DNA from: Peptoniphilus sp. BV3C26
GTDB taxonomy: Bacteria > Bacillota > Clostridia > Tissierellales > Peptoniphilaceae
Length of the DNA stretch: 64,000 nt
Assembly (NCBI RefSeq): GCF_000478985.1
Contig: NZ_AWXB01000057.1
Span: forward strand, 1-64,000
Direction: 5' to 3'
Made by a program: the position numbers and the translations under genes. Numbering within the stretch: the stretch's first letter is position 1; each line of letters begins with the position of its first letter. The notes beneath the pieces were generated by a model. It was not told the DNA's origin and searched no databases. It was given only the letters and a program-made list of their open reading frames with translations. Of this stretch, positions 1-64,000 are shown piece after piece.

Positions 1-17
1 CCATGTTATTTTTCTTG

Positions 18-23
18 TGTCAA
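18..23 (-). promoter_or_regulatory. Possible -35 element of a promoter leaving the window
   Basis: A perfect TTGACA lies on the minus strand 18 bases from the window edge, after the V-ATPase terminator. Its -10 box and the gene it would serve fall outside the window, so this is only a hint that a new transcription unit starts there. Positions 24-82 hold only A/T-rich sequence with no gene. Confidence 0.3.
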
Positions 24-82
24 TTGTTTATTTTCTTTTTTCTTTTTATTTTTTTCTCTTTTTTTATCATTTTTTTCCTATT

Positions 83-114
83 AAAAAAGAGACTGCTTTT
101 GCAATCTCTTTTTT
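83..114 (-). terminator. Terminator of the V-ATPase operon
   Basis: Inverted repeat with arms at 83-96 and 101-114 (GAGACTGC against GCAATCTC, one G-U pair in the minus-strand RNA), a 4-base loop and a U run. It lies directly after the stop of the subunit D gene. Confidence 0.85.
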
Positions 115-118
115 GTTT

Positions 119-805
119 TTAAATTGTTATTTCTTCTGTTTTTCTTTCAACTTTCGGCTCTTTTGTTTCTTCTTTTGATATTATGTCTTTTACTTTCATA
201 AGCCTTGTTATGTTTGCTCTTTCATTTTCGTCTAATTTCTGTCTTATGAATTTTATTGTGTCTTGTAAATCGGGTATTGTTTTGTATTCCAGAGCATTTA
301 CACGCCTTCTGGTCTTTTCTATTTCATCTGCCATTAGTTGTGATGATTTTTCTATCTGGGCAAGTTCTAAAAGTCTGTCCATTACTTTGTTGAGTTTGTC
401 TATGGTATCGTCAAGATCAGATGTGGTTTGGCTATATCCGTAAGGATAGAAAGACCCTGTTTCTGATAGTTTTTCACTTTGAAATTTCATTACTGGTATT
501 TCTACACTCATTACGTTTTTTGTTTTAATGTCCACTTTTGTTGTTCTTGTAGGCATGGCTACTGCTTCTTTTAACATTTCAGGGCTCATTAAGGCTGAGG
601 CAAGAAGAAAATCTGAAAAGGAGCCGGCTAGTTCTTTTTCTACTTCTTCACGAAGTTTTTTGTTTTCTTTTATAATGTCTATAAATCTGCGCATTAATTC
701 ATCTTGCTTGTCTTTTAAAAGTTTGTGACCTCGTGTTGAAGTTTCCAATCTTCCCTTTAAGGTTGATAAATTCATCCTTGTGGGGTTGACTTTGAGTATT
801 GCCAT
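119..805 (-). CDS. ntpD: V-type ATP synthase subunit D
   Basis: Central rotor stalk subunit of the V/A-type ATPase, 228 residues, a normal family length. The N-terminal motif [15 protein letters not shown] and the later coiled-coil ([15 protein letters not shown]) are family signatures; the two long helices form the shaft inside the A3B3 head. The charged C-terminal tail ([15 protein letters not shown]) is variable in the family. It is the last gene of the operon, touches the subunit B stop by one base and is followed by a terminator. Confidence 0.97.
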
Positions 806-2190
806 TAATTTTCAACTCCTCCACCGGAAAGATATTTGTCAAGCAACTTGTCGCTTATTCTCTTAAGTTCGCTTCTTGGTATTATTTTTAATAAATCCCA
901 ACCTGTGTTTAAAGTGTCTTCTATAGTTCTGTTTGTGTAATATCCTTGATTTACATATTTTTCTTCAAATTTTGTTGCAAATTTTGCAAAGGCCTTATCT
1001 GAATCAGATAGGGCTGATTCTCCTAATATTACTGCTAATTCTTTTGCGTCTTTTCCTGATGTGTAGCCTGCATATATTTGGTTCATTGTGTCTGCATGGT
1101 CTTCTCGAGTTTTGCCTTTTCCTATTCCCTTGTCTTTAAGTCTTGATAGGGATGGAATTGCATTTATCGGAGGTTCTATGCCTTGTTTGTAAAGTTCTCT
1201 TGATAAGATTATTTGTCCTTCAGTTATATAACCTGTTAAGTCTGGTATTGGGTGGGTTATGTCGTCTTCAGGCATGGTCAATATTGGTATTTGTGTTATT
1301 GAACCAGGTTTTCCTTTTATTTTTCCGGCTCTTTCATAAATTGTTGAAAGGTCTGTGTATAGATAACCTGGATATCCTCTACGACCTGGTACTTCTTTTC
1401 TTGCTGCTGATACTTCACGAAGGGCTTCTGCATAGTTTGTCATGTCTGTTAGGATTACAAGTACGTGCATTCCCAAGTCAAATGCTAAATATTCTGCACA
1501 AGTTAAGGCCATTTTTGGAGTCGCAAGTCTTTCTATTGCCGGGTCATCTGCAAGGTTTACAAACAGTACTGCCCTGTCTATTGCTCCCGTTTCTGTAAAG
1601 TCATCAATAAAAAATTGTGCTTCTTCAAAGGTTATACCCATGGCTGCAAATACTACGGCAAATTTTTCTCCTGATCCCAATACTTTTGCTTGTCTTGCTA
1701 TTTGTGCGGCTACGTTATTATGAGGAAGTCCTGATCCTGAAAATATAGGAAGTTTTTGTCCTCTTACAAGAGTGTTTAGTCCATCTATTGTAGAGATTCC
1801 TGTTTGTATAAATTCAGATGGGTAGTCACGACTTGCAGGATTTATAGGCATTCCGTTTATATCAAGTTTTTTCTCTGGTATTATTTTAGGTCCGTTGTCT
1901 ATAGGTTGTCCTAATCCGTCAAAAACTCTTCCTATCATATCGGGACTTACTCCAAGTTCCAAGGGTCTTCCTAAAAATCTTACCTTTGTTTCTTTTAGGT
2001 TTATTCCTGCAGAACCTTCAAAGATTTGGACCATGGCTTTGTCGCCATTAACTTCTATTACACGGCCTCTTCTTTTTTCTCCGTTTTGAAGTTCTATGTC
2101 CACTAGTTCTTCATAGGTTACTCCTTCTACGCCTTCTACCGTCATCAAAGGGCCGACTACTTCAACTACTGATTTATATTCTTTAAGCAT
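805..2190 (-). CDS. ntpB: V-type ATP synthase subunit B (non-catalytic)
   Basis: Regulatory subunit of the A3B3 head, 461 residues. It resembles the alpha-type subunit: the P-loop position reads GSGLPHNN, lacking the Lys needed for hydrolysis, as expected for B. Conserved [26 protein letters not shown] and the Ser-Arg finger region [12 protein letters not shown] are all present. The start overlaps the 3' end of subunit A by 8 bases, indicating translational coupling. Confidence 0.98.
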
Positions 2191-3955
2191 CTTGTCTGCC
2201 CCCTTTTATTAATTCTTCCATATCTTCTTCTATCTTATCCATAAGTTGATCTAGTTTTTCCAATTGATCTTCCGGAATGTTTTTTGCTCTTGTAATTCTT
2301 TCTCTTACTGGCATCTTTTCAATTTCACTTAAATATATACCTTTATCAAGAGCTTTTAAGGCTTCTTGGTAAAATTTCAAAATAGCTTTCATCATTTTGT
2401 CTTGTTTTTCAAGAGAACAGAATGTGTCTATGTCGTGGAAGGCATTTTGTTGCAAAAAGTCTTCTCTCAATGATTTTGTTATTTCAAGTTTTAATTGGTC
2501 TTTTTCTGAAAGAGAATCTCTTCCTACTAATCTTACAATTTCAAGAAGGGCTGATTCTTCTTGTAAAAGAGACATTGCCTTTATTCTGTTTTGAGAAAAT
2601 TCTTTACTTATATGCTCATCAAAATATTTATCCATTTTTGCTTGATAAAGTGAATATGAATCTATCCAATTTATTGCCGGAAAATGTCTCTTGTAGGATA
2701 AGTCATAGTCTAATTTCCAAAATACTTTTACAATTCTTAAAGTTGATTGACTTACCGGTTCTGAAATATCTCCTCCTGGAGGTGATACTGCACCAATTGC
2801 TGTAAGGGCTCCTTCTCTGCCATCGTTTCCATTACATACAACACGTCCTGCTCTTTCATAGAACTGAGCAATACGGGATGCCAAGTATGCTGGATATCCT
2901 TCATCACCAGGCATTTCTTCAAGACGACCGCTCATTTCACGAAGAGCTTCCGCCCAACGAGATGTGGAGTCCGCCATCATAGCTACTGAGTAACCCATAT
3001 CTCTATAGTATTCTGAAATTGTTATTCCTGTGTAAATTGAAGCTTCGCGGGCTGCTACGGGCATGTTTGAAGTGTTTGCTATTAAAACTGTTCTTTTCAT
3101 TATAGATTGACCTGTTGAAGCATCTATAAGTTCTGGAAATTCCATAAGAACGTCCGTCATTTCATTTCCACGTTCTCCGCAACCTACATATACAACTATT
3201 TGAGCATCTGCCCATTTTGCAAGTTGATGTTGTACAACTGTTTTACCTGAACCGAAAGGTCCCGGAATCGCAGCTGTTCCTCCCTTCGTTACTGGGAAAA
3301 ATGTATCTATTACTCTTTGTCCTGTGATTAGTGGTGTGTTTGGGTCAATTTTTTCTTTATAGGGTCTACCAACTCTTACTGGCCATTTTTGAATCATGGT
3401 AAGTTCTTTATCGCCCTTTTCAGTTTCTATAATTGCTATTACATCATCAACATGGTAGTCGCCTTCGGCTTTTATTTCTTTTACTTTTCCCTTTATTCCA
3501 TTAGGTACCATTATTTTATGAAGTACTACAACAGTTTCTGGAACTGTTCCTAAAACATCTCCAGCCTCCACTGGGTCTCCAACTTTTACTAAAGGTGTAA
3601 AAGTCCATTCTTTTTCTCTATCAAGAGCCTTAACTTCAACGCCCTTTCTTAAAAAATCCCCTGCCTTATCTTTTAAAACTTCAAGAGGCCTTTGAATACC
3701 ATCATACATTTGTTCAATAAGGCCCGGTCCAAGCTCAACGCTAAGGGGAGAACCTGTGCTTAATACTATATCTCCAACACCGATACCTGTAGTTTCTTCA
3801 TAAACTTGAATTGAGGCTTTGTCACCTCTCATCTCTATAATTTCACCAATAAGTTTATTTTCTGATACTTCAACAACGTCATAAACATTGGCATCTTCCA
3901 TACCGCTTGCAACTACTAAGGGTCCGGATACTTTAATTACTTTTCCTGTTTTCAA
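2183..3955 (-). CDS. ntpA: V-type ATP synthase catalytic subunit A
   Basis: Catalytic nucleotide-binding subunit, 590 residues. The Walker A motif GPFGSGKT is at residues 232-239, the non-homologous A-subunit insert (about residues 110-190) precedes it, and [14 protein letters not shown] and the C-terminal helical domain follow. It hydrolyses or makes ATP with B as partner. Start ATG is preceded by GGAGGAGC-type sequence, 13 bases downstream of the subunit F stop. Confidence 0.98.
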
Positions 3956-3968
3956 TAAAGCTCCTCCT

Positions 3969-4277
3969 TTATAAAATGTTGGAACCCACTGCTTTTTCTA
4001 CATTTTTATTAATTCTATCCATTCCGATATTAAGAGTACCTTTGTTGGAAGGAATTAAAATTACAGCGGGAACAACTTCACTATTATATCTTTCTATAGT
4101 CTCTTCAATAAGACTTGCTAATTGTTCTGTAATAAAGATTACGCCGTATCCATCTTTTGCAAGACTGTCAACTTGATGACGTGCATCGTCTTTGTTGTAG
4201 GCGACTCTTACGTCAACTCCCAGGGCCTTAAAAGCTAAAACAGAATCTTTATCTCCGACTACTGCTATTTTATACAT
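3969..4277 (-). CDS. ntpG: V-type ATP synthase subunit F
   Basis: Small rotor subunit (called NtpG in Enterococcus), about 102 residues, that binds subunit D at the base of the central stalk. The start [22 protein letters not shown] is typical of the family, so I use the inner ATG rather than one three codons upstream. The start overlaps the end of subunit C by 8 bases. The Rossmann-like fold and [10 protein letters not shown] segment match the family. Confidence 0.94.
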
Positions 4278-5271
4278 AAGTCTCACGCAACCTTTCTCTA
4301 ATAAAATCTGGTGAAAGATCGTTGAGTTTTGAAATTAAAATAATTCTTAAATTTTTAATCTCTATTTCTTTGGCATATCCATAAGCAAAGACAACTTCCG
4401 GACCATAAGTAATTTTTTTACTTTCCTTTACAAGTTCCGTTAAATAATTGTCCATTTCAAGTTCAAATTTTGAAAGAGAATCTGTTTTTTCATACTCTTC
4501 AATTCCCCTTGCAATATATTTTGCAGAATCTAAGGAACGGAAAAGGGGCGATGCGGAATCTATATTTTTATTAAGATAGCCTTGATAGTCTTTTTTACTT
4601 ATGTTTCCACCATCTATAATTACTTTTTTCAAAAAATTGAGATCTTTTCCTTGTTTTTTCAGCCTTAAAATAGTCTTTATATTTGTAAAATCAATTAAAG
4701 CAAGTAAATATTTTTTAAATAGATCTATGCCACTTTTTTCTACAAGTTCATTTAAGTTTTCAAAATATTTTTTGTCAATATAAATATCAATATCTTGAGG
4801 ATCTTTTGTTTCCTCATAGATGTCTATTGCTTTTCTACAAATTAAATAAAGTTCTTCATAACTTGTGGATCTATTGTCTTTTTCTAAGTCCTCTCTTAAA
4901 GTTTTAATTCTTATATTGCCAATTTCAATATACATATCCCTATAATCTTCATTTTGAATTTTTTCCTTTAAAAGAACCTTTAAATTGTGATAAAGGTATT
5001 TTAAAGTAATTAAATCTATAGGAAGAGAGTCCTTAGATACAGAATAAAGCTCGTCAAAAAATCTTTGATTTTCCATTTTTAGAGCTTCTTCATAATCTTC
5101 AACCCTATCAAGTTTGTTAATATAAGTCTGATAGTTTGAATCACTTAAATAACGAAGAGTTTCATCAAGGTTTGATGCCTCAATAAGCCTTTCCATATAC
5201 TGCTTGCTAAGCAGCTTTTTTTCCAAAACTCTAATGGTAGAAGAAACTTGGATAAATTTTTCTCTATCCAT
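4270..5271 (-). CDS. ntpC: V-type ATP synthase subunit C (AC39/V0d type)
   Basis: Funnel-shaped subunit that links the membrane c-ring to the central stalk, 333 residues, all-helical with the expected three-fold repeat. The sequence is divergent, but length, helical content, operon position between E and F and the C-terminal [11 protein letters not shown] motif support the call. Confidence 0.92.
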
Positions 5272-5280
5272 TTTTCCCTC

Positions 5281-5832
5281 CTATCTTTGGGATAATTGAC
5301 TTGCAATTTGTCCTTCAAGGTCTTCTCTCATAAATTCTACAAGAGATGAAAAATCACCATTGTAAATAAGGTCATTTTCAACAAATGCAAAGCCACTTTC
5401 AACTGTTCTATCTGAAATTTTAAAGGGTAAATCCAAGGCTTTAACTTGATCCAACTTATCTTTTTGAACCATAATTTCAATGTCTTTACCTTGAAAATCC
5501 TTAAGATTTCTCTTTAAATATTTAATATAAGAATCTTTGTCAAGATTTTTAAGTTTATCTTTTACTCTTTCAAGGACCTTGTTTATTATTTCCTGACTTG
5601 CAGAAAGTTTTAAATCACGTGCCTTTAATTCTGCAGAGGTTAAAGTTTTTTCAACTAAAGCCTCGGCCTCTCTTTTAGTTTTTATTGTATTTAAAGCTGC
5701 AGAATCTTTTTCAGTTTCAATAGCTTCATCAATTATCCTTTGAGCCTTTTTTTCAGCTTCCTCTATAATTGAATCTGCTTGGGCTTTGGCATCGGATTTA
5801 ATTTTTTCTAAAATATTGTCTAAATTTGACAC
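5281..5832 (-). CDS. ntpE: V-type ATP synthase subunit E
   Basis: Peripheral stator stalk subunit, about 183 residues: a long N-terminal coiled coil (about residues 1-90, rich in A, E, K) and a globular C-terminus. I place the start at a GTG (5832) reading VSNLDNILEKIK, because AAAGGG sits 9 bases upstream. An earlier GTG at 5853 is in frame but overlaps subunit K and lacks such a site. Pairs with the G/H subunit. Confidence 0.9.
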   Translation of the reverse strand: MSNLDNILEKIKSDAKAQADSIIEEAEKKAQRIIDEAIETEKDSAALNTIKTKREAEALVEKTLTSAELKARDLKLSASQEIINKVLERVKDKLKNLDKDSYIKYLKRNLKDFQGKDIEIMVQKDKLDQVKALDLPFKISDRTVESGFAFVENDLIYNGDFSSLVEFMREDLEGQIASQLSQR

Positions 5833-5845
5833 CTTCTCACACCCT

Positions 5846-8250
<2,405 letters not shown>

Positions 8251-8264
<14 letters not shown>

Positions 8265-8574
8265 TCTCTACCAACCTCTTTACAATTTTGTCCACAATAG
8301 AATCTAAATCTTCATCTGAAATATTTTTAATTTTTCCAGATTCCCTTTTTGCCATTTTCAAAATTGGTTCCGATTTATTTTGCCCTTCTTCTCTTGCTGC
8401 TTTTAAAGTTTGAGAATTTTTTAAATCTTCTTCCTCCTTTATTTTTTTCCTTTCCTCTCGGGCTTTTAAATTTGCCTCATTAATTATTTGCGCCGCTCTT
8501 TGCTTTGCATCAGCAATTAATTTCTCAGCACTGTTTTCAGCTTCCTTAACTTTGTCAATAGCTTCAACTGCCAC
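8251..8574 (-). CDS. ntpF: V-type ATP synthase subunit G/H (peripheral stalk)
   Basis: First gene of the operon, about 107 residues, almost wholly coiled coil rich in A, E, K and R; partner of subunit E in the peripheral stalk (AhaH/NtpF-like). I choose the GTG at 8574 (VAVEAIDKVKEAE) because a GGAGGT Shine-Dalgarno sits at 8581-8586, six bases away; a TTG upstream would place that site inside the coding region. Confidence 0.85.
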
Positions 8575-8652
8575 ATCATCACCTCCCAAGATAACGATAT
8601 CTTAAAAAAATAACAATAAGTATTACTAAATCTTTTATTGTTCTTTGTTTTA

Positions 8653-8661
8653 ATTATAACA
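8653..8661 (-). promoter_or_regulatory. Extended -10 promoter of the V-ATPase operon
   Basis: Reading the minus strand, TGTTATAAT is a perfect TATAAT with the TGn extension, about 80 bases upstream of the first start codon. No good -35 is visible, as is usual for extended -10 promoters. The leader is A/T rich with no stable structure seen. The same nine bases occur before tig. Confidence 0.6.
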
Positions 8662-8776
8662 TTTAATAAAGCAAAAAAATATAAAAAGCCAAGGAAATCC
8701 ATAAATATATTTAGGACCAAATTTCTCATATTTTTTTATGATAAATGAAAATGTTTTCTATTTTCAAAATAAAAAT

Positions 8777-8803
8777 ACCCTTCCTAGGCTTAACAAGAAG
8801 GGT
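8777..8803 (-). terminator. Terminator after the L,D-transpeptidase gene
   Basis: Arms ACCCTTC (8777-8783) and GAAGGGT (8797-8803) followed, on the minus strand, by a T-rich run. It lies 18 bases beyond the stop codon that the frameshift-corrected transpeptidase would use (8821), which supports that longer end as the ancestral one. Confidence 0.8.
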
Positions 8804-8875
8804 TAAAAGTAAAAACTTATTTATTTTATAATTTTAAAATTGGGATCTGAAGAATCATAAACAACAACAGGCGTA

Positions 8876-10189
8876 TTAAGTGGGATTTTTTTCAAAAAAA
8901 AGTTTCATGTTTTCAGGAGGAGTGTTTACACATCCATGAGATCCTGCAACTTTATAAATCTGTCCTCCAAATTTATTTCTCCAAGTGGCATCATGAAGGC
9001 CACAACCAGACCAATTAAAAGGCATCCAATAATTTACATGACTTTTATAGTCTTCTCCGCTTAAAAATCTGTCCCTTTCTTTAGACCAAATGCGTCCTGT
9101 TCCCGTTGGGGTTCCATTATTTTTAGATGGATTGCCCGTAACTACATCTGATTCAATAATTAATTTTCCATCTTCATAGTACCACATGTGTTGCCTTGCT
9201 AAATCAATTTCAAGATATTTTCTTCCTATATCGTTTGGACCGTACTGACTTGCTTCAAGTTTATAATAAAGGGTCATTTCTTTATCCTTTTTTTCATTTA
9301 AAGCATTTATCAAACTTTTAGTGGAAGCCTCTATGTCTGTCAGCCAACCATATATGCCCCCTTTAACTATAGTGGGGCCTAAATTTGTTGCATAAAAATT
9401 TCTGTCCTTTTTAAAGGTATCATATTTATTTGAAAGCCCTCTTATATATGCCTTAACTTTTTCTCCATTAAGCATTAAACCCTGACCATCAAATTCATAT
9501 AAATCTGCAAGTTTTTCTCCTTGAAGGATCTCAGATTTTTCTCCAAATTTATAAGTAATTTTTAAATTTAACAGCTCATTTTTTTCATCTAAAACTTTCT
9601 TAAGTTCCGGATCATTTCTATATATTTTAGGTTTTAAATAAAATTCGTTTAAATCTAAATTTTCTTTACCATTTTCAATAGCTTCTTTTATTTCTTTAAA
9701 AGCATCTGCAACTTTTAAACTTGTCCCCTCAACTTCATCTTCAATTACAAATTTATTGTCCTTAAAAATAATCTCTGCGTCTTTTGGTTCTTCCATGTTT
9801 TTGAAGGCTCTTAAATTAAAAATTGCTTTTTCTAATTTTTCTTCATTATAATTGCTTTCATTTTTTAAATTATATTCATTGGGAACTAAGATGGAAATAA
9901 ACCAGTAAAAGGGATTTTGACTCACTTTGTCCTCTATAAGTTTATCTTCATAGTCAAAATCCTTTGAATCTATTCTTTCTCTGCCCCTTTTTGATTCTAT
10001 ATTCAAAAAATACTCGTCGGCTATTTTATCATAATTTTTCTTTAAATCAGCTATTTTCGTAAGGCCAAGATCATGACCATTTACTGTAGTAGATGGGAAA
10101 AAATAGTTGCTGAATATATAAATTCCCCCTACATAAATAAATAGCAAAAGTATAAATATGAATATAAGTGATTTTTTTATTGCCTTCAT
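8876..10189 (-). CDS. L,D-transpeptidase (YkuD family), C-terminus frameshifted
   Basis: Membrane-anchored cell-wall enzyme that makes 3-3 peptidoglycan cross-links. One N-terminal helix (FIFILLLFIYVGGIYIF), then a putative peptidoglycan-binding region (about 50-290), then the YkuD domain with the catalytic motif SHGCVN and its histidine GLHDA. The start at 10189 has GGAGG five bases upstream. As read, the protein ends FFEKNPT, but in the next frame the DNA continues IPLNTPVVVYDSSDPNF and stops at 8821, the usual end of this family. The break lies in paired homopolymers (T7 at 8886-8892, A8 at 8894-8901). The active site is intact. Confidence 0.9.
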   Translation of the reverse strand: MKAIKKSLIFIFILLLFIYVGGIYIFSNYFFPSTTVNGHDLGLTKIADLKKNYDKIADEYFLNIESKRGRERIDSKDFDYEDKLIEDKVSQNPFYWFISILVPNEYNLKNESNYNEEKLEKAIFNLRAFKNMEEPKDAEIIFKDNKFVIEDEVEGTSLKVADAFKEIKEAIENGKENLDLNEFYLKPKIYRNDPELKKVLDEKNELLNLKITYKFGEKSEILQGEKLADLYEFDGQGLMLNGEKVKAYIRGLSNKYDTFKKDRNFYATNLGPTIVKGGIYGWLTDIEASTKSLINALNEKKDKEMTLYYKLEASQYGPNDIGRKYLEIDLARQHMWYYEDGKLIIESDVVTGNPSKNNGTPTGTGRIWSKERDRFLSGEDYKSHVNYWMPFNWSGCGLHDATWRNKFGGQIYKVAGSHGCVNTPPENMKLFFEKNPT

Positions 10190-10206
10190 CTTTTCCTCCA
10201 TAACTA

Positions 10207-10235
10207 ATCTTAGCAAGCTCACATTTTTTTGTCTA
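10207..10235 (-). promoter_or_regulatory. Candidate promoter of the L,D-transpeptidase gene
   Basis: Minus-strand TAGACA (10235-10230), a 17-base spacer and TAAGAT (10212-10207). The predicted start of transcription would leave a very short leader holding the GGAGG site, so the assignment is weak. Confidence 0.35.
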
Positions 10236-10317
10236 TGGATTTAAAAAATTGTAATTAAATTGTTATCTTTGATGCTTTTTTTAAATTTTTTCTTAGATTT
10301 TTTATTTTTTCATAAAA

Positions 10318-10341
10318 AAATGACGCTTATTTGCGTCATTT
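10318..10341 (-). terminator. Terminator after floA
   Basis: Perfect arms AAATGACGC and GCGTCATTT with a 6-base loop, followed on the minus strand by a T7 run. It ends the nfeD-floA unit. Confidence 0.9.
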
Positions 10342-10348
10342 AATTTTT

Positions 10349-11350
10349 TTATTTGTTTTCTTGTTTATTTTTGTTTGGATCTGAAATTTTTGCTATTGCC
10401 TCTCTCATGTCAGTGTCTGATGATATGTTTTTAATTTTATAATAATCCAAAACTCCCAAGTTTCCATCTTTAAAGGCCTGTGCTATTGCAAGAGGAACTT
10501 CTGATTCAGCTTCTACTACTTTTGCTCTCATGGCTTCTACTTCAGCTTTCATTTCTTGTTCTCTTGCCAGTGCCATAGCCCTTCTCTCTGATGCCTTTGC
10601 TTCTGCAATTCTCTTATCAGCTTCAGCTTGATCAGTTTGAAGTCTTGCTCCTATGTTTCTTGCAACGTCAACGTCTGCTATATCTATAGAAAGTATTTCA
10701 AAGGCTGTTCCTGAATCAAGTCCTTTTTCAAGAACTACTTTTGATATGGAATCAGGGTTTTCCAAAACTGCCTTGTAAGTTGTAGATGAACCTACTGTTG
10801 TAACAATACCTTCACCAACTCTTGCAATTATTGTTTCTTCTCCTGCTCCACCTACTAATCTGTCAATGTTTGCACGAACGGTTACTTTTGCTTTTACTAT
10901 AACTTCTATTCCGTCTTGAGCTACTGCTGATATGTTGGGTGTTTCTATTACTTTAGGGTTTACTGATACTTGTACAGCTTCAAGAACATTTCTTCCTGCA
11001 AGGTCAATTGCAGCTCCTCTTTCAAATTGAAGGGGAATATTTGCTCTTTCTGCTGCTATAAGGGCATCTACAAGAGTGTTTACATTTCCTCCTGCAAGAT
11101 AGTGAGCTTCCATGCTTTCAATATTAAGATCAAGTCCTGCTTTTGTTGCCTTTATTAAGGGATTTACAATTTTTGCAGGCCTTACTCTTCTTAATCTCAT
11201 TCCTATTAAGGTTGAAATTTTAATCTTTACACCAGAAAAAAATGCTGTTATCCAAAGTCTAATGGGTACAAAGGAAAAAAATATTATTAATAATACAATT
11301 ACTATTAATATGACTCCTCCGCCCAAAAATCTTCCTATTATGCTTGGCAT
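10349..11350 (-). CDS. floA: Flotillin-like membrane scaffold FloA
   Basis: Homolog of Bacillus YqfA/FloA, 333 residues, organiser of membrane microdomains. An N-terminal hydrophobic stretch ([20 protein letters not shown]) anchors it; an SPFH/band-7-like domain follows ([30 protein letters not shown]), then a helical Ala/Glu-rich region ([23 protein letters not shown]). GGAGG lies five bases before the ATG. It overlaps nfeD by 13 bases, the usual pairing of these two families. Confidence 0.95.
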
Positions 11351-12609
11351 ATATACCTCCTTACAAAAATATTTGTACCTTTGATTTCTGTTACTTCTAC
11401 TTCTTCATCTTTACTTATATAACCTATTTCGCTTATTGCTTCGTATTTTTTATCTCCTATTATTATATACCCCGTTGGCTTTAGAGGTGTAAGGCTCTTT
11501 CCTATTGAGCCTATTTCCACATTAGGTTTATCATGGCTGGAATATCCGAAGTCTGCACTTGTGGAGTTTCTTAATGTAATCTTTTGTATAAAGGGAGACT
11601 TTATTCCCTGTTTTACAAATACATAGCTTATTACCCCTCCCACAATCATGGAAGAAGCAACTCCCATTAAAGCAATGTCCAAGCTTCGCATTGTAAGTAC
11701 AAGTCCTATTACTATGGAAATTATTCCAAATATGCCTGGTAGTCCAAAACCAGGTATTATGGATTCAACTATAATTAGGGCAACTCCTATTAAAAATATA
11801 AAAATTGCATACTGATAAGAATTTCCAGCTAAAATATTTCCTAAAAAATAAAAGGCAAAGGCTAAAACTGAAATTCCTCCCGCTAAACCAAAGCCTGGAG
11901 AAAATATTTCTATTACAAAGGCTGCTACTGCTATTGTTAAAATTAAAGTTGAAATATATGGGTTTGAAATTAAATTCACGGCTTTTGCCAAAATTGGCAT
12001 TTTTAAATCTTCAGAACTTGTGATTCCTTCTTTTTGAAAAACTTCATTTAAGTCTTTACAAGTTCCGTCACTTACTCCAAAGTCCAAACTTTCTTTGGCA
12101 GTTAGATTTACAAGTTTTCCTTCCTTAGTAAGGCCATCTATAACAAGGTCCTTATCTGCCATAGCTTCAACAACTTTTGCATTTTTACCTCTTTTTTCTG
12201 CAGTATCCTTTAAAAGAGTCCTCCAAAAAGATATATTTTTTTCAGTTGCCGGTATGGTTTCTGCCGAACCTATAGTTGAATTTTCTGCCATATACAATTT
12301 TTCACAGGCTATACTTATTAAAACTCCCGCAGATTCTGCCTTGTTGTTAACAAAAGCTATTGTGGGTATTTTAGCATTTAAAATATAATTTTTTATTTTT
12401 TCCGCAGACTTTACGTAACCTCCATAGGTGTCAATCTCAAAAACTATGGAGGTTTTATTCGTTTCAGCTTTTTCTATTGACTCTTTTACAAAAGTCTCAG
12501 TAGCTCCATTGATCTCACCCTTTATAGGAACAATGAAGGCAAAATTTCCTTTTGCAAAAACATTTGTCATAAGAAGCAAAAGAATTATAATTGTGCTTAG
12601 TTTTTTCAT
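11338..12609 (-). CDS. nfeD: NfeD-family membrane serine protease, long form
   Basis: 423 residues: signal peptide, ClpP/S49-like protease domain (about 25-215) with the Ser motif [12 protein letters not shown], several membrane helices (about 215-350) and a C-terminal OB-fold NfeD domain ([18 protein letters not shown], with the KGTNIFV end). The family partners with flotillins, and floA follows with overlapping reading frames. A terminator-like hairpin of the preceding yqeY ends about 23 bases before the ATG, so expression may depend on readthrough. Confidence 0.93.
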
Positions 12610-12631
12610 TTTGCCCTCCTTAAAAGAAAAA

Positions 12632-12656
12632 AAACCTAAGGTTAATCCTTAGGTTT
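12632..12656 (-). terminator. Terminator after yqeY, abutting nfeD
   Basis: Perfect 10-base arms AAACCTAAGG and CCTTAGGTTT, loop of 5 bases, then a minus-strand T8 run. It overlaps the yqeY stop and ends about 22 bases before the nfeD ATG, leaving room only for the ribosome site AAGGAGGG. Confidence 0.9.
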
Positions 12657-13098
12657 AATTTAATAGTTCAAGTGCAATACGATTAACCTGTTTGCCGTCA
12701 GCCTTTCCTTTAACTTTAGGCATGATATTCTTCATTAATTGTCCGATTTGTGCCTTTGATTCTATTTTAAGTTCTCCAATAGTTTCTTTTACTATTTCTC
12801 TTAGCTCATCATCAGTTAATTGTTTCGGCATGTAATCAAGCAAAATTTCCATTTCAGCTTTTGCTTGATCCACAAGGTCATCTCTATTACCTTTTTTAAA
12901 CTCTTCTATATCCGATTTTTTTTCTTTAAACTGTTTGGAAATTATGTCTAAAATCTGTTCATCGGTCATTTCGACACGTTCATCAACTTCACGCTGCTTT
13001 ATAGCTGCACGAATCATTGTTATGGTGTCCTTACGTAGCTTATCACGTTCTCTCATAGAAGTCTTAAGATCTTCCATAAGTTTATCTTTAAGTGACAT
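12655..13098 (-). CDS. yqeY: YqeY/GatB-like domain protein
   Basis: 147 residues, soluble and helical, a standalone version of the tRNA-binding tail of GatB. Conserved DLKTSMRERDKLRKDTITMIRAAIKQ and IGQLMKNIMPKVKGKADGKQVN identify the family. It follows rpsU by 14 bases, the common Firmicutes arrangement; the precise role in translation or tRNA handling is not settled. Confidence 0.95.
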   Translation of the reverse strand: MSLKDKLMEDLKTSMRERDKLRKDTITMIRAAIKQREVDERVEMTDEQILDIISKQFKEKKSDIEEFKKGNRDDLVDQAKAEMEILLDYMPKQLTDDELREIVKETIGELKIESKAQIGQLMKNIMPKVKGKADGKQVNRIALELLN

Positions 13099-13112
13099 CT
13101 ATACCACCTCTA

Positions 13113-13295
13113 TTAATATCTTTGATGTTTCTTTCTACGTGCTTCTTCAGATTTCTTTTTTCTTCTTACACTGGGTTTTTCGTAATGTTCTCTCTTTCTT
13201 ACTTCTTTAAGAACGCCGTTAGTAGCGCATTGTCTCTTAAATCTTTTAAGGGCGTTATCAAGAGATTCATTTTCTCCAACTCTAATTTCTGACAT
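13113..13295 (-). CDS. rpsU: 30S ribosomal protein S21
   Basis: 60 residues, very basic; begins [21 protein letters not shown] and has the [17 protein letters not shown] tail typical of S21, which joins the small subunit near the 3' end of 16S rRNA. GGAGGG precedes the ATG. First gene of the rpsU-yqeY unit. Confidence 0.98.
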
Positions 13296-13344
13296 AGTTT
13301 CCCTCCTCTCGTAGAAAAGGTTGCCTTATCGGCAGTACTTGTTA

Positions 13345-13373
13345 ATTATACAATAAATGCCTTAAAAACTCAA
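13345..13373 (-). promoter_or_regulatory. Promoter of rpsU-yqeY
   Basis: Minus-strand TTGAGT (13373-13368), exactly 17 bases, and a perfect TATAAT (13350-13345). The leader of about 40 bases contains a small GCC/GGC hairpin before the ribosome site. Confidence 0.75.
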
Positions 13374-13390
13374 TAAATTTTTATTTGAGC

Positions 13391-14362
13391 CTATAGGTAA
13401 GCTTGAGCGGCAGTTATAATTGCAAGAGATTCAACTTCTTGAGCGTTGCAGCCTCTTGATAAATCGTTAACTGGTTTGTTTAAACCTTGTAAAATAGGTC
13501 CTATGGCAACAAATCCACCAAATCTTTGAGCTATTTTATAACCTATGTTTCCTGCTTCAAGACTTGGGAAGATAAACACATTTGCATGGCCTGCAACAGG
13601 TGAACCCGGTGCTTTTTGTTTTGCAACACTTTCAACAAAAGCTGCATCAAATTGAAGTTCTCCATCTATTAAAATGTCTTTGTCCATTTCTTTTGCAAGT
13701 TTTGTTGCATTTGCAACTTTATCTACTTTTTCATCTTTTGCTGAACCCTTTGTTGAAAAAGAAAGCATTGCAACTTTAGGATCCATGCCAAATTGTTTTG
13801 CAGTTAAGTTTGAAACTACTGCAACCTCAGCTAAAGCATTTTCATCAAGATCTATATTTATTGCACAATCTGCAAATAGATACATTTCATCATTTCTAAG
13901 CATTATAAATGAACCGCTTGTTCTATTAAATCCTTCTTTTGTTTTTATAATTTGAAGGGCTGGTCTTACAGTTTCTCCTGTTGTATGAACAGCACCTGAT
14001 ACCATTCCGTCAGCTTTTCCCATGTAAACAAGCATTGTTCCAAAATAGTTGGGGTCTTGAAGAAGTTTTTCAGCTTCTTCTTTATTAAGTTTGCCCTTTC
14101 TTCTTTCAACAAGGGAATTTACCATATCTTCTGAAATATTTTCCTTAGGATCAACTATTTCAAGAGACTTTATATCTAAGTTATTTTCTTTACCTGTGTT
14201 TTTTATACTTTCAAGGTCTCCAAGAACAAGAGGCTTTATTATACCTTCTTCTTGTAATTTTATTGCAGCTTCAAGTATTCTCTTATCTTCACCTTCTGGA
14301 AAAACAATTTTTGCATTTTTTCCTTTTAATTTTTCTTTAAGTTCACTAATTAAATCTTTCAT
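13391..14362 (-). CDS. pta: Phosphate acetyltransferase
   Basis: Converts acetyl-CoA and phosphate to acetyl phosphate, supporting ATP formation via acetate in anaerobes. 323 residues from the ATG at 14362, which has GGAGG five bases upstream; earlier in-frame ATGs lie on top of that site. Family motifs include KIVFPEGEDKRIL, SGAVHTTGETVRPALQIIKT and GHANVFIFPSLEAGNIGYKIAQR. No acetate kinase gene is adjacent. No clear terminator is seen after it. Confidence 0.97.
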   Translation of the reverse strand: MKDLISELKEKLKGKNAKIVFPEGEDKRILEAAIKLQEEGIIKPLVLGDLESIKNTGKENNLDIKSLEIVDPKENISEDMVNSLVERRKGKLNKEEAEKLLQDPNYFGTMLVYMGKADGMVSGAVHTTGETVRPALQIIKTKEGFNRTSGSFIMLRNDEMYLFADCAINIDLDENALAEVAVVSNLTAKQFGMDPKVAMLSFSTKGSAKDEKVDKVANATKLAKEMDKDILIDGELQFDAAFVESVAKQKAPGSPVAGHANVFIFPSLEAGNIGYKIAQRFGGFVAIGPILQGLNKPVNDLSRGCNAQEVESLAIITAAQAYL

Positions 14363-14416
14363 CATTACCTCCATTATTATAATCGTAAGACTTAAATATG
14401 ATAAAATCAAGTATAA

Positions 14417-14445
14417 TTGCTTTTACAAATAAAAACAGTTATTAT
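14417..14445 (+). promoter_or_regulatory. Promoter of the SLH protein gene at 14462
   Basis: TTGCTT (14417-14422), 17-base spacer, TATTAT (14440-14445), followed by the ribosome site GGTGAT and the ATG. A TATAAT on the opposite strand (14381-14376) may serve pta, making a divergent promoter region. Confidence 0.5.
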
Positions 14446-14461
14446 AAATTAAGGTGATAAA

Positions 14462-15709
14462 ATGAAAAAATTGTTAATTTTAATTTCAGCTGCCTCTTTA
14501 ATTTTTATACATACATACGCCTTCACAGACACAAATAGTCACTGGGCAAAAGAAAGCATAAACTATGTTAAAGAAAAAAATCTTATGGAAGGATTTCCCG
14601 ACAGAAGTTTTATGCCGGATAAAATTTTGACCAGGGGAGAAACCGCAAGCATTATATATAAAATAAGCAGAGCGAATTCTTTAGATTCTGAGATAAATTT
14701 TAAAGATGTAAATAAAGATGACTGGTACTATATACCAATTAAAAGTCTTGTTCTTCAAGGTTTTGTAAAAGATGAATCTTATTTTTTCCCGAAAAATTCC
14801 ATGACCAGAATAGATTTTGTAAATCTTATCAACAATATTTATGAGCCCTTTTCCCAAGATAGATTTTACACTGATACTGAAAATTTAACTAAAAAAGAAA
14901 AAACAGCTTTAAATAATTTTTCAGGTTTATTTGCAGGCTACCCTAAAGAAAAATTTATGCCCTATAAGGCTCTCACACGAGCTGAGGCAGCTTCAATTTT
15001 TAAAAGGATAGATGATTTAGGCATAAGAAAAATCGGTTCTCAAAATCCTGATGACGAAGATTTAAGACTTGCAAAATATAAATTACAACAACTTATTTAT
15101 AAAGCAGGACCCATGGAAAAAATTCCTGATCAAGTTTTAAAAAAGGCTCAAGGTTTAATGGACCAAAAAAACTTAGAGCAAATTCAAAATATGTGTATTG
15201 AATTGGAAAACCTTATAAAAGAAGGAAATGAAGAAAACAAGACCCAAAAAGAAAATAAACCTTCTTATAAACTCACGGTTAATGTAAAAGATGAAACTGG
15301 CAATCCAATAAAGGCCAGTCTAACAATAAATGATCTGCCTTTTTTAAATAATTCCCCTCTTTTGAAGGGTCTTTATTCCTTAAGTGTCAGCGAAAAAAAT
15401 TATAAAAGTGAAACTACCATTATAGAAATAAAAGATCAAGATAAGGTTGTAAATATTACTTTAAAAAGAAAAAAAGAAGATCTTTATAGAATTAACATTG
15501 TAGGAACAGGTCTTATATTGAACAAAAAAGGTCCCTATAAAGCTGGTACGAGAATTGAAGTTTTACTTAAAGCACCGGATAATTTTGAACTTGAATCCTT
15601 TAAATTAAATGGCGATGAAAAATATATTGGTGATGAAAATAAATTCACCTTTATAATTACTCAAGACACAAATTTAGTTGTAATTTGGAAAAGAATAAAT
15701 AATTTTTAA
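14462..15709 (+). CDS. SLH-domain surface protein with C-terminal beta repeats
   Basis: 415 residues. Signal peptide (about 1-20), then SLH modules (FTDTNSHWAKESINYVKEKNLMEG, FKDVNKDDWYYIPIKSLVLQG, and a third ending MPYKALTRAEAASIFKRI) that would bind pyruvylated cell-wall polymer. A helical linker (about 195-260) leads to a carboxypeptidase-regulatory-like beta domain (LTVNVKDETGNPIKASLTIND) and an InlB-B-like repeat (AGTRIEVLLKAPDNFELESFKLNG). No enzymatic domain is visible. The ATG sits behind GGTGAT and follows its own promoter. Confidence 0.85.
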   Translation: MKKLLILISAASLIFIHTYAFTDTNSHWAKESINYVKEKNLMEGFPDRSFMPDKILTRGETASIIYKISRANSLDSEINFKDVNKDDWYYIPIKSLVLQGFVKDESYFFPKNSMTRIDFVNLINNIYEPFSQDRFYTDTENLTKKEKTALNNFSGLFAGYPKEKFMPYKALTRAEAASIFKRIDDLGIRKIGSQNPDDEDLRLAKYKLQQLIYKAGPMEKIPDQVLKKAQGLMDQKNLEQIQNMCIELENLIKEGNEENKTQKENKPSYKLTVNVKDETGNPIKASLTINDLPFLNNSPLLKGLYSLSVSEKNYKSETTIIEIKDQDKVVNITLKRKKEDLYRINIVGTGLILNKKGPYKAGTRIEVLLKAPDNFELESFKLNGDEKYIGDENKFTFIITQDTNLVVIWKRINNF

Positions 15710-15725
15710 TTTTTAGCAAAAAAAT

Positions 15726-15750
15726 ACGCTGAGACTTTTAGTCTCGGCGT
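15726..15750. terminator. Bidirectional terminator between convergent genes
   Basis: Arms ACGCTGAGAC and GTCTCGGCGT (one G-U pair), 5-base loop, A run before and T run after, so it can end both the plus-strand SLH gene and the minus-strand EamA gene. Confidence 0.9.
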
Positions 15751-15753
15751 TTT

Positions 15754-16662
15754 TTATTCTCTGATTTTTTTATTAAAAGGATTTTTTAAATTTTCACTTG
15801 GAATCTGAGCAAGAATGGTTGCTATAAATACAATTAAACAGCCTAACATTTCTCTTGCTGTCATACTTTCTTTTAATAGTATAGCCGCAGCAAGAGCTGC
15901 TATTATACTTTCAAGAGAGAGTATAAGGGACCCTATTGTAGCATCTATATCTCTTAAAGCAATTATTGAAAGAGTATAGGCAAGGCCGCTGGAAAGAAGC
16001 CCCGTATAAAAAATTGAGGTTTTTGCAGCCAAAATTCCAGACATATTTATGTCTTCTATAAAAAATGCAATTATTCCCGATATTATTCCAAAAACAAAAA
16101 ATTGTGAGCAACTTAATATTATTCCGTCACATTTTGATGAATAAGTGTCTATAAAAATAATATGAAGAGCAAAACCCACTGCACTTAAAAGTATTAAGAA
16201 ATCTCCTCTTTCTATGGTAAAATCTTTTTTTATTGAAATGAAATATAGACCGATTATTGCAAGAATTACACATATTACAACTTTTTTATCCGGCTTTTTG
16301 CCCATTAAAAAATAAAAGATAGGTAAGAATGCAATATAGAGGGTTGTTAAAAATCCTGATTTCCCAGCATCTGTAAAAACCATACCTGCCTGTTGTAAAT
16401 TTTGAGCAAAACTAAGGAGAATACCTAAAATCACTCCTGCTTTTACTGAAAATTTTTTGTCTATATAATGGGATCTGTCTATTAATTTTTTAGGTCTTAT
16501 TAAAATAATTATTATAAGTGAAAAACCTGCCAATAAACCTCTTGCCATATTATAATTAAAAGGACCTACATGATCCATGGCTGTAGATTGAAATACAAAA
16601 GCGGTTCCCCAAATAAGTGCAACTAATAATAACATTAATGCTGCTCTAATCTCTTTTTTCAT
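15754..16662 (-). CDS. EamA/DMT-family permease
   Basis: 302 residues with ten predicted membrane helices arranged as two EamA halves. Conserved VALIWGTAFVFQSTAMDHVGPFNYNMARGL and the second-half ALRDIDATIGSLILSLESIIAAL are typical of drug/metabolite exporters (RhaT/YdcZ-like). Substrate cannot be told. I use the ATG at 16662 because GGAGA lies just upstream; an in-frame start 21 codons earlier adds only basic residues. Confidence 0.88.
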   Translation of the reverse strand: MKKEIRAALMLLLVALIWGTAFVFQSTAMDHVGPFNYNMARGLLAGFSLIIIILIRPKKLIDRSHYIDKKFSVKAGVILGILLSFAQNLQQAGMVFTDAGKSGFLTTLYIAFLPIFYFLMGKKPDKKVVICVILAIIGLYFISIKKDFTIERGDFLILLSAVGFALHIIFIDTYSSKCDGIILSCSQFFVFGIISGIIAFFIEDINMSGILAAKTSIFYTGLLSSGLAYTLSIIALRDIDATIGSLILSLESIIAALAAAILLKESMTAREMLGCLIVFIATILAQIPSENLKNPFNKKIRE

Positions 16663-16715
16663 AAATTCTCCACTATAAAATGTTTTTAAAAAATTTTTCT
16701 TTCGCGCTATAAAGT

Positions 16716-16744
16716 ATGATACCAAATAAATAGATTTGCAACAA
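16716..16744 (-). promoter_or_regulatory. Candidate promoter of the EamA gene
   Basis: Minus-strand TTGTTG (16744-16739), 17-base spacer, TATCAT (16721-16716). Moderate match only. Confidence 0.45.
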
Positions 16745-16814
16745 TATTTTTATAGTATTTATTTTTTTATGTTTTATTAAAATTAAGAAAATTTTTAAGT
16801 TTATAAAATATAAA

Positions 16815-16840
16815 AAAGAGTACTTTTTAAAGTACTCTTT
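16815..16840 (-). terminator. Terminator after hppA
   Basis: Arms AAAGAGTACTT and AAGTACTCTTT with a 4-base loop and a minus-strand T run; about 20 bases beyond the hppA stop. Confidence 0.9.
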
Positions 16841-16860
16841 AATCTAAACTTATAATTGAA

Positions 16861-18867
16861 TTATAGGAACATTCCTCCAAATTGCACAAATAGTGGTGCA
16901 AATACAAGAGAAACAACTGTTATAAGTTTAATAAGAATATTAAGTGAAGGTCCTGATGTGTCCTTAAAAGGATCTCCTACAGTATCGCCTGTTACGGCAG
17001 CCTTGTGAGCATCTGAACCCTTTCCACCATGTTTTCCTGATTCAATATATTTCTTAGCATTATCCCAAGCTCCGCCGGCATTAGCCATAAATATAGCCAT
17101 TAAAACTCCTGTTACAAGAGCTCCTGCTTGAAGTCCACCCAAAGCTTCTGGTCCAAGTAGTAATCCTACAATAATAGGAACTATTACTGCAATAAGACCT
17201 GGAACTATCATTTCACGAAGAGCTGCGGTTGTAGAAATATCTACACACTTAGCATATTCAGGTGTTGCTTTTCCTTCCATGATTCCTGGAATTTCTCTAA
17301 ATTGTCTTCTTACTTCGTCTATCATAGATGATGCCGCATTACCAACAGCACTCATTGTCAAAGCTGAGAATGCAAAAGGAAGCATTCCACCTACAAAAGT
17401 TGCTGCAATAACAGCTGGCTTAGAAATATCTATTCCATCAAGGCCTGTTGCATTAATGTATGATACAAAAAGTGCAAGAGCTGTAAGAGCTGCAGAACCT
17501 ATGGCAAATCCTTTACCTATAGCTGCTGTTGTGTTTCCTACAGAGTCAAGAGAGTCTGTAATTTCACGAACATCTTCAGGAAGTTCGCACATTTCTGCAA
17601 TACCTCCTGCATTATCTGCAATTGGTCCATAAGCATCAACGGCAATAGTCATACCTGCAGTTGAAAGCATACCAACTGCTGCAAGAGCTATACCATAAAG
17701 TCCCTTAATGGCACTTTCTGCTCCACCTGCTCCAAGATAAGCTGCAATTATACCTAAAGCTACAATTATAATAGGTCCAACTGTTGACATCATACCTACA
17801 GAAAGTCCAGCAATAATATTTGTTGCGTGACCTGTATTTGATTCTTCAGCAATTCTTTGAACTGGTTTATAGTTATCTGCTGTGTAATATTCAGTGAATT
17901 TAGAAATTATAAGTCCTACTAAAATACCTACAATAACAGGTATAAAGGGTTGAAAACTTCCAAAAGTATATTTTGATAAAAATGCAGATGCCACAATAGT
18001 TACAACAGCTGCAATATAAGTTCCCATGTTAAGAGCTTTTTGAGGATTTTTATCTCCCTTAACAAAGAATGCCGCAAGAATACAAGCAACAATACCTATT
18101 GCAGCAATGGCAATACCATATTGTACTCCGGCATCTTCGTAAGCTACAAGACCAAGGGTTATAACTGAAAGAAGAGCACCTACATAAGATTCAAATAAGT
18201 CTGCTCCCATTCCAGCAACGTCACCTACGTTATCTCCTACGTTATCTGCAATAACTGCAGGGTTTCTTGGGTCGTCTTCAGGAATTCCCGCTTCAACTTT
18301 ACCTACAAGGTCAGCTCCAACATCGGCAGCCTTAGTGTAAATTCCTCCTCCAACTCTTGCAAAAAGAGCAATTGAAGAAGCACCAAGAGAAAATCCTGTT
18401 ACAATTGCAGGATCTTTTCCTGAATAAATATAAGCAAGACTTATTCCTATAATACCAAGCCCTACAACACACATACCCATTACAGCACCGCCGGAAAAAG
18501 CAATATCAAGAGCCCTTCCCATTCCACTTTTCCATGCTGCATTACTTGTTCTTACATTGGCCTTTGTAGCTACATTCATTCCAATGTAACCTGCAAGAAC
18601 TGAGAATATAGCTCCAACTAAAAAACAAATTGCTATTTTTATATCATGTAGACCAAAACATAAAACTAATGATAATACCACTACAAATATAATTAGAACT
18701 TTGTATTCCCTCTTTAAAAAAGCCATAGCGCCATCGTGAATATGTCCGGAAATTTCACGCATTCTATCATTTCCAACATCTTGTTTTGCAATAAAATTAG
18801 CCTTTAAAAAGGCATATGCCAGTGCAATAAGTCCAACGATGGGAGCTATAATTAAAATATTTTCCAT
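16861..18867 (-). CDS. hppA: K+-dependent membrane pyrophosphatase, probably Na+-pumping
   Basis: 668 residues, about 16 membrane helices. Uses PPi hydrolysis to pump cations. Active-site motifs are present: [31 protein letters not shown], and the C-terminal DNAKKYIE and [12 protein letters not shown]. The segment GNTTAA has Ala where K+-independent enzymes have Lys, so it should need K+. In helix 6, Asp223 is followed by Glu226 (GADLFESY), the glutamate position typical of Na+-pumping forms; proton-pumping plant-type forms have it one helix turn later. Ion choice remains an inference. Confidence 0.95.
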
Positions 18868-18890
18868 AACTCCTCCTTAATATAAAAACT

Positions 18891-19118
18891 CTATTGAATT
18901 GCCAATAGAATTAATAACGATAAAACGAAAATTATAGCGGAAATAGTAACTATTTTATTTAATTTTTCCTTTTTACTTGCTCCAGTGTGTTCTCCCCAAA
19001 GAGATTCAACACTTCCGTCAAGTGTTCCAAGTCCCGCTTGTTCTGATTCCATTGATGTTACTGTAACAATAAGCACAATGGATGTAACAGCTATTATAAC
19101 TGATAATATAGCTTGCAT
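18891..19118 (-). CDS. secG: Preprotein translocase subunit SecG
   Basis: 75 residues with two membrane helices flanking the loop SEQAGLGTLDGSVESLWGEHTG, which matches the SecG consensus. Auxiliary subunit of the SecYEG channel. It is the first gene of a two-gene unit with hppA (23-base gap), whereas in many Firmicutes secG neighbours rnr and smpB. GGAGG precedes the ATG. Confidence 0.88.
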   Translation of the reverse strand: MQAILSVIIAVTSIVLIVTVTSMESEQAGLGTLDGSVESLWGEHTGASKKEKLNKIVTISAIIFVLSLLILLAIQ

Positions 19119-19156
19119 TTTAACCTCCTATTAATGTATTTATCTATAACGTATAA

Positions 19157-19185
19157 ATTTTAACACAAGCTAAGTTTTATTTCAA
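19157..19185 (-). promoter_or_regulatory. Promoter of secG-hppA
   Basis: Minus-strand TTGAAA (19185-19180), 17 bases, TAAAAT (19162-19157), with TGT just before the -10 as an extended element. Confidence 0.65.
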
Positions 19186-19233
19186 ACTTATAGAGATTAT
19201 AAATTGAAAAAAATCTGAAAAGTTAGTGAAATT

Positions 19234-19263
19234 AAAAAGAGCTTAAATTAATAAGCCCTTTTT
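19234..19263 (-). terminator. Terminator after ilvA
   Basis: Arms AAAAAGAGCTTA and TAAGCCCTTTTT, one G-U pair in the minus-strand RNA, closely following the ilvA stop at 19277. Confidence 0.75.
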
Positions 19264-19276
19264 AATTAATTAAATT

Positions 19277-20467
19277 TTATTTTTTTTCAAAAGAATATCC
19301 GTGTTTTCTTAAATCTTCTTCAATTTGTCTTTGTTGTTCTTCATCCTTAGTAGAAACCACTACATTAACTTTCATCGCATCAATAGCATCTGCATGAGTA
19401 TCAGGTGCTTGTCTTATTTGATTGATGTTTGCTTTATTTTCTTCAAACAATCTTGTAAGTTTACTTAATTCACCTGGTTGATCATTTAATATAACCTTGT
19501 ATTCAGCAGATCTTTTAGTTTTAAATAAGCCCTTGTTTATTACTTTTGCAATTCTTGTTACATCAATATTTCCACCTGAAAGTAGACAACAAACTTTTTT
19601 ACCTTCATGTTCAAATTTGTTGTACATTAAAGCTGCAACAGGAGTTGCACCTGCTCCTTCAGTAACTATCTTATCCTTTTCAAGAAGAGTAAGTATAGCA
19701 GAAGAAATTTCATTTTCATCAACAAGTACAATTTCATCTACATATTTTTCAACTAAACCAAAAGTAATTTCTCCGGGAACCTTTACAGAAATACCATCGG
19801 CAATAGTTGAACCGCCTTTAACTCCTGTTATCTTTCCTGCTTTTTTAGATTCATACATAGAAGGAACTGCCTTTGTTTGAACTCCTATTACCTTGCAAGA
19901 AGGTCTGAGGGATTTAACTGCAAGAGCAACTCCACTTATAAGTCCTCCGCCACCAATAGGAACAACTACAATATCACAATCCGGAAGATCTTCAAGTATT
20001 TCAAGACCTATTGTGCCTTGACCTGCTATAACTTCTTCATCATTAAAAGGCGCAATAAAAGTATAACCCTTTTCTTTAACTAACTCTTGAGCTTTTGCTG
20101 CTGCATCATCAAAAGTTTCCGGAACAAGTAAAACTTCAGCTCCGTAATTTTTTGTTGCTTCAACTTTTGAAATAGGTGCGTGTAAAGGCATACATATAAT
20201 AGATTTTATACCTCTTTCAGTAGCTGACTTTGCAACTCCTTGAGCATGGTTTCCAGCTGAACATGCTATAACTCCCTTAGAAGCTTCTTCAGGTGTCAAA
20301 GTTGCAATTTTATTATAAGCTCCTCTTAATTTAAATGAGCCTGTGTCTTGTAAGACTTCAACTTTTAAATAAACATCTTCCCCTAAATTTGCGGCTTTTA
20401 CAAGGGGTGTTTTTTTAATATGACCCTTTAACCTTTCTTTAGCATCATAAATTTTTTGAACTTCCAT
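19277..20467 (-). CDS. ilvA: Threonine ammonia-lyase
   Basis: PLP enzyme converting threonine to 2-oxobutyrate and ammonia. 396 residues: fold-type II catalytic domain (about 1-315) with the PLP lysine in TGSFKLRGAYNK, the glycine loop GGGGLISG, and a C-terminal ACT domain (YKVILNDQPGELSKL onward). No other branched-chain biosynthesis gene is near, so a catabolic role is as likely as isoleucine synthesis. It follows the DUF951 gene directly, without a gap. Confidence 0.95.
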   Translation of the reverse strand: MEVQKIYDAKERLKGHIKKTPLVKAANLGEDVYLKVEVLQDTGSFKLRGAYNKIATLTPEEASKGVIACSAGNHAQGVAKSATERGIKSIICMPLHAPISKVEATKNYGAEVLLVPETFDDAAAKAQELVKEKGYTFIAPFNDEEVIAGQGTIGLEILEDLPDCDIVVVPIGGGGLISGVALAVKSLRPSCKVIGVQTKAVPSMYESKKAGKITGVKGGSTIADGISVKVPGEITFGLVEKYVDEIVLVDENEISSAILTLLEKDKIVTEGAGATPVAALMYNKFEHEGKKVCCLLSGGNIDVTRIAKVINKGLFKTKRSAEYKVILNDQPGELSKLTRLFEENKANINQIRQAPDTHADAIDAMKVNVVVSTKDEEQQRQIEEDLRKHGYSFEKK

Positions 20468-20695
20468 TTAATCCTCCTCGGGTCTTTTGTGGTGAATTAT
20501 ACTTACAAATTTTTCATCCTCTAAAATTTTTCTGACCCTTTTTTCAAATTCCATACGACTTAACCAAATCATCCTGTCACAACCTAAGCATTTCAGTTTG
20601 ATGTCGGCGCCGGTTCTTAAAATCTCCCAACGATTTTCGCCACATGGATGTCCTTTTTTTAAAATAACAATATCGCCAAGTTCATAATAAAGCAT
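20468..20695 (-). CDS. DUF951 family small protein
   Basis: 75 residues from the ATG at 20695, which has AAGGAG six bases upstream. The pattern YELGDIVILKKGHPCGENRWEILRTGADIKLKCLGCDR is the DUF951 signature; two cysteines (HPCG, CLGCDR) hint at metal or nucleic-acid binding, but no function is established. Sits between a membrane beta-propeller-like gene and ilvA. Confidence 0.9.
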   Translation of the reverse strand: MLYYELGDIVILKKGHPCGENRWEILRTGADIKLKCLGCDRMIWLSRMEFEKRVRKILEDEKFVSIIHHKRPEED

Positions 20696-20705
20696 AATAA
20701 ACTCC

Positions 20706-21779
20706 TTATTCACCTTCCGAGAGATCTCTCATTTTATTATTGTCTGAGCTTCTTGATTGAATAATCTTATAAATATTCAATTTCCCATCTTTAAGTGCGG
20801 CAACAGTTACACCGCCTATCTCAATTTTTTCAATTCCTGAACCGAGTCTTGTGTAAAATTCAGATTTTTTACCTATCTCTCCTCCTAAATCGGATTCGCC
20901 TATAGTATAAATTGAACCTCCCACATCAGCAAGACCCGTTACATTTGCTGCAATAATAAACTTTGCTCCTTCTTCAAGCCTCATGTTATATTTTGAAAGA
21001 ATTCCACTGTGCAAAAGATAAATACAAGAATCTTTGTAAAGGACATCACTAATATTGGGTATCTCTTTATGTAGTGTTTTTTCTCCATTTAAAATATAAA
21101 TGTTTTTATCAGTTACCATTATAACTTTTCCTGACATTACCTTTACATCCAAGGCAACTTCCCCTACATAGTCAATTCTCTTTGAAAATTTTCCCTTACC
21201 TGATAATGTTGTCTTATATCCTCTGTCATAAGGATTTATTTCTGCAACAACATAGTTTTTTAAATCATTAAAATCCATGGCAACTATAAAATTCTGAGTT
21301 TTATAGATTTCGCTTAAAGAATCTCCCTTTAAAAGGCTTAAAACTTCTCTGCCATTATCCTTCATGTGAACAATGGTGTTTTGCCCCTGAGTAATTATGT
21401 TGTAAACATCATAAGGAGCCATTGAAGTACCTAAAAATTCTCCATTTTCAGAATATCTATAAATTTTTTTAAGATCGGAATCATATAGATAGCATGAATT
21501 AGTTCCCCAAAAAACTTTTAAATTTTCAGAACTCTTGTCAATCTTTTTTTCCATTTCACCATCTTTGCTGGCAACATAAAGATAATTTAAATCCCAAATC
21601 ATAAGAGATGAGCCTGTAAGATGAAAATCCTTTACGTCGCTTACAAAACCAGGGGTCTTTATTTTAATTAAAGTCTTGTTGCCATTTAAGTTATTTCTGT
21701 TGAAAATTAAAAATAAAAGCAGAAAAAAAGCAATCCCGCCAAGAAGAAAATTTTTTTTGTGTTTTAAGAAATAGTCCAT
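20706..21779 (-). CDS. Membrane-anchored beta-propeller-like protein (DUF5711-like)
   Basis: 357 residues. One N-terminal membrane helix (FLLGGIAFFLLLFLIF) followed by an extracellular region of repeated short beta strands (for example VMSGKVIMVTDKNIYILNGE, DSCIYLLHSGILSKYN) that looks like WD40-type blades. It resembles the DUF5711 family, but I am not certain. Role unknown. Ends 10 bases before the DUF951 gene, so the two are probably co-transcribed. Confidence 0.6.
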   Translation of the reverse strand: MDYFLKHKKNFLLGGIAFFLLLFLIFNRNNLNGNKTLIKIKTPGFVSDVKDFHLTGSSLMIWDLNYLYVASKDGEMEKKIDKSSENLKVFWGTNSCYLYDSDLKKIYRYSENGEFLGTSMAPYDVYNIITQGQNTIVHMKDNGREVLSLLKGDSLSEIYKTQNFIVAMDFNDLKNYVVAEINPYDRGYKTTLSGKGKFSKRIDYVGEVALDVKVMSGKVIMVTDKNIYILNGEKTLHKEIPNISDVLYKDSCIYLLHSGILSKYNMRLEEGAKFIIAANVTGLADVGGSIYTIGESDLGGEIGKKSEFYTRLGSGIEKIEIGGVTVAALKDGKLNIYKIIQSRSSDNNKMRDLSEGE

Positions 21780-21839
21780 AAATTCCTCCGCATTTATTAT
21801 ATCAAACTATAGAAATTTTTCCAAAATTTTTAACCAAAA

Positions 21840-21864
21840 AAAGAGTACCCCAAGAGCACTCTTT
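21840..21864 (-). terminator. Terminator after the second SLH gene
   Basis: Arms AAAGAGTAC and GCACTCTTT (one G-U pair in RNA), loop 7, minus-strand T run; overlaps the stop codon of the SLH gene. Confidence 0.85.
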
Positions 21865-22522
21865 ATTGGTAAAGATTTTTATCTCCAAATTTGATTTTAC
21901 TGTCCGGCACTGTTCTTTCACCGGGAAGACCTGCCTTGTCAATAAGACTTGTTAAAATTCTTGAAATCTCTGCTCTTAAAACAGAACCCCTGGGTCTGAA
22001 AGTATTGTCAGGGTAACCTCCAACAGCCCCCAACTTTACAAGAGCACCTATATAGGCAATTTCTTCAGAAGACAAATTTTCCAAATCTTTAAAATTCAAA
22101 GCTTCCTTTGCATCCAGTTTCAACTTATACATATAACCTAAGATTTCTACAACTTCCATCCTGCTGATGGGCTTTGAAGGATTTAGATTTCCTGTAGTAG
22201 GAACTAAATAACCTGCCTTAACAGCTTTTCCAACTTCCTTATAAAACCAATCATCAGGTTTAACATCACTGAAAAAAACAGGGTAGACTTTTTTTAAATT
22301 TGCCATATTGTTAATAACGGCATAAAATTCAGCCCTTGAAATTTCCGCATCAGGTTTAAATAAATCACCTTCATAGCCGGAAATAAAACCCATGTCCGAA
22401 AGCTTATCAATATAATCACTGGCCCAGTGATTTCTCGTATCGGAAAAAGACCTTGCAGAAACACTTACAAATAACATACAAATTGAAATGAACAGTGTCA
22501 GGTATTTTTTTAACCTTCTCAT
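21863..22522 (-). CDS. SLH-domain protein
   Basis: 219 residues: signal peptide (YLTLFISICMLFVSVSARS) and three SLH modules (FSDTRNHWASDYIDKLSDMGF, FSDVKPDDWFYKEVGKAVKAGY, FKDLENLSSEEIAYIGALVKLGAVGGYPDNTFRP region). Little else remains, so it is a bare cell-wall-binding protein. Related in style to the SLH protein at 14462, but smaller and on the other strand. Confidence 0.85.
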   Translation of the reverse strand: MRRLKKYLTLFISICMLFVSVSARSFSDTRNHWASDYIDKLSDMGFISGYEGDLFKPDAEISRAEFYAVINNMANLKKVYPVFFSDVKPDDWFYKEVGKAVKAGYLVPTTGNLNPSKPISRMEVVEILGYMYKLKLDAKEALNFKDLENLSSEEIAYIGALVKLGAVGGYPDNTFRPRGSVLRAEISRILTSLIDKAGLPGERTVPDSKIKFGDKNLYQ

Positions 22523-22606
22523 ATCCTCACCACTTCCAATTTATACTTACATTATATCAGTTATTTTTCCTACTAATTTTAAGATTGTATTACATATTAT
22601 TTTTTC

Positions 22607-22636
22607 TTGTAATACTAGTGAAATATTGGGTAATAT
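22607..22636 (+). promoter_or_regulatory. Candidate promoter of pgeF with an overlapping dyad
   Basis: TTGTAA (22607-22612), 18-base spacer, TAATAT (22631-22636). An 8-base inverted repeat, GTATTACA at 22587-22594 and TGTAATAC at 22608-22615, overlaps the -35; arm spacing of 21 bases is two helix turns, as for a repressor site. Confidence 0.4.
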
Positions 22637-22651
22637 TAGAGAGGTGATATT

Positions 22652-23383
22652 ATGAAAAGTTTATTATTAAAAGAAATTTACAATAGAATTTACTTAAAAC
22701 CCTATGATTTCAGATATGCAAAAGTGGGAGATAAGGTCAAAAATTATATAGAAGAAAATTTAAAAAAGGATAATGTTGAACCAAAGGAGATTTATTCCTC
22801 TTATCAATGTCATTCCACTAATATAAGTATCGTTGAAAGGGATAAGGCTGAGAATTTTATATATGGAAAAATTTTTCTTAACAGTGATGGAATGATTACA
22901 AGTTCAAAAAATGTTGGTCTTTTTATAAAATTTGCAGACTGCACTCCCCTTGTCCTTTACGAAAGAGAAAATCATATCTTGGGTATTGTCCACTCCGGTT
23001 GGAGGGGCACTTCAAAAAAAATTGGAGAAAGCTTAATTGAAAAAATCTTAGAATTAGGTGGAAAAAGAGAAAATATCCTTGCCTATATAGGTCCTTCAAT
23101 AGATTCAAAAAATTATGAAGTTGGTAAGGACGTCTATGATGCCTTTGATTCTTTTAATACTTATAAAAATTTTAAAAAGTCAGATATTTTTATTTCAAAG
23201 GACAATAAAAATGAAAAGTTTTTACTTAACATGAAAAAGGCAAATAAGATAATTTTAGAAAATAATGGAATAAAAAATATTGAAGTATCCAAAGAAATTA
23301 CCTTTGACAATATTAATTTACACTCTGCCCGAAGAGATGGGAAAAATTATGGACTTAATGGGATGATGGTGATGATGAGATAA
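22652..23383 (+). CDS. pgeF: Peptidoglycan editing factor / laccase-domain protein (YfiH family)
   Basis: 243 residues. The metal-site residues of the family are visible: His in CHSTNI, Cys in FADCTPLV and His in VHSGWRGT. Members act as purine nucleoside phosphorylase-like enzymes and, in E. coli, remove mis-incorporated amino acids from wall precursors. GAGGTGAT precedes the ATG. Single-gene unit ended by the terminator at 23416. Confidence 0.93.
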   Translation: MKSLLLKEIYNRIYLKPYDFRYAKVGDKVKNYIEENLKKDNVEPKEIYSSYQCHSTNISIVERDKAENFIYGKIFLNSDGMITSSKNVGLFIKFADCTPLVLYERENHILGIVHSGWRGTSKKIGESLIEKILELGGKRENILAYIGPSIDSKNYEVGKDVYDAFDSFNTYKNFKKSDIFISKDNKNEKFLLNMKKANKIILENNGIKNIEVSKEITFDNINLHSARRDGKNYGLNGMMVMMR

Positions 23384-23415
23384 AAAAACCTCAAAAAAAT
23401 TATAAACTTGTACAA

Positions 23416-23454
23416 AAAAAATGTAGTACTTTATTTTGTAAGTCTACATTTTTT
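23416..23454. terminator. Bidirectional terminator between pgeF and htrA
   Basis: Arms AAAAAATGTAG and CTACATTTTTT around a 17-base loop that holds a further short pairing; serves the convergent pgeF and htrA. Confidence 0.75.
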
Positions 23455-23458
23455 TATT

Positions 23459-24763
23459 TTACCTTCCGAAAAATTCTTTGAAAAATTCATACAACCTTTG
23501 TCTTTCTCTATCATCCATTTGGGAATCACCTTGGTTGTTAGGATTTTTTTCTACATTTTCTTCAGTCTTTGACACTTTATAATCTGTAAAAGTTATTTCA
23601 AGGGTCATTTCTTTTTTGTCCCTTAAAATATCAAGTTTAACCTTATCTCCCGGTTTATATTTGTAAAGATCCGCCCTTAAAGTGTTGACGCTGTCCAAAT
23701 CTTTTCCGTCCATTCTTAATAAGACATCACCTTTTTCAAGTCCTGCCAGCTTTGCAGGAGAATTGTCCAAAACATCTCCAACATAAAGACCCTTATGGGA
23801 TTTTATATTCGTTCCAAGCATTCTGTTTGCATCTTCAACTGGAACTGATGATGCTCCTAGGGCAACTGCCTTATAATCTCCTGTCTTAATTACACTTTCT
23901 ATAATAGGTTTTATAGAATTTATAGGAATTGCAAAGCCCATTCCCTCAGCGGAAGAAACTTTTACTGTATTAATTCCTATTACCTGTCCTCTGTCATTTA
24001 TAAGGGGTCCTCCAGAATTTCCACCATTAATAGAAGCATCCGTTTGAATTAAACCTACCATAAAGCCTCCACCATCAACTTGACCTATATATCTGTTAAG
24101 GCCTGAAATTATTCCCTTACTCATAGATCTTTGAAAGGCCATGTCAAGAGGATTTCCTATGGCAATTGCAGTTTGTCCAACTTTTAAAGTATCAGAATCT
24201 CCAAAACTTGCCCCTTCCAATTTTTTATCGCTTTTAATTTTTACAAGGGCTATATCTATAAAACTGTCTGACCATACAACTTTTCCTTCGGTGCTGGTAC
24301 CGTCATTTAAAAATACATTTACTTTTTTGGCAGCCTTTCCTCCCAAAGAAACCACGTGAGAATTTGTCAAAATATATCCATCCTCTGAATAAATTACTCC
24401 CGAACCTGTTCCCCTCACTGCTTGTGTTCCAAAAGGAGTCATTTGATAACCCTCAGTTGTAATACCTACAACTGAAGGGACTACTTTTTCAAAAACATAA
24501 GTGGCAGAATTTTCCCCTGAGCTTGTTTGTATATTTACATTTTGACTTTGAAAGTCCCTTTCTTTATTCGCCTCTGTGGAAACAGCCATTTGAAATCTTT
24601 CTCCTAAAAGTCCATAAGTAATGGCGCTTCCTAAAAGACCTCCTATAAGAGAAAAGATAAGGGCTAAAAATAAAATCCCCTTTCCTCCTCTTTTTTTATT
24701 TTTTCTTCTGTCGAAATTTTCATTTTCGTAATAATTTTTTATTTCTTCATTTCTTTCATCCAT
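23459..24763 (-). CDS. htrA: HtrA/DegP-like serine protease with PDZ domain
   Basis: 434 residues. Cytoplasmic charged N-terminus, one membrane helix (GILFLALIFSLIGGLLGSAITYGL), trypsin-like domain with the triad His (LTNSHVV), Asp (FIDIALVKI) and Ser (GNSGGPL), then one PDZ domain (about 315-400). A surface protease for misfolded exported proteins. GAGGAGGT precedes the ATG. No CssRS-type regulator is adjacent. Confidence 0.96.
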   Translation of the reverse strand: MDERNEEIKNYYENENFDRRKNKKRGGKGILFLALIFSLIGGLLGSAITYGLLGERFQMAVSTEANKERDFQSQNVNIQTSSGENSATYVFEKVVPSVVGITTEGYQMTPFGTQAVRGTGSGVIYSEDGYILTNSHVVSLGGKAAKKVNVFLNDGTSTEGKVVWSDSFIDIALVKIKSDKKLEGASFGDSDTLKVGQTAIAIGNPLDMAFQRSMSKGIISGLNRYIGQVDGGGFMVGLIQTDASINGGNSGGPLINDRGQVIGINTVKVSSAEGMGFAIPINSIKPIIESVIKTGDYKAVALGASSVPVEDANRMLGTNIKSHKGLYVGDVLDNSPAKLAGLEKGDVLLRMDGKDLDSVNTLRADLYKYKPGDKVKLDILRDKKEMTLEITFTDYKVSKTEENVEKNPNNQGDSQMDDRERQRLYEFFKEFFGR

Positions 24764-24850
24764 TTTTCTACCTCCTCTTTAACTATACCCATTTTAGCCT
24801 ATCTAAATGAATGCAAAATGAATTAGCTTTATTTATAAATTTTACTCGTT

Positions 24851-24856
24851 TATAAT
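24851..24856 (+). promoter_or_regulatory. -10 box of the MBOAT operon
   Basis: Perfect TATAAT 24 bases before the MBOAT ATG; no good -35 at the right distance. The ribosome site GGAG follows. Confidence 0.45.
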
Positions 24857-24874
24857 AATAGTGGAGTTGATTTA

Positions 24875-26311
24875 ATGCTTTTTAATTCTGTAAACTACTT
24901 AATATTTTTTCCCATAATAGTAATTATTTATTTTTCCCTGAATGATAAATTCAAAAAAATATTTTTATTGGGAGCAAGCTTTTTTTTCTATTCATCATGG
25001 AATTTTAAATATTCCCTTTTAATGATTTTAAGTATTGTCGTAACTTTTTTTACGGGAATCTATATAGAAAAAGCTAAAAGTCAAAAAGAAAAAAAGTTCT
25101 TTATTTTTTTATGCTTTTTTATAAATTTAGGCATACTTTTTTTATTTAAATATTTTTCCTTTAGCTTAGGATTTTTAAATAGACTTCTAGGACTTTTAAA
25201 TTTACACTTAAACTTTAAGGGTCTTAACTTTCTTTTACCTGTTGGCATATCTTTTTATACCTTCCAAGCTCTGGGCTACACAATTGATGTATATAGAAAA
25301 GAAATAGGGGCAGAAAAAAATTTCATTAATTATGCTCTTTTTGTTTCATTTTTTCCTCAACTTGTTGCAGGCCCCATAGAGAGGTCAAAAAATCTCCTGC
25401 CTCAAATTAAAACCCTTGGCAAGAGAAAATATGAAAATCTTTCAAAAGGCTTTTTATATATTTTGTGGGGAATATTTTTAAAACTGGTAATTGCAGATAG
25501 AGCTGCAATTTTTGTAAATCAAGTTTATGCAGACTATAAATATCTTTCATGGCTCTTCTTATTTATAGGAGCTGTCCTTTTTAGTTTTCAAATTTATTGC
25601 GACTTTTACTCTTATTCCATAATAGCAAAGGGATCGGCAAAGATATTGGGTTACGATTTAATGGATAATTTTAAAGAACCCTACCTTTCAAAATCTATAG
25701 GAGAATTTTGGAAAAGATGGCATATTTCCCTTTCAACTTGGTTTAAAGATTATCTCTATATACCTCTTGGCGGAAATAGGGTAAATAAATTCAGAACTTA
25801 TATAAATGTCCTTATAGTTTTTTTAACAAGCGGCCTTTGGCATGGAGCCAACTATACATTTATAATCTGGGGTCTTATCCATGGAATTTTTAACATTCTC
25901 GAAAATATTACAAAAAAATATTTTGTAATATTCAAAAATAATTTACTCTATATAAGTTTAAGAAGGATGATGACCTTTTTAGTTGCAACCTTTGCCTTTA
26001 TATTTTTTAGAGCCAACCATTTAACCATGGCAACTACCTATATTTCAAAGATATTTTTTCTTGAAGGAGATCCCCTTAAAGACAAAATAAACTTTTCCTT
26101 AGGCAATGTTTATGTATTGACATTTGCAATCTTTGTTTTATTCTTAGTTGATATAATAAAGTACAGAGGAATAAATATAAGCGAGAAAATAGAAAGTAAA
26201 AACTTTTTATTTAGAATAGTCATCTATATACTTTTAATTGTCTTTTCTCTTATTTTCGGAGTTTACGGTCCTGGTTACAGTGAAAGTCAATTTATTTATT
26301 TTCAATTTTAG
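24875..26311 (+). CDS. MBOAT family O-acyltransferase (AlgI/DltB-like)
   Basis: 478 residues, about 11 membrane helices. Moves an acyl group across the membrane for attachment to an extracellular polymer. The catalytic histidine is in SGLWHGANYTFIIWGLIHG, and the family motifs FFPQLVAGPIERSKNLLPQI and IGEFWKRWHISLSTWFKDYLYIPLGGNR are complete. The closest functional type is AlgI/PatA. The next gene is an extracytoplasmic SGNH-like partner, 13 bases downstream. Confidence 0.94.
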   Translation: MLFNSVNYLIFFPIIVIIYFSLNDKFKKIFLLGASFFFYSSWNFKYSLLMILSIVVTFFTGIYIEKAKSQKEKKFFIFLCFFINLGILFLFKYFSFSLGFLNRLLGLLNLHLNFKGLNFLLPVGISFYTFQALGYTIDVYRKEIGAEKNFINYALFVSFFPQLVAGPIERSKNLLPQIKTLGKRKYENLSKGFLYILWGIFLKLVIADRAAIFVNQVYADYKYLSWLFLFIGAVLFSFQIYCDFYSYSIIAKGSAKILGYDLMDNFKEPYLSKSIGEFWKRWHISLSTWFKDYLYIPLGGNRVNKFRTYINVLIVFLTSGLWHGANYTFIIWGLIHGIFNILENITKKYFVIFKNNLLYISLRRMMTFLVATFAFIFFRANHLTMATTYISKIFFLEGDPLKDKINFSLGNVYVLTFAIFVLFLVDIIKYRGINISEKIESKNFLFRIVIYILLIVFSLIFGVYGPGYSESQFIYFQF

Positions 26312-26324
26312 ATGTGATTTAATT

Positions 26325-27269
26325 ATGAAAAATTTAAAAAGAATATTAAAAATAGGAATCTTTATTTTGATTCTCTCAACAATAATAAGTCAACTGAATA
26401 CAATTTTTATTAGAAAATCCTTAGAAAAACCTTGGGATATGGGCAATAAAATAGCCGGATATTTTAATGAAAAAGAAAAATATGACCTCATGTTTTTCGG
26501 CACAAGTCATGCCTATTGCAGTTTTTATCCGGAAATACTTAAAAAACATGGAATAAATTCTTATGTTTTAGCAAGTCAAAAGCAACCTATCCAAGCAAGC
26601 TACTACTATATAAAAAAAGCCCTGAAAATATCAGAGCCTAAAAAAATTTATTTTGACATTTGTGATTTAATTACAAAAAACCAATTGGATGATGGAACGA
26701 TTCACTCCTATACGGACTACTTTCCCCTAAGCTTTGATAAACTTGCAATGATAAAAAATTCCCTTCCAAAAGATAAGTGGGCAGAAAATATTTTTCCCCT
26801 TTTTAAATATCACTCCCGTTGGGAGGAAATAGCTGAAGAGGATTTGAAGTTTAAATGGAAAGACTTCCACGATGACTTAAAGGGCTATGTAATGCTTCAA
26901 GGTCAAAGTAAAAATTTTATGAAAAATCCTAAAGTAAGCCTTGATAATATGAAAATTATAGAAGCCGCAAAAGATAAGACCTTTAAAGAAGAAAACTATA
27001 TTTGGGCAAAAAAAATATACGACCTTTGTAAAAAAAATAAGCTAGCCCTATATTTTATAAAAACACCCCTATTTAATTTTGAGCCTTATAAAGAAAATAT
27101 AGATGCTGCTTTTTCTTACATTAAGGATTTTGGCGGAAATGTTATAGATCTATCAAAGGATAAAGAAAAAATCGGATTAACAAAGGAAGATTTTTACGAT
27201 CCCTCCCACTTAAATAGGGATGGAGCAGAAAAATTTACACAGCACTTTTATGAAAATTATTTAAAATAA
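26325..27269 (+). CDS. Membrane-anchored SGNH-like protein, partner of the MBOAT
   Basis: 314 residues from the ATG at 26325. One N-terminal signal anchor (LKIGIFILILSTIIS), then an extracellular domain with FFGTSHAYCS as the nucleophile-type block and DPSHLNRDGAEKF as the Asp-x-x-His block. This is the AlgJ/PatB/DUF1574-like architecture. It probably receives the acyl group from the MBOAT and places it on a wall or surface polysaccharide. Target unknown. Confidence 0.75.
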   Translation: MKNLKRILKIGIFILILSTIISQLNTIFIRKSLEKPWDMGNKIAGYFNEKEKYDLMFFGTSHAYCSFYPEILKKHGINSYVLASQKQPIQASYYYIKKALKISEPKKIYFDICDLITKNQLDDGTIHSYTDYFPLSFDKLAMIKNSLPKDKWAENIFPLFKYHSRWEEIAEEDLKFKWKDFHDDLKGYVMLQGQSKNFMKNPKVSLDNMKIIEAAKDKTFKEENYIWAKKIYDLCKKNKLALYFIKTPLFNFEPYKENIDAAFSYIKDFGGNVIDLSKDKEKIGLTKEDFYDPSHLNRDGAEKFTQHFYENYLK

Positions 27270-27299
27270 AAGATTAGGTAAACTATAATCTTTTATTTT
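27263..27299. terminator. Bidirectional terminator after the MBOAT pair
   Basis: Perfect 14-base arms AAAATAAAAGATTA and TAATCTTTTATTTT with a 9-base loop. It covers both the SGNH gene stop and the stop of the convergent TIGR03915 gene. Confidence 0.8.
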
Positions 27300-28011
27300 T
27301 TTCCGGCAAATATTTCCAATATTTTTTGGGCATATTAGAAATCATAAGTCCTATATTTTTTCTCTCCTCAATGGCAACAGAATCATAAAAATTAACCCAA
27401 GCGGACCTGAAAAACTTTTCATTTTCACTATCTATAGGACTTAAAGACTCAACATCTAAAATTTTAAGCCTGCCCCTTTGACAAAAAGCGGCTTTTTTTC
27501 TTTTATCATCACAAATAATAAAATCTTCCTTAGGCATTCTTTTTAAAAAATGCCTTGCCAAAAAAATTAAAATATCATTTTGAGGAGAAAACTCAGCCAA
27601 TAAAAAATTATCCTGAATCTCCCTAAATCTTAAAAGCCCCTTATAAGAATGAAGTTCCCGGGAAAAATTCTTTAAAATTCCTCTGTAAGCCACTGCGTAC
27701 TCATGAGCAGAACTTAAAAAATTAATACCATATCTGTAAATATTCTTTATACAAACCCCTATAATATATTCCTTTTTTATATGGTCCGACAAAAAAATCT
27801 TAAAAAAATCCCCCAAAATATCCTTAGAAAAATTTTTTATCAAGCTATTTTTAACCCTATTTGCCTTTTCTAAATCCCTCTTTACATATAGGCTATCAAA
27901 AAAACCCACTTGATCATTTTCCTTTTCTATCTCTATATCTTCAATAAACTTATAAGAATCAAATATTAAAGTTAAAAGACCATCAAAAGTCCCATCATAA
28001 ATATATTTCAT
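27283..28011 (-). CDS. TIGR03915-family putative DNA metabolism protein (DUF4130)
   Basis: 242 residues. Opening YIYDGTFDGLLTLIFDSY, the middle DFIICDDKRKKAAF and the end MPKKYWKYLPE are diagnostic of TIGR03915/DUF4130. The molecular function is unproven; it is nearly always beside the radical-SAM protein TIGR03916, as here (one-base gap), suggesting they work together on DNA. Confidence 0.9.
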   Translation of the reverse strand: MKYIYDGTFDGLLTLIFDSYKFIEDIEIEKENDQVGFFDSLYVKRDLEKANRVKNSLIKNFSKDILGDFFKIFLSDHIKKEYIIGVCIKNIYRYGINFLSSAHEYAVAYRGILKNFSRELHSYKGLLRFREIQDNFLLAEFSPQNDILIFLARHFLKRMPKEDFIICDDKRKKAAFCQRGRLKILDVESLSPIDSENEKFFRSAWVNFYDSVAIEERKNIGLMISNMPKKYWKYLPEKNKRL

Positions 28012-28012
28012 A

Positions 28013-29242
28013 TCACCACATCTTCAACTGCTCACAGGCATAAGGATCTTTAGCTGACATAATATCCTTTAAAGCCTCCTTTGTAGAAACATTTATTCCC
28101 CTGTAAACTCCCCTTACAGTTATAAAATTTTTGCAATTCTTAGTTGAAATTTTTAAGCTTTTTAAATCATCATAATTTAAAGCCGCAAACCTTCTGGCAT
28201 TTATTATCCTAAGAGCATAGGTCCTTCCAATGCCTGGAACACGCATAAGCTCTTCAAAACTTGCCCTATTAATCTCAAGAGGAAACTTTTCAATATTTTC
28301 TATAGCCCAATTCATTTTAGGATCCAACCTTAAATCAAAATAAGGATTTTTTTTATTTAAAATTTCATCAGCCTTAAAACCGTAAAACCTTAAAAGCCAA
28401 TCCGCCTGATAAATTCTATGCTCCCTTAACATGGAAGTCTCAGAAATTCCCTCTGTAAAACTTGACTTAACAACAGGAATGTAGCGAGAATAATAAACCC
28501 TCTTCATATTAAAATTTTTGTAAAGACTCTGAGCTTGATTAATAATAGTCAAATCATCCTCACGACTTGCCCCCACAATCATTTGGGTAGTTTGACCAGC
28601 AGGCAGAAACTTAGGAGCCTTTCTAAAAATCTTTCTTTCCTCAACATTTTCAATCAAAGTATCTTTTATATTTCCCATAGGCTTAAAAATCTGGCCGTAA
28701 GACTTTTGAGGAGCCAAAAGACTCAAAGACCTCTCCGTAGGAAGTTCAATATTAATACTCATCCTGTCCACCAAATTTCCAAGTTTATGAATAAGATCAT
28801 GAGAAGCCCCAGGAATAGCCTTCATGTGAATATAGCCATTGAAATTGTACTTGTTCCTTAAAAGCTCAGCAACCTCAATAAGACTTTCCATGGTTTTATC
28901 AGGACTCTTAAAAATCCCAGAAGATAAAAAAAGGCCCTCAATATAATTTCTTTTATAAAAATTTATAGTTAAATCAGCCACTTCCCTTGGAGTAAACTCC
29001 GCCCTAATAACATCATTGTCCCTTCTATTTATGCAATAATTGCAGTTGTAAATGCACTTATTGGTCAAAAGAATCTTTAAAAGAGAAATGCACCTGCCGT
29101 CCTCGCTCCAAGAATGGCATATACCAGAAAAACTTGCATCCCCCAAACCATTTTTATTTTTTCTATTAGACCCGCTGGAAGAACAACTCACATCATACTT
29201 AGCAGCATCAGTTAAAATTTTAATTTTTTCTTGAATATCCAT
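28013..29242 (-). CDS. Putative DNA modification/repair radical SAM protein (TIGR03916)
   Basis: 409 residues. The [4Fe-4S] motif is CIYNCNYC (Cys-x3-Cys-x2-Cys), inside the family block LLKILLTNKCIYNCNYC. The C-terminus has a helix-hairpin-helix (FEELMRVPGIGRTYALRIINARR) for DNA contact. Substrate and reaction are not established. First gene of the two-gene unit. Confidence 0.9.
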   Translation of the reverse strand: MDIQEKIKILTDAAKYDVSCSSSGSNRKNKNGLGDASFSGICHSWSEDGRCISLLKILLTNKCIYNCNYCINRRDNDVIRAEFTPREVADLTINFYKRNYIEGLFLSSGIFKSPDKTMESLIEVAELLRNKYNFNGYIHMKAIPGASHDLIHKLGNLVDRMSINIELPTERSLSLLAPQKSYGQIFKPMGNIKDTLIENVEERKIFRKAPKFLPAGQTTQMIVGASREDDLTIINQAQSLYKNFNMKRVYYSRYIPVVKSSFTEGISETSMLREHRIYQADWLLRFYGFKADEILNKKNPYFDLRLDPKMNWAIENIEKFPLEINRASFEELMRVPGIGRTYALRIINARRFAALNYDDLKSLKISTKNCKNFITVRGVYRGINVSTKEALKDIMSAKDPYACEQLKMW

Positions 29243-29324
29243 TTAACCACCTGAAAAAATTATACCACCATACAATATTTTTGTAAACGTATGTTCTTTT
29301 AAATCTTGATAAGTTTTAACATAT

Positions 29325-29357
29325 AAAAAACCTACATACCATTGATGTAGGTTTTTT
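29325..29357 (-). terminator. Terminator after the UPF0210 gene
   Basis: Perfect 13-base arms AAAAAACCTACAT and ATGTAGGTTTTTT, 7-base loop. A U run forms in either direction. Confidence 0.85.
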
Positions 29358-29371
29358 TCTATTTATTTTTT

Positions 29372-30727
29372 TTAATTTTTAAAGGAATGGATTGGGGCGG
29401 GGATTCTTCCTCCTCTGTTAGCAAATTCACTGCTATCTCCTTTTCCCATGTCCATTATTGGTGCATAGCCTAAGAGGCCTCCGAATTCTGCGTATTGTCC
29501 TGCTTTTTTTCCTATTACTGGTATTACTCTTACGGCTGTTGTTTTATTATTTATTACTCCTATGGCTGCTTCGTCTGCTATTATTGCTGATATTGTTGAT
29601 GGGCTGGTATCGCCTGGGATTGCTATCATATCTAAGCCTACAGAACATACTGCTGTCATGGCTTCTAATTTGTCAATGGATAGGGATCCTGTTTTCACTC
29701 CGTTTATCATGCCTTCGTCTTCTGATACTGGTATGAAGGCTCCGCTTAATCCACCTACGTTGGTGCTTGCCATGATGCCTCCTTTTTTTACCGCGTCATT
29801 TAAGAGGGCGAGTGCTGCCGTGGTGCCATGGTAGCCTACGTTTTTTATTCCCATTTCTTCTAATATTCTTGCTACTGAGTCCCCTATTTCTGCTGTGGGT
29901 GCCAGGGATAGGTCTATTATTCCAAATGGAAGGTCTAATTCTTTTGAAACTTCTCTTCCGACTAATTCTCCCATTCTGGTGATTTTAAAGGCTGTTTTTT
30001 GTATTGTTTCGGCTAAGGTTTCAAAAGGCTTGCCTTTTACTTTTTCAAGGGCTGCTTTTACAACTCCTGGTCCGCTTACTCCTACGCTTATTACACAGTC
30101 TTCCATGCCTATTCCGTGAAAGGCTCCTGCCATGAAGGGGTTGTCTTCTACTGCGTTGGCAAATACTACAAGTTTTGCGCAACCTATGGAGTCTTTATCT
30201 TTTGTAAGTTCTGCGGTTTTTACTATGGTTTGTCCCAATGTTTTTACTGCGTCCATGTTTATGCCGGCTTTTGATGAGCCTACGTTTATGGATGAACACA
30301 CTATATCTGTTTGGCTCAAGGCTTCTGGTATGGAGTCTATTAAAATTTTATCTCCCTTGTTAAAACCTTTGTGGACTAGGGCTGAAAATCCTCCTATAAA
30401 GTCCACTCCCAGGTCTTTTCCCACTTTGTCTAAGACTTGAGCAAATTTTAAATAGGATTTTTCTTTGGTTGCTCCTCCTAAAAGTGCAATTGGGGTTACG
30501 GAAATTCTATTGTTAATTATTGGTATTGAATAGGTCTTGCTTACAAGATCTGTTGTTTTTATTAAATTTTTTGCTTTTGAATAGATTTTATCGTAAATTT
30601 TTTGGCAGGCTCTGTCCATGTCTTCGTCTATGCAGTCAAGAAGAGATATGCCCATTGTTACTGTCCTTATGTCCAAGTTTTCTTGGTCGAACATTCTTAT
30701 AGTTTCCAGTATTTTTTTTTCGTCCAT
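29372..30727 (-). CDS. UPF0210 / PFL family protein (DUF711)
   Basis: 451 residues from the ATG at 30727, which has AGGTGG just upstream. Glycine-rich protein with family blocks [43 protein letters not shown] and [13 protein letters not shown]. Some family members have been crystallised, but no firm function is known. Paired with the ACT protein upstream, a conserved neighbourhood. Confidence 0.93.
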
Positions 30728-30734
30728 GGTCCAC

Positions 30735-31004
30735 CTATATCTGATACATTGCATCAAAGATGTCTTCTCTTTGAATTCTTATATCCATCTTCAATTCTTT
30801 TGCCATTTGGTTTGTTTTGTCTACAAGTTCTGTAAATTTTTCTCCCAAGTTGCTTATGTCCACTATCATAATCATGGTGAAATATTTGTCCACTATGGTT
30901 TGGTTTATGTCTACTATGTTCAAATTATAGTCTGCTAAAAGTTTTGAAACTTTTGCTACTATTCCCACTTTGTCGTAGCCTATTATTGTTATTACTGCTC
31001 TCAT
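30735..31004 (-). CDS. ACT-domain protein (UPF0237)
   Basis: 89 residues forming a single ACT fold; begins [30 protein letters not shown] as in UPF0237/GcvR-like proteins. Probably senses a small ligand for its UPF0210 partner, whose ATG is 7 bases after its stop. GGAGG precedes its own start. Confidence 0.93.
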
Positions 31005-31051
31005 TTTTTCCTCCTCTTAAATGTATCTTGCTAAAAAATAATCTTCTATTT

Positions 31052-32185
31052 TTAATCTTTCCAACTCTTCAATGAGTTTTTTCTTATAAGTTTTTTCGTT
31101 TTTATAAAGATATATCCATTTTCCATATCTATCTTGTCTGCAAGTTCTAAGTCTATTTTACACGAACCAGGCACTCTTAAATAGTAAATTCCTTGAAAGT
31201 TTTCATTTTTATTTTCAAGTGCTCCTGTATCCAGTGTATAATTTTCTTGTCCAAGGCTTAAAAGATCTTGCAAAACTGCATTTGCTGTTGGGAACATTCC
31301 TGCTCCCTTTCCTTTAATACTTAATTCTTCAAAATATTTGCCGTATATTTTTACTAAGTTTTTTGCATCTTCCAAATTATAGAAATCATTTTTTTCGTCT
31401 ATTAAACATGGCTCTAAAATGGCAACATAGGAATTTTCCCTAAATTCGCTATAGGCAATATGGCGAATTTTTAAATTTTTTGCTTTTGCTCTTTCTATGT
31501 CCTCTTTTTTTATTTTTTCTATGCCAAAAATTTCTATGTCTTCCTCTTTTACCAGAGATTTACTTAAACTTATTAGTAATACTAGTTTTCTTCCACCGTC
31601 AAATCCCAAAACGTCATCTGATGGATCTTTTTCTGCATAGCCTAAGTCCTGTGCATTTTTTAAACTTTGGGAATAATCTAAGTTTTTTTCCGTCATCCTG
31701 TCTAAGATATAGTTACCTGTTCCGTTTAAAACTCCTTCTATTTTTGTAATTTCATTTATTTTTTTTAAGCTTCTTAATTCTCTTAGTATGGGGATGGCTC
31801 CTCCTACTGCTCCTTCAAATAAAAATGAAACTTTATTTTTTTCTGCCAGGTTTATATATTCTTCTAAGTGTTTTGCTACTAGAGCTTTATTTGTACTTAT
31901 TATATTTTTTCCCATACTTAAGGCTTTTTTTATGTAGGTGTGGCCTTCTTCCATAGCTCCTGTTACTTCTACTATTGTGTCTATTTCTTTGTCGCCTAAA
32001 ATTTCTTCATAGTCATAGGTGAAAACATTTTTTATTTCTTCTTGGGGTTTTTTATTTTCTTTTAAAAGAACTTTTTTTACTATGATTTTTTCTTCTGTGT
32101 TTTCAGAGTTTTCAAATTTTTCTTTTATTATTTTGTAAACTCCTTTTCCCACTGTTCCATAGCCTAATATTGCAATTTTTCTCAT
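31052..32185 (-). CDS. hom: Homoserine dehydrogenase
   Basis: 377 residues. NAD(P) loop GYGTVGKG, substrate region EGVLNGTGNYILDRMTEK, GYAEKDPSDDVLGFDGGRKL and KGKGAGMFPTANAVLQDL. It reduces aspartate semialdehyde to homoserine. Shorter than the 430-residue form with a full ACT domain; the last 60 residues look like a reduced ACT region. No asd, thrB or thrC is adjacent. Lies 47 bases before the ACT/UPF0210 pair on the same strand. Confidence 0.93.
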   Translation of the reverse strand: MRKIAILGYGTVGKGVYKIIKEKFENSENTEEKIIVKKVLLKENKKPQEEIKNVFTYDYEEILGDKEIDTIVEVTGAMEEGHTYIKKALSMGKNIISTNKALVAKHLEEYINLAEKNKVSFLFEGAVGGAIPILRELRSLKKINEITKIEGVLNGTGNYILDRMTEKNLDYSQSLKNAQDLGYAEKDPSDDVLGFDGGRKLVLLISLSKSLVKEEDIEIFGIEKIKKEDIERAKAKNLKIRHIAYSEFRENSYVAILEPCLIDEKNDFYNLEDAKNLVKIYGKYFEELSIKGKGAGMFPTANAVLQDLLSLGQENYTLDTGALENKNENFQGIYYLRVPGSCKIDLELADKIDMENGYIFIKTKKLIRKNSLKSWKD

Positions 32186-32216
32186 ATTTTTTCCTTTTTA
32201 TTTTTACATTTTCTAT

Positions 32217-32225
32217 ATAATATCA
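32217..32225 (-). promoter_or_regulatory. Candidate extended -10 of hom
   Basis: Minus-strand TGATATTAT, a TGn-extended -10 about 32 bases before the ATG. No clear -35. Confidence 0.35.
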
Positions 32226-32249
32226 TAATTTTGATTTTTATTTATAAAA

Positions 32250-32280
32250 AAAGAAGACTTATTTTTTATAAGTCTTCTTT
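32250..32280 (-). terminator. Terminator after engB
   Basis: Perfect 13-base arms AAAGAAGACTTAT and ATAAGTCTTCTTT, 5-base loop, minus-strand T7 run. Overlaps the engB stop and ends the tig to engB cluster. Confidence 0.92.
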
Positions 32281-32883
32281 TTCATTTTCATTTTTATAAA
32301 AATCTACTATGTCTGTGAAAATGTCCCACATTTCATCTACTGCTTCTTTATTTTGAGATGAAAAGGCGATTATATTATCCCTGTTTTTTATTTCAAGTTT
32401 TTTTCCTATTATGCTTATTTGTTTATGAAATTGACCCTTTGAAATTTTATCGGATTTTGTTGCTATTACAATTCCCGTATAGCCGCAGGAAAGAATGTAA
32501 TCGTACATTTCTTTATCTTGTTTTGTAGGTTCGTGGCGAATGTCCACAAGTAAAATTACTTCCAACAAATTTTTTCTGTTATCAAGGTAGGTATTTATTA
32601 CATGGGCCCATGAATTTTTTTCTGCCTTTGATACTTTTGCGTAACCGTAGCCTGGAAGGTCTACAAGTCTTAAAAGATCGTCTGCCCTGTAAAAATTTAC
32701 CGTTCTTGTTTTTCCCGGTGTGGATGATGTCCTTGCAAGATTTTTTCTTCCCAGCATTGCATTTATAAAAGATGATTTTCCTACATTACTTCTTCCAGCA
32801 AAGGCAAGCTCCGGCAAATCTTCTGGTGGATATTGGGATACTTTTACAGCTACTTTTTCAAGATCTGATTTTTTTATAATCAT
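32266..32883 (-). CDS. engB: Ribosome biogenesis GTPase EngB (YsxC/YihA)
   Basis: 205 residues. G1 GRSNVGKSSFIN, G2 SSTPGKTRTVNFY, G3 DLPGYGYAKV and G4 TKSDKI are all present. Needed for 50S subunit assembly. Its start overlaps the 3' end of lon by 4 bases; lon-engB is the standard Firmicutes order. Confidence 0.97.
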   Translation of the reverse strand: MIIKKSDLEKVAVKVSQYPPEDLPELAFAGRSNVGKSSFINAMLGRKNLARTSSTPGKTRTVNFYRADDLLRLVDLPGYGYAKVSKAEKNSWAHVINTYLDNRKNLLEVILLVDIRHEPTKQDKEMYDYILSCGYTGIVIATKSDKISKGQFHKQISIIGKKLEIKNRDNIIAFSSQNKEAVDEMWDIFTDIVDFYKNENEKEDL

Positions 32884-35183
32884 ATTTCCTCCAAGGCAAG
32901 TTCTATAACCTGATCCATTGATGAAAGAGGAACTATTTCTAAAAGATCTTTTACCTTATCGTCTATTTCTTTTAAATCTCTTTCGTTATCTTTTGGTATT
33001 AAGACTTTTTTTATTCCCATTCTTTGGGCTGCTAAAAGTTTTTCTTTCAAGCCTCCTATGGGTAAAATTCTTCCCCTTAAAGTTATTTCTCCTGTCATTG
33101 CCACATCTCTTTTTACTGGCCTTAATGTTAAAGCTGATATTATTGATGTTGCTATGGTAATTCCTGCGGACGGCCCGTCTTTTGGGACTGCTCCTTCAGG
33201 AACGTGAATATGAATATCCATTTCAGATCTGAAATTTTCATTCACATTGAATTTTTTTGTGTTTGCTCCTATATAAGAGATTGCAGCTTGTGCCGATTCT
33301 TTCATGACATTTCCCAGGGAGCCAGTTAAAATAATTTGTCCCTTTCCTGGCATAACTGCAGTTTCTATTGTTAAAGTTACTCCACCTATACTTGTCCACG
33401 CCAGTCCATTTACAGTTCCTATTTGATTTTTTTTGTCCAAGAGGTCAAATAAAAATTTCTTTTCTCCTAAATATTCAGGCAAATTAGTTTTTGTTACTGA
33501 TATTTTTTCTTCTTCCCCTTCTACTATTTTAAGGGCTGCCCTTCTTGCTACTTTTGATATTTCTTTTTCAAGACTTCTTACGCCAGCTTCTCTTGTATAA
33601 TAATTTATTATTTCTTTTATGGCACCGTCAGATAGGGCAAAATTCTTTTTATTTAAGCCATTTTCTTTTATTTGTCTTGGTAAAAGATATTTTTTCCCAA
33701 TGTTAAATTTTTCATCAGGTGTATAGCCTTCAAGGTTTATTATTTCCATTCTGTCAAGAAGAGGTGATGGTATTGTAGATGTGGTATTTGCCGTTGTTAT
33801 GAAAAATACTTCGCTTAAATCAAAGGGAAGCTCCATAAAGTGGTCGGTAAAAGTTTTATTTTGAGAAGGGTCTAATACTTCAAGAAGTCCCGATGCAGGA
33901 TCTCCCCTATAATTATTTCCAACCTTATCTATTTCATCCATTAAGAAGACTGGATTTTTTTCCTTGGCCTGTTTCATTAAACTTATTACTCTTCCAGGAA
34001 GAGCACCTACATAAGTCCTTCTATGGCCTCTTATTTCTGCTTCATCAGTTACTCCACCAAGGCTCATTCTTACAAATTTTTTATTGAGGGCGTGAGCTAT
34101 AGATGATGCAATAGAAGTCTTTCCTACTCCCGGCGGACCTACTAAACAAAGTATCGGTCCTTTTGTGTCTTTTGAAAGTTTTCTAACTGCAATAAATTCA
34201 AGAATTCTTTCTTTTACACTTTTTAAGCCGTAGTGTTCTTTATTTAATATTTGTCTTGCTTTTTTTAAGTCAATATTTTCTTCCTTTGAGTCTTCCCAGG
34301 GCAAGTCTAAAATCCAATCAAGATAATTTAAAATTACTCCATATTCAGGAGATTGGGAATTCATTTGAGAAAGTTTTTCTACTTCATTAAGACCTTTTTC
34401 CAAGATTTCTTTAGGCAATTTTTTATTTTTTAATTTTTTTTCGTAACTTAAAGGCTCTTCTTCTTCTCCAAGTTCTTTTTTTATAACTTCCAGTTGTTCT
34501 TTTAAATAGTAATCTCTTTGAACTTTATCCATTTGAGATTTTACTTGAGAATCTATTTTTCTTTCAATTCTTAAAAGTTCTATTTCTTTTTTTAATATTT
34601 CGTGAAATTTTTTAAGCCTTTGGTAAACATCTATTGTTTCAAGAATTTTTTGATAATCTTCAAGTTTTAAGTTTACATAGCCTGCTGCTGTATCTACTAA
34701 AGTTGAGGGAGTTGACTCGTCTACTATTGATTGAAAAAGTCCCGGTATCAATTTATTGTCAAGTTCACTGTAATTATTCAGATCTTCCTCTACAAGTCTT
34801 ATAGCAGCTTCTACTTCTATGCTTTCTTCTTTTTGATCTTCTTCTTCGTATTCTGTAATTTCCGCTTCAAGATAATTGTCATGTTCAATTATTTTTTCAA
34901 TTTTTCCCCTTTTTAATCCTTCAATCAAAATTCTAATTGTGCCGCCGGGGATTCTTAATATTTGTTTTACTGCGGCAACTGTTCCATATTTATATAAATC
35001 TTTTTCTTTAGGCTCAACTATTAATTCATTTTTTTGTGCCGTCAGAAAAATATTTGAATTGTTTAGTTCTGCTTGTTCTATTGAACCTATGGATTTATTT
35101 CTTCCACAGTCAAAATGGGTAACCATACCCGGGAATACTACAATTCCCCTTAATGGAATCATAGGTAAAATGTTTTTTTTCAT
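32880..35183 (-). CDS. lon: ATP-dependent protease La (Lon)
   Basis: 767 residues. N-terminal LON substrate domain (about 1-200), AAA+ module with Walker A GPPGVGKTS and Walker B VFLMDEIDKV, and the C-terminal protease with Ser in PKDGPSAGIT and Lys in GGLKEKLLAA. Degrades misfolded proteins in the cytosol. The clpX terminator-like hairpin ends about 20 bases before the ATG. Confidence 0.98.
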   Translation of the reverse strand: MKKNILPMIPLRGIVVFPGMVTHFDCGRNKSIGSIEQAELNNSNIFLTAQKNELIVEPKEKDLYKYGTVAAVKQILRIPGGTIRILIEGLKRGKIEKIIEHDNYLEAEITEYEEEDQKEESIEVEAAIRLVEEDLNNYSELDNKLIPGLFQSIVDESTPSTLVDTAAGYVNLKLEDYQKILETIDVYQRLKKFHEILKKEIELLRIERKIDSQVKSQMDKVQRDYYLKEQLEVIKKELGEEEEPLSYEKKLKNKKLPKEILEKGLNEVEKLSQMNSQSPEYGVILNYLDWILDLPWEDSKEENIDLKKARQILNKEHYGLKSVKERILEFIAVRKLSKDTKGPILCLVGPPGVGKTSIASSIAHALNKKFVRMSLGGVTDEAEIRGHRRTYVGALPGRVISLMKQAKEKNPVFLMDEIDKVGNNYRGDPASGLLEVLDPSQNKTFTDHFMELPFDLSEVFFITTANTTSTIPSPLLDRMEIINLEGYTPDEKFNIGKKYLLPRQIKENGLNKKNFALSDGAIKEIINYYTREAGVRSLEKEISKVARRAALKIVEGEEEKISVTKTNLPEYLGEKKFLFDLLDKKNQIGTVNGLAWTSIGGVTLTIETAVMPGKGQIILTGSLGNVMKESAQAAISYIGANTKKFNVNENFRSEMDIHIHVPEGAVPKDGPSAGITIATSIISALTLRPVKRDVAMTGEITLRGRILPIGGLKEKLLAAQRMGIKKVLIPKDNERDLKEIDDKVKDLLEIVPLSSMDQVIELALEEI

Positions 35184-35204
35184 AATATCACCATCTTAAA
35201 AAAA

Positions 35205-35222
35205 GGCTCACTTTAGTGGGCC
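35205..35222 (-). terminator. Terminator-like hairpin between clpX and lon
   Basis: Arms GGCTCAC and GTGGGCC (one G-U pair) with a TTTA loop and a minus-strand T7 run. It overlaps the clpX stop and leaves only the GGTGAT ribosome site before lon, so it may attenuate rather than fully stop transcription. Confidence 0.8.
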
Positions 35223-36466
35223 TATTTTGAAGAATCTTTTAATTCTTTTTTCTCTTTTAATATAATCTCTACAGGTTCTTTTCCTTCTACAGCTTCTTTT
35301 GTAACTATTACTTGACTTATGTCTTCTCTACTGGGTATTTCAAACATTATATCAAGCATGGTTTTTTCTATTACACCCCTAAGCCCTCTGGCTCCCGATT
35401 TTCTTTTTATTGAAAGGTTTGCAATATATCTTAGGGCTTCTTTTGTGAAACTCAATTTTACATTATCAAGTCTTAATAGTTCTTGATATTGTTTTACAAG
35501 AGCATTTTTTGGAGCTTGTAAAATTTCAACAAGGGCATCTTCGTCAAGCTCTTCCAAGGTTACAGTAACAGGAAGTCTTCCTATTAATTCAGGTATAAGT
35601 CCAAACTTCATCAAATCTTCCGTTTGTAAGTTTTCTAAAATCTTTGAATCTCTTTCATCTTTTGATTTTATTTGACTTCCAAAACCTATGGAATTTTTTC
35701 CGATTCTTTGGGAAATAATTGAATCAATATTGTCAAAAGCTCCTCCAACTATAAAGAGGATGTTACTTGTGTCTATTTGGATAAATTCCTGACTTGGATG
35801 TTTTCTTCCCCCTTGGGGAGGAACATTTGCAAGAGTTCCTTCTATAATTTTTAATAGAGCTTGTTGAACTCCTTCTCCTGAAACGTCTCTTGTAATTGAT
35901 ACATTTTCAGATTTTCTTGCAATTTTATCTATTTCGTCAATATATACAATTCCTCTTTCAGCTGCTTCAATATCATAATCTGCCGCTTGAATTAATTTTA
36001 AAAGTATATTTTCAACATCTTCTCCTACATAGCCCGCTTCCGTTAAAGAAGTTGCATCTGCAATGGCAAAGGGGACATGAAGAATTTTAGCTAAAGTTTG
36101 TGCAAGAAGGGTCTTACCGCTTCCGGTGGGCCCTACTAACAAAATATTGCTCTTTTGAAGCTCAACTTCAGAACTTTTTTTGCTGTGCATAATTCTTTTA
36201 TAGTGATTGTAAACAGCTACACTTAAAGTTCTTTTTGCAGCATCTTGCCTTATTACATAAGAATCTAATATATCTTTAATTTCTTTTGGTGTGGGAAGAG
36301 TAAAATCTTTTGAAACATCTTTTTTTAATTCTTCCTCTTCAAGAATATCTTGGCAAAGGTCTATACATTCATTGCAAATATAGACATTAGGTCCTGCAAT
36401 AAGTCTTTTTACCTGATTTTGAGTTTTGCCACAAAAGGAACATCTTAGTATTTCATCATTAGACAT
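35222..36466 (-). CDS. clpX: ClpX ATPase subunit of ClpXP
   Basis: 414 residues. N-terminal zinc-binding domain ([10 protein letters not shown] and CNECIDLC), AAA+ Walker [15 protein letters not shown], Walker [11 protein letters not shown], and the ClpP-docking IGF loop in NSIGFGSQ. Unfolds substrates for ClpP. Eight bases after the clpP stop. Confidence 0.98.
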
Positions 36467-36473
36467 TTTATAT

Positions 36474-37058
36474 TTATTCTCTTTCCTTAATAACTTTATC
36501 TATTAAACCGTATTCTTTAGCTTCTTCAGCTGATAAGAAATGGTCTCTATCCGTATCTCTTTCAATTTTTTCTAAAGGTTGTCCTGTTTCTTGTGCCAAA
36601 ATTTTATTGATACGTTCTCTAATTTCAATAATTTTTTCAGCGTGTATTAAAATATCTGACGCTTGTCCTTGTGCTCCTCCAAGAGGTTGATGAATCATTA
36701 TTTCAGAGTTTGGAAGAGCAATTCTCTTTCCTTTTTTCCCTGCTGCCAGTAAAAAAGCTCCCATTGATGCAGCCATTCCAAGGCATATTGTTGAAACATC
36801 CGGTTTTATATAATTCATTGTGTCAAAGATTGCAAAACCTGCACTTACTGAACCTCCGGGGGAATTAATATAAATTTGAATGTCCTTTGTGGGATCTTCA
36901 GACTCTAAAAATAAAAGTTGAGCAACTACAAGATCCGCTGTAATGTCATTAATTTCTCCTGTTATGAAAATTATTCTGTCTTTTAAAAGTCTTGAATAAA
37001 TATCATAAGATCTTTCTCCACGATTTGTCTGTTCAATAACAGTAGGTACTAATGCCAT
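36474..37058 (-). CDS. clpP: ClpP proteolytic subunit
   Basis: 194 residues. Catalytic Ser in [14 protein letters not shown], His in [13 protein letters not shown] and Asp in [15 protein letters not shown]. Assembles into the double heptamer with ClpX. Lies 54 bases after tig with no terminator between. Confidence 0.98.
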
Positions 37059-37112
37059 ATTCCACCTCTTTCTTCACTTTCATAAGTGATAATATCTTTT
37101 TTCTTTTCTCTT

Positions 37113-38531
37113 TTATTTTTCAGAAGTTTCTTCTTTCTTAGTTTCTTTTTTAGTTTCTGATTTTTTTGTAGTCTTTTTAGCCTTTGGTTTTTCTTCTTTT
37201 ATTTTTTCAGATTTTTTTTCTTCAGTTTCTTTTTTTTCTACAAATTTACATTCTTCTACTAATTTTTCAACAGCACGTCTTGCTAAAAGATCATTTTTAA
37301 CAGCTTCTTTGTTGTGTTCAAGCATAATATGCTTCATTTCTTTTTTCTTTTCTTCGTCTTTGCTGAAATATGTTTCAAGAACTTGGTCCACTTCTTTTTC
37401 TATTTCTTCGTCACTTACTTCAAAACCTTCTTTTTTAACAATGGCATCAAGAGTAAGTCTTTCAATAACATTCTCTTTTGCTTGAGGTTTTAAATTTTCT
37501 TTAAAATCTTTTAAATTTGTTCCAAGCATTCCTAAATATTGATCAAGTTTTAAGCCTTGAGCCCCTAAGTTTTGATTGTAAGAGTTTACCATATTTTCAA
37601 TTTCATCTTCAATCATTCCCTTTGGAACTTCAACTTGAACTTTTGATGCAAGAGTCTTTAAAGCACGAGCTTTTTTCTCAGCTTCTGTTCTTTCTTTAAA
37701 TTCTTTTTCTCTTTTTTCTCTTAAATCTTTTTTGTATTCATCAACAGTATCAAAGTCTGAAATATCTTTTATAAATTCATCATCAACTTCAGGAAGTTCT
37801 TCAAGAGAAATTGAATTTAACTTTGTTTTGAAAGTTGCTTCTTTCCCTGCAAGTTCCTTTGCATGATAATCTTCTGGAAAACTTGCAACTACATCAAACT
37901 CATCCCCTATATTCTTTCCTATAATTTGATCTTCAAAACCTGGAATAAAAGTGTTGCTGCCAAGTTCAAGATCTTGATTTCCAGCTTTTCCGCCTTCAAA
38001 TTCTACTCCGTCAATGCTTCCTGTAAAGTTGATGTTAACTTTATCTCCCTTTTGAGCTGGTCTGTTATCAACATTTACAATTCTTGCATTCATTCTTCTT
38101 TGATTTTCAAGGTCATTGTTTATAAGTTCATCAGTTACTTGATAGTTTACTTCTTCAACTTCCATTCCCTTATAATCAGGAAGTTCTATTTCAGGTTTTA
38201 CATCAACACTTATGTGAGCAAGAAGGTCTTTTCCTTCTTCAACTTTATCAAAATCAACTTCAGGGCTATCTACTACTTCTAAGTTTAATTCCTTTACAGC
38301 TTCTTCATATTTTTTAGGAAGCAAATCATTTACAGCATCTTCAAGGAAAATTCCCTTTCCGTAAAATTGTTCGATTATTCTTAAAGGTGCATGACCCTTT
38401 CTAAAACCTGGAATTTGAATTGAAGATTTATTTTTCTTATATACTTCCAATTCTTGTTTTTTAAGTTCCTCTGCACTAATTTCAATATCAAAATATACTT
38501 TATTATTTTCTTTTTTGAGTATTTCAGTCAT
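37113..38531 (-). CDS. tig: Trigger factor chaperone
   Basis: 472 residues. Ribosome-binding signature GFRKGHAPLRIIEQFYG (about residue 43), FKBP-type prolyl isomerase domain (about 160-245, GDKVNINFTGSIDGVEFEGG), then the arm domain. After about residue 430 comes a 40-residue tail made almost only of Lys, Glu, Thr and Ser, longer than in most trigger factors and likely disordered. First gene of the tig-clpP-clpX-lon-engB cluster. Confidence 0.97.
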   Translation of the reverse strand: MTEILKKENNKVYFDIEISAEELKKQELEVYKKNKSSIQIPGFRKGHAPLRIIEQFYGKGIFLEDAVNDLLPKKYEEAVKELNLEVVDSPEVDFDKVEEGKDLLAHISVDVKPEIELPDYKGMEVEEVNYQVTDELINNDLENQRRMNARIVNVDNRPAQKGDKVNINFTGSIDGVEFEGGKAGNQDLELGSNTFIPGFEDQIIGKNIGDEFDVVASFPEDYHAKELAGKEATFKTKLNSISLEELPEVDDEFIKDISDFDTVDEYKKDLREKREKEFKERTEAEKKARALKTLASKVQVEVPKGMIEDEIENMVNSYNQNLGAQGLKLDQYLGMLGTNLKDFKENLKPQAKENVIERLTLDAIVKKEGFEVSDEEIEKEVDQVLETYFSKDEEKKKEMKHIMLEHNKEAVKNDLLARRAVEKLVEECKFVEKKETEEKKSEKIKEEKPKAKKTTKKSETKKETKKEETSEK

Positions 38532-38555
38532 ATTATCCTCCTTAACGTCTTAAAT

Positions 38556-38564
38556 ATTATAACA
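38556..38564 (-). promoter_or_regulatory. Extended -10 promoter of tig
   Basis: Minus-strand TGTTATAAT, identical to the V-ATPase promoter core, 25 bases before the ATG, with GGAGG between. No convincing -35. Confidence 0.6.
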
Positions 38565-38584
38565 TAGACAAATATTTTTAAAAA

Positions 38585-38797
38585 TTATTTATTTAAAGCC
38601 TGAATTATTTTCCCAAGCTCTTCTTCTGTGAGGGTTACTCCCTTGCCCATAGACTTATGGTCCGGGCTCCATTCTCTTATATCATATTTAGCAGGTCTTC
38701 CATTGTAGCTTACAAGGTTTAATTCTTTTGTCCATCCCTTGTTGTTTTCTGATAGGACTACAATTTTTTCTTCAATGTTAAAAGTAAAATCAGCCAT
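38585..38797 (-). CDS. PC4/YdbC-like ssDNA-binding small protein
   Basis: 70 residues. The pattern FNIEEKIVVLSENNKGWTKELNLVSYNGRPAKYDIREWSPDHKSMGKGVTL region is that of YdbC, a PC4-fold nucleic-acid-binding protein. It lies 32 bases after proS, probably on the same transcript. GGAGG-like site before the ATG. Confidence 0.9.
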   Translation of the reverse strand: MADFTFNIEEKIVVLSENNKGWTKELNLVSYNGRPAKYDIREWSPDHKSMGKGVTLTEEELGKIIQALNK

Positions 38798-38829
38798 TTT
38801 GTTTCCTCCAAATTTATATAAACTTTAAA

Positions 38830-40581
38830 TTATTGACCGTCTTTAACCATTTTTTCAAGGCTTACTGCCAAATCTCCTGTAAAGTTGTCAATAATAATAT
38901 TGTTTATTTTTTCAACAGCTTCTTTTGCAGAAATCTCTAAATTTACTCCATCTCTTCTCTTTGAAAATTCCACTATGGAGTCTTTGGCTTTTTTACCTAC
39001 TGTGATTCTTAAAGGTATTCCTATTAAATCTCTGTCTTTAAATTTAACTCCGGCTCTTTCATCTCTATCATCAAGAATAACTTCATAGCCTAAGTTTTCA
39101 ACAGCTCCATAGATTTTTTCTCCAAGTTCCATTTGATCCTTATCCTTAGGATTTATAACAGTTACTATTACTTGATAAGGGGCAACTGAAAGAGGCCAAA
39201 TAATTCCGTTTTCATCATGATATTGTTCAATTATAGCGGAGATACTTCTCGTAACTCCCACTCCATAAGAACCCATATAAAAGTTTTGGCTTTTTCCATT
39301 TTCATCAAGGTAGGTTACATTTAAAGCCTCAGAGTATTTTGTTCCAAGTTGGAAGATATTTCCAACTTCAATTCCTCTGGCAAACTCATATTTTTCATTT
39401 GTTCCAGGAATTATATCTCCTTCTTTAACCATTAAAAGGTCATCTGCTATTTGTCCTTGAAAATCTCTTTTGTAATTGGCATTTATATAGTGTTTGTCTT
39501 TTTCATTTGCTCCAACTACTAAATTGGCAATTTTTGTAACGCTTTTATCTATAATTACTTGACCTTTAAGATTTATAGGACCTGTAAATCCTGGGTAGGT
39601 TCCACATGATTTTATAGTTTCTTCATCCATTACTTCTATTTCATGTTCAGCAACATTTAAAAATTCAGAAAGTTTTTCAAAATTCAGTTCTCTATCCCCT
39701 GGGATAAATACGAAAACAGGTTTTCCACTTATTAAAAGGTCAATAGCCTTTAAGCACTTATTTTTTTCAACTTTTAATAGTTTTGAAACCATATCTATAC
39801 TTGTTGTATCTTTTGTTTCAACCTTTTCCAAATCTTTAGGCTCTGAATCATCTGTGAAAGTATAATTAACAGGAGCTTTTTCATCTGAATAAGCAATTTG
39901 AGAAGTTTTTGAATATCCAATTCTACCTTCTCCCGTTTCTGAAAGAGCAATAAATTCATGAGATTTATTTCCTCCCATAGGACCGTTTTGACCTTCTACA
40001 ACTTTATATTCCAGTTCCAGTCTGTCAAAAATTCTTTCATAGGCACGGTACATTATCATATAAGCTTTTTCCATGGATTCTTTATCCACATCAAAGCTGT
40101 AAGCATCTTTCATAATAAATTCACGAGCTCTATTTATGCCAAACCTTGGTCTTTTTTCATCTCTATATTTAGTTTGAATTTGATATAAATTTAAGGGAAG
40201 TTGCTTATAAGAATTAACCTCTCCTTTTATAAGTTCAGTAAAATATTCTTCTGCAGTAGGTCCAAGACAAAAATCTCTTCCATTTCTATCTTTAAGTTTA
40301 AACATTTCCGGTCCGTATTTTTCCCAGCGTCCTGACTCTTGCCAAATTTCTGCTGGTTGAACTGCAGACATTAAAATTTCTTGAGCCCCGGATTTGTCCA
40401 TCTCTTCTCTTACAATCTGTTCAATTTTTCTAACAACTCTATATCCTAAAGGAAGATAGGTATAAATTCCGGATGTGGCTTTTCTAATCATACCACTTCT
40501 TAAAAGAAGTTTATGAGATTCAACTTCCGCATCTGAAGGTACTTCTCTAAGAGTTGGCATATATAATTTAGTTAACTTCAT
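38830..40581 (-). CDS. proS: Prolyl-tRNA synthetase
   Basis: 583 residues, bacterial form with the inserted editing (INS/YbaK-like) domain about residues 230-390. Class II motifs are present: motif 1 near GYRVVRKIEQIVREEMDKSGAQEILM, motif 2 TKYRDEKRPRFGINRAREFIMKDAYSFD, and motif 3 YGVGVTRSISAIIEQ. No T-box leader precedes it; instead a strong promoter is followed by a perfect palindrome. Confidence 0.97.
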   Translation of the reverse strand: MKLTKLYMPTLREVPSDAEVESHKLLLRSGMIRKATSGIYTYLPLGYRVVRKIEQIVREEMDKSGAQEILMSAVQPAEIWQESGRWEKYGPEMFKLKDRNGRDFCLGPTAEEYFTELIKGEVNSYKQLPLNLYQIQTKYRDEKRPRFGINRAREFIMKDAYSFDVDKESMEKAYMIMYRAYERIFDRLELEYKVVEGQNGPMGGNKSHEFIALSETGEGRIGYSKTSQIAYSDEKAPVNYTFTDDSEPKDLEKVETKDTTSIDMVSKLLKVEKNKCLKAIDLLISGKPVFVFIPGDRELNFEKLSEFLNVAEHEIEVMDEETIKSCGTYPGFTGPINLKGQVIIDKSVTKIANLVVGANEKDKHYINANYKRDFQGQIADDLLMVKEGDIIPGTNEKYEFARGIEVGNIFQLGTKYSEALNVTYLDENGKSQNFYMGSYGVGVTRSISAIIEQYHDENGIIWPLSVAPYQVIVTVINPKDKDQMELGEKIYGAVENLGYEVILDDRDERAGVKFKDRDLIGIPLRITVGKKAKDSIVEFSKRRDGVNLEISAKEAVEKINNIIIDNFTGDLAVSLEKMVKDGQ

Positions 40582-40607
40582 TTTTCCTCCATCTTAATGA
40601 CAGTTAT

Positions 40608-40630
40608 TGAACAGATAGGCTATCTGTTCA
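40608..40630. promoter_or_regulatory. Perfect 23-base palindrome in the proS leader
   Basis: Arms TGAACAGATAG (40608-40618) and CTATCTGTTCA (40620-40630) around one central G. It begins at or just after the predicted transcription start and ends about 27 bases before the proS ATG. There is no following T run, so it is not a terminator; it looks like an operator or an RNA stem. Confidence 0.65.
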
Positions 40631-40641
40631 TAATCATTGCT

Positions 40642-40670
40642 ATTATATAATTACAAGTCCTGCCTTGCAA
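40642..40670 (-). promoter_or_regulatory. Promoter of proS
   Basis: Minus-strand TTGCAA (40670-40665), 17 bases, perfect TATAAT (40647-40642). The -35 is embedded in the perfect 10-base palindrome CCTTGCAAGG (40663-40672). Confidence 0.7.
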
Positions 40671-40710
40671 GGAATATTTAATTGAAGAAATATTATTTTG
40701 TAAAAAAATA

Positions 40711-40729
40711 AAAACCCTCAAAGGGTTTT
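40711..40729 (-). terminator. Terminator after the LacI-family gene
   Basis: Arms AAAACCCT and AGGGTTTT, 3-base loop, minus-strand T-rich run. Confidence 0.88.
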
Positions 40730-40734
40730 TACTT

Positions 40735-41739
40735 TTAAAACTTTTTAACAGATTGTCCTTCAAGAATTCTTGCAGGAAGCATAACATTTTCGCTATCGCT
40801 TTCTCCTTTGATTTCTTTTAAAATAGACCTTATGGCAACAGCGCCTATATCATAGTAGGGAACTTTTACAGCAGTAAGTTTAGGCCTGTGAATTGTTGTA
40901 ATGTAAGAGCCACCATAAGCTGTTACAGAAACATCTTTCGGCACATTTATGCCCCTGTCACTTAAATAGTTGGAAACATGAATTGCAATTTCATCTTGGC
41001 TGCAAATAAGAGCTGATAACTTTTCCTTTTTTATCTTTTCAACAATATTTTCTATTTCATTTTCAATATCATTTTCTTTGATTCCATTAAGCTCAATAAT
41101 ATTTTCCTTTAAAGAATTTTCTCCAAGGGCTTTTTTGTAACCTTCAACCTTATATTTTTCTTCAGTTCTGTCAAAATCTTTTCTAACAATTAAACAAGCA
41201 ATGTTTTTATGGCCCTTTTCAATTAAATATTTAGTCATATCATAAGTTGCCTTTTTATTATTTATGCCAACGGAATAATGTTCATCAATATTATAAAATC
41301 TATTAAGAACAATGTAAGGTTTTTTAGATTCTTCTAACTTATATAAAAGTTTGTTATTTAAAGTATCTGAAATTACAATAATGCCTTCAACTTGTTTTTG
41401 AAGAAGAAGTTTTGCAAATTTAACCTCAATTTGTCCGTCACCATAGGAACTTGAAAGAATAATATCGTAATTATACATACGACCTATTTCTTCAACCCCT
41501 CTTAAAATTTGTGCAACATAATTTGAGCCTATATCGCTTACAATTACGCCAATTAAGTTTGATTTTTTAGTAACAAGACTTCTGGCAACTTCATTTGGCT
41601 TATAATCAAGAACTTCTATCGCATGAAGAACTCTTTTTTTAGCTTCGGGACTTACAGGCTTTGACTCATTTATAACTCTTGAAACTGTAGAAATCGAAAC
41701 ATCAGCCATCTTTGCAACATCTTTAATTGTAGACGCCAT
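40735..41739 (-). CDS. LacI/GalR-family transcription regulator (CcpA-like)
   Basis: 334 residues. HTH with hinge helix at the N-terminus (TIKDVAKMADVSISTVSRVINESKPVSPEAKKRV, then KPNEVARSLV), then a periplasmic-binding-protein-like sensor domain. The N-terminus resembles CcpA, but I cannot confirm the Ser46-HPr contact residues, and no sugar operon is adjacent. It follows the lipid-kinase gene by 10 bases. Confidence 0.9.
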   Translation of the reverse strand: MASTIKDVAKMADVSISTVSRVINESKPVSPEAKKRVLHAIEVLDYKPNEVARSLVTKKSNLIGVIVSDIGSNYVAQILRGVEEIGRMYNYDIILSSSYGDGQIEVKFAKLLLQKQVEGIIVISDTLNNKLLYKLEESKKPYIVLNRFYNIDEHYSVGINNKKATYDMTKYLIEKGHKNIACLIVRKDFDRTEEKYKVEGYKKALGENSLKENIIELNGIKENDIENEIENIVEKIKKEKLSALICSQDEIAIHVSNYLSDRGINVPKDVSVTAYGGSYITTIHRPKLTAVKVPYYDIGAVAIRSILKEIKGESDSENVMLPARILEGQSVKKF

Positions 41740-41749
41740 AATTTACCTC

Positions 41750-42667
41750 CTATGCTTGTACAATTAAATTTAGAGCCTTTTCCAAAATTTTAAAATTCAT
41801 AGGAAGAGAGCCGGATTTTTCTCCATCTAAATCTATAACTACATCCTTATCATCACAAGAAAATTCTATTTCCTTGGTCTTTATATAAATAATTTTATCA
41901 TGACCCACATGATCTCCCGTTAAAATTGCAGGAGCTATTTCAAGAATATCAAAAGCCGTAGGTTCTTTAATGAGAATTACATCAAGGTATCCATCATTTA
42001 CCTTTGCCTCAGGAGCTATTTTTTTAAAGCCCCCTACAGAGGTGGTGTTGGCAATTAAAAAACAAAATAAATTTTCAGTGCCCTTATATTCTTTACAATT
42101 TATGTTAATTTTAAGAAACTTATCCTTTTCAAAATTAAGTTGAAACATTTTCTTAAGACCTTCAAGATAATAAGCCATACGTCCTAAAACTGCTTTTTGA
42201 TCATCCTGAACGCTATAGGCAACTTCCGTAAGAATTCCTCCAGCAGCAACATTTGCAAAAATCCTGTCTCCCGCCAGACCTACATCAACTTTTTTAGTTT
42301 TGAAATTTTTAAGCATTTTATAAAATTTTTCCGGATCTTCAGGTAGCTTAAAATAATTTGCAAAATCATTTACAGTTCCTGCCTGTAAAATTGCAAGAGG
42401 CACCTCAGATTTTGATTTAACCAAGCCGTTTACAACTTCGTTTAAAGTTCCGTCCCCTCCACAGGCAATTATTAAATCTTCTCCATTATAATTTTTTGCA
42501 AAGCGAGAACCGTCACCTCTTTTATGAGTAAACAAAAGATTTATATCCCATTCATCCTTACTCATAAGTCTTACAAGTTCAACTATTTTATCTAAAGCCT
42601 GTTCTCTTCCAGAAAGAGGATTGGCAATTATTTTTACTTTTCTAAATTTTTTTTCTTCTTTTCCCAT
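41750..42667 (-). CDS. Diacylglycerol/lipid kinase (YegS/DagK family)
   Basis: 305 residues from the ATG at 42667 (GGAGGAA upstream; a TTG four codons earlier lies on that site). DAGK catalytic block ACGGDGTLNEVVNGL with the glycine-rich loop, and IANPLSGREQALDKI at the N-terminus. Phosphorylates diacylglycerol or a related lipid at the membrane. TATAAT at 42689-42684 may be its -10. Confidence 0.92.
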   Translation of the reverse strand: MGKEEKKFRKVKIIANPLSGREQALDKIVELVRLMSKDEWDINLLFTHKRGDGSRFAKNYNGEDLIIACGGDGTLNEVVNGLVKSKSEVPLAILQAGTVNDFANYFKLPEDPEKFYKMLKNFKTKKVDVGLAGDRIFANVAAGGILTEVAYSVQDDQKAVLGRMAYYLEGLKKMFQLNFEKDKFLKININCKEYKGTENLFCFLIANTTSVGGFKKIAPEAKVNDGYLDVILIKEPTAFDILEIAPAILTGDHVGHDKIIYIKTKEIEFSCDDKDVVIDLDGEKSGSLPMNFKILEKALNLIVQA

Positions 42668-42809
42668 ATTTTCCTCCAAATTTATTATACATAAGAAATA
42701 CTTTAATTAAAATAAAAAATATAATTTTTTATTAATAATTATAAAATAAATGTAAATTTTTACTTTTATTTTTTATGGTCTAAGTAAAAAATTTTATTTT
42801 AGACATAAA

Positions 42810-42841
42810 AAAATCCACTGAAGTTTTTTTCAATGGATTTT
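42810..42841 (-). terminator. Terminator after the ferritin gene
   Basis: 13-base arms at 42810-42822 and 42829-42841 (AAAATCCACTGAA, TTCAATGGATTTT, one G-U pair), minus-strand T run. Confidence 0.88.
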
Positions 42842-42858
42842 ACTTTTTATTTTATATT

Positions 42859-43338
42859 TTATCTTTGTCCCAGTTCATGATCAAAGATGTATAGACCGCC
42901 CCAGTTTCCGTTTATTCTTTCAAACTTTTCTACTATTCCTCTAAAGTTATCTTCTTCTTCGATTTGTTCTTTTATAAACCAATCTAAAAGTCCCATTACT
43001 TCAAAGTTCAATTCTCCGTGAGCATCTTTATATATATCTCTTATTCTTCTGGTTACTTCTTGTTCATGAGCATAAGCTTTTTTAAATACGTCTGCTATAT
43101 CTTCATAATTTTTTTCCGGTTTTGGTATTTCTTTATATTCTACCGGATAGTCAACTTCTACTAAAAAGTTATACAATTTTCTTGCATGTTCGTATTCTTC
43201 ATGGGCTTGTTTATCCATAAAGTGTGCAAATCCGTCCATGCCAAGTCTTTTTAAATAGTTTGACATTGCTAAATAGATGTAACCTGATTCAAGTTCAAAA
43301 TTAAATTGTTCATTAACTTTTTCAAATATTTTTTCCAT
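42859..43338 (-). CDS. Ferritin (non-heme, FtnA-like)
   Basis: 159 residues, four-helix bundle. Iron ligands of the ferroxidase site are visible in the ELESGYIYLAMSNYL helix and the QAHEEYEHARKL helix, with GLLDWFIKEQIEEEDNF later. Stores iron and protects against oxidative stress. Preceded, 24 bases upstream, by a small protein of unknown function on the same strand. Confidence 0.94.
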   Translation of the reverse strand: MEKIFEKVNEQFNFELESGYIYLAMSNYLKRLGMDGFAHFMDKQAHEEYEHARKLYNFLVEVDYPVEYKEIPKPEKNYEDIADVFKKAYAHEQEVTRRIRDIYKDAHGELNFEVMGLLDWFIKEQIEEEDNFRGIVEKFERINGNWGGLYIFDHELGQR

Positions 43339-43362
43339 GTTTTATTTTATCCTCCCTTATTA

Positions 43363-43635
43363 TTAAATTGGACAAAAAATTTCATAGACACTGTATATTT
43401 CTATATCTTCCATGGTGATATTCTTTATGGCTTTTGGTATATCTTTTGTTTTTAATACAAGACTTATACCGTTATATTTAAAAGTTACTGAGTCAAAGTA
43501 GTCGCAACTTTTTTTGTTAAAGATATCCATAAGTTTTTCTCTGTTTGTTTCCATATCACCTATGAGAAAAAATATATTTTTTTTGGCATTTATTTCATCA
43601 ATGTCAATTTTATTAATTAGTTGTGTCCTTGTCAT
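43363..43635 (-). CDS. Hypothetical small protein upstream of ferritin
   Basis: 90 residues, soluble, no signal or membrane segment. Mixed alpha/beta pattern (NIFFLIGDMETNREKLMDIFNKK, then strand-rich SVTFKYNGISLVLKT). I do not recognise a family. Two cysteines (KSCDYF and FCPI) could bind metal. AAGGATGG-type ribosome site precedes the ATG. Likely co-transcribed with ferritin. Confidence 0.7.
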   Translation of the reverse strand: MTRTQLINKIDIDEINAKKNIFFLIGDMETNREKLMDIFNKKSCDYFDSVTFKYNGISLVLKTKDIPKAIKNITMEDIEIYSVYEIFCPI

Positions 43636-43703
43636 TTTAATCCATCCTTTATGTTATTTATTTACCCTTAAAGTTTTTTAATAAACATAAAAGATTTTTA
43701 TTT

Positions 43704-45764
43704 TTATTTTATTTTTACTCCATCCATTTCTACATTTCCATTACCTTCAAAGATTAAGTCTATATATTTTATTTTATCGATATTTATTTTAGGATTTTTC
43801 TTTTTTATATCTTCCATGGGAACTTTTACTGTTTCGAGAGAGGATGTGTAGGTATAATTGTCCCTTAAAGTTTCAATTTTTGTCATTTGTACTTTATATG
43901 GTTCTTTTAATTTTTTATAATCTTCCAATGATATTACTCCCGTTTCCCCGTAGTTATCTCTTATATTTAAAGATATTTTTATGTTTTTGTCTTTTTTAAG
44001 ATCTATGGAAAAATAATTTTCCATTTTTAAATTTTCTTGAGGTAAAAATTCAAGGAGGCCTTTTTCATTAAAATTTAAACTTAATAGGGTCTCTTGGTGA
44101 TCTTCTACTAAGTCATAATTTTTTTCTCTTATTTTTGTAAAGCCTGTGTATCTTAATTTTGAATTTTTAAGGCTGCCTGTGTTTATATTATTGTCTTCTT
44201 CAAAATCCATAAGGATTTTTTCATTTCCTTCTGAATACATTTGATAATATGTGCCATCAGGATAGGCTGTTTGAGATTTTTCTATGTCATAAAAGATGTT
44301 TTGATCATAATCTTTGTTTAGGCTTTTATTTACAAAGTTTTCTATTAGGATGGAGGTTATTTTTCTTTGGTCCTCCCCTTTAAAAAGGTTTGATTTTTCC
44401 AAATAAAGTCCTTCTATATAATCTGTGTCCATATCTTTCCATCTGGTATTAAAGTTTCCGTGGTTTGCTCCTCCTATATAGATTGCGGCTTTAAATAGGT
44501 TTTCGTCTGTGTTTTTTATTTCTCTATATAGGGCCAATTCTTCAAAAGTGTCTAAGTCATAATCATTTGTTCCATGAAGGACCAGGTAATTTATATTTTG
44601 TAGGGCTAAGTTTTTGTTTGTGGGTTTATATTGTCCATAGGTTGCAGCCAAGTTTATGAGCCCTTTTATTTTAAAGTTATAGTCCAATTTTCTTGTAGCA
44701 TCTTCTGGATTTTTTCCATAATTATTAAAATAGCAGGCAAGACTTGCAGCTTCTCCCCCTCTTGAGTGACCTCCTAGGAATATTTCTTTTTTTATTTTGT
44801 TTTTAAATTCCGATTCTTCCAAGATATACTTTATATTTTCAAGACCCAAGATTGCTCTTGCGTCATTTTCATCTGAAAGGCTGAAATAGTCAAGACCGTT
44901 TAATATGTTCATGTCTACTGACACCAGTCCTATTCCTCTTTTTGATAGGTATCTTCCCAAGTAATCGTATCCTAAGTGGGATTTTTCCGTTGCCCTGTGA
45001 TTTCCATGAAATATAAAGACTATGGCATTTTCTCTATTATTATCTGGAAGGTAAATTCTTCCTTTTATGGGAGTTTTTATAAGTTGATCTCCCAATATTT
45101 TATCTCTTACTTTTTTTGTTCTGCCGGTGTAATGAACATAGGGAATGAGGTTTACTTGACCTCCTTGATAGTCTTTTTCTATTACTGAATATTTTTCCGG
45201 GCTTTCTGGACCTTTTTTATAATTTTCTATCTTCCCTTCAAATTTTGAAAACCCTGGAGTAAATAAAAAGTATAAAATTAAAATCATAGGCATGGCAGAA
45301 ATTATAAAGCTTATAAAAAAGCCGATTTTTTTATTTTTTATTAAGCTTATTAAAGATTTTGAAAAGAGAAAAAATAAAAGGATTACTAAAAAAATTATTA
45401 AATAATTTTGAAGGTCTGTAAATTCTTCCATTCCCGGCATATCATATATGAGTTTATAGCTTGCGTAACTTGTAGCTGAAAATAATATTATATTTTTGCT
45501 TTTTATTTTTTTTATGTAAATTATAGGAAATTCGAGTAAATACAAAATAATTCTCACTAAAGAAAATATAAAAGCGAAGGCTATTAAAAAGCCCAGATAT
45601 TTATTATTTAAAAGGTCTTGCAGATAATATGATGATGCTAAGGTTAAAACTGCTGCTAAAATAAAAGCTCCTATTTCTATAGCCCCGTCAGTATTTCCCA
45701 ATTTTTTATAAAAAAATAATTTTATTTTACTATGGATTTTTTGAATCAATAATTTAATTTTCAT
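43704..45764 (-). CDS. Membrane protein with extracytoplasmic alpha/beta-hydrolase domain
   Basis: 686 residues. Five or so N-terminal membrane helices (about 28-180), then a hydrolase domain with oxyanion region FIFHGNHRAT, nucleophile elbow GGHSRGGEAAS, Asp in HGTNDYDLDTF and His in GGANHGNFNTRW, and a C-terminal beta-rich region (about 520-686). Resembles dienelactone-hydrolase/PET-like esterases in the core only. Substrate unknown; the active site should face outward. Confidence 0.75.
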   Translation of the reverse strand: MKIKLLIQKIHSKIKLFFYKKLGNTDGAIEIGAFILAAVLTLASSYYLQDLLNNKYLGFLIAFAFIFSLVRIILYLLEFPIIYIKKIKSKNIILFSATSYASYKLIYDMPGMEEFTDLQNYLIIFLVILLFFLFSKSLISLIKNKKIGFFISFIISAMPMILILYFLFTPGFSKFEGKIENYKKGPESPEKYSVIEKDYQGGQVNLIPYVHYTGRTKKVRDKILGDQLIKTPIKGRIYLPDNNRENAIVFIFHGNHRATEKSHLGYDYLGRYLSKRGIGLVSVDMNILNGLDYFSLSDENDARAILGLENIKYILEESEFKNKIKKEIFLGGHSRGGEAASLACYFNNYGKNPEDATRKLDYNFKIKGLINLAATYGQYKPTNKNLALQNINYLVLHGTNDYDLDTFEELALYREIKNTDENLFKAAIYIGGANHGNFNTRWKDMDTDYIEGLYLEKSNLFKGEDQRKITSILIENFVNKSLNKDYDQNIFYDIEKSQTAYPDGTYYQMYSEGNEKILMDFEEDNNINTGSLKNSKLRYTGFTKIREKNYDLVEDHQETLLSLNFNEKGLLEFLPQENLKMENYFSIDLKKDKNIKISLNIRDNYGETGVISLEDYKKLKEPYKVQMTKIETLRDNYTYTSSLETVKVPMEDIKKKNPKINIDKIKYIDLIFEGNGNVEMDGVKIK

Positions 45765-45773
45765 AAAATAATA

Positions 45774-45793
45774 GACCTTGATAAATCAAGGTC
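45774..45793 (-). terminator. Hairpin after ricT, abutting the hydrolase gene
   Basis: Perfect arms GACCTTGA and TCAAGGTC, 4-base loop, followed on the minus strand by TATTATTTT and then the next ATG at 45764. The U run is interrupted, so termination may be partial. Confidence 0.6.
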
Positions 45794-46682
45794 ATTCCTC
45801 CAAATCTTTTAGTTCGCTCTCTCTAACTTCTTCATCTTTAAGAGATGAGTTAAGTTGTGTAAAGTTCTTGTTCATTTTTCCGCTTCTTTTTATTTGGTCA
45901 AGATCTCTTATTTCAACTTCTATGTCTTCTCCATTTTGGAATTGAATTTTTACAAGTTCTTGTATTGTATACTTGTCTATGACAGTTCCTTCTCCCCTAT
46001 CTGTCATTACAAATTCTCCCAGGCGAGGCATTTTTTTAAATATACATTCGTAGCCGTCTTGTTCATATTTTAAACAACACATTAGTCTTCCACAAAGTCC
46101 GGATATTTTTGTAGGGTTTAGGGATAATTCTTGATCCTTTGCCATTTTTATGGATACTGGCGAAAATTCTGACAAAAATGCTCTGCAGCAACAGGGCCTT
46201 CCACAAGGTCCAAGGCCTCCGATTTTTTTTGCTTCGTCTCTTACGCCTATTTGCCTTAATTCAATTCTGGTTCTGAAAATTGATGCAAGATCTCTTACAA
46301 GTTCTCTAAAATCTATTCTTCCATCTGCTGTAAAATAAAAAAGAAGTTTTCCCCTATCAAAGGTGTATTCACAGCCTATTAATTTCATATTTAATTTATG
46401 CTCCTTACATTTGTTCTCACAAATAATAAGAGCTTCTCTTGCATCGTTTCTGTTGTCCAGCTGTCTTAAATCATCTTCCGGGCTTGCAATTCTAAGAACG
46501 GGCTTTAATTCCGTTAAAATTTCTTCTTCTTTTAATTCTTTTTTGATTACAACTGTTCCGTATTCAATTCCCCTTGATGTTTCAACTATAACATTATCGC
46601 CTATTTTTGTATCTATATCTCTTGGGTCAAAATAATATATTTTGCCCGTTTTTTTAAATCTTACTCCTGATACGTCAATCAT
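45792..46682 (-). CDS. ricT: RicT / PSP1-domain protein (YaaT)
   Basis: 296 residues with the PSP1 domain (about 60-200). The cysteine-rich blocks GPCGRPCCCRAFL and SGLCGRLMCCLKYE match the Fe-S ligands of the Bacillus Ric complex, which affects RNase Y activity, biofilm formation and sporulation. Overlaps holB by 8 bases. Confidence 0.94.
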   Translation of the reverse strand: MIDVSGVRFKKTGKIYYFDPRDIDTKIGDNVIVETSRGIEYGTVVIKKELKEEEILTELKPVLRIASPEDDLRQLDNRNDAREALIICENKCKEHKLNMKLIGCEYTFDRGKLLFYFTADGRIDFRELVRDLASIFRTRIELRQIGVRDEAKKIGGLGPCGRPCCCRAFLSEFSPVSIKMAKDQELSLNPTKISGLCGRLMCCLKYEQDGYECIFKKMPRLGEFVMTDRGEGTVIDKYTIQELVKIQFQNGEDIEVEIRDLDQIKRSGKMNKNFTQLNSSLKDEEVRESELKDLEE

Positions 46683-47589
46683 TTAGTCCTCCTAACTTCA
46701 TGAGCATATTTTCTATATTTAATCTGAAATTTAAGTTGCTTTTAAAATTATTTCTTGCTTTTTCTAAAATTTTATAAGCTTCTAAGGCTTCTTTTGTACT
46801 TAAATTCAGACCTTTTATTTCTTCTATATAATCTATGTTCAAAATGTTATTTACATTTTTTGTGCTTTTATAAACTGCTAAATCTCTAAGAAATAGGCTT
46901 AAGGTTTCAAATATTTCTTGGAGATCATCCTTATTTTCTTCAAAGAAATTATATTGTTTAAAAATTTCTTCTTTAGATCCTTTTAAAATTTTTAAAAGAT
47001 TTTTTATTGTCTTTTGTCTTCTTTCAAAATTTTCCCCTTGATTTAAGGCTAGGGCTTTTTTTAAAGAGCCTCCTGATATTTTTGAAAAAAGTCTAGCGTT
47101 TTTTCTTATTCCCTTATCTATTAAAAATTCTTCAATTTCATTTTGAGAAAGCCCGTTGAAATTTAAAGTTCTACATCTTGAAAGAATTGTATCAAGGATT
47201 CTTTCAAGATCACTTGTAATTAAAAAAATCGTAAGATATTCTGGAGGTTCTTCCAAAGTTTTCAAAAAAGCATTTTGGCTTTCCTTTGTTGCTTCTTCAA
47301 AACCGTCTATAATATAAACTTTTCTTTTACCTTCAAAGGGTAGCTTATAACTATCTTCTATTAATTCTTCTATGTCGGATTTTTTTACTCTTTCCTTTTC
47401 CAGTATAAATAAATCCGGATGAGCAAAACCGTCTGTATCAAGTTTAAATTTACCCGTTAAAATTTTTCTTGCATAACAAATGGCAAGGGTTTTTTTCCCG
47501 ATTCCTTCCGGCCCTGCAAAGATATAGGCATGGGAAATTTCTTTATTATTTTTTAATTCTTGGGTTAAGTTTAAATTCCCTACAAACAT
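46675..47589 (-). CDS. holB: DNA polymerase III delta' subunit
   Basis: 304 residues of the clamp loader. P-loop-like GPEGIGKKTLAI, then the delta-prime type LEEPPEYLTIFLITSD and SRCRTLNF (sensor 1) motifs. Starts on the last base of the upstream darA paralog stop (TAATG), so tightly coupled. Confidence 0.93.
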   Translation of the reverse strand: MFVGNLNLTQELKNNKEISHAYIFAGPEGIGKKTLAICYARKILTGKFKLDTDGFAHPDLFILEKERVKKSDIEELIEDSYKLPFEGKRKVYIIDGFEEATKESQNAFLKTLEEPPEYLTIFLITSDLERILDTILSRCRTLNFNGLSQNEIEEFLIDKGIRKNARLFSKISGGSLKKALALNQGENFERRQKTIKNLLKILKGSKEEIFKQYNFFEENKDDLQEIFETLSLFLRDLAVYKSTKNVNNILNIDYIEEIKGLNLSTKEALEAYKILEKARNNFKSNLNFRLNIENMLMKLGGLND

Positions 47590-47873
47590 TAAATTCTCAT
47601 ACTCTTTTCAACGTCAAGGACAAAAATTGTTGCACCGCTAAGTTCAAAGTTGCCCCTTTCGTCTTTTATTTCTTCTGTTTGAGTTACTTCTTTTAAAATT
47701 GAGTCCACATGACCTAATTCTTCATCTTCAACCCCTAAAAAAAGAGTTGTATTTCCAGATTTGAAAAAGCCTCCTGAAGAAGATACTTTTGTTACTGAAA
47801 TATTTTCTTCAAAAAATTTATCTAAAAGTTCATCTACAAATTTATCTTGAACTATTGCAATTATCATCTTCAT
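47589..47873 (-). CDS. c-di-AMP receptor DarA paralog, short form
   Basis: 94 residues, PII-like fold. Shares MIIAIVQD, TKVSSSGGFFKSGNTTLFLGVED and GATIFVLDVE with its neighbour, but lacks about 13 residues between the last helix and the final strand, where the long form has IQPMGIPGQALAALPVKVTV. The region holds part of the binding loops in DarA/PstA, so ligand binding may be changed. Sits where Bacillus has yaaR. Confidence 0.85.
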   Translation of the reverse strand: MKMIIAIVQDKFVDELLDKFFEENISVTKVSSSGGFFKSGNTTLFLGVEDEELGHVDSILKEVTQTEEIKDERGNFELSGATIFVLDVEKSMRI

Positions 47874-47881
47874 ATTATCAC

Positions 47882-48208
47882 CTAATACCTTTTAAAGTCT
47901 TCAACTTCAAGGACAAATACCGTTGCTCCTCCAACAGTTACTTTTACAGGCAAGGCTGCCAGGGCTTGACCAGGTATTCCCATAGGTTGAATGGTTTTTA
48001 TTATTTCTCTTGTTTTACAATTGTTTTCAATTATTTTTAATAATTCATCTAAGGATTGATCTTCTATTCCACAAAGTATCGTGGAGTTTCCGCTTTTTAA
48101 AAATCCTCCAGTAGAGCTTACCTTTGTAACTCTAAAATTCTTTTTTGTTATTTTATCTATCAAGTTGTCGGAATCGGCATCTTGTACAATTGCTACTACA
48201 AGTTTCAT
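47882..48208 (-). CDS. darA: c-di-AMP receptor DarA (PstA)
   Basis: 108 residues from the ATG at 48208, with GGAG eight bases upstream; overlaps the tmk stop by 4 bases (ATGA). Canonical PII-like receptor: KLVVAIVQDADSDNLIDKI, TKVSSTGGFLKSGNSTILCGIED, and the loop REIIKTIQPMGIPG. Binds cyclic di-AMP; downstream partner unknown in the family. Confidence 0.94.
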   Translation of the reverse strand: MKLVVAIVQDADSDNLIDKITKKNFRVTKVSSTGGFLKSGNSTILCGIEDQSLDELLKIIENNCKTREIIKTIQPMGIPGQALAALPVKVTVGGATVFVLEVEDFKRY

Positions 48209-48813
48209 TTTATCAACTCCAATAATTTTTCCAAACATTCATTAAAAACTTCTTCTATTGACCTTGAAGCATCTATAATTTGAAAATCTTTGTTTTTACT
48301 TAAATCTTCATAGGCCCTTTGAACTTTTTTATGAAATGAAATATCTTCTCTTTCCAGTCTGTCTCCACCGTCTGCCAATTTTCTAAGTAAAGTTTTTTCT
48401 GAGTTTACTTTAAATAAAAATACTAAATCCGGTTTTAAGCCCCCGGTGGCAAAATCATTTATTGTTTCAACGCCTTTTCCTAGTCCTCTTCCATAACCTT
48501 GGTAAGCTATGGAGGAAAGAACGAATCTTTCGCAAAGAATAATATAGCCTTCTTCTAAGGCGGGAATTATTTTTTCATGAACGTGCTGGGCTCTACTTGC
48601 TGCATATAAAAGAGCTTCTGTCCTATAATCCATTTTTGTGTTTTGAGGATCTAAAATAATATTTCTTATTTTTTCTGAAATTTCAGTTCCACCTGGTTCT
48701 CTTGTGCGTAAAACTTTTTTATTTAATTTTTTTAATTCTTCATATAAAAGACTTGCAATTGTAGTTTTTCCACAACCGTCAGGTCCTTCAAAGGTTACAA
48801 ATATACCTTTCAT
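48205..48813 (-). CDS. tmk: Thymidylate kinase
   Basis: 202 residues. P-loop FEGPDGCGKTTIASLL, the DR(Y/H)-like region ERFVLSSIAYQGYGRGLG, and a LID with RLERED. Makes dTDP from dTMP. First gene of the tmk-darA-darA2-holB-ricT set. Confidence 0.97.
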   Translation of the reverse strand: MKGIFVTFEGPDGCGKTTIASLLYEELKKLNKKVLRTREPGGTEISEKIRNIILDPQNTKMDYRTEALLYAASRAQHVHEKIIPALEEGYIILCERFVLSSIAYQGYGRGLGKGVETINDFATGGLKPDLVFLFKVNSEKTLLRKLADGGDRLEREDISFHKKVQRAYEDLSKNKDFQIIDASRSIEEVFNECLEKLLELIK

Positions 48814-48874
48814 CTTCTCACCTTATTTCTATATTATCATAGAAATCGTGAATTTTATATGTAAACTTATATAG

Positions 48875-48908
48875 AAAAAACTCTCCTATTTTCTTAGAAG
48901 AGTTTTTT
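48875..48908 (-). terminator. Terminator after gpmA
   Basis: Arms AAAAAACTCT and AGAGTTTTTT with extra inner pairing (CTA/TAG). Ends just after the gpmA stop. Confidence 0.75.
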
Positions 48909-48914
48909 AAGATA

Positions 48915-49598
48915 TTATAAAATTTTTTTAGATATTATTTTTAAATTCTTGTCCATTTCATATACAATAGGTTGTCCTGTTGCAATTTCAAGAGAAGTTA
49001 TTTGGTCATCACTTATGTTTTCAATGTGCTTTGTTATGGCACGAATGGAATTTCCGTGAGCTGCTACAAGAACATTTTTACCTTCTATAATTTTTGGTGC
49101 AATTTGATCCATCCAATAGGGAAGGGTTCTTTTAAGGGTGAGCTCCAAAGATTCAAAGTCTGGTATAATTTCTTGGGGTACATTCCTATAACGAGGATCC
49201 CTATGAGCGCTTCTCTCATCATCTTTATCAAGAGCTGGCGGTGGTGTTGTGTATGATCTTCTCCAAATATGAACTTGTTCATCTCCATATTTTTCAGCTG
49301 TTTCTTTTTTATTTAGGCCTTGAAGAGCTCCATAGTGTCTTTCGTTTAATCTCCATGTTTTAAAGGTGGGAACATAAAGTTGATCTGAATGTTCAAGAAC
49401 TAAATTACAAGTTTTTATGGCACGAGTTAGCATTGATGTAAAAGCTATGTCAAATAAAATATTTTCATTTTTTATTTTTTCTCCTGCTCTTATTGCTTCT
49501 TCAATTCCTTCTTCAGATAGGTCTACATCTTTCCAGCCTGTAAATAAATTAAGTTTGTTCCACTGGCTTTGACCATGTCTTATTAATACAAGTTTCAT
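48915..49598 (-). CDS. gpmA: 2,3-bisphosphoglycerate-dependent phosphoglycerate mutase
   Basis: 227 residues. Phospho-histidine motif [39 protein letters not shown] and second His in [11 protein letters not shown]. Glycolytic enzyme. Its start overlaps the end of a TetR gene by 4 bases, an unusual partner for a glycolysis gene. Confidence 0.97.
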
Positions 49599-50182
49599 TT
49601 TTCCTCCGTCTTATTTAAGCTTAAAATTCCCTCCCAGTTGAAAAAATTATTTACACTATCAAGAAAGTTTTTAATTTCATCTTCTGTGTATGAATGAACT
49701 ACAGCTTCAAAAAGCGCACTTACATAAGCACTCATAAACATATGCAACTCTTTGTCGGGAATAAGGCTTTTTCCTTTTAAGTTAATTATATAATTTTTTG
49801 TAGCTTTTGTCAGTTCTTGTGAAATCATATGAGGATAGTCTATATATTTTGTGCCGTCGGAACAATTTAAAAGTAACCTTAAGTTTTGGCAATCATCATA
49901 AAATTTTGAAAGAGTTGCATAATCAAGTGAGTTGTGTAAAATCTTTTCAATTAAGCCACTTTTTCCTGAATTTTCTTTAATCATTTCCTCCATTGCTTTT
50001 ACCGTAGGAGATACAATTTCTTCAAAGAGTTCTTTTTTTGATTTAAATCTTCTATAAAAAGCGCCTGTTGTTATATTAGCTCCCTTACAAATATTTTTTA
50101 GAGAAGCTTTTTCAAAACCGCAGCTTAGAAATTCTTTTCCGCCTTCAGCAATTATGGAGTCTCTTATTTCATCTCTTATCAT
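49595..50182 (-). CDS. TetR/AcrR-family transcription regulator
   Basis: 195 residues from the ATG at 50182 (GGAGG six bases upstream). N-terminal HTH ([37 protein letters not shown]), C-terminal helical ligand domain with no close match I recognise. Translationally coupled to gpmA. No efflux gene is adjacent, so its target is unclear. Confidence 0.9.
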
Positions 50183-50266
50183 ATTTCCTCCAATAATTCT
50201 TATCATTTACAGATTACTAATAAAACTTTTAAAAGTCAAGGTTTTATGGTTTTTTATAAAATAAAA

Positions 50267-50289
50267 ACCCATATTTTTAAAACATGGGT
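50267..50289 (-). terminator. Terminator after sfsA
   Basis: Arms ACCCAT and ATGGGT, 11-base loop, minus-strand T-rich run; overlaps the sfsA stop. Confidence 0.75.
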
Positions 50290-50975
50290 CAAATTTCATA
50301 TTTAATTTTTTCTGAAAATTCAACTTGATCAAAGGTAACCTTACTGTCATAAACGTGAATTTTTACTCCAGCCTCTTTTGCCTTTTTTAAAGTTTTCGCA
50401 AAAGCCTCATCTCTTTCTCCATTTGCCTTAAAGGAATCTGCTCCCTTAAATTGAATAAGAAAGAGCACATTTGCATCAAGACCTCTTTTTCTCGCCTCTA
50501 TTAATTCTAAAAGATGTTTTTTTCCTCTTAGAGTTGGAGCGTCTGGAAACATGGCAAGGCCATTTTCTTCAAGGGTAACTCCCTTTACTTCACAAAAACC
50601 GCAAAGATCTTTTTCTTTATAAAAGGCAAAGTCAAATCTGGAATTTAAAAATTTTACTTCTCTCCTATAAGAATTTTTATATTGGGGAAAAATTTTTCCA
50701 CTTTTTATGGCTTCTTCTACTATTTTATTGGGAGCCTGGGAGTCTATATTTATTAAAATATTTTCTTTATAGGCACTCACCAAAGAATATTTTGTCTTTC
50801 TTGTTTTTAAGTCAGATTTTTCCAATAAAACTCTTGCATCTTTTCTTAAAATTTCTTTGCAGCGACCTGTGTTTGGAATGTGAACTCTTTCTATATGACC
50901 ATCTATTTTTGCAAAGCCTATAAATCTATTTTGCCTTTCAAGAAAAATTCCTTCTTTTATGTTTTTATATTTCAT
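50289..50975 (-). CDS. sfsA: SfsA family DNA/RNA nuclease-like protein
   Basis: 228 residues. HIPNTGRCKEIL at the N-terminus and the nuclease-like core SRFDFAFYK, CEVKGVTLEENGLAMFPDAPTLRGKKHL. Family described as sugar fermentation stimulation protein, with a restriction-endonuclease-like fold. Start overlaps RNase G by 4 bases. Confidence 0.95.
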   Translation of the reverse strand: MKYKNIKEGIFLERQNRFIGFAKIDGHIERVHIPNTGRCKEILRKDARVLLEKSDLKTRKTKYSLVSAYKENILINIDSQAPNKIVEEAIKSGKIFPQYKNSYRREVKFLNSRFDFAFYKEKDLCGFCEVKGVTLEENGLAMFPDAPTLRGKKHLLELIEARKRGLDANVLFLIQFKGADSFKANGERDEAFAKTLKKAKEAGVKIHVYDSKVTFDQVEFSEKIKYEI

Positions 50976-52048
50976 AGCTTATTTTTTAACAATAGACCTT
51001 GATTTCTTCTTGACAATTCACAAATTCCAAGACTTGTGTAGCCATGAATGTTAAGAGAAATATCATTTTTTATAAATTCCTCCTCCATTTTTTTCAAAAT
51101 GTCTTGTCTATTTTTTTCATCTTTCATATTTATTAAATCAATCATTATTATGCCGCTTATATTTCTAAGTTTTATTTGAAGGGCTATTTCTTCTATGGCT
51201 TTTAAATTTATTTTATATGCCAAGTCTTCAAAGTTTTTAAAGTCCGTTGATTGAGATGAGTTCACATCTATTACCGTCATGGCTTCTGTGTAGTCTATAT
51301 AAATATTTGATCCATCATTTATATGGACAATTCTTTCAAATAATTTTAAATAATCTTTGTTTATTTGAGGGTTATATTTTATGGAATAATTTTTTTCAAA
51401 TTCAACTTTTCTTAAATTTTTATAGGCCTTTTCTATATTTTTTGAGTTTGTAACTATATCATAAGGGTGTTCATGAATAAATCTGTCTAAAATATCTTCC
51501 CTGTAAAGAAGTCTGGGGACAGGTAAAAATTTTTCTTCTCCTAATATTTTTTCTGCCTTTTCTTTTAATTCTTCATATTCTTTTTTTATTTCTTCCTTAG
51601 AAAAATTTTGAGCTTCAGTTCTGTAAACAATTCCCTCTAAAGAGATTTTTTTCAATTCTTCTTTTTTTTCTTTAGTAAAGTTTTTTGAATATTTTACAAA
51701 ATTGTTTTTAGGAAAATATACGAGACTTTTTCCTGGAAGGGATATTTCTCTTGTCCCTCTTGGTCCTTTATCTTCTCCGGTTTTTTTTATTTGAATTATA
51801 AGGGTTTGATTTTCTTTTATATTTTCTTTTTCATCATCAAGGTTTAAATATACATTGTCTTTTAAGCCCACATCTATAAAGGCTGCGTTCATAGACTTTA
51901 TTATTCTAGTAACTCTTCCAAGATAGATGTTTTTTAAAATATTTTCCTCATCATAATAAATTATATCCCTGATTCTTCCATCAAAAATCAGGGCTGTTTT
52001 AAATTTTTCGTCTATATATATTTTCTTTTGCACATTGTTTTCAATCAT
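50972..52048 (-). CDS. rng: Ribonuclease E/G family, short form
   Basis: 358 residues, versus about 490 for RNase G. S1-type RNA-binding domain (about 35-105, YLGRVTRIIKSMNAAFIDVG), then the catalytic part with metal-binding Asp residues in TVIDVNSSQS and IIMIDLINMK. It stops right after LSRRNQGLLLKNKL, before the CxxC Zn-link and small domain that hold RNase E/G dimers together. The next gene overlaps the stop, so the end is genuine. Confidence 0.9.
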   Translation of the reverse strand: MIENNVQKKIYIDEKFKTALIFDGRIRDIIYYDEENILKNIYLGRVTRIIKSMNAAFIDVGLKDNVYLNLDDEKENIKENQTLIIQIKKTGEDKGPRGTREISLPGKSLVYFPKNNFVKYSKNFTKEKKEELKKISLEGIVYRTEAQNFSKEEIKKEYEELKEKAEKILGEEKFLPVPRLLYREDILDRFIHEHPYDIVTNSKNIEKAYKNLRKVEFEKNYSIKYNPQINKDYLKLFERIVHINDGSNIYIDYTEAMTVIDVNSSQSTDFKNFEDLAYKINLKAIEEIALQIKLRNISGIIMIDLINMKDEKNRQDILKKMEEEFIKNDISLNIHGYTSLGICELSRRNQGLLLKNKL

Positions 52049-52728
52049 AAATTTCCATGCTCCAAAAAACTGTAGTAGCCATAGTCTCCTACAATTATGT
52101 GGTCTAAAACTTCTATGCCTATAATTTTTCCTGCTTCTTTAAGTCTTTTTGTAATTTCCATATCTTCTTTTGAAGGACTTGGATCTCCTGAAGGATGGTT
52201 ATGCATAATTACAATAGTGTCTGCCATATTGTCTATGGCGCTTTTAAAAATTTCTCTTGGATGAATAAGACTCATATTTATTGTTCCAATGGAAACATCT
52301 CTGTAGCTTATAAATTGTTTTTTTGTGTCTAAAATTACAACTCTTACAATTTCTTTTTGAAGATTTTTTAGTTCTTCTCCTGCAAAGGCAATAATTTTTT
52401 CGGGGCTTGTGAGTTTTTCCCCTTTTTCTTTTCTTTCATTAAGTCTTAGAGAAAGTTCTATTGAAGCCATTATCATTGCAGCCTTACTATTACCTATTCC
52501 ATCTGTATTAAGAAGGTCTTTTAAACTTATCTTGTTTAAATTTTTAAGTCCCCCTATTTGATTTATAAGGTCTTGAGAAACTTGAACGGCATTTTTTTCT
52601 TTTGTTCCTGTTCTTATTATTAGTGCCAAAAGCTCTGCGTTGGAAAGAACTTTAGATCCGTATGCCATTAATTTTTCCTGGGGTCTGTCCTCAGGCGGAA
52701 TATCTTTTAAGGTAAATTTTTTAGCCAT
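52045..52728 (-). CDS. radC: DNA repair protein RadC homolog (JAMM domain)
   Basis: 227 residues. N-terminal helix-hairpin-helix (LLNTDGIGNSKAAMIMA), C-terminal JAMM metalloprotease-like motif MHNHPSGDPSPSKED. The DNA repair role is historical and not firmly supported. Overlaps maf by 8 bases. Confidence 0.95.
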   Translation of the reverse strand: MAKKFTLKDIPPEDRPQEKLMAYGSKVLSNAELLALIIRTGTKEKNAVQVSQDLINQIGGLKNLNKISLKDLLNTDGIGNSKAAMIMASIELSLRLNERKEKGEKLTSPEKIIAFAGEELKNLQKEIVRVVILDTKKQFISYRDVSIGTINMSLIHPREIFKSAIDNMADTIVIMHNHPSGDPSPSKEDMEITKRLKEAGKIIGIEVLDHIIVGDYGYYSFLEHGNL

Positions 52729-53281
52729 TTATTTTTTCTATATACTCCTTAATTCTTTTATAGGGAAGACCTACAATATTGTCAAAATCCCCTTCATATT
52801 TTAAAACTAAATTTGAACCATAGCCCTGGATTCCATAAGAACCTGCCTTGTCCTTATATTCTCCTGTATCAAGATAAGCTATTATGTCTTTTTCCTTTAA
52901 GTCTTTAAAATATACATAAGAAGATTCAAAATCAACATACTTTATTTTTTTATCTAAATTTATTAAAGCAAAGCCCGTAATGACTCTGTGCTTTATGTTT
53001 GAAAGGCTCTTTAACATATTATATGCATCTTCTCTGTTTTTAGGCTTACCTAAAGGCTGAGAGCCTCTCATGACTAAAGTATCAGCGCCTATTACTAGTG
53101 AATTTTTGTAATTTTTTGCAACTTGGTAGGCTTTTTCGTAGGCAAGGGCCATAACAAGACTTTCTCCATCTTCATAATGGTCTTTATCTTCTTTAATTTT
53201 TGGGGAAATTATTTCAAAGTCAAAATCTCTTTTTAAAATTTCTCTTCTTCTTGGTGAACCTGATGCCAGTATTATTTTCAT
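52721..53281 (-). CDS. maf: Maf family nucleotide pyrophosphatase
   Basis: 186 residues. Begins MKIILASGSPRRREIL, with the GADTLVMRG and GSYGIQGYG active-site blocks. Hydrolyses modified or canonical nucleoside triphosphates. Starts on the last base of the upstream gene. Confidence 0.96.
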   Translation of the reverse strand: MKIILASGSPRRREILKRDFDFEIISPKIKEDKDHYEDGESLVMALAYEKAYQVAKNYKNSLVIGADTLVMRGSQPLGKPKNREDAYNMLKSLSNIKHRVITGFALINLDKKIKYVDFESSYVYFKDLKEKDIIAYLDTGEYKDKAGSYGIQGYGSNLVLKYEGDFDNIVGLPYKRIKEYIEKING

Positions 53282-53787
53282 TATCTTACCGCCTTAATTT
53301 TATTTAAACTTTCAGAACCATATATAGATCCAAGGCCTACAAAATATCCGGTAAAAATTCCTGTAATAACAAGAAAGGGAAAGTAGGCAAAAATTGCAGA
53401 AGATTTTAATACAAAGGTTGCCGCTGCAATTTGACCAAAATTATGAAAAAAAGATCCTATTTCTGAAATTCCTATAAGAGAAATTTTCCCCAACAAAAAT
53501 TTGTGGGCAAGTATCATAGCAATAGAGGATAAAAGTGCTCCTGTAAAGGAAAATATAAAGCTTGAAACTCCTCCTGTTATTAAAACTAATACTAGACTTT
53601 TTAAAAGAGCAATGGCAAAGCCTTCTCTATATCCAAAAACAGATATTGTTATTAAAACTACCATATTTGAAAGACCAAGTCTTGCTCCAGGAACGGGAAT
53701 TGGAAGGGGAATTTGCGATTCAAAAAGTCCAAGGACTAGTCCTAATGCCGTTAAAAGAGAAAGAAAAACCCATTTTTTTGTTTTCAA
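53281..53787 (-). CDS. Gx transporter family / heptaprenyl diphosphate synthase component I
   Basis: 168 residues, five or six membrane helices. Opening FLSLLTALGLVLGLFESQIPLPIPVPGARLGLSNMV is the Hpre_diP_synt_I (now Gx transporter) signature. Probably an ECF-S-like membrane component; solute unknown. Commonly next to a NusG-II protein, as here (4-base overlap). Confidence 0.88.
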   Translation of the reverse strand: MKTKKWVFLSLLTALGLVLGLFESQIPLPIPVPGARLGLSNMVVLITISVFGYREGFAIALLKSLVLVLITGGVSSFIFSFTGALLSSIAMILAHKFLLGKISLIGISEIGSFFHNFGQIAAATFVLKSSAIFAYFPFLVITGIFTGYFVGLGSIYGSESLNKIKAVR

Positions 53788-54173
53788 TTTAACATCACAT
53801 CCAAATCATTTTTATCAGAATTTAATTCCACAACAAGTCTGTTGGGAAGACATATAATAGACTGACCGGTCCTTGTTACTTCTCCCATTTTCATGCAAAG
53901 TTTATCCTTACAGTCGCTTTCATACATAATTGCACCCTTTTCTGTAAATTTTATAGTGTTGTGACCGTATTTACTGTCTATCTTTGCGGTTTTTCCAACT
54001 AAACTTTTATCCAATTTATATTTTTTATAAATTTTACCGTCTATTTTAACCACAAGACTTAAATTTGAACTTGTCTTATTTGTATTCCATGTATAAAGAC
54101 CGCTTAAAACTGCTATTAAAAGTATAAGGCCTATAACAATAAGGTCGCCCTTAATTAATTTTGTTTTTTTCAT
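53784..54173 (-). CDS. NusG domain II-containing membrane protein
   Basis: 129 residues from the ATG at 54173. One N-terminal membrane helix (LIVIGLILLIAVLSGLY), then a NusG-II beta domain (IDSKYGHNTIKFTEKGAIMYESDCKDKLCMKMGEVTRTGQSIICLPNRLVVEL region) with three cysteines (DCKDKLC, ICLP). First gene of the run to sfsA. A GTG five codons upstream is in frame, but the -10 box overlaps it. Confidence 0.85.
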   Translation of the reverse strand: MKKTKLIKGDLIVIGLILLIAVLSGLYTWNTNKTSSNLSLVVKIDGKIYKKYKLDKSLVGKTAKIDSKYGHNTIKFTEKGAIMYESDCKDKLCMKMGEVTRTGQSIICLPNRLVVELNSDKNDLDVMLN

Positions 54174-54179
54174 AATGTA

Positions 54180-54185
54180 ATTATA
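54180..54185 (-). promoter_or_regulatory. -10 box placed for a leaderless start
   Basis: Perfect minus-strand TATAAT whose end is 6 bases before the ATG at 54173; the expected transcription start is the A of the ATG or within a base or two. No ribosome site precedes the ATG. A weak -35 (TCGGCA, 16-base spacing) is upstream. Confidence 0.45.
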
Positions 54186-54248
54186 CACTAAATTTTAATT
54201 TTGCCGATGGTAAAGCTTAAATATCAATAAAGTAAAATTTAAAATAAA

Positions 54249-54276
54249 AAATTCGCTGAACTTTATCAGCGAATTT
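54249..54276 (-). terminator. Terminator after phoR
   Basis: Perfect 11-base arms AAATTCGCTGA and TCAGCGAATTT, 6-base loop, minus-strand T run. Confidence 0.9.
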
Positions 54277-54291
54277 AATTTTTTATAAATT

Positions 54292-55926
54292 TTATAAAGG
54301 TAAAAATATTTTAAATTTTGTTCCCACATCTATTTGAGATTCTAACTCTATCTTTCCCTTGTGAACATCCACAATGTGTTTTACAATTGAAAGCCCAAGT
54401 CCTGTTGAACCTGTTTTTTTATTTCTCGATTTATCTGCAACATAAAATCTTTCATAAATTCTGTCAATGTCTTCTTCTTTTATGCCTATGCCTGTATCAC
54501 TTATGGTTATTAGACAAAAATCTTCCTCTCTTTTTATGGTAAAATCAACTTTTCCATTTTCTTTGTTGTATTTTATTGCATTGGAAAGAAGGTTTTCAAA
54601 ACATTCAGTCATCATTTCTTTATCGGCTCTTATGGTAATAGGCTCAGCATAAAAATTTAACTCTATATTTTTTTTGTCAGCTTCTATTACAAATTGATTT
54701 ACCAAGTCTGAAGCTAGAGCTTTTAAATCTATAAGAGTAAAATCTTTTTCCGATTTTGATTCAATTTTTGATATTTTCAAAATATCATCTATTAAATCTC
54801 TAAGTCTTTGGGATTGTTTAAAAATTATTTCTCCAAATTCTTTTGTCTTATCTTCTTCAACTCCCTTTGAAAGAAGCTCTGCAAAACCTGAAATTGTTGT
54901 AAGGGGAGTCTTAAGTTCGTGAGTTACATTGGATGTAAATTCATCACGTCTTTTTCTCAAAGAAATTTCAAGAGTTTTATCTGCAAGAAGCAAAATCACT
55001 CCTGCCTTGGGATCCTTTGATGAAGGGCTTATAAAATATCCGTAAATTTTTCCGTTAAAGCTTACATCACCTGAAACATATTTGTTCTTATAAGCTTCAT
55101 TTACTCCTTCTATTAAAGTTTCAGAGCTGGTGATTTCCAAAATATGAGAACCAACTGATTTTTTTATTGGCTTTAAAATTTTAACTGCAGAATCATTAAT
55201 CATAAGAACTCTTTTTTCTTTGTCAAAAATAATAAGTCCCTCGTTCATGTTGGAAAGTATTGTGGAAATTGTTTGGTTCTGCTCCATTTCCTTAACTAAT
55301 CTATTGTTGATTTCTTTTTGTTGTTCTTCAATTTTTCTAAAATATGGATTTAATTCTTCATAAATTTCCAGCTCAGGATTGTGAATGGCATCTCTTATTG
55401 GATTTACTAAACCTGTTGTCATTCGCTTTGATATGGAAATACTTATTAAAAATAAGAAAATTACTATTAAAATTTCTCCGGGAATAATTATTTGAAATAC
55501 TGAAATTACAGACTTCATATCCCTTGAAACTCTTATAACTTTTTCTCCCACCCTGTTTGCATAATACATGGTGTCTTTCCCGAAAGTTGTTGAGTATCTT
55601 ACGCTTTTACCCCTGCCACTTGCAAAGGCTTCTTTTATTTCCGGTCTATCCTTATGGTTTTCAAGACTATCAGCATCCTTTATGGAATCGTATAAAACTT
55701 TTCCTTCCTTATCTATTAAATTTATTCTCAAATCTCCCAGCTTAATCTTTTCTATTGCAGCTGGATCTTCTTTATAAGTTTCAACTAAAAAGTTTGATTG
55801 ATCTCTTAAAGAATCACTTATTTGATTTCTATAAAATCTGTAATACATAAGAGTTGAAAAGAAAGCTGAAAATATTAAAGCATATAAAACCAGGACCAGA
55901 AGTTGTCTGAATATTTTTTTTCTCAT
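54292..55926 (-). CDS. phoR: Sensor histidine kinase (PhoR type)
   Basis: 544 residues. Membrane helix (about 7-27), extracellular PAS-like sensor (about 30-135), second membrane helix (about 148-165), cytoplasmic PAS domain (about 220-310), HisKA with phospho-acceptor His in NVTHELKTPLTTISG, then HATPase with NAIKYN, DTGIGI and TGSTGLGLSIV. Overlaps the response regulator by one base. Operon context (phoU, pstB) and PHO box argue for phosphate sensing. Confidence 0.92.
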   Translation of the reverse strand: MRKKIFRQLLVLVLYALIFSAFFSTLMYYRFYRNQISDSLRDQSNFLVETYKEDPAAIEKIKLGDLRINLIDKEGKVLYDSIKDADSLENHKDRPEIKEAFASGRGKSVRYSTTFGKDTMYYANRVGEKVIRVSRDMKSVISVFQIIIPGEILIVIFLFLISISISKRMTTGLVNPIRDAIHNPELEIYEELNPYFRKIEEQQKEINNRLVKEMEQNQTISTILSNMNEGLIIFDKEKRVLMINDSAVKILKPIKKSVGSHILEITSSETLIEGVNEAYKNKYVSGDVSFNGKIYGYFISPSSKDPKAGVILLLADKTLEISLRKRRDEFTSNVTHELKTPLTTISGFAELLSKGVEEDKTKEFGEIIFKQSQRLRDLIDDILKISKIESKSEKDFTLIDLKALASDLVNQFVIEADKKNIELNFYAEPITIRADKEMMTECFENLLSNAIKYNKENGKVDFTIKREEDFCLITISDTGIGIKEEDIDRIYERFYVADKSRNKKTGSTGLGLSIVKHIVDVHKGKIELESQIDVGTKFKIFLPL

Positions 55927-56576
55927 TATTCCATTTTATATCCAAGCCCTCTTACAGTTTGAATATATCCCTCTCCTATTTTATTTCTTAAAGATGCTAT
56001 GTGCATATCCACCGTTCTTGATTCTCCTTGAAAATCATATCCCCATATATTTTCAAGAAGACTTTCTCTTGTCATAACAAGACCTATGTTTTTCATCATG
56101 GTAAGCATTATTTCAAATTCTTTAAAGGTTAAATAAATTTCTTGTCCGTCTTTTTTCAAAACTCTTTTATTCTCGTCAATGGAAAGATTTTTATAAACAA
56201 TTTTTTCTTCTTGTTTATAGGCACGTCTTAACATGGCTTTTACTCTGGAAATTAATTCCATAACTCCAAAGGGCTTTGTTATATAATCATCTGCTCCCTT
56301 GTCAAGAGCATTTACAATATCAAATTCAGAATTTTTTGCCGTAAGCATTATCACTGGCGTTTCTCTATATTTTGTAGATTTTTTTAATCTTTGTAAAATT
56401 TGTATTCCATCCATATCAGGAAGCATTATATCAAGCAAAAACAAATCTCCATCTGTTTCTGCAGAAAAAAAGTCTCCTGCTTTTTCATATCCTTCAACTT
56501 TAAAATCCGCATTTTTTAAAGCATATTCTATAAGTTTTCTTATATCATCATCGTCTTCAATTACAATAATTTTCAT
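55926..56576 (-). CDS. phoB: OmpR/PhoB-family response regulator
   Basis: 216 residues. Receiver with Asp-Asp pair IEDDDD and phospho-acceptor Asp in LLDIMLPDMDG, Lys in DYITKPF; C-terminal winged helix (LTFKEFEIMLTM through ESRTVDMHIASLRNKIG). Likely binds the PHO-box array upstream of pstB and so controls its own operon. ATG follows the phoU stop directly. Confidence 0.93.
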   Translation of the reverse strand: MKIIVIEDDDDIRKLIEYALKNADFKVEGYEKAGDFFSAETDGDLFLLDIMLPDMDGIQILQRLKKSTKYRETPVIMLTAKNSEFDIVNALDKGADDYITKPFGVMELISRVKAMLRRAYKQEEKIVYKNLSIDENKRVLKKDGQEIYLTFKEFEIMLTMMKNIGLVMTRESLLENIWGYDFQGESRTVDMHIASLRNKIGEGYIQTVRGLGYKME

Positions 56577-57212
56577 CTACTCACCTTTTATTGAAAATAT
56601 TACCCATCTTGCTATTCTTGTACCGTGATCAGCTATTCTTTCAAAATATCTGGCAATAATTATTATGTTTACAATAAGTTCTGCATCAAACTTGCCCTTT
56701 CTGATTTCCTCAACCATGGCTTCTTTAATTCTTATAAATTCTTGGTCCACAGCATCGTCCATTTCAATTACTTTTTGTGCATCTTCTGCAGAATTTCTAA
56801 TGAAGGCATATATTGCTTCTTTTACTAAATCTGATGTTGCCCTTGAAATTTTTTCTATTTCAAAAAACATTTTGGAATCATTGTCACTATCTGTTTCAAG
56901 TATTATTTTTGCAATATTGTTGCATTGATCCCCTATTCTTTTTATGTCGGTTATCATTTTTAGTCCTGCGCTTACTCTTCTGAAGTCCGTTGCCACAGGT
57001 TGTTGCTCCAATAAAATTCTCAAACAATTACTTTGAATTTTTGAATCCAGGTCTCCTATTTCCGATACTATTTTGTCAAAATCTTTAAAAATTTCTTCAT
57101 CCTTATTTTGTATACCCATTAATATGCCATTTATAGCTTTTTCAAGAAGTCTTGACATTTCAAGCATGTCTGTATTTAATTCCAACATTTCCTTGTCTAA
57201 ATTTTTTCTCAT
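56577..57212 (-). CDS. phoU: Phosphate signalling protein PhoU
   Basis: 211 residues from the ATG at 57212; an earlier in-frame start would overlap pstB by 26 codons. Two PhoU three-helix repeats (for example DLDSKIQSNCLRILLEQQPVATDFRRV and KFDAELIVNIIIIARYFERIADHGTRIA). Links the Pst transporter to the PhoR sensor and damps the response when phosphate is high. One base separates it from pstB. Confidence 0.95.
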   Translation of the reverse strand: MRKNLDKEMLELNTDMLEMSRLLEKAINGILMGIQNKDEEIFKDFDKIVSEIGDLDSKIQSNCLRILLEQQPVATDFRRVSAGLKMITDIKRIGDQCNNIAKIILETDSDNDSKMFFEIEKISRATSDLVKEAIYAFIRNSAEDAQKVIEMDDAVDQEFIRIKEAMVEEIRKGKFDAELIVNIIIIARYFERIADHGTRIARWVIFSIKGE

Positions 57213-57213
57213 A

Positions 57214-57966
57214 TCAACCAAACCTTCCTGATATATAGTCTTCCGTTTTCTTTTCCTTGGGATTTTGGAAAAGAGAATAGGTGTCCCCATGTTCTATTAT
57301 TTCTCCAACTAAGAAAAATACAGTATGATCTGAAACTCTCGCAGCTTGTTGCATATTGTGAGTTACCATAACTATTGTATAATTTTCTTTTAATTCTGTT
57401 ACCAATTCTTCAATTTTACTTGTTGATATAGGATCAAGGGCTGATGTAGGTTCATCCATTAAAAGTACTTCTGGTTCAACTGCAAGAGCTCTTGCAATGC
57501 AAATTCTCTGTTGTTGTCCTCCGGAAAGGGAAAGAGCACTTTTTCTTAAATCGTCCTTTACTTCTTCCCAAATAGCTGCACCCTTTAAAGATTTTTCTAC
57601 TATTTCGTTTAAATCTCTTTTGTTTTTCATGCCGTGAGTCCTTGGGCCATAGGCAATGTTGTCGTAAATTGACATCGGAAAAGGGTTTGGAGATTGAAAA
57701 ACCATTCCGACTCTTTTTCTCAAAAGGTTTACGTCAAAATTTTTATTGTAAATATCTTGATCGTCAAGTCTTATTTCTCCATCTATTCTACATCCTGTTA
57801 CAAGGTCGTTCATCCTATTTAAACATTTTAAAAGAGTTGATTTCCCACAGCCTGATGGCCCTATAAAGGCTGTTATCTCTTTTTCTTCAATGTTTAAGTT
57901 GATATTTTTAAGGGCTTGAAAATCTCCGTAGTATAAATCCAAGTCCTTTATAAGCATCTTACTCAA
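57214..57966 (-). CDS. pstB: Phosphate ABC transporter ATPase PstB
   Basis: 250 residues. Walker [21 protein letters not shown], signature [15 protein letters not shown], Walker [18 protein letters not shown] take the TTG start at 57966 because GGAGG lies six bases upstream; the ATG three codons later is too far from it. The pstS, pstC and pstA genes are not in this window. Confidence 0.95.
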
Positions 57967-58031
57967 ATTCTTCCTCCAAAATCTTATAAATACAAATTTA
58001 CATAATTTTATTTATATTTTTGTCCAATTTG

Positions 58032-58101
58032 AGTATATTAAAACCCTGTAAACATTTTTATCTTCAATTGTAAAGATTGTGTAAAGAATTTTACAATTGA
58101 A
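58032..58101 (-). promoter_or_regulatory. PHO-box array and promoter of pstB-phoU-phoB-phoR
   Basis: On the minus strand TTTACA occurs exactly at 58085-58080, 58074-58069 and 58052-58047, that is spaced 11 and 22 bases, with a weak half-site in the empty slot. Nine bases on comes TATACT (58037-58032) as -10. This is the direct-repeat layout of PhoP/PhoB boxes. A 12-base perfect inverted repeat (TTCAATTGTAAA at 58063-58074, TTTACAATTGAA at 58090-58101) overlaps it. Confidence 0.7.
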
Positions 58102-58116
58102 ATTTTCTAAGAAAAA

Positions 58117-58135
58117 AAGCAGGTTTTACCTGCTT
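58117..58135 (-). terminator. Terminator after the ABC importer operon
   Basis: Perfect arms AAGCAGGT and ACCTGCTT, 3-base loop, minus-strand T7 run; overlaps the stop of the last ATPase gene. Confidence 0.9.
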
Positions 58136-58751
58136 AATTTTTTATATTTATTTTGTTTATTTGTCTTAAATCAATTTGTCTTTCTGTAAAAATATTTATA
58201 AGATCTTTGTTGTGACTTATAAATAAAATTCCCATTCCGTGTTTTTTTGCAAAGTGCCTTAAAACTTCTAAAAGTTGAACTTGAGTTATGGCATCTACCA
58301 TTGTTGTAATTTCATCTGCTATTAAATATTTTGTTTGTGGTGAAAGGATTCTTGCAATACAAATTCTTTGAAGCTCTCCTCCTGACAATTCAGTTGGCCA
58401 TTTTTCAAGCCAAAAATTTTCTATTCCAAGTTTTTCCTTTACATCTTCTGAAACTTTCCAACCTTCATTTAAAATTTTGTCAACTTTCCATCTAATATTT
58501 ACTGATTTTTCAGGATTTTGATGGACCATTTGAACAGGTCTAAAGCTTTTAAAATCTTCTATTTTTTTACCATCTATTAAAACTTGACCCTTATCTTGTT
58601 TTAAATAGCCTGATATTATTTTTCCCAGGGTACTTTTACCGTAGCCACTGGGAGCCATAAGACCCAAAATTTCTCCGGAATTTAATTGTAAATTTATATT
58701 TTCTAAAATAGGTCTTTCGTATGAAAAACTCAAATTTTTTACTTCAAGCAT
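58134..58751 (-). CDS. ABC importer ATPase (NikE/OppF type, short)
   Basis: 205 residues, a single nucleotide-binding domain without the oligopeptide C-terminal extension. Walker A APSGYGKST, signature ELSGGELQRICIARIL, Walker B YLIADEITTMVD. Partner of the next ATPase, whose end it overlaps by 13 bases. Family: peptide/nickel importers. Confidence 0.9.
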   Translation of the reverse strand: MLEVKNLSFSYERPILENINLQLNSGEILGLMAPSGYGKSTLGKIISGYLKQDKGQVLIDGKKIEDFKSFRPVQMVHQNPEKSVNIRWKVDKILNEGWKVSEDVKEKLGIENFWLEKWPTELSGGELQRICIARILSPQTKYLIADEITTMVDAITQVQLLEVLRHFAKKHGMGILFISHNKDLINIFTERQIDLRQINKINIKN

Positions 58752-59542
58752 TTTTTTATGTCCTCGTCTGGTCCTAAAAATCCATTTTTTGGCAGGGCTC
58801 TTAGTAGGGCTTTAGAATAGGGATGTTTTAATTCTAAACCTTGTCCCTTAAATTTACAGGCTTCTTCTACTTCTATTATTGTTCCATCGTAAAAAATTCC
58901 TATTCTATCTGCTAAAGCTGTTGCCATATCAATGTCATGGGTTATTAATAAAAGACTTTTTCCTTGGCCTCTAAGAGCTTTAAACATTTTTGTTATTTCT
59001 TCAAGAGAATCATCGTCCATGCCAGGAGTTGGTTCATCTGCCACTATAAGGCTTACGTCTTTTACAATTGCCGATGAAACTAAAACTCTTCTTGCCATGC
59101 CTCCTGATAATTCATGGGGATAGAGGTCGTATACTTTTTCACTTAAACCAAAATCTTTAAAAATTTTATCTGCCTTTGATTTTTCGTAGGAATTAAGTCC
59201 CAAGTTTATTTGTTTTTTTGTTTTCAACAAGGGATTCAAAGATGTTATTGATTGGGGTACAAGTGAAATTTCACGACCTCTTAATGTGCACAGTTGGGAA
59301 TAATTATAACTTTTGCCTTTAAATACGTAATTGCCACTTACCTTTGCATTATATGGCAAAAGGCCCAAAATACTATGGGCTAGAAGACTCTTTCCCGAAC
59401 CGCTTGCTCCGAAAATTGCAAGAATTTCCCCCTCTTTTACTGTAATATTTAAGTCATGTACAACATTTATAATTCTCTTTCTCATTCCCTTTACATATTG
59501 TTCAAAGGAAATTGAAAGGTTTTCTATTTCTAATAAATTCAT
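58739..59542 (-). CDS. ABC importer ATPase (NikD/OppD type)
   Basis: 267 residues from the ATG at 59542, with GAGTGA upstream; an ATG three codons earlier overlaps the permease stop. Walker A GASGSGKSLLAHS, signature ELSGGMARRVLVSSAI, Walker B LIVADEPTPGMD, and a C-terminal HPYSKALLRALP motif of the oligopeptide/nickel subfamily. Confidence 0.9.
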   Translation of the reverse strand: MNLLEIENLSISFEQYVKGMRKRIINVVHDLNITVKEGEILAIFGASGSGKSLLAHSILGLLPYNAKVSGNYVFKGKSYNYSQLCTLRGREISLVPQSITSLNPLLKTKKQINLGLNSYEKSKADKIFKDFGLSEKVYDLYPHELSGGMARRVLVSSAIVKDVSLIVADEPTPGMDDDSLEEITKMFKALRGQGKSLLLITHDIDMATALADRIGIFYDGTIIEVEEACKFKGQGLELKHPYSKALLRALPKNGFLGPDEDIKKCLK

Positions 59543-59546
59543 AAAA

Positions 59547-60434
59547 TCACTCATGATAAGAATATGGATCAAATATCTTTCTTAAATTTTCTCCAAGGCC
59601 ATTTATGACCAAAACTATTAAAACTAACATAAGGCCTGGAAAAAATGCAAGATAGTAGTAGCCTCTTGCAAGGTAGGTCATGGATTCCTGTAGGATTATT
59701 CCTATGGCAGGTTTTGTAATGTCAAGACCGAAGCCTAAAAAACTTATTGCCGATTCATGGAGTATTGCATGGGGAAACAAAAGTACCGCTCCCACTAAAA
59801 TTTGAGGTAATAAATGGGGCAAGACATGGTTTAAGGCAATATAAAGATTGCTTTTTCCAAGAGCCTTTGAAATTTTTAAAAAATTTTCTTCTTTGATTTG
59901 TTTTATTTCAGCTCTTATAAGTCTTGTTATGCCTGTCCAGTGAGTAAGAGCTATTCCAATTACTACTCCCTTTAAACCTCTTCCAACGGCAACTGAGATG
60001 AGTATTAAAAACATCATGTGAGGTATTGATAAAAATACATCTATAAGCCAGTTTATAAATCCGTCTATTCTTTTTGAAGAGCCTGCAAGACAAAGGGAAA
60101 GTAAAATTGCAATTAATATACTTAAGCCTGATGCAATAATACCCACCTGTAAGCTTATACAAAGCCCTTTAACGGTTCTTAAATACATATCTCGACCCTT
60201 AGCATCAGTTCCAAAAATATGAAGGACTGAGGGGCCTTTTAATTTGTTTTGAAAGTCTACTTGGAGCATATCCTCATTTATAAGGCTTCCATGTATAAAA
60301 ATATAAGCTATAAATAAAAGGCTTATACTTATTAAAATTATAGTTTTTCTTCTTGTGTTGAAAAATTTTTCCTTTGCAGGATAAATTCTGTCAGACTGGA
60401 GCTCTTTTCTATAAGTCTTTACTTCCATTTTCAT
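59547..60434 (-). CDS. ABC importer permease (NikC/DppC type)
   Basis: 295 residues, six membrane helices. N-terminal FGTDAKGRDMYLRTVKG signature of DppC/NikC and the EAA loop around RAEIKQIKEENFLKISKALGKS. AGAAGG precedes the ATG. Three bases after the upstream permease. Confidence 0.92.
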   Translation of the reverse strand: MKMEVKTYRKELQSDRIYPAKEKFFNTRRKTIILISISLLFIAYIFIHGSLINEDMLQVDFQNKLKGPSVLHIFGTDAKGRDMYLRTVKGLCISLQVGIIASGLSILIAILLSLCLAGSSKRIDGFINWLIDVFLSIPHMMFLILISVAVGRGLKGVVIGIALTHWTGITRLIRAEIKQIKEENFLKISKALGKSNLYIALNHVLPHLLPQILVGAVLLFPHAILHESAISFLGFGLDITKPAIGIILQESMTYLARGYYYLAFFPGLMLVLIVLVINGLGENLRKIFDPYSYHE

Positions 60435-60436
60435 AA

Positions 60437-61417
60437 TTATGCCTTCTCTCTCATTTGCGGGTCTATTATTATATAAAATAAATCCGCCATTCTATTTCCA
60501 AGAAACACAAAGATTGCAGAAAATAATACAAGACCCAATAAAAGGGGTAGATCTCCTCTAAGTCCTGCTTGAACTGTTAAGTTTCCAAGTCCTGGATAGT
60601 TAAAGACATTTTCCGCAAGTATTGTTCCGCTGAAAAGTTCACTAAAGTATGAAAATTGCAAAGTGATTGCCGGAAGCATTATATTTTTTAAGGCAAAGTT
60701 TTTTATTATTTTAAAATCACTAAGTCCTTTACTTTTTGCATATAGACAGTAGTCGCTATTTAATATTTCAATTACTTTTTCCCTTGTATGCAAAATTATA
60801 TTTGCCGTTCCTACAAGGGCAAGAGTTATTGCAGGAAGTATTAAGTGGTAGAGTCTGTCAAAAATTGTAACTTTATAAGATTCAATTCCTATAGGTGCTG
60901 CCATTGATGCAGGAAATATTCCAAGTTTTAATGAAAAAATTGTTATTAACACTATTCCAACCCAATAGGTCGGTGTAGCTGAAAGTATAATTGCATATGC
61001 TTTTATAATCTTATCTATAAGAGTATTTCTCTTTACTCCTGAAATTATTCCCAGAACAAATCCTAAGATTCCCTGAAAAATCCAAGCTGCACTCATTAAA
61101 AGAATTGAAGAGGAAAATCCTCTTTTTATAATTTTTGACACTTCTATTCCATAAATGTTACTTACGCCTAAATTGCCCCTTAAAATATTTTTTATCCAAG
61201 AAAAATATCTTGATAAAAGGGGGCGATCAAGCCCCCATTCTTCAATTAGCATTTGCTTTTGCTCATTTGTAAGTCCCACATTTTTAGACCTTGCAAAAGC
61301 GGCTATAGGGTCAATTGGTGAAATATCCATTAAAACAAAAGCTATAAAGGATACAAAGAGAAGAAGTAAAATAAATTTAATTATTAAATTTAAAACTTTC
61401 TTTCTCTCAATCTTCAT
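60437..61417 (-). CDS. ABC importer permease (NikB/DppB type)
   Basis: 326 residues from the ATG at 61417, which overlaps the stop of the solute-binding gene (TAATG). Opening DISPIDPIAAFARSKNVGLTNEQKQMLIEEWGLD and later EYVFNYPGLG-like AENVFNYPGLGNL are typical of the DppB/NikB family. Six membrane helices. Confidence 0.92.
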   Translation of the reverse strand: MKIERKKVLNLIIKFILLLLFVSFIAFVLMDISPIDPIAAFARSKNVGLTNEQKQMLIEEWGLDRPLLSRYFSWIKNILRGNLGVSNIYGIEVSKIIKRGFSSSILLMSAAWIFQGILGFVLGIISGVKRNTLIDKIIKAYAIILSATPTYWVGIVLITIFSLKLGIFPASMAAPIGIESYKVTIFDRLYHLILPAITLALVGTANIILHTREKVIEILNSDYCLYAKSKGLSDFKIIKNFALKNIMLPAITLQFSYFSELFSGTILAENVFNYPGLGNLTVQAGLRGDLPLLLGLVLFSAIFVFLGNRMADLFYIIIDPQMREKA

Positions 61418-63036
61418 TATTTCCACTTCCAATTACTTATAGTATCTACAATTGGCCATCCGCCACCGTGAGGTTGTATTTTTTGCTTTCCTATATCTAA
61501 ATCATCTCTTACAAGATATAGGTGATTTTCATTTAAAATCCAAATCCATGGGCAATCTCCAAGACTTGAAAGTCCTGTTTGACCATCAAATTGAGCTTTT
61601 TTAAATTCTTCATTTAAGCCTTCAGCACTTGTTGCACTAAGGCCTTTCTCAAAGTGTTCATTTACAGTTTTGTTGTCATAATAGTTTGCATTATAGTATT
61701 CACGACCAACCATAGTGCCTGAATAGTTGTAATACATTTCAAGAGGATCATATCCTCCCCAACCAAAAAAAATTGCATCTGAATACATGTGGGGTGTTAT
61801 GGCATCCCAATCTCCATATTCAACGTTTACTTCTATTCCAAGTTCTTTTGCAGTTTTTGCAAATTGAAGAGCTATATCTTCTCTATCTTTATAGGCAAGA
61901 TATAAGTTGAATTTTGCTTCAACTCCATCTTTTTCAAGGATGCCCTTATCGTTTAGCTTCCATCCGCCTTCTGCAAGAATCTTTTTAGCTCCTTCTATAT
62001 CTCCGTCATTTGTAATTCTTGTTTCTTCATTGAACCAAGGCATGCCGTCTGCAATTGAAGATGCTACTGAACCTTGCCCATCTAAAACTTCATCTATTAT
62101 TTTTTTTCTATCAATAGCAATATTTAAGGCTTTTCTAATAGCTATATCACTTGTAACATTATTTCCTATAGGTGAACCTGGCGCTAAAGTTTCATCTCCT
62201 GTAACTTTTCCAGTATTTTTTTCCATAGGCATAGAAATTCCCCTGTTATCAACGGTATCTAAACTTTCAATATGGTAACCTTCAACATTTATATCATGAG
62301 CTGTATAGGGAACTCTTATTACATCACATACTTTTTCTTTTGCTGTTGCTAAAGAAGCATCGGTATCTTTAAAAAATAAGAAAGTGATTTTTTTAAAGGG
62401 GGATTTTTCTCCATAATAGTTTTCATTAGGCTCAATTATAAGTTGTTGACCTACTTTCCATTCAACCATTTTATAAGGTCCTGTTCCTATAGGATTGGAA
62501 CCGTAAGTTTTTTCATCATAAGCATGTTCTGGAACTATGGGAAGAGAACACATGCTGGACACAAAAGAAATATCAGGCTTATCGAGTTTTAATTCAATAG
62601 TATAATCTCCTGTTGCCTTTGCTGATGCAAGTCTTGAAAGGTTACTTCCCGGAGCATTTTTTTCTTTTGCAAGGTTGTATGTAAATTCAACGTCTTTTGC
62701 AGTAAATTTTTCTCCATCAGACCACTTAACATCATCTCTAAGAGTTACATTATAAGTTAACTTATCCTCACTTAAGCTGTATTCTTTAGCAAGGTCATTT
62801 ACAATATTTAAATCAAGATCACGTTTTAAAAGTGCTGATTGAAATATTGATGTTCCATAGTGACCCCATCCTGTAATAGGATCAAATCCTTTTTCCGGCT
62901 CTGATCCAAAGCCAAGCACCAATTCATCTTTTACTTGTGCTGTATTTTTATCCTCTTCTTTTTTATTATCTTGAGCTTTATTTCCACAAGCTGTAAGAAT
63001 AAGAGATAAAATTAAAATTGTAAATAATTTTTTCAT
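61417..63036 (-). CDS. Solute-binding lipoprotein, nickel/peptide type (SBP family 5)
   Basis: 539 residues. Lipobox SLILTAC gives acylated Cys17. SBP_bac_5 fold: DLAKEYSLSEDKLTYNVTLRDDVKWSDGEKFTAKDVEF, GTGPYKMVEW. First gene of a complete five-gene importer (SBP, two permeases, two ATPases). The opening GSEPEKGFDPITGWGHYG recalls nickel-type proteins, but peptide transport cannot be excluded. Confidence 0.9.
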   Translation of the reverse strand: MKKLFTILILSLILTACGNKAQDNKKEEDKNTAQVKDELVLGFGSEPEKGFDPITGWGHYGTSIFQSALLKRDLDLNIVNDLAKEYSLSEDKLTYNVTLRDDVKWSDGEKFTAKDVEFTYNLAKEKNAPGSNLSRLASAKATGDYTIELKLDKPDISFVSSMCSLPIVPEHAYDEKTYGSNPIGTGPYKMVEWKVGQQLIIEPNENYYGEKSPFKKITFLFFKDTDASLATAKEKVCDVIRVPYTAHDINVEGYHIESLDTVDNRGISMPMEKNTGKVTGDETLAPGSPIGNNVTSDIAIRKALNIAIDRKKIIDEVLDGQGSVASSIADGMPWFNEETRITNDGDIEGAKKILAEGGWKLNDKGILEKDGVEAKFNLYLAYKDREDIALQFAKTAKELGIEVNVEYGDWDAITPHMYSDAIFFGWGGYDPLEMYYNYSGTMVGREYYNANYYDNKTVNEHFEKGLSATSAEGLNEEFKKAQFDGQTGLSSLGDCPWIWILNENHLYLVRDDLDIGKQKIQPHGGGWPIVDTISNWKWK

Positions 63037-63075
63037 ATTTCCTCCTAAGGTTTTTTATAATATTCATACTATCAT

Positions 63076-63095
63076 ATTATAACGTTTGTTACAAT
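63076..63095. promoter_or_regulatory. Dyad over the -10 of the ABC importer operon
   Basis: ATTATAAC (63076-63083) and GTTACAAT (63088-63095), an 8-4-8 inverted repeat with one mismatch. Its left arm contains, on the minus strand, a perfect TATAAT, so a protein bound here would block the promoter. A metal or nutrient repressor site is plausible. Confidence 0.45.
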
Positions 63096-63194
63096 TTCAA
63101 ACTTATTTTAATTTTAAATACAAATTTTTTATAAAAAAAAGACTTTAGGACAAAAAAAATAAAGACTTAAATTAATAAGCCTTTATAAATAAAA

Positions 63195-63215
63195 AAGACC
63201 GATTTTCTCGGTCTT
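63195..63215 (-). terminator. Terminator after rpsR
   Basis: Perfect arms AAGACCGA and TCGGTCTT, 5-base loop, minus-strand T6 run; ends the rpsF-ssb-rpsR unit. Confidence 0.9.
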
Positions 63216-63219
63216 ATTA

Positions 63220-63444
63220 TTAGTCTGCTGAGTATGGTAAAAGGGCAATTTGTCTTGCTCTTTTTATAGCACTTGTTATTTCTCTTTGGTGCTTTGCACA
63301 ACATCCGGTAACTCTTCTTGGAAGAATCTTTCCTCTGTCGGACACATATTTTCTAAGTCCGGCTGCATCTTTATAATCTATTACCTTGTTTGAATCTTGG
63401 CAGAAAGCACATACTTTTTTTCTACTTCTAAATCTTCTTTGCAT
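63220..63444 (-). CDS. rpsR: 30S ribosomal protein S18 (zinc-binding form)
   Basis: 74 residues. Four potential zinc ligands remain (VCAFCQD and TGCCAKH), the C+ form of S18. Core [18 protein letters not shown] and [11 protein letters not shown] are standard. Follows ssb by 12 bases. Confidence 0.98.
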
Positions 63445-63456
63445 GTTCTATCTCCT

Positions 63457-63957
63457 TTAAAACGGAATATCCTCATTTCCTACAGGATAAAATCCGTCTG
63501 TATTATCATCCGAATTAAATGAGCTGTCTTCATATGCAGAATTAACCGGAGGGTTATCAAAGTTACTTCCTTGATTTACTTGTGGACGTCTTACATATTG
63601 GCCACCATTTTGACTTTCTGAAGCGGTTTCCACAAAGTGAACTCTGTTTATAACTACATCTGTTGTATAAACTTTCGTTCCATCTTGTTTGTCATAGCTT
63701 CCTGTTTGAATTCTTCCTTCAAGAGCTATCCTTGATCCTTTTCTAAAATAATTTGATATTAATTCAGCAGTATTTCCAAAGGCTACACAAGAAATAAAAT
63801 CTGCTGTAGGCTGATTGTTTCTTTGAGCTTCTTCTTTCTTTTGACGGCTCATTGCCCTATCTACTGCTACGCTTGTTCTTAAAACGGCATTTCCGTTTGG
63901 AGAATATCTAATTTCTGGATCTCTGGTTAATCTTCCATATAATATTACAACATTCAT
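63457..63957 (-). CDS. ssb: Single-stranded DNA-binding protein
   Basis: 166 residues. OB fold (about 1-110; LYGRLTRDPEIRYSPNGNAVLRTSVAVDR, FRKGSRIALEGRIQT), a flexible linker, and the acidic protein-interaction tip GNEDIPF. Lies between rpsF and rpsR as in most Firmicutes; GGTGAT precedes the ATG. Confidence 0.98.
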   Translation of the reverse strand: MNVVILYGRLTRDPEIRYSPNGNAVLRTSVAVDRAMSRQKKEEAQRNNQPTADFISCVAFGNTAELISNYFRKGSRIALEGRIQTGSYDKQDGTKVYTTDVVINRVHFVETASESQNGGQYVRRPQVNQGSNFDNPPVNSAYEDSSFNSDDNTDGFYPVGNEDIPF

Positions 63958-63967
63958 AAAATCACCT

Positions 63968-64000
63968 TTATTTGTCTAAACGAACTATCATACTTCTCAT
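63968..64000 (-). CDS. rpsF: 30S ribosomal protein S6, 3' end only
   Basis: The last ten codons and the stop, reading MRSMIVRLDK, match the C-terminus of S6. The gene begins beyond the window. Context (ssb, rpsR) supports the call. Confidence 0.85.
   Translation of the reverse strand: MRSMIVRLDK

Follow-up and report, generated by a model that had tools for sequence, protein, structure and literature searches.

Gene order at the locus and in related genomes

The window, i.e., the whole stretch of 64,000 nucleotides of Peptoniphilus sp. BV3C26 that was analyzed (contig NZ_AWXB01000057.1), carries two adjacent genes for DarA/PstA-like proteins, referred to here as DarA1 and DarA2. On the minus strand, the gene order is tmk, DarA1, DarA2, holB, and a ricT-like PSP1 gene, as listed below.

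48205..48813, minus strand: tmk, thymidylate kinase (PF02223, 170.1 bits), upstream context gene
47882..48208, minus strand: DarA1, predicted full-length c-di-AMP receptor (DarA/PstA-like), 108 aa (PF06153, 140.4 bits)
47589..47873, minus strand: DarA2, predicted loop-less c-di-AMP receptor paralogue, 94 aa (PF06153, 83 bits)
46675..47589, minus strand: holB, DNA polymerase III delta prime (PF13177 and PF09115), downstream context gene
45792..46682, minus strand: ricT-like PSP1 protein gene (PF04468), downstream context gene

The ATG of DarA1 overlaps the stop codon of tmk as ATGA, 8 bases lie between the DarA1 stop and the DarA2 start, and the DarA2 stop and the holB start have one base in common. 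Because of these three junctions, the tmk–DarA1–DarA2–holB block looks co-translated. The mechanical open reading frame (ORF) for DarA1 is 118 aa long and begins at an earlier ATG within tmk (window 48209–48238). We set the start at 48208 by homology, so an automatic annotation may carry the wrong start. Upstream of tmk, at window 48915–49598, there is an ORF of 227 aa; many relatives have an ORF of ~450–480 aa at this place, and the upstream neighbor in the window therefore differs from theirs.

Both proteins passed the Pfam cut-off for PF06153 (27 bits). The cut-off of the NCBIfam DarA equivalog, NF058593, is 140 bits; DarA1 scored just under this value (139.2 bits) and DarA2 scored 82.4 bits, and DarA2 is therefore not classed as a DarA equivalog. 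The classical PII family, PF00543 (Pfam cut-off 25 bits), was not reached by either protein (DarA1, 18.6 bits; DarA2, 16 bits). In the PDB, DarA1 matched PstA/DarA sequences with E values down to 4e-31, and the nearest sequences with solved structures were PstA of S. aureus and L. monocytogenes, DarA (YaaQ), and PEPE_1480 of Pediococcus. DarA/PstA genes typically follow tmk directly, and this is the position of DarA1; DarA2 is the gene after that. Apart from the shortfall of 0.8 bits relative to the NCBIfam cut-off, DarA1 is thus ordinary in the features that were tested. A profile search of the whole genome gave two PF06153 matches, both at this locus, and one diadenylate cyclase (DAC) domain, the c-di-AMP synthase domain. 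The earlier note on this DNA had described two tandem DarA paralogues at 47589–48208, one of them without the region around the QPMGIPGQALA loop, and this description was confirmed, with exact coordinates.

The earlier note had also proposed that the second DarA replaces yaaR. A search of the window's genome (95.8% complete) gave no match to yaaR (PF03885). However, the loci of families f9 and f16 read tmk–DarA–DarA–yaaR–holB, with both DarA full-length; the ORF after the pair was identified there as DUF327, i.e., YaaR (141.2 and 135.7 bits), and a Bacillus record has the same domain in the ORF behind its one DarA (135.9 bits). At several loci of other families with a single DarA, no ORF of at least 90 aa stood between this gene and holB. 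Since a DarA pair and yaaR occur together in f9 and f16, the second DarA is not a stand-in for yaaR.

To describe the distribution of the pair, second copies were read from genomic DNA in a subset of the two-copy genomes, with profile matches listed down to E values of ~4e-34. All 47 distinct short DarA2 lay on one strand with tmk (≤ 150 bases upstream), a full DarA1 directly in front of them, and holB. These 47 loci were from 38 genera and 6 families of the order: 31 from the window's family (its own locus included), 6 from f6, 5 from f13, 3 from f4, and 1 each from f2 and f15. The gap between DarA1 and DarA2 was 3–48 bases, with a median of 10. The absence of the pair from close relatives, which the earlier note had regarded as damaging to its proposal, was therefore not observed, and because the same layout recurs in 47 of 47 loci, the DarA1–DarA2 arrangement is far beyond chance. 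Sequences with enlarged loops (L091 and L097), a fragment (L088), four rows of family f28 with a divergent pair, and identical sequences were left out of these counts.

A PF06153 match was found in 146 of the 149 genomes searched, including the window's own. The other 148 genomes had two matches in 81 cases, one in 64, and none in 3. Among the 89 relatives in the window's family, for which some assemblies are incomplete, 56 had two matches, 31 had one, and 2 had none; of the 39 genera of this family, 26 included a two-copy genome and 12 had single-copy genomes only. The pair was present, for example, in Anaerosphaera multitolerans, Peptoniphilus asaccharolyticus, P. lacrimalis, P. phoceensis, P. 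lacydonensis, and Urinicoccus massiliensis, and a single match was found in the genomes of Anaerococcus nagyae and Ezakiella coagulans. The short DarA is dispensable in this family because 31 of the 89 relatives, some with incomplete assemblies, have only one match. Wherever the DNA of two-copy loci of the order was read, two adjacent DarA genes stood between tmk and holB. In a sample of the class, 196 of 392 genomes had a PF06153 match, and outside the order at least two matches were found in 14 of 168 genomes, a few of which were pieces of one gene. Tandem pairs in which both DarA are full-length were found in f9, f16, and f10 of the order, and in f50.

Ligand pocket and B′-loop of DarA2

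In PstA of S. aureus (SaPstA) and L. monocytogenes (LmPstA), the c-di-AMP pocket sits between subunits, and the residues considered here are contacts of c-di-AMP or belong to the contact motif (PMC4316997, PMC4475381). Numbering follows SaPstA. The following pocket features were located in DarA2, with the numbers of the 47 short DarA2 that have them.

47790..47792, minus strand: Thr28, kept contact (47/47)
47763..47774, minus strand: T′-loop GGFF, residues 34–37, kept ligand-binding loop (G34 47/47, G35 46/47, F36 44/47)
47751..47753, minus strand: Asn41, kept contact (44/47)
47733..47735, minus strand: Gly47, kept contact (47/47)
47622..47624, minus strand: Phe84 (SaPstA Phe99), kept contact (45/47)

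The contacts T28, GGF, N41, G47, and F99 are thus present in both proteins of the window. T43 was found in all 47 short DarA2, and T28, G34, G35, F36, N41, T43, G47, and F99 were each found in all 47 DarA1 partners. The five strict contacts of DarA2 had a mean entropy of 0.22 bits, compared with 1.72 bits for all core columns, and this value was below all 20,000 random draws. The corresponding values were 0.00 and 1.12 in the DarA1 partners (p = 0.00045) and 0.05 and 1.26 in the single loci (p = 0.00015). In 29 DarA2 sequences, the invariant columns were M1, K2, T28, G34, G35, F36, G40, N41, T43, G47, and F84, few of which lie outside the pocket motif. Mutation of this motif in SaPstA (T28A, N41A, and GGFL-AAAA) was reported to weaken or abolish binding (PMC4316997); T28A lost saturable binding (PMC4316997) and N41A bound more weakly (PMC4316997, PMC4475381).

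The short form keeps nearly all of the contacts, with three exceptions in the window copy (R26S, L37F, and G94S). This is close to one of the two outcomes, all contacts kept, that the earlier note had regarded as damaging to its proposal. The three changes, together with a changed pocket residue in 7 of the 47 DarA2, could indicate that DarA2 senses a different ligand, as the earlier note had suggested for one member of the pair, or no ligand. We regard this as improbable, since T28, GGF, and N41 are kept in nearly all 47 orthologues and the contacts are near-fixed in the copies other than these seven. Furthermore, position 26 is Gly in LmPstA, which is competent for binding (PMC4475381), and L37 and G94 contact the ligand via the main chain (PMC4316997, PMC4475381). 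On the basis of its residues, DarA2 probably still binds c-di-AMP, and binding may have been lost in some of its orthologues. Among the seven changed copies, F36 was altered in the DarA2 of L013 (genome G110), L050 (G019), and L062 (G031), and G110, with three changed pocket residues, was also altered at N41 and F99; these three genomes possibly represent lineages that are losing ligand binding.

The second set of features concerns the B′-loop, which has the role of a presumed effector-binding arm (PMC4316997, PMC4475381), and the latch formed by residues 12 and 67.

47933..48007, minus strand: DarA1 B′-loop, residues 68–92 (25 aa), presumed effector arm (from the translation; model strands 66–73 and 86–93)
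47640..47672, minus strand: DarA2 B′-loop remnant, residues 68–78 (11 aa), tight hairpin in the model (from the loop length; model strands 67–71 and 74–78)
47838..47840, minus strand: DarA2 Phe12 in place of the conserved latch Asp12 (D12 in 7/47 DarA2 and 47/47 DarA1)
47673..47675, minus strand: DarA2 Glu67 in place of the conserved latch Arg67 (R67 in 8/47 DarA2 and 47/47 DarA1)

Compared with DarA1, DarA2 lacks 14 residues, all of them within the B′-loop; the earlier note had placed the deletion correctly and put its size at about 13 residues. The long B′-loop of about 25–30 residues is therefore present in DarA1 (25 residues) and absent from DarA2 (11 residues). Across the 47 loci, the loop of the short DarA2 had 3–11 residues (11 in 29 of them), and that of the DarA1 partners had 25 residues in 46 cases and 29 in one. 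At 70 single-DarA loci (12 from the window's family and 58 others), some of which are from genomes with further copies, the loop was 22–29 residues long and in no case shorter than 22; D12 was found in all of these, and R67 in 12 and 56, respectively. D12 and R67 each occur in > 95% of PstA sequences according to PMC4316997, where the pair is described as dispensable for c-di-AMP binding and is speculated to brace the B′-loop. The GGA hinge was also eroded in the 47 DarA2 (G94 in 14, G95 in 34, and A96 in 38) and was complete in all 47 partners. Four short DarA2 (three from f13 and one from f2) still have D12, R67, and GGA despite the loss of the loop, which suggests that the loop was lost first and the latch decayed later.

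The AlphaFold model of DarA2 (56 sequences; mean pLDDT 84.0, pTM 0.71) had a complete PII-like fold, with low confidence at T′-loop residues 35–37. The DarA1 model (mean pLDDT 83.8, pTM 0.68) had a tip of lower confidence between its two loop strands. Among PDB structures, the DarA2 model matched PstA and DarA best, with SaPstA 4d3h first (Z 13.6, rmsd 3.5, 94 aligned), and 4rle gave Z 12.8, rmsd 3.5, and 94 aligned; the first ordinary PII protein was 3l7p (Z 11.9, rmsd 2.6, 85 aligned). These matches were made with monomer models and are evidence of a common fold, not of function. The B-loop of LmPstA consists of strands 67–71 and 89–93 with a long turn, 72–88, between them (PMC4475381). When the predicted strands of DarA2 are compared with these two strands, the base of the arm seems to have been kept and the tip cut out.

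Selection, origin, and shortened loops elsewhere

DarA2 has diverged more than DarA1: the mean pairwise identity was 0.44 for DarA2 and 0.61 for DarA1, and DarA2 was lower in 1,033 of 1,081 pairs. This faster divergence, and the single match in 31 of the 89 family relatives, would be expected if DarA2 were a decaying duplicate. However, this explanation is contradicted by the selection data and we give it hardly any credence. In five close pairs, the dN/dS of DarA2 was about 0.05–0.08 (the pair L054–L073 was left out because its frames were of unequal length and unaligned), so DarA2 is under strong purifying selection; moreover, the frames are open and the pocket columns near-invariant over 38 genera.

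When the B′-loop columns were left out, a tree of 186 sequences had one branch (100/89) that separated the 47 loop-less DarA2 from the other 139 sequences; this tree had 84 usable columns, and many other forks were unresolved. A quick tree of 98 rows, which included 24 of the 47, split the short DarA2 into two parts, but the best tree that kept those 24 together had a log-likelihood 10.33 above that of the quick tree. A single origin of the 47 short DarA2 is consequently likely, although not proven. A tree in which every second copy of the order, full-length ones included, goes back to a single duplication was not rejected (AU p = 0.432).

We also searched 398 genomes of the phylum with a profile of the short form. 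A match was found in 193 genomes, 43 of which had two copies among the matches listed, and nine genomes were followed up. Altogether, 11 other genomes of the phylum were found to encode a shortened loop, and a second DarA was present in 8 of these. Loops of ~9–13 residues, as judged by eye, occurred in G868, G513, G514, G679, and G814; all five genomes also encode a long-loop DarA, whose gene is unlinked to the short one. In the loci L173 and L182 (G513 and G514, which are Firmicutes/Bacillota metagenome-assembled genomes), the tmk-linked DarA is 92 aa long and has a loop of ~9 residues, with D12, R67, and GGA kept. In L182, yaaR lies behind this short DarA, and both genomes have a long-loop DarA elsewhere. 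Loops of ~16–18 residues, again by eye, were found in G554, G590, and G607, which have two copies, and in G524, G620, and G716, in which one copy was detected. The last three are exceptions to the rule that shortened loops are confined to genomes that also have a long-loop copy, and this rule was rejected. Within the order, the long-loop partner follows from the definition of the set, in which the short rows are the second genes of pairs. Two-copy genomes were enriched among those with shortened loops (6 of 9 compared with 34 of 181 among the matches listed; Fisher p = 0.003), with the reservation that the rows are related and the test was chosen after the data had been seen. In the quick tree, five short-loop rows from elsewhere sat apart from the 47, with weak support, and a shared origin with the 47 was not rejected (p = 0.559). 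Shortening may thus have occurred more than once, in two-copy genomes preferentially but not exclusively.

Several other DarA variants were observed. In L086 and L087 (G186 and G157, f28), there is a very divergent tandem DarA pair, the second copy of which is 98 aa long with a B′-loop of ~14–15 residues by eye; no tmk or holB match was present in the stretch read at these loci. The second gene of L091 and that of L097, from members of the class with several matches, encode DarA-like proteins of 131 and 132 aa with enlarged B′-loops. In L093, L094, L095, L096, and L103 (f49, f44, f73, and f29), an additional DarA-like paralogue lies apart from tmk, behind a recurring gene pair. This gene pair consists of an ORF of ~301–322 aa (ABC ATPase-like by eye in the two that were read) and an ORF of 162 aa (DUF1854 in L094, the one that was scanned). 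In L090 (G201, f49), a DarA-like gene adjoins an ORF of 487 aa and a gene for a GntR regulator; the latter includes a TrkA_C domain, and c-di-AMP binding is known for domains of this type.

Proposed role of DarA2 and known systems

The explanation that we favor, with about even confidence, is that DarA2 is a partner without an arm, which binds c-di-AMP as DarA1 does but relays no signal, and so dampens or re-sets the response of DarA1. DarA2 would be a PII-like, c-di-AMP-binding subunit with its pocket kept, the tip of the B′-loop gone, and the D12–R67 latch decayed, and it would be made together with the armed DarA1. By one route, it would hold c-di-AMP and compete with DarA1 for the messenger; by another, it would mix into DarA1 trimers, which would then have fewer than three arms. 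Either route would weaken the response of the armed DarA1. DarA2 would accordingly have no output through an arm, and we infer that its role is to modulate DarA1. In published models, the arms of the DarA trimer engage a three-fold partner all together, and the messenger steers them like a latch (PMC12435418), so an arm-less subunit would be disruptive. PstA of Listeria is described as harmful at low c-di-AMP (PMC12802241). The five genomes elsewhere in the phylum that combine a loop of ~9–13 residues with a long-loop DarA are also in favor of this explanation. Against it, a long-loop partner is not a general requirement for a shortened loop, since in G524, G620, and G716 the shortened form is the sole copy detected. 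The changed pocket residues in 7 of the 47 DarA2, the unlinked short and long genes in the five genomes, the single match in 31 of the 89 family relatives, and the co-evolution result given below count against it as well.

The earlier note had raised hetero-trimers of the pair. Mixing could also be obligate, so that DarA1 and DarA2 work only as mixed trimers; this overlaps with the favored explanation, in which mixing is one of two routes. The adjacent, tightly packed genes in the same order at 47 of 47 loci and the location of the pocket between subunits are consistent with this, and there is a precedent in the PII heterotrimers of E. coli GlnB and GlnK (cited in PMC5448240). However, a mirror-tree test of DarA1 and DarA2 at the 28 of 47 loci with complete neighbors gave a partial r of 0.065 (permutation 0.263), and the controls were higher (DarA2–holB, 0.351; DarA2–ricT, 0.319; DarA1–tmk, 0.274). 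At these 28 loci there was no excess of co-evolution over the background, and the evidence therefore weighs against obligate mixed trimers. DarA also stands alone, with its contacts kept, at 12 loci read from the family, and in other lineages the short and long genes are found at separate places. We consider obligate mixing unlikely.

As the main rival of the favored explanation, DarA2 could be a c-di-AMP receptor that works independently of DarA1. A partner of its own would then recognize the compact face of the trimer formed by the T′-loop and the short hairpin, in place of a long arm. Since DarA2 retains the two half-sites that make up the composite pocket, its homotrimer should bind without help from DarA1, and the 11-residue hairpin is predicted to form strands. 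The missing co-evolution signal at the 28 loci and the unlinked copies in other lineages point in the same direction. On the other hand, the length of the loop remnant varies from 3 to 11 residues, and with few invariant columns outside the pocket motif in 29 sequences, a new docking surface is not obvious. We treat an independent receptor as possible rather than probable. Returning to the modulating partner, a broader version of that explanation is that arm-less DarA are decoy subunits, perhaps built more than once, which set the number of arms per trimer or soak up c-di-AMP and thereby act as a dominant-negative volume control; we offer this tentatively and with more doubt than belief.

If DarA2 does mix into trimers, it would be, to our knowledge, the first decoy subunit known for a cyclic-dinucleotide receptor. 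DarA/PstA is described as a widespread receptor for c-di-AMP for which a partner has yet to be identified (PMC12802241), and its presumed partner-binding loop as largely disordered in crystals and solution (PMC12435418). An arm-less paralogue amounts to a natural loop-deletion experiment that separates messenger binding from output, and the DarA1/DarA2 pair could help to reveal the function of DarA. DarA2, which should bind the messenger but give no signal, could serve as a reagent, and the species with and without it form a comparison set. In a search of the open literature by titles and the beginnings of abstracts, we found no publication on such an arm-less DarA paralogue and no experiment on these proteins.

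Compared with known systems, both proteins resemble DarA (YaaQ) of B. subtilis and PstA of S. aureus and L. monocytogenes in predicted fold, location after tmk, and pocket residues. Unlike these, DarA2 is without the tip of the B′-loop, without the D12–R67 latch, and, across the 47 sequences, mostly without the GGA hinge. The copy number also differs, with two in the window's genome; most bacteria have one PstA, and Sphaerobacter and Thermomicrobium have three (PMC4316997), so the presence of several DarA copies as such was already known. PII proteins have a long T-loop and an ATP-binding B-loop (PMC4316997), and both proteins of the window fall below the PF00543 cut-off. The GlnB/GlnK pairs are similar in that there are two PII-fold paralogues per cell (PMC5448240). 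By its PF06153 match and its c-di-AMP motif, DarA2 is distinct from CutA1. CutA1, like other PII-fold proteins that have no arm, forms a compact, ferredoxin-like trimer without long loops, and GlnB and GlnK both retain the arm. We conclude that DarA2 is a new, conserved variant within DarA/PstA, with an inferred function in the c-di-AMP response.
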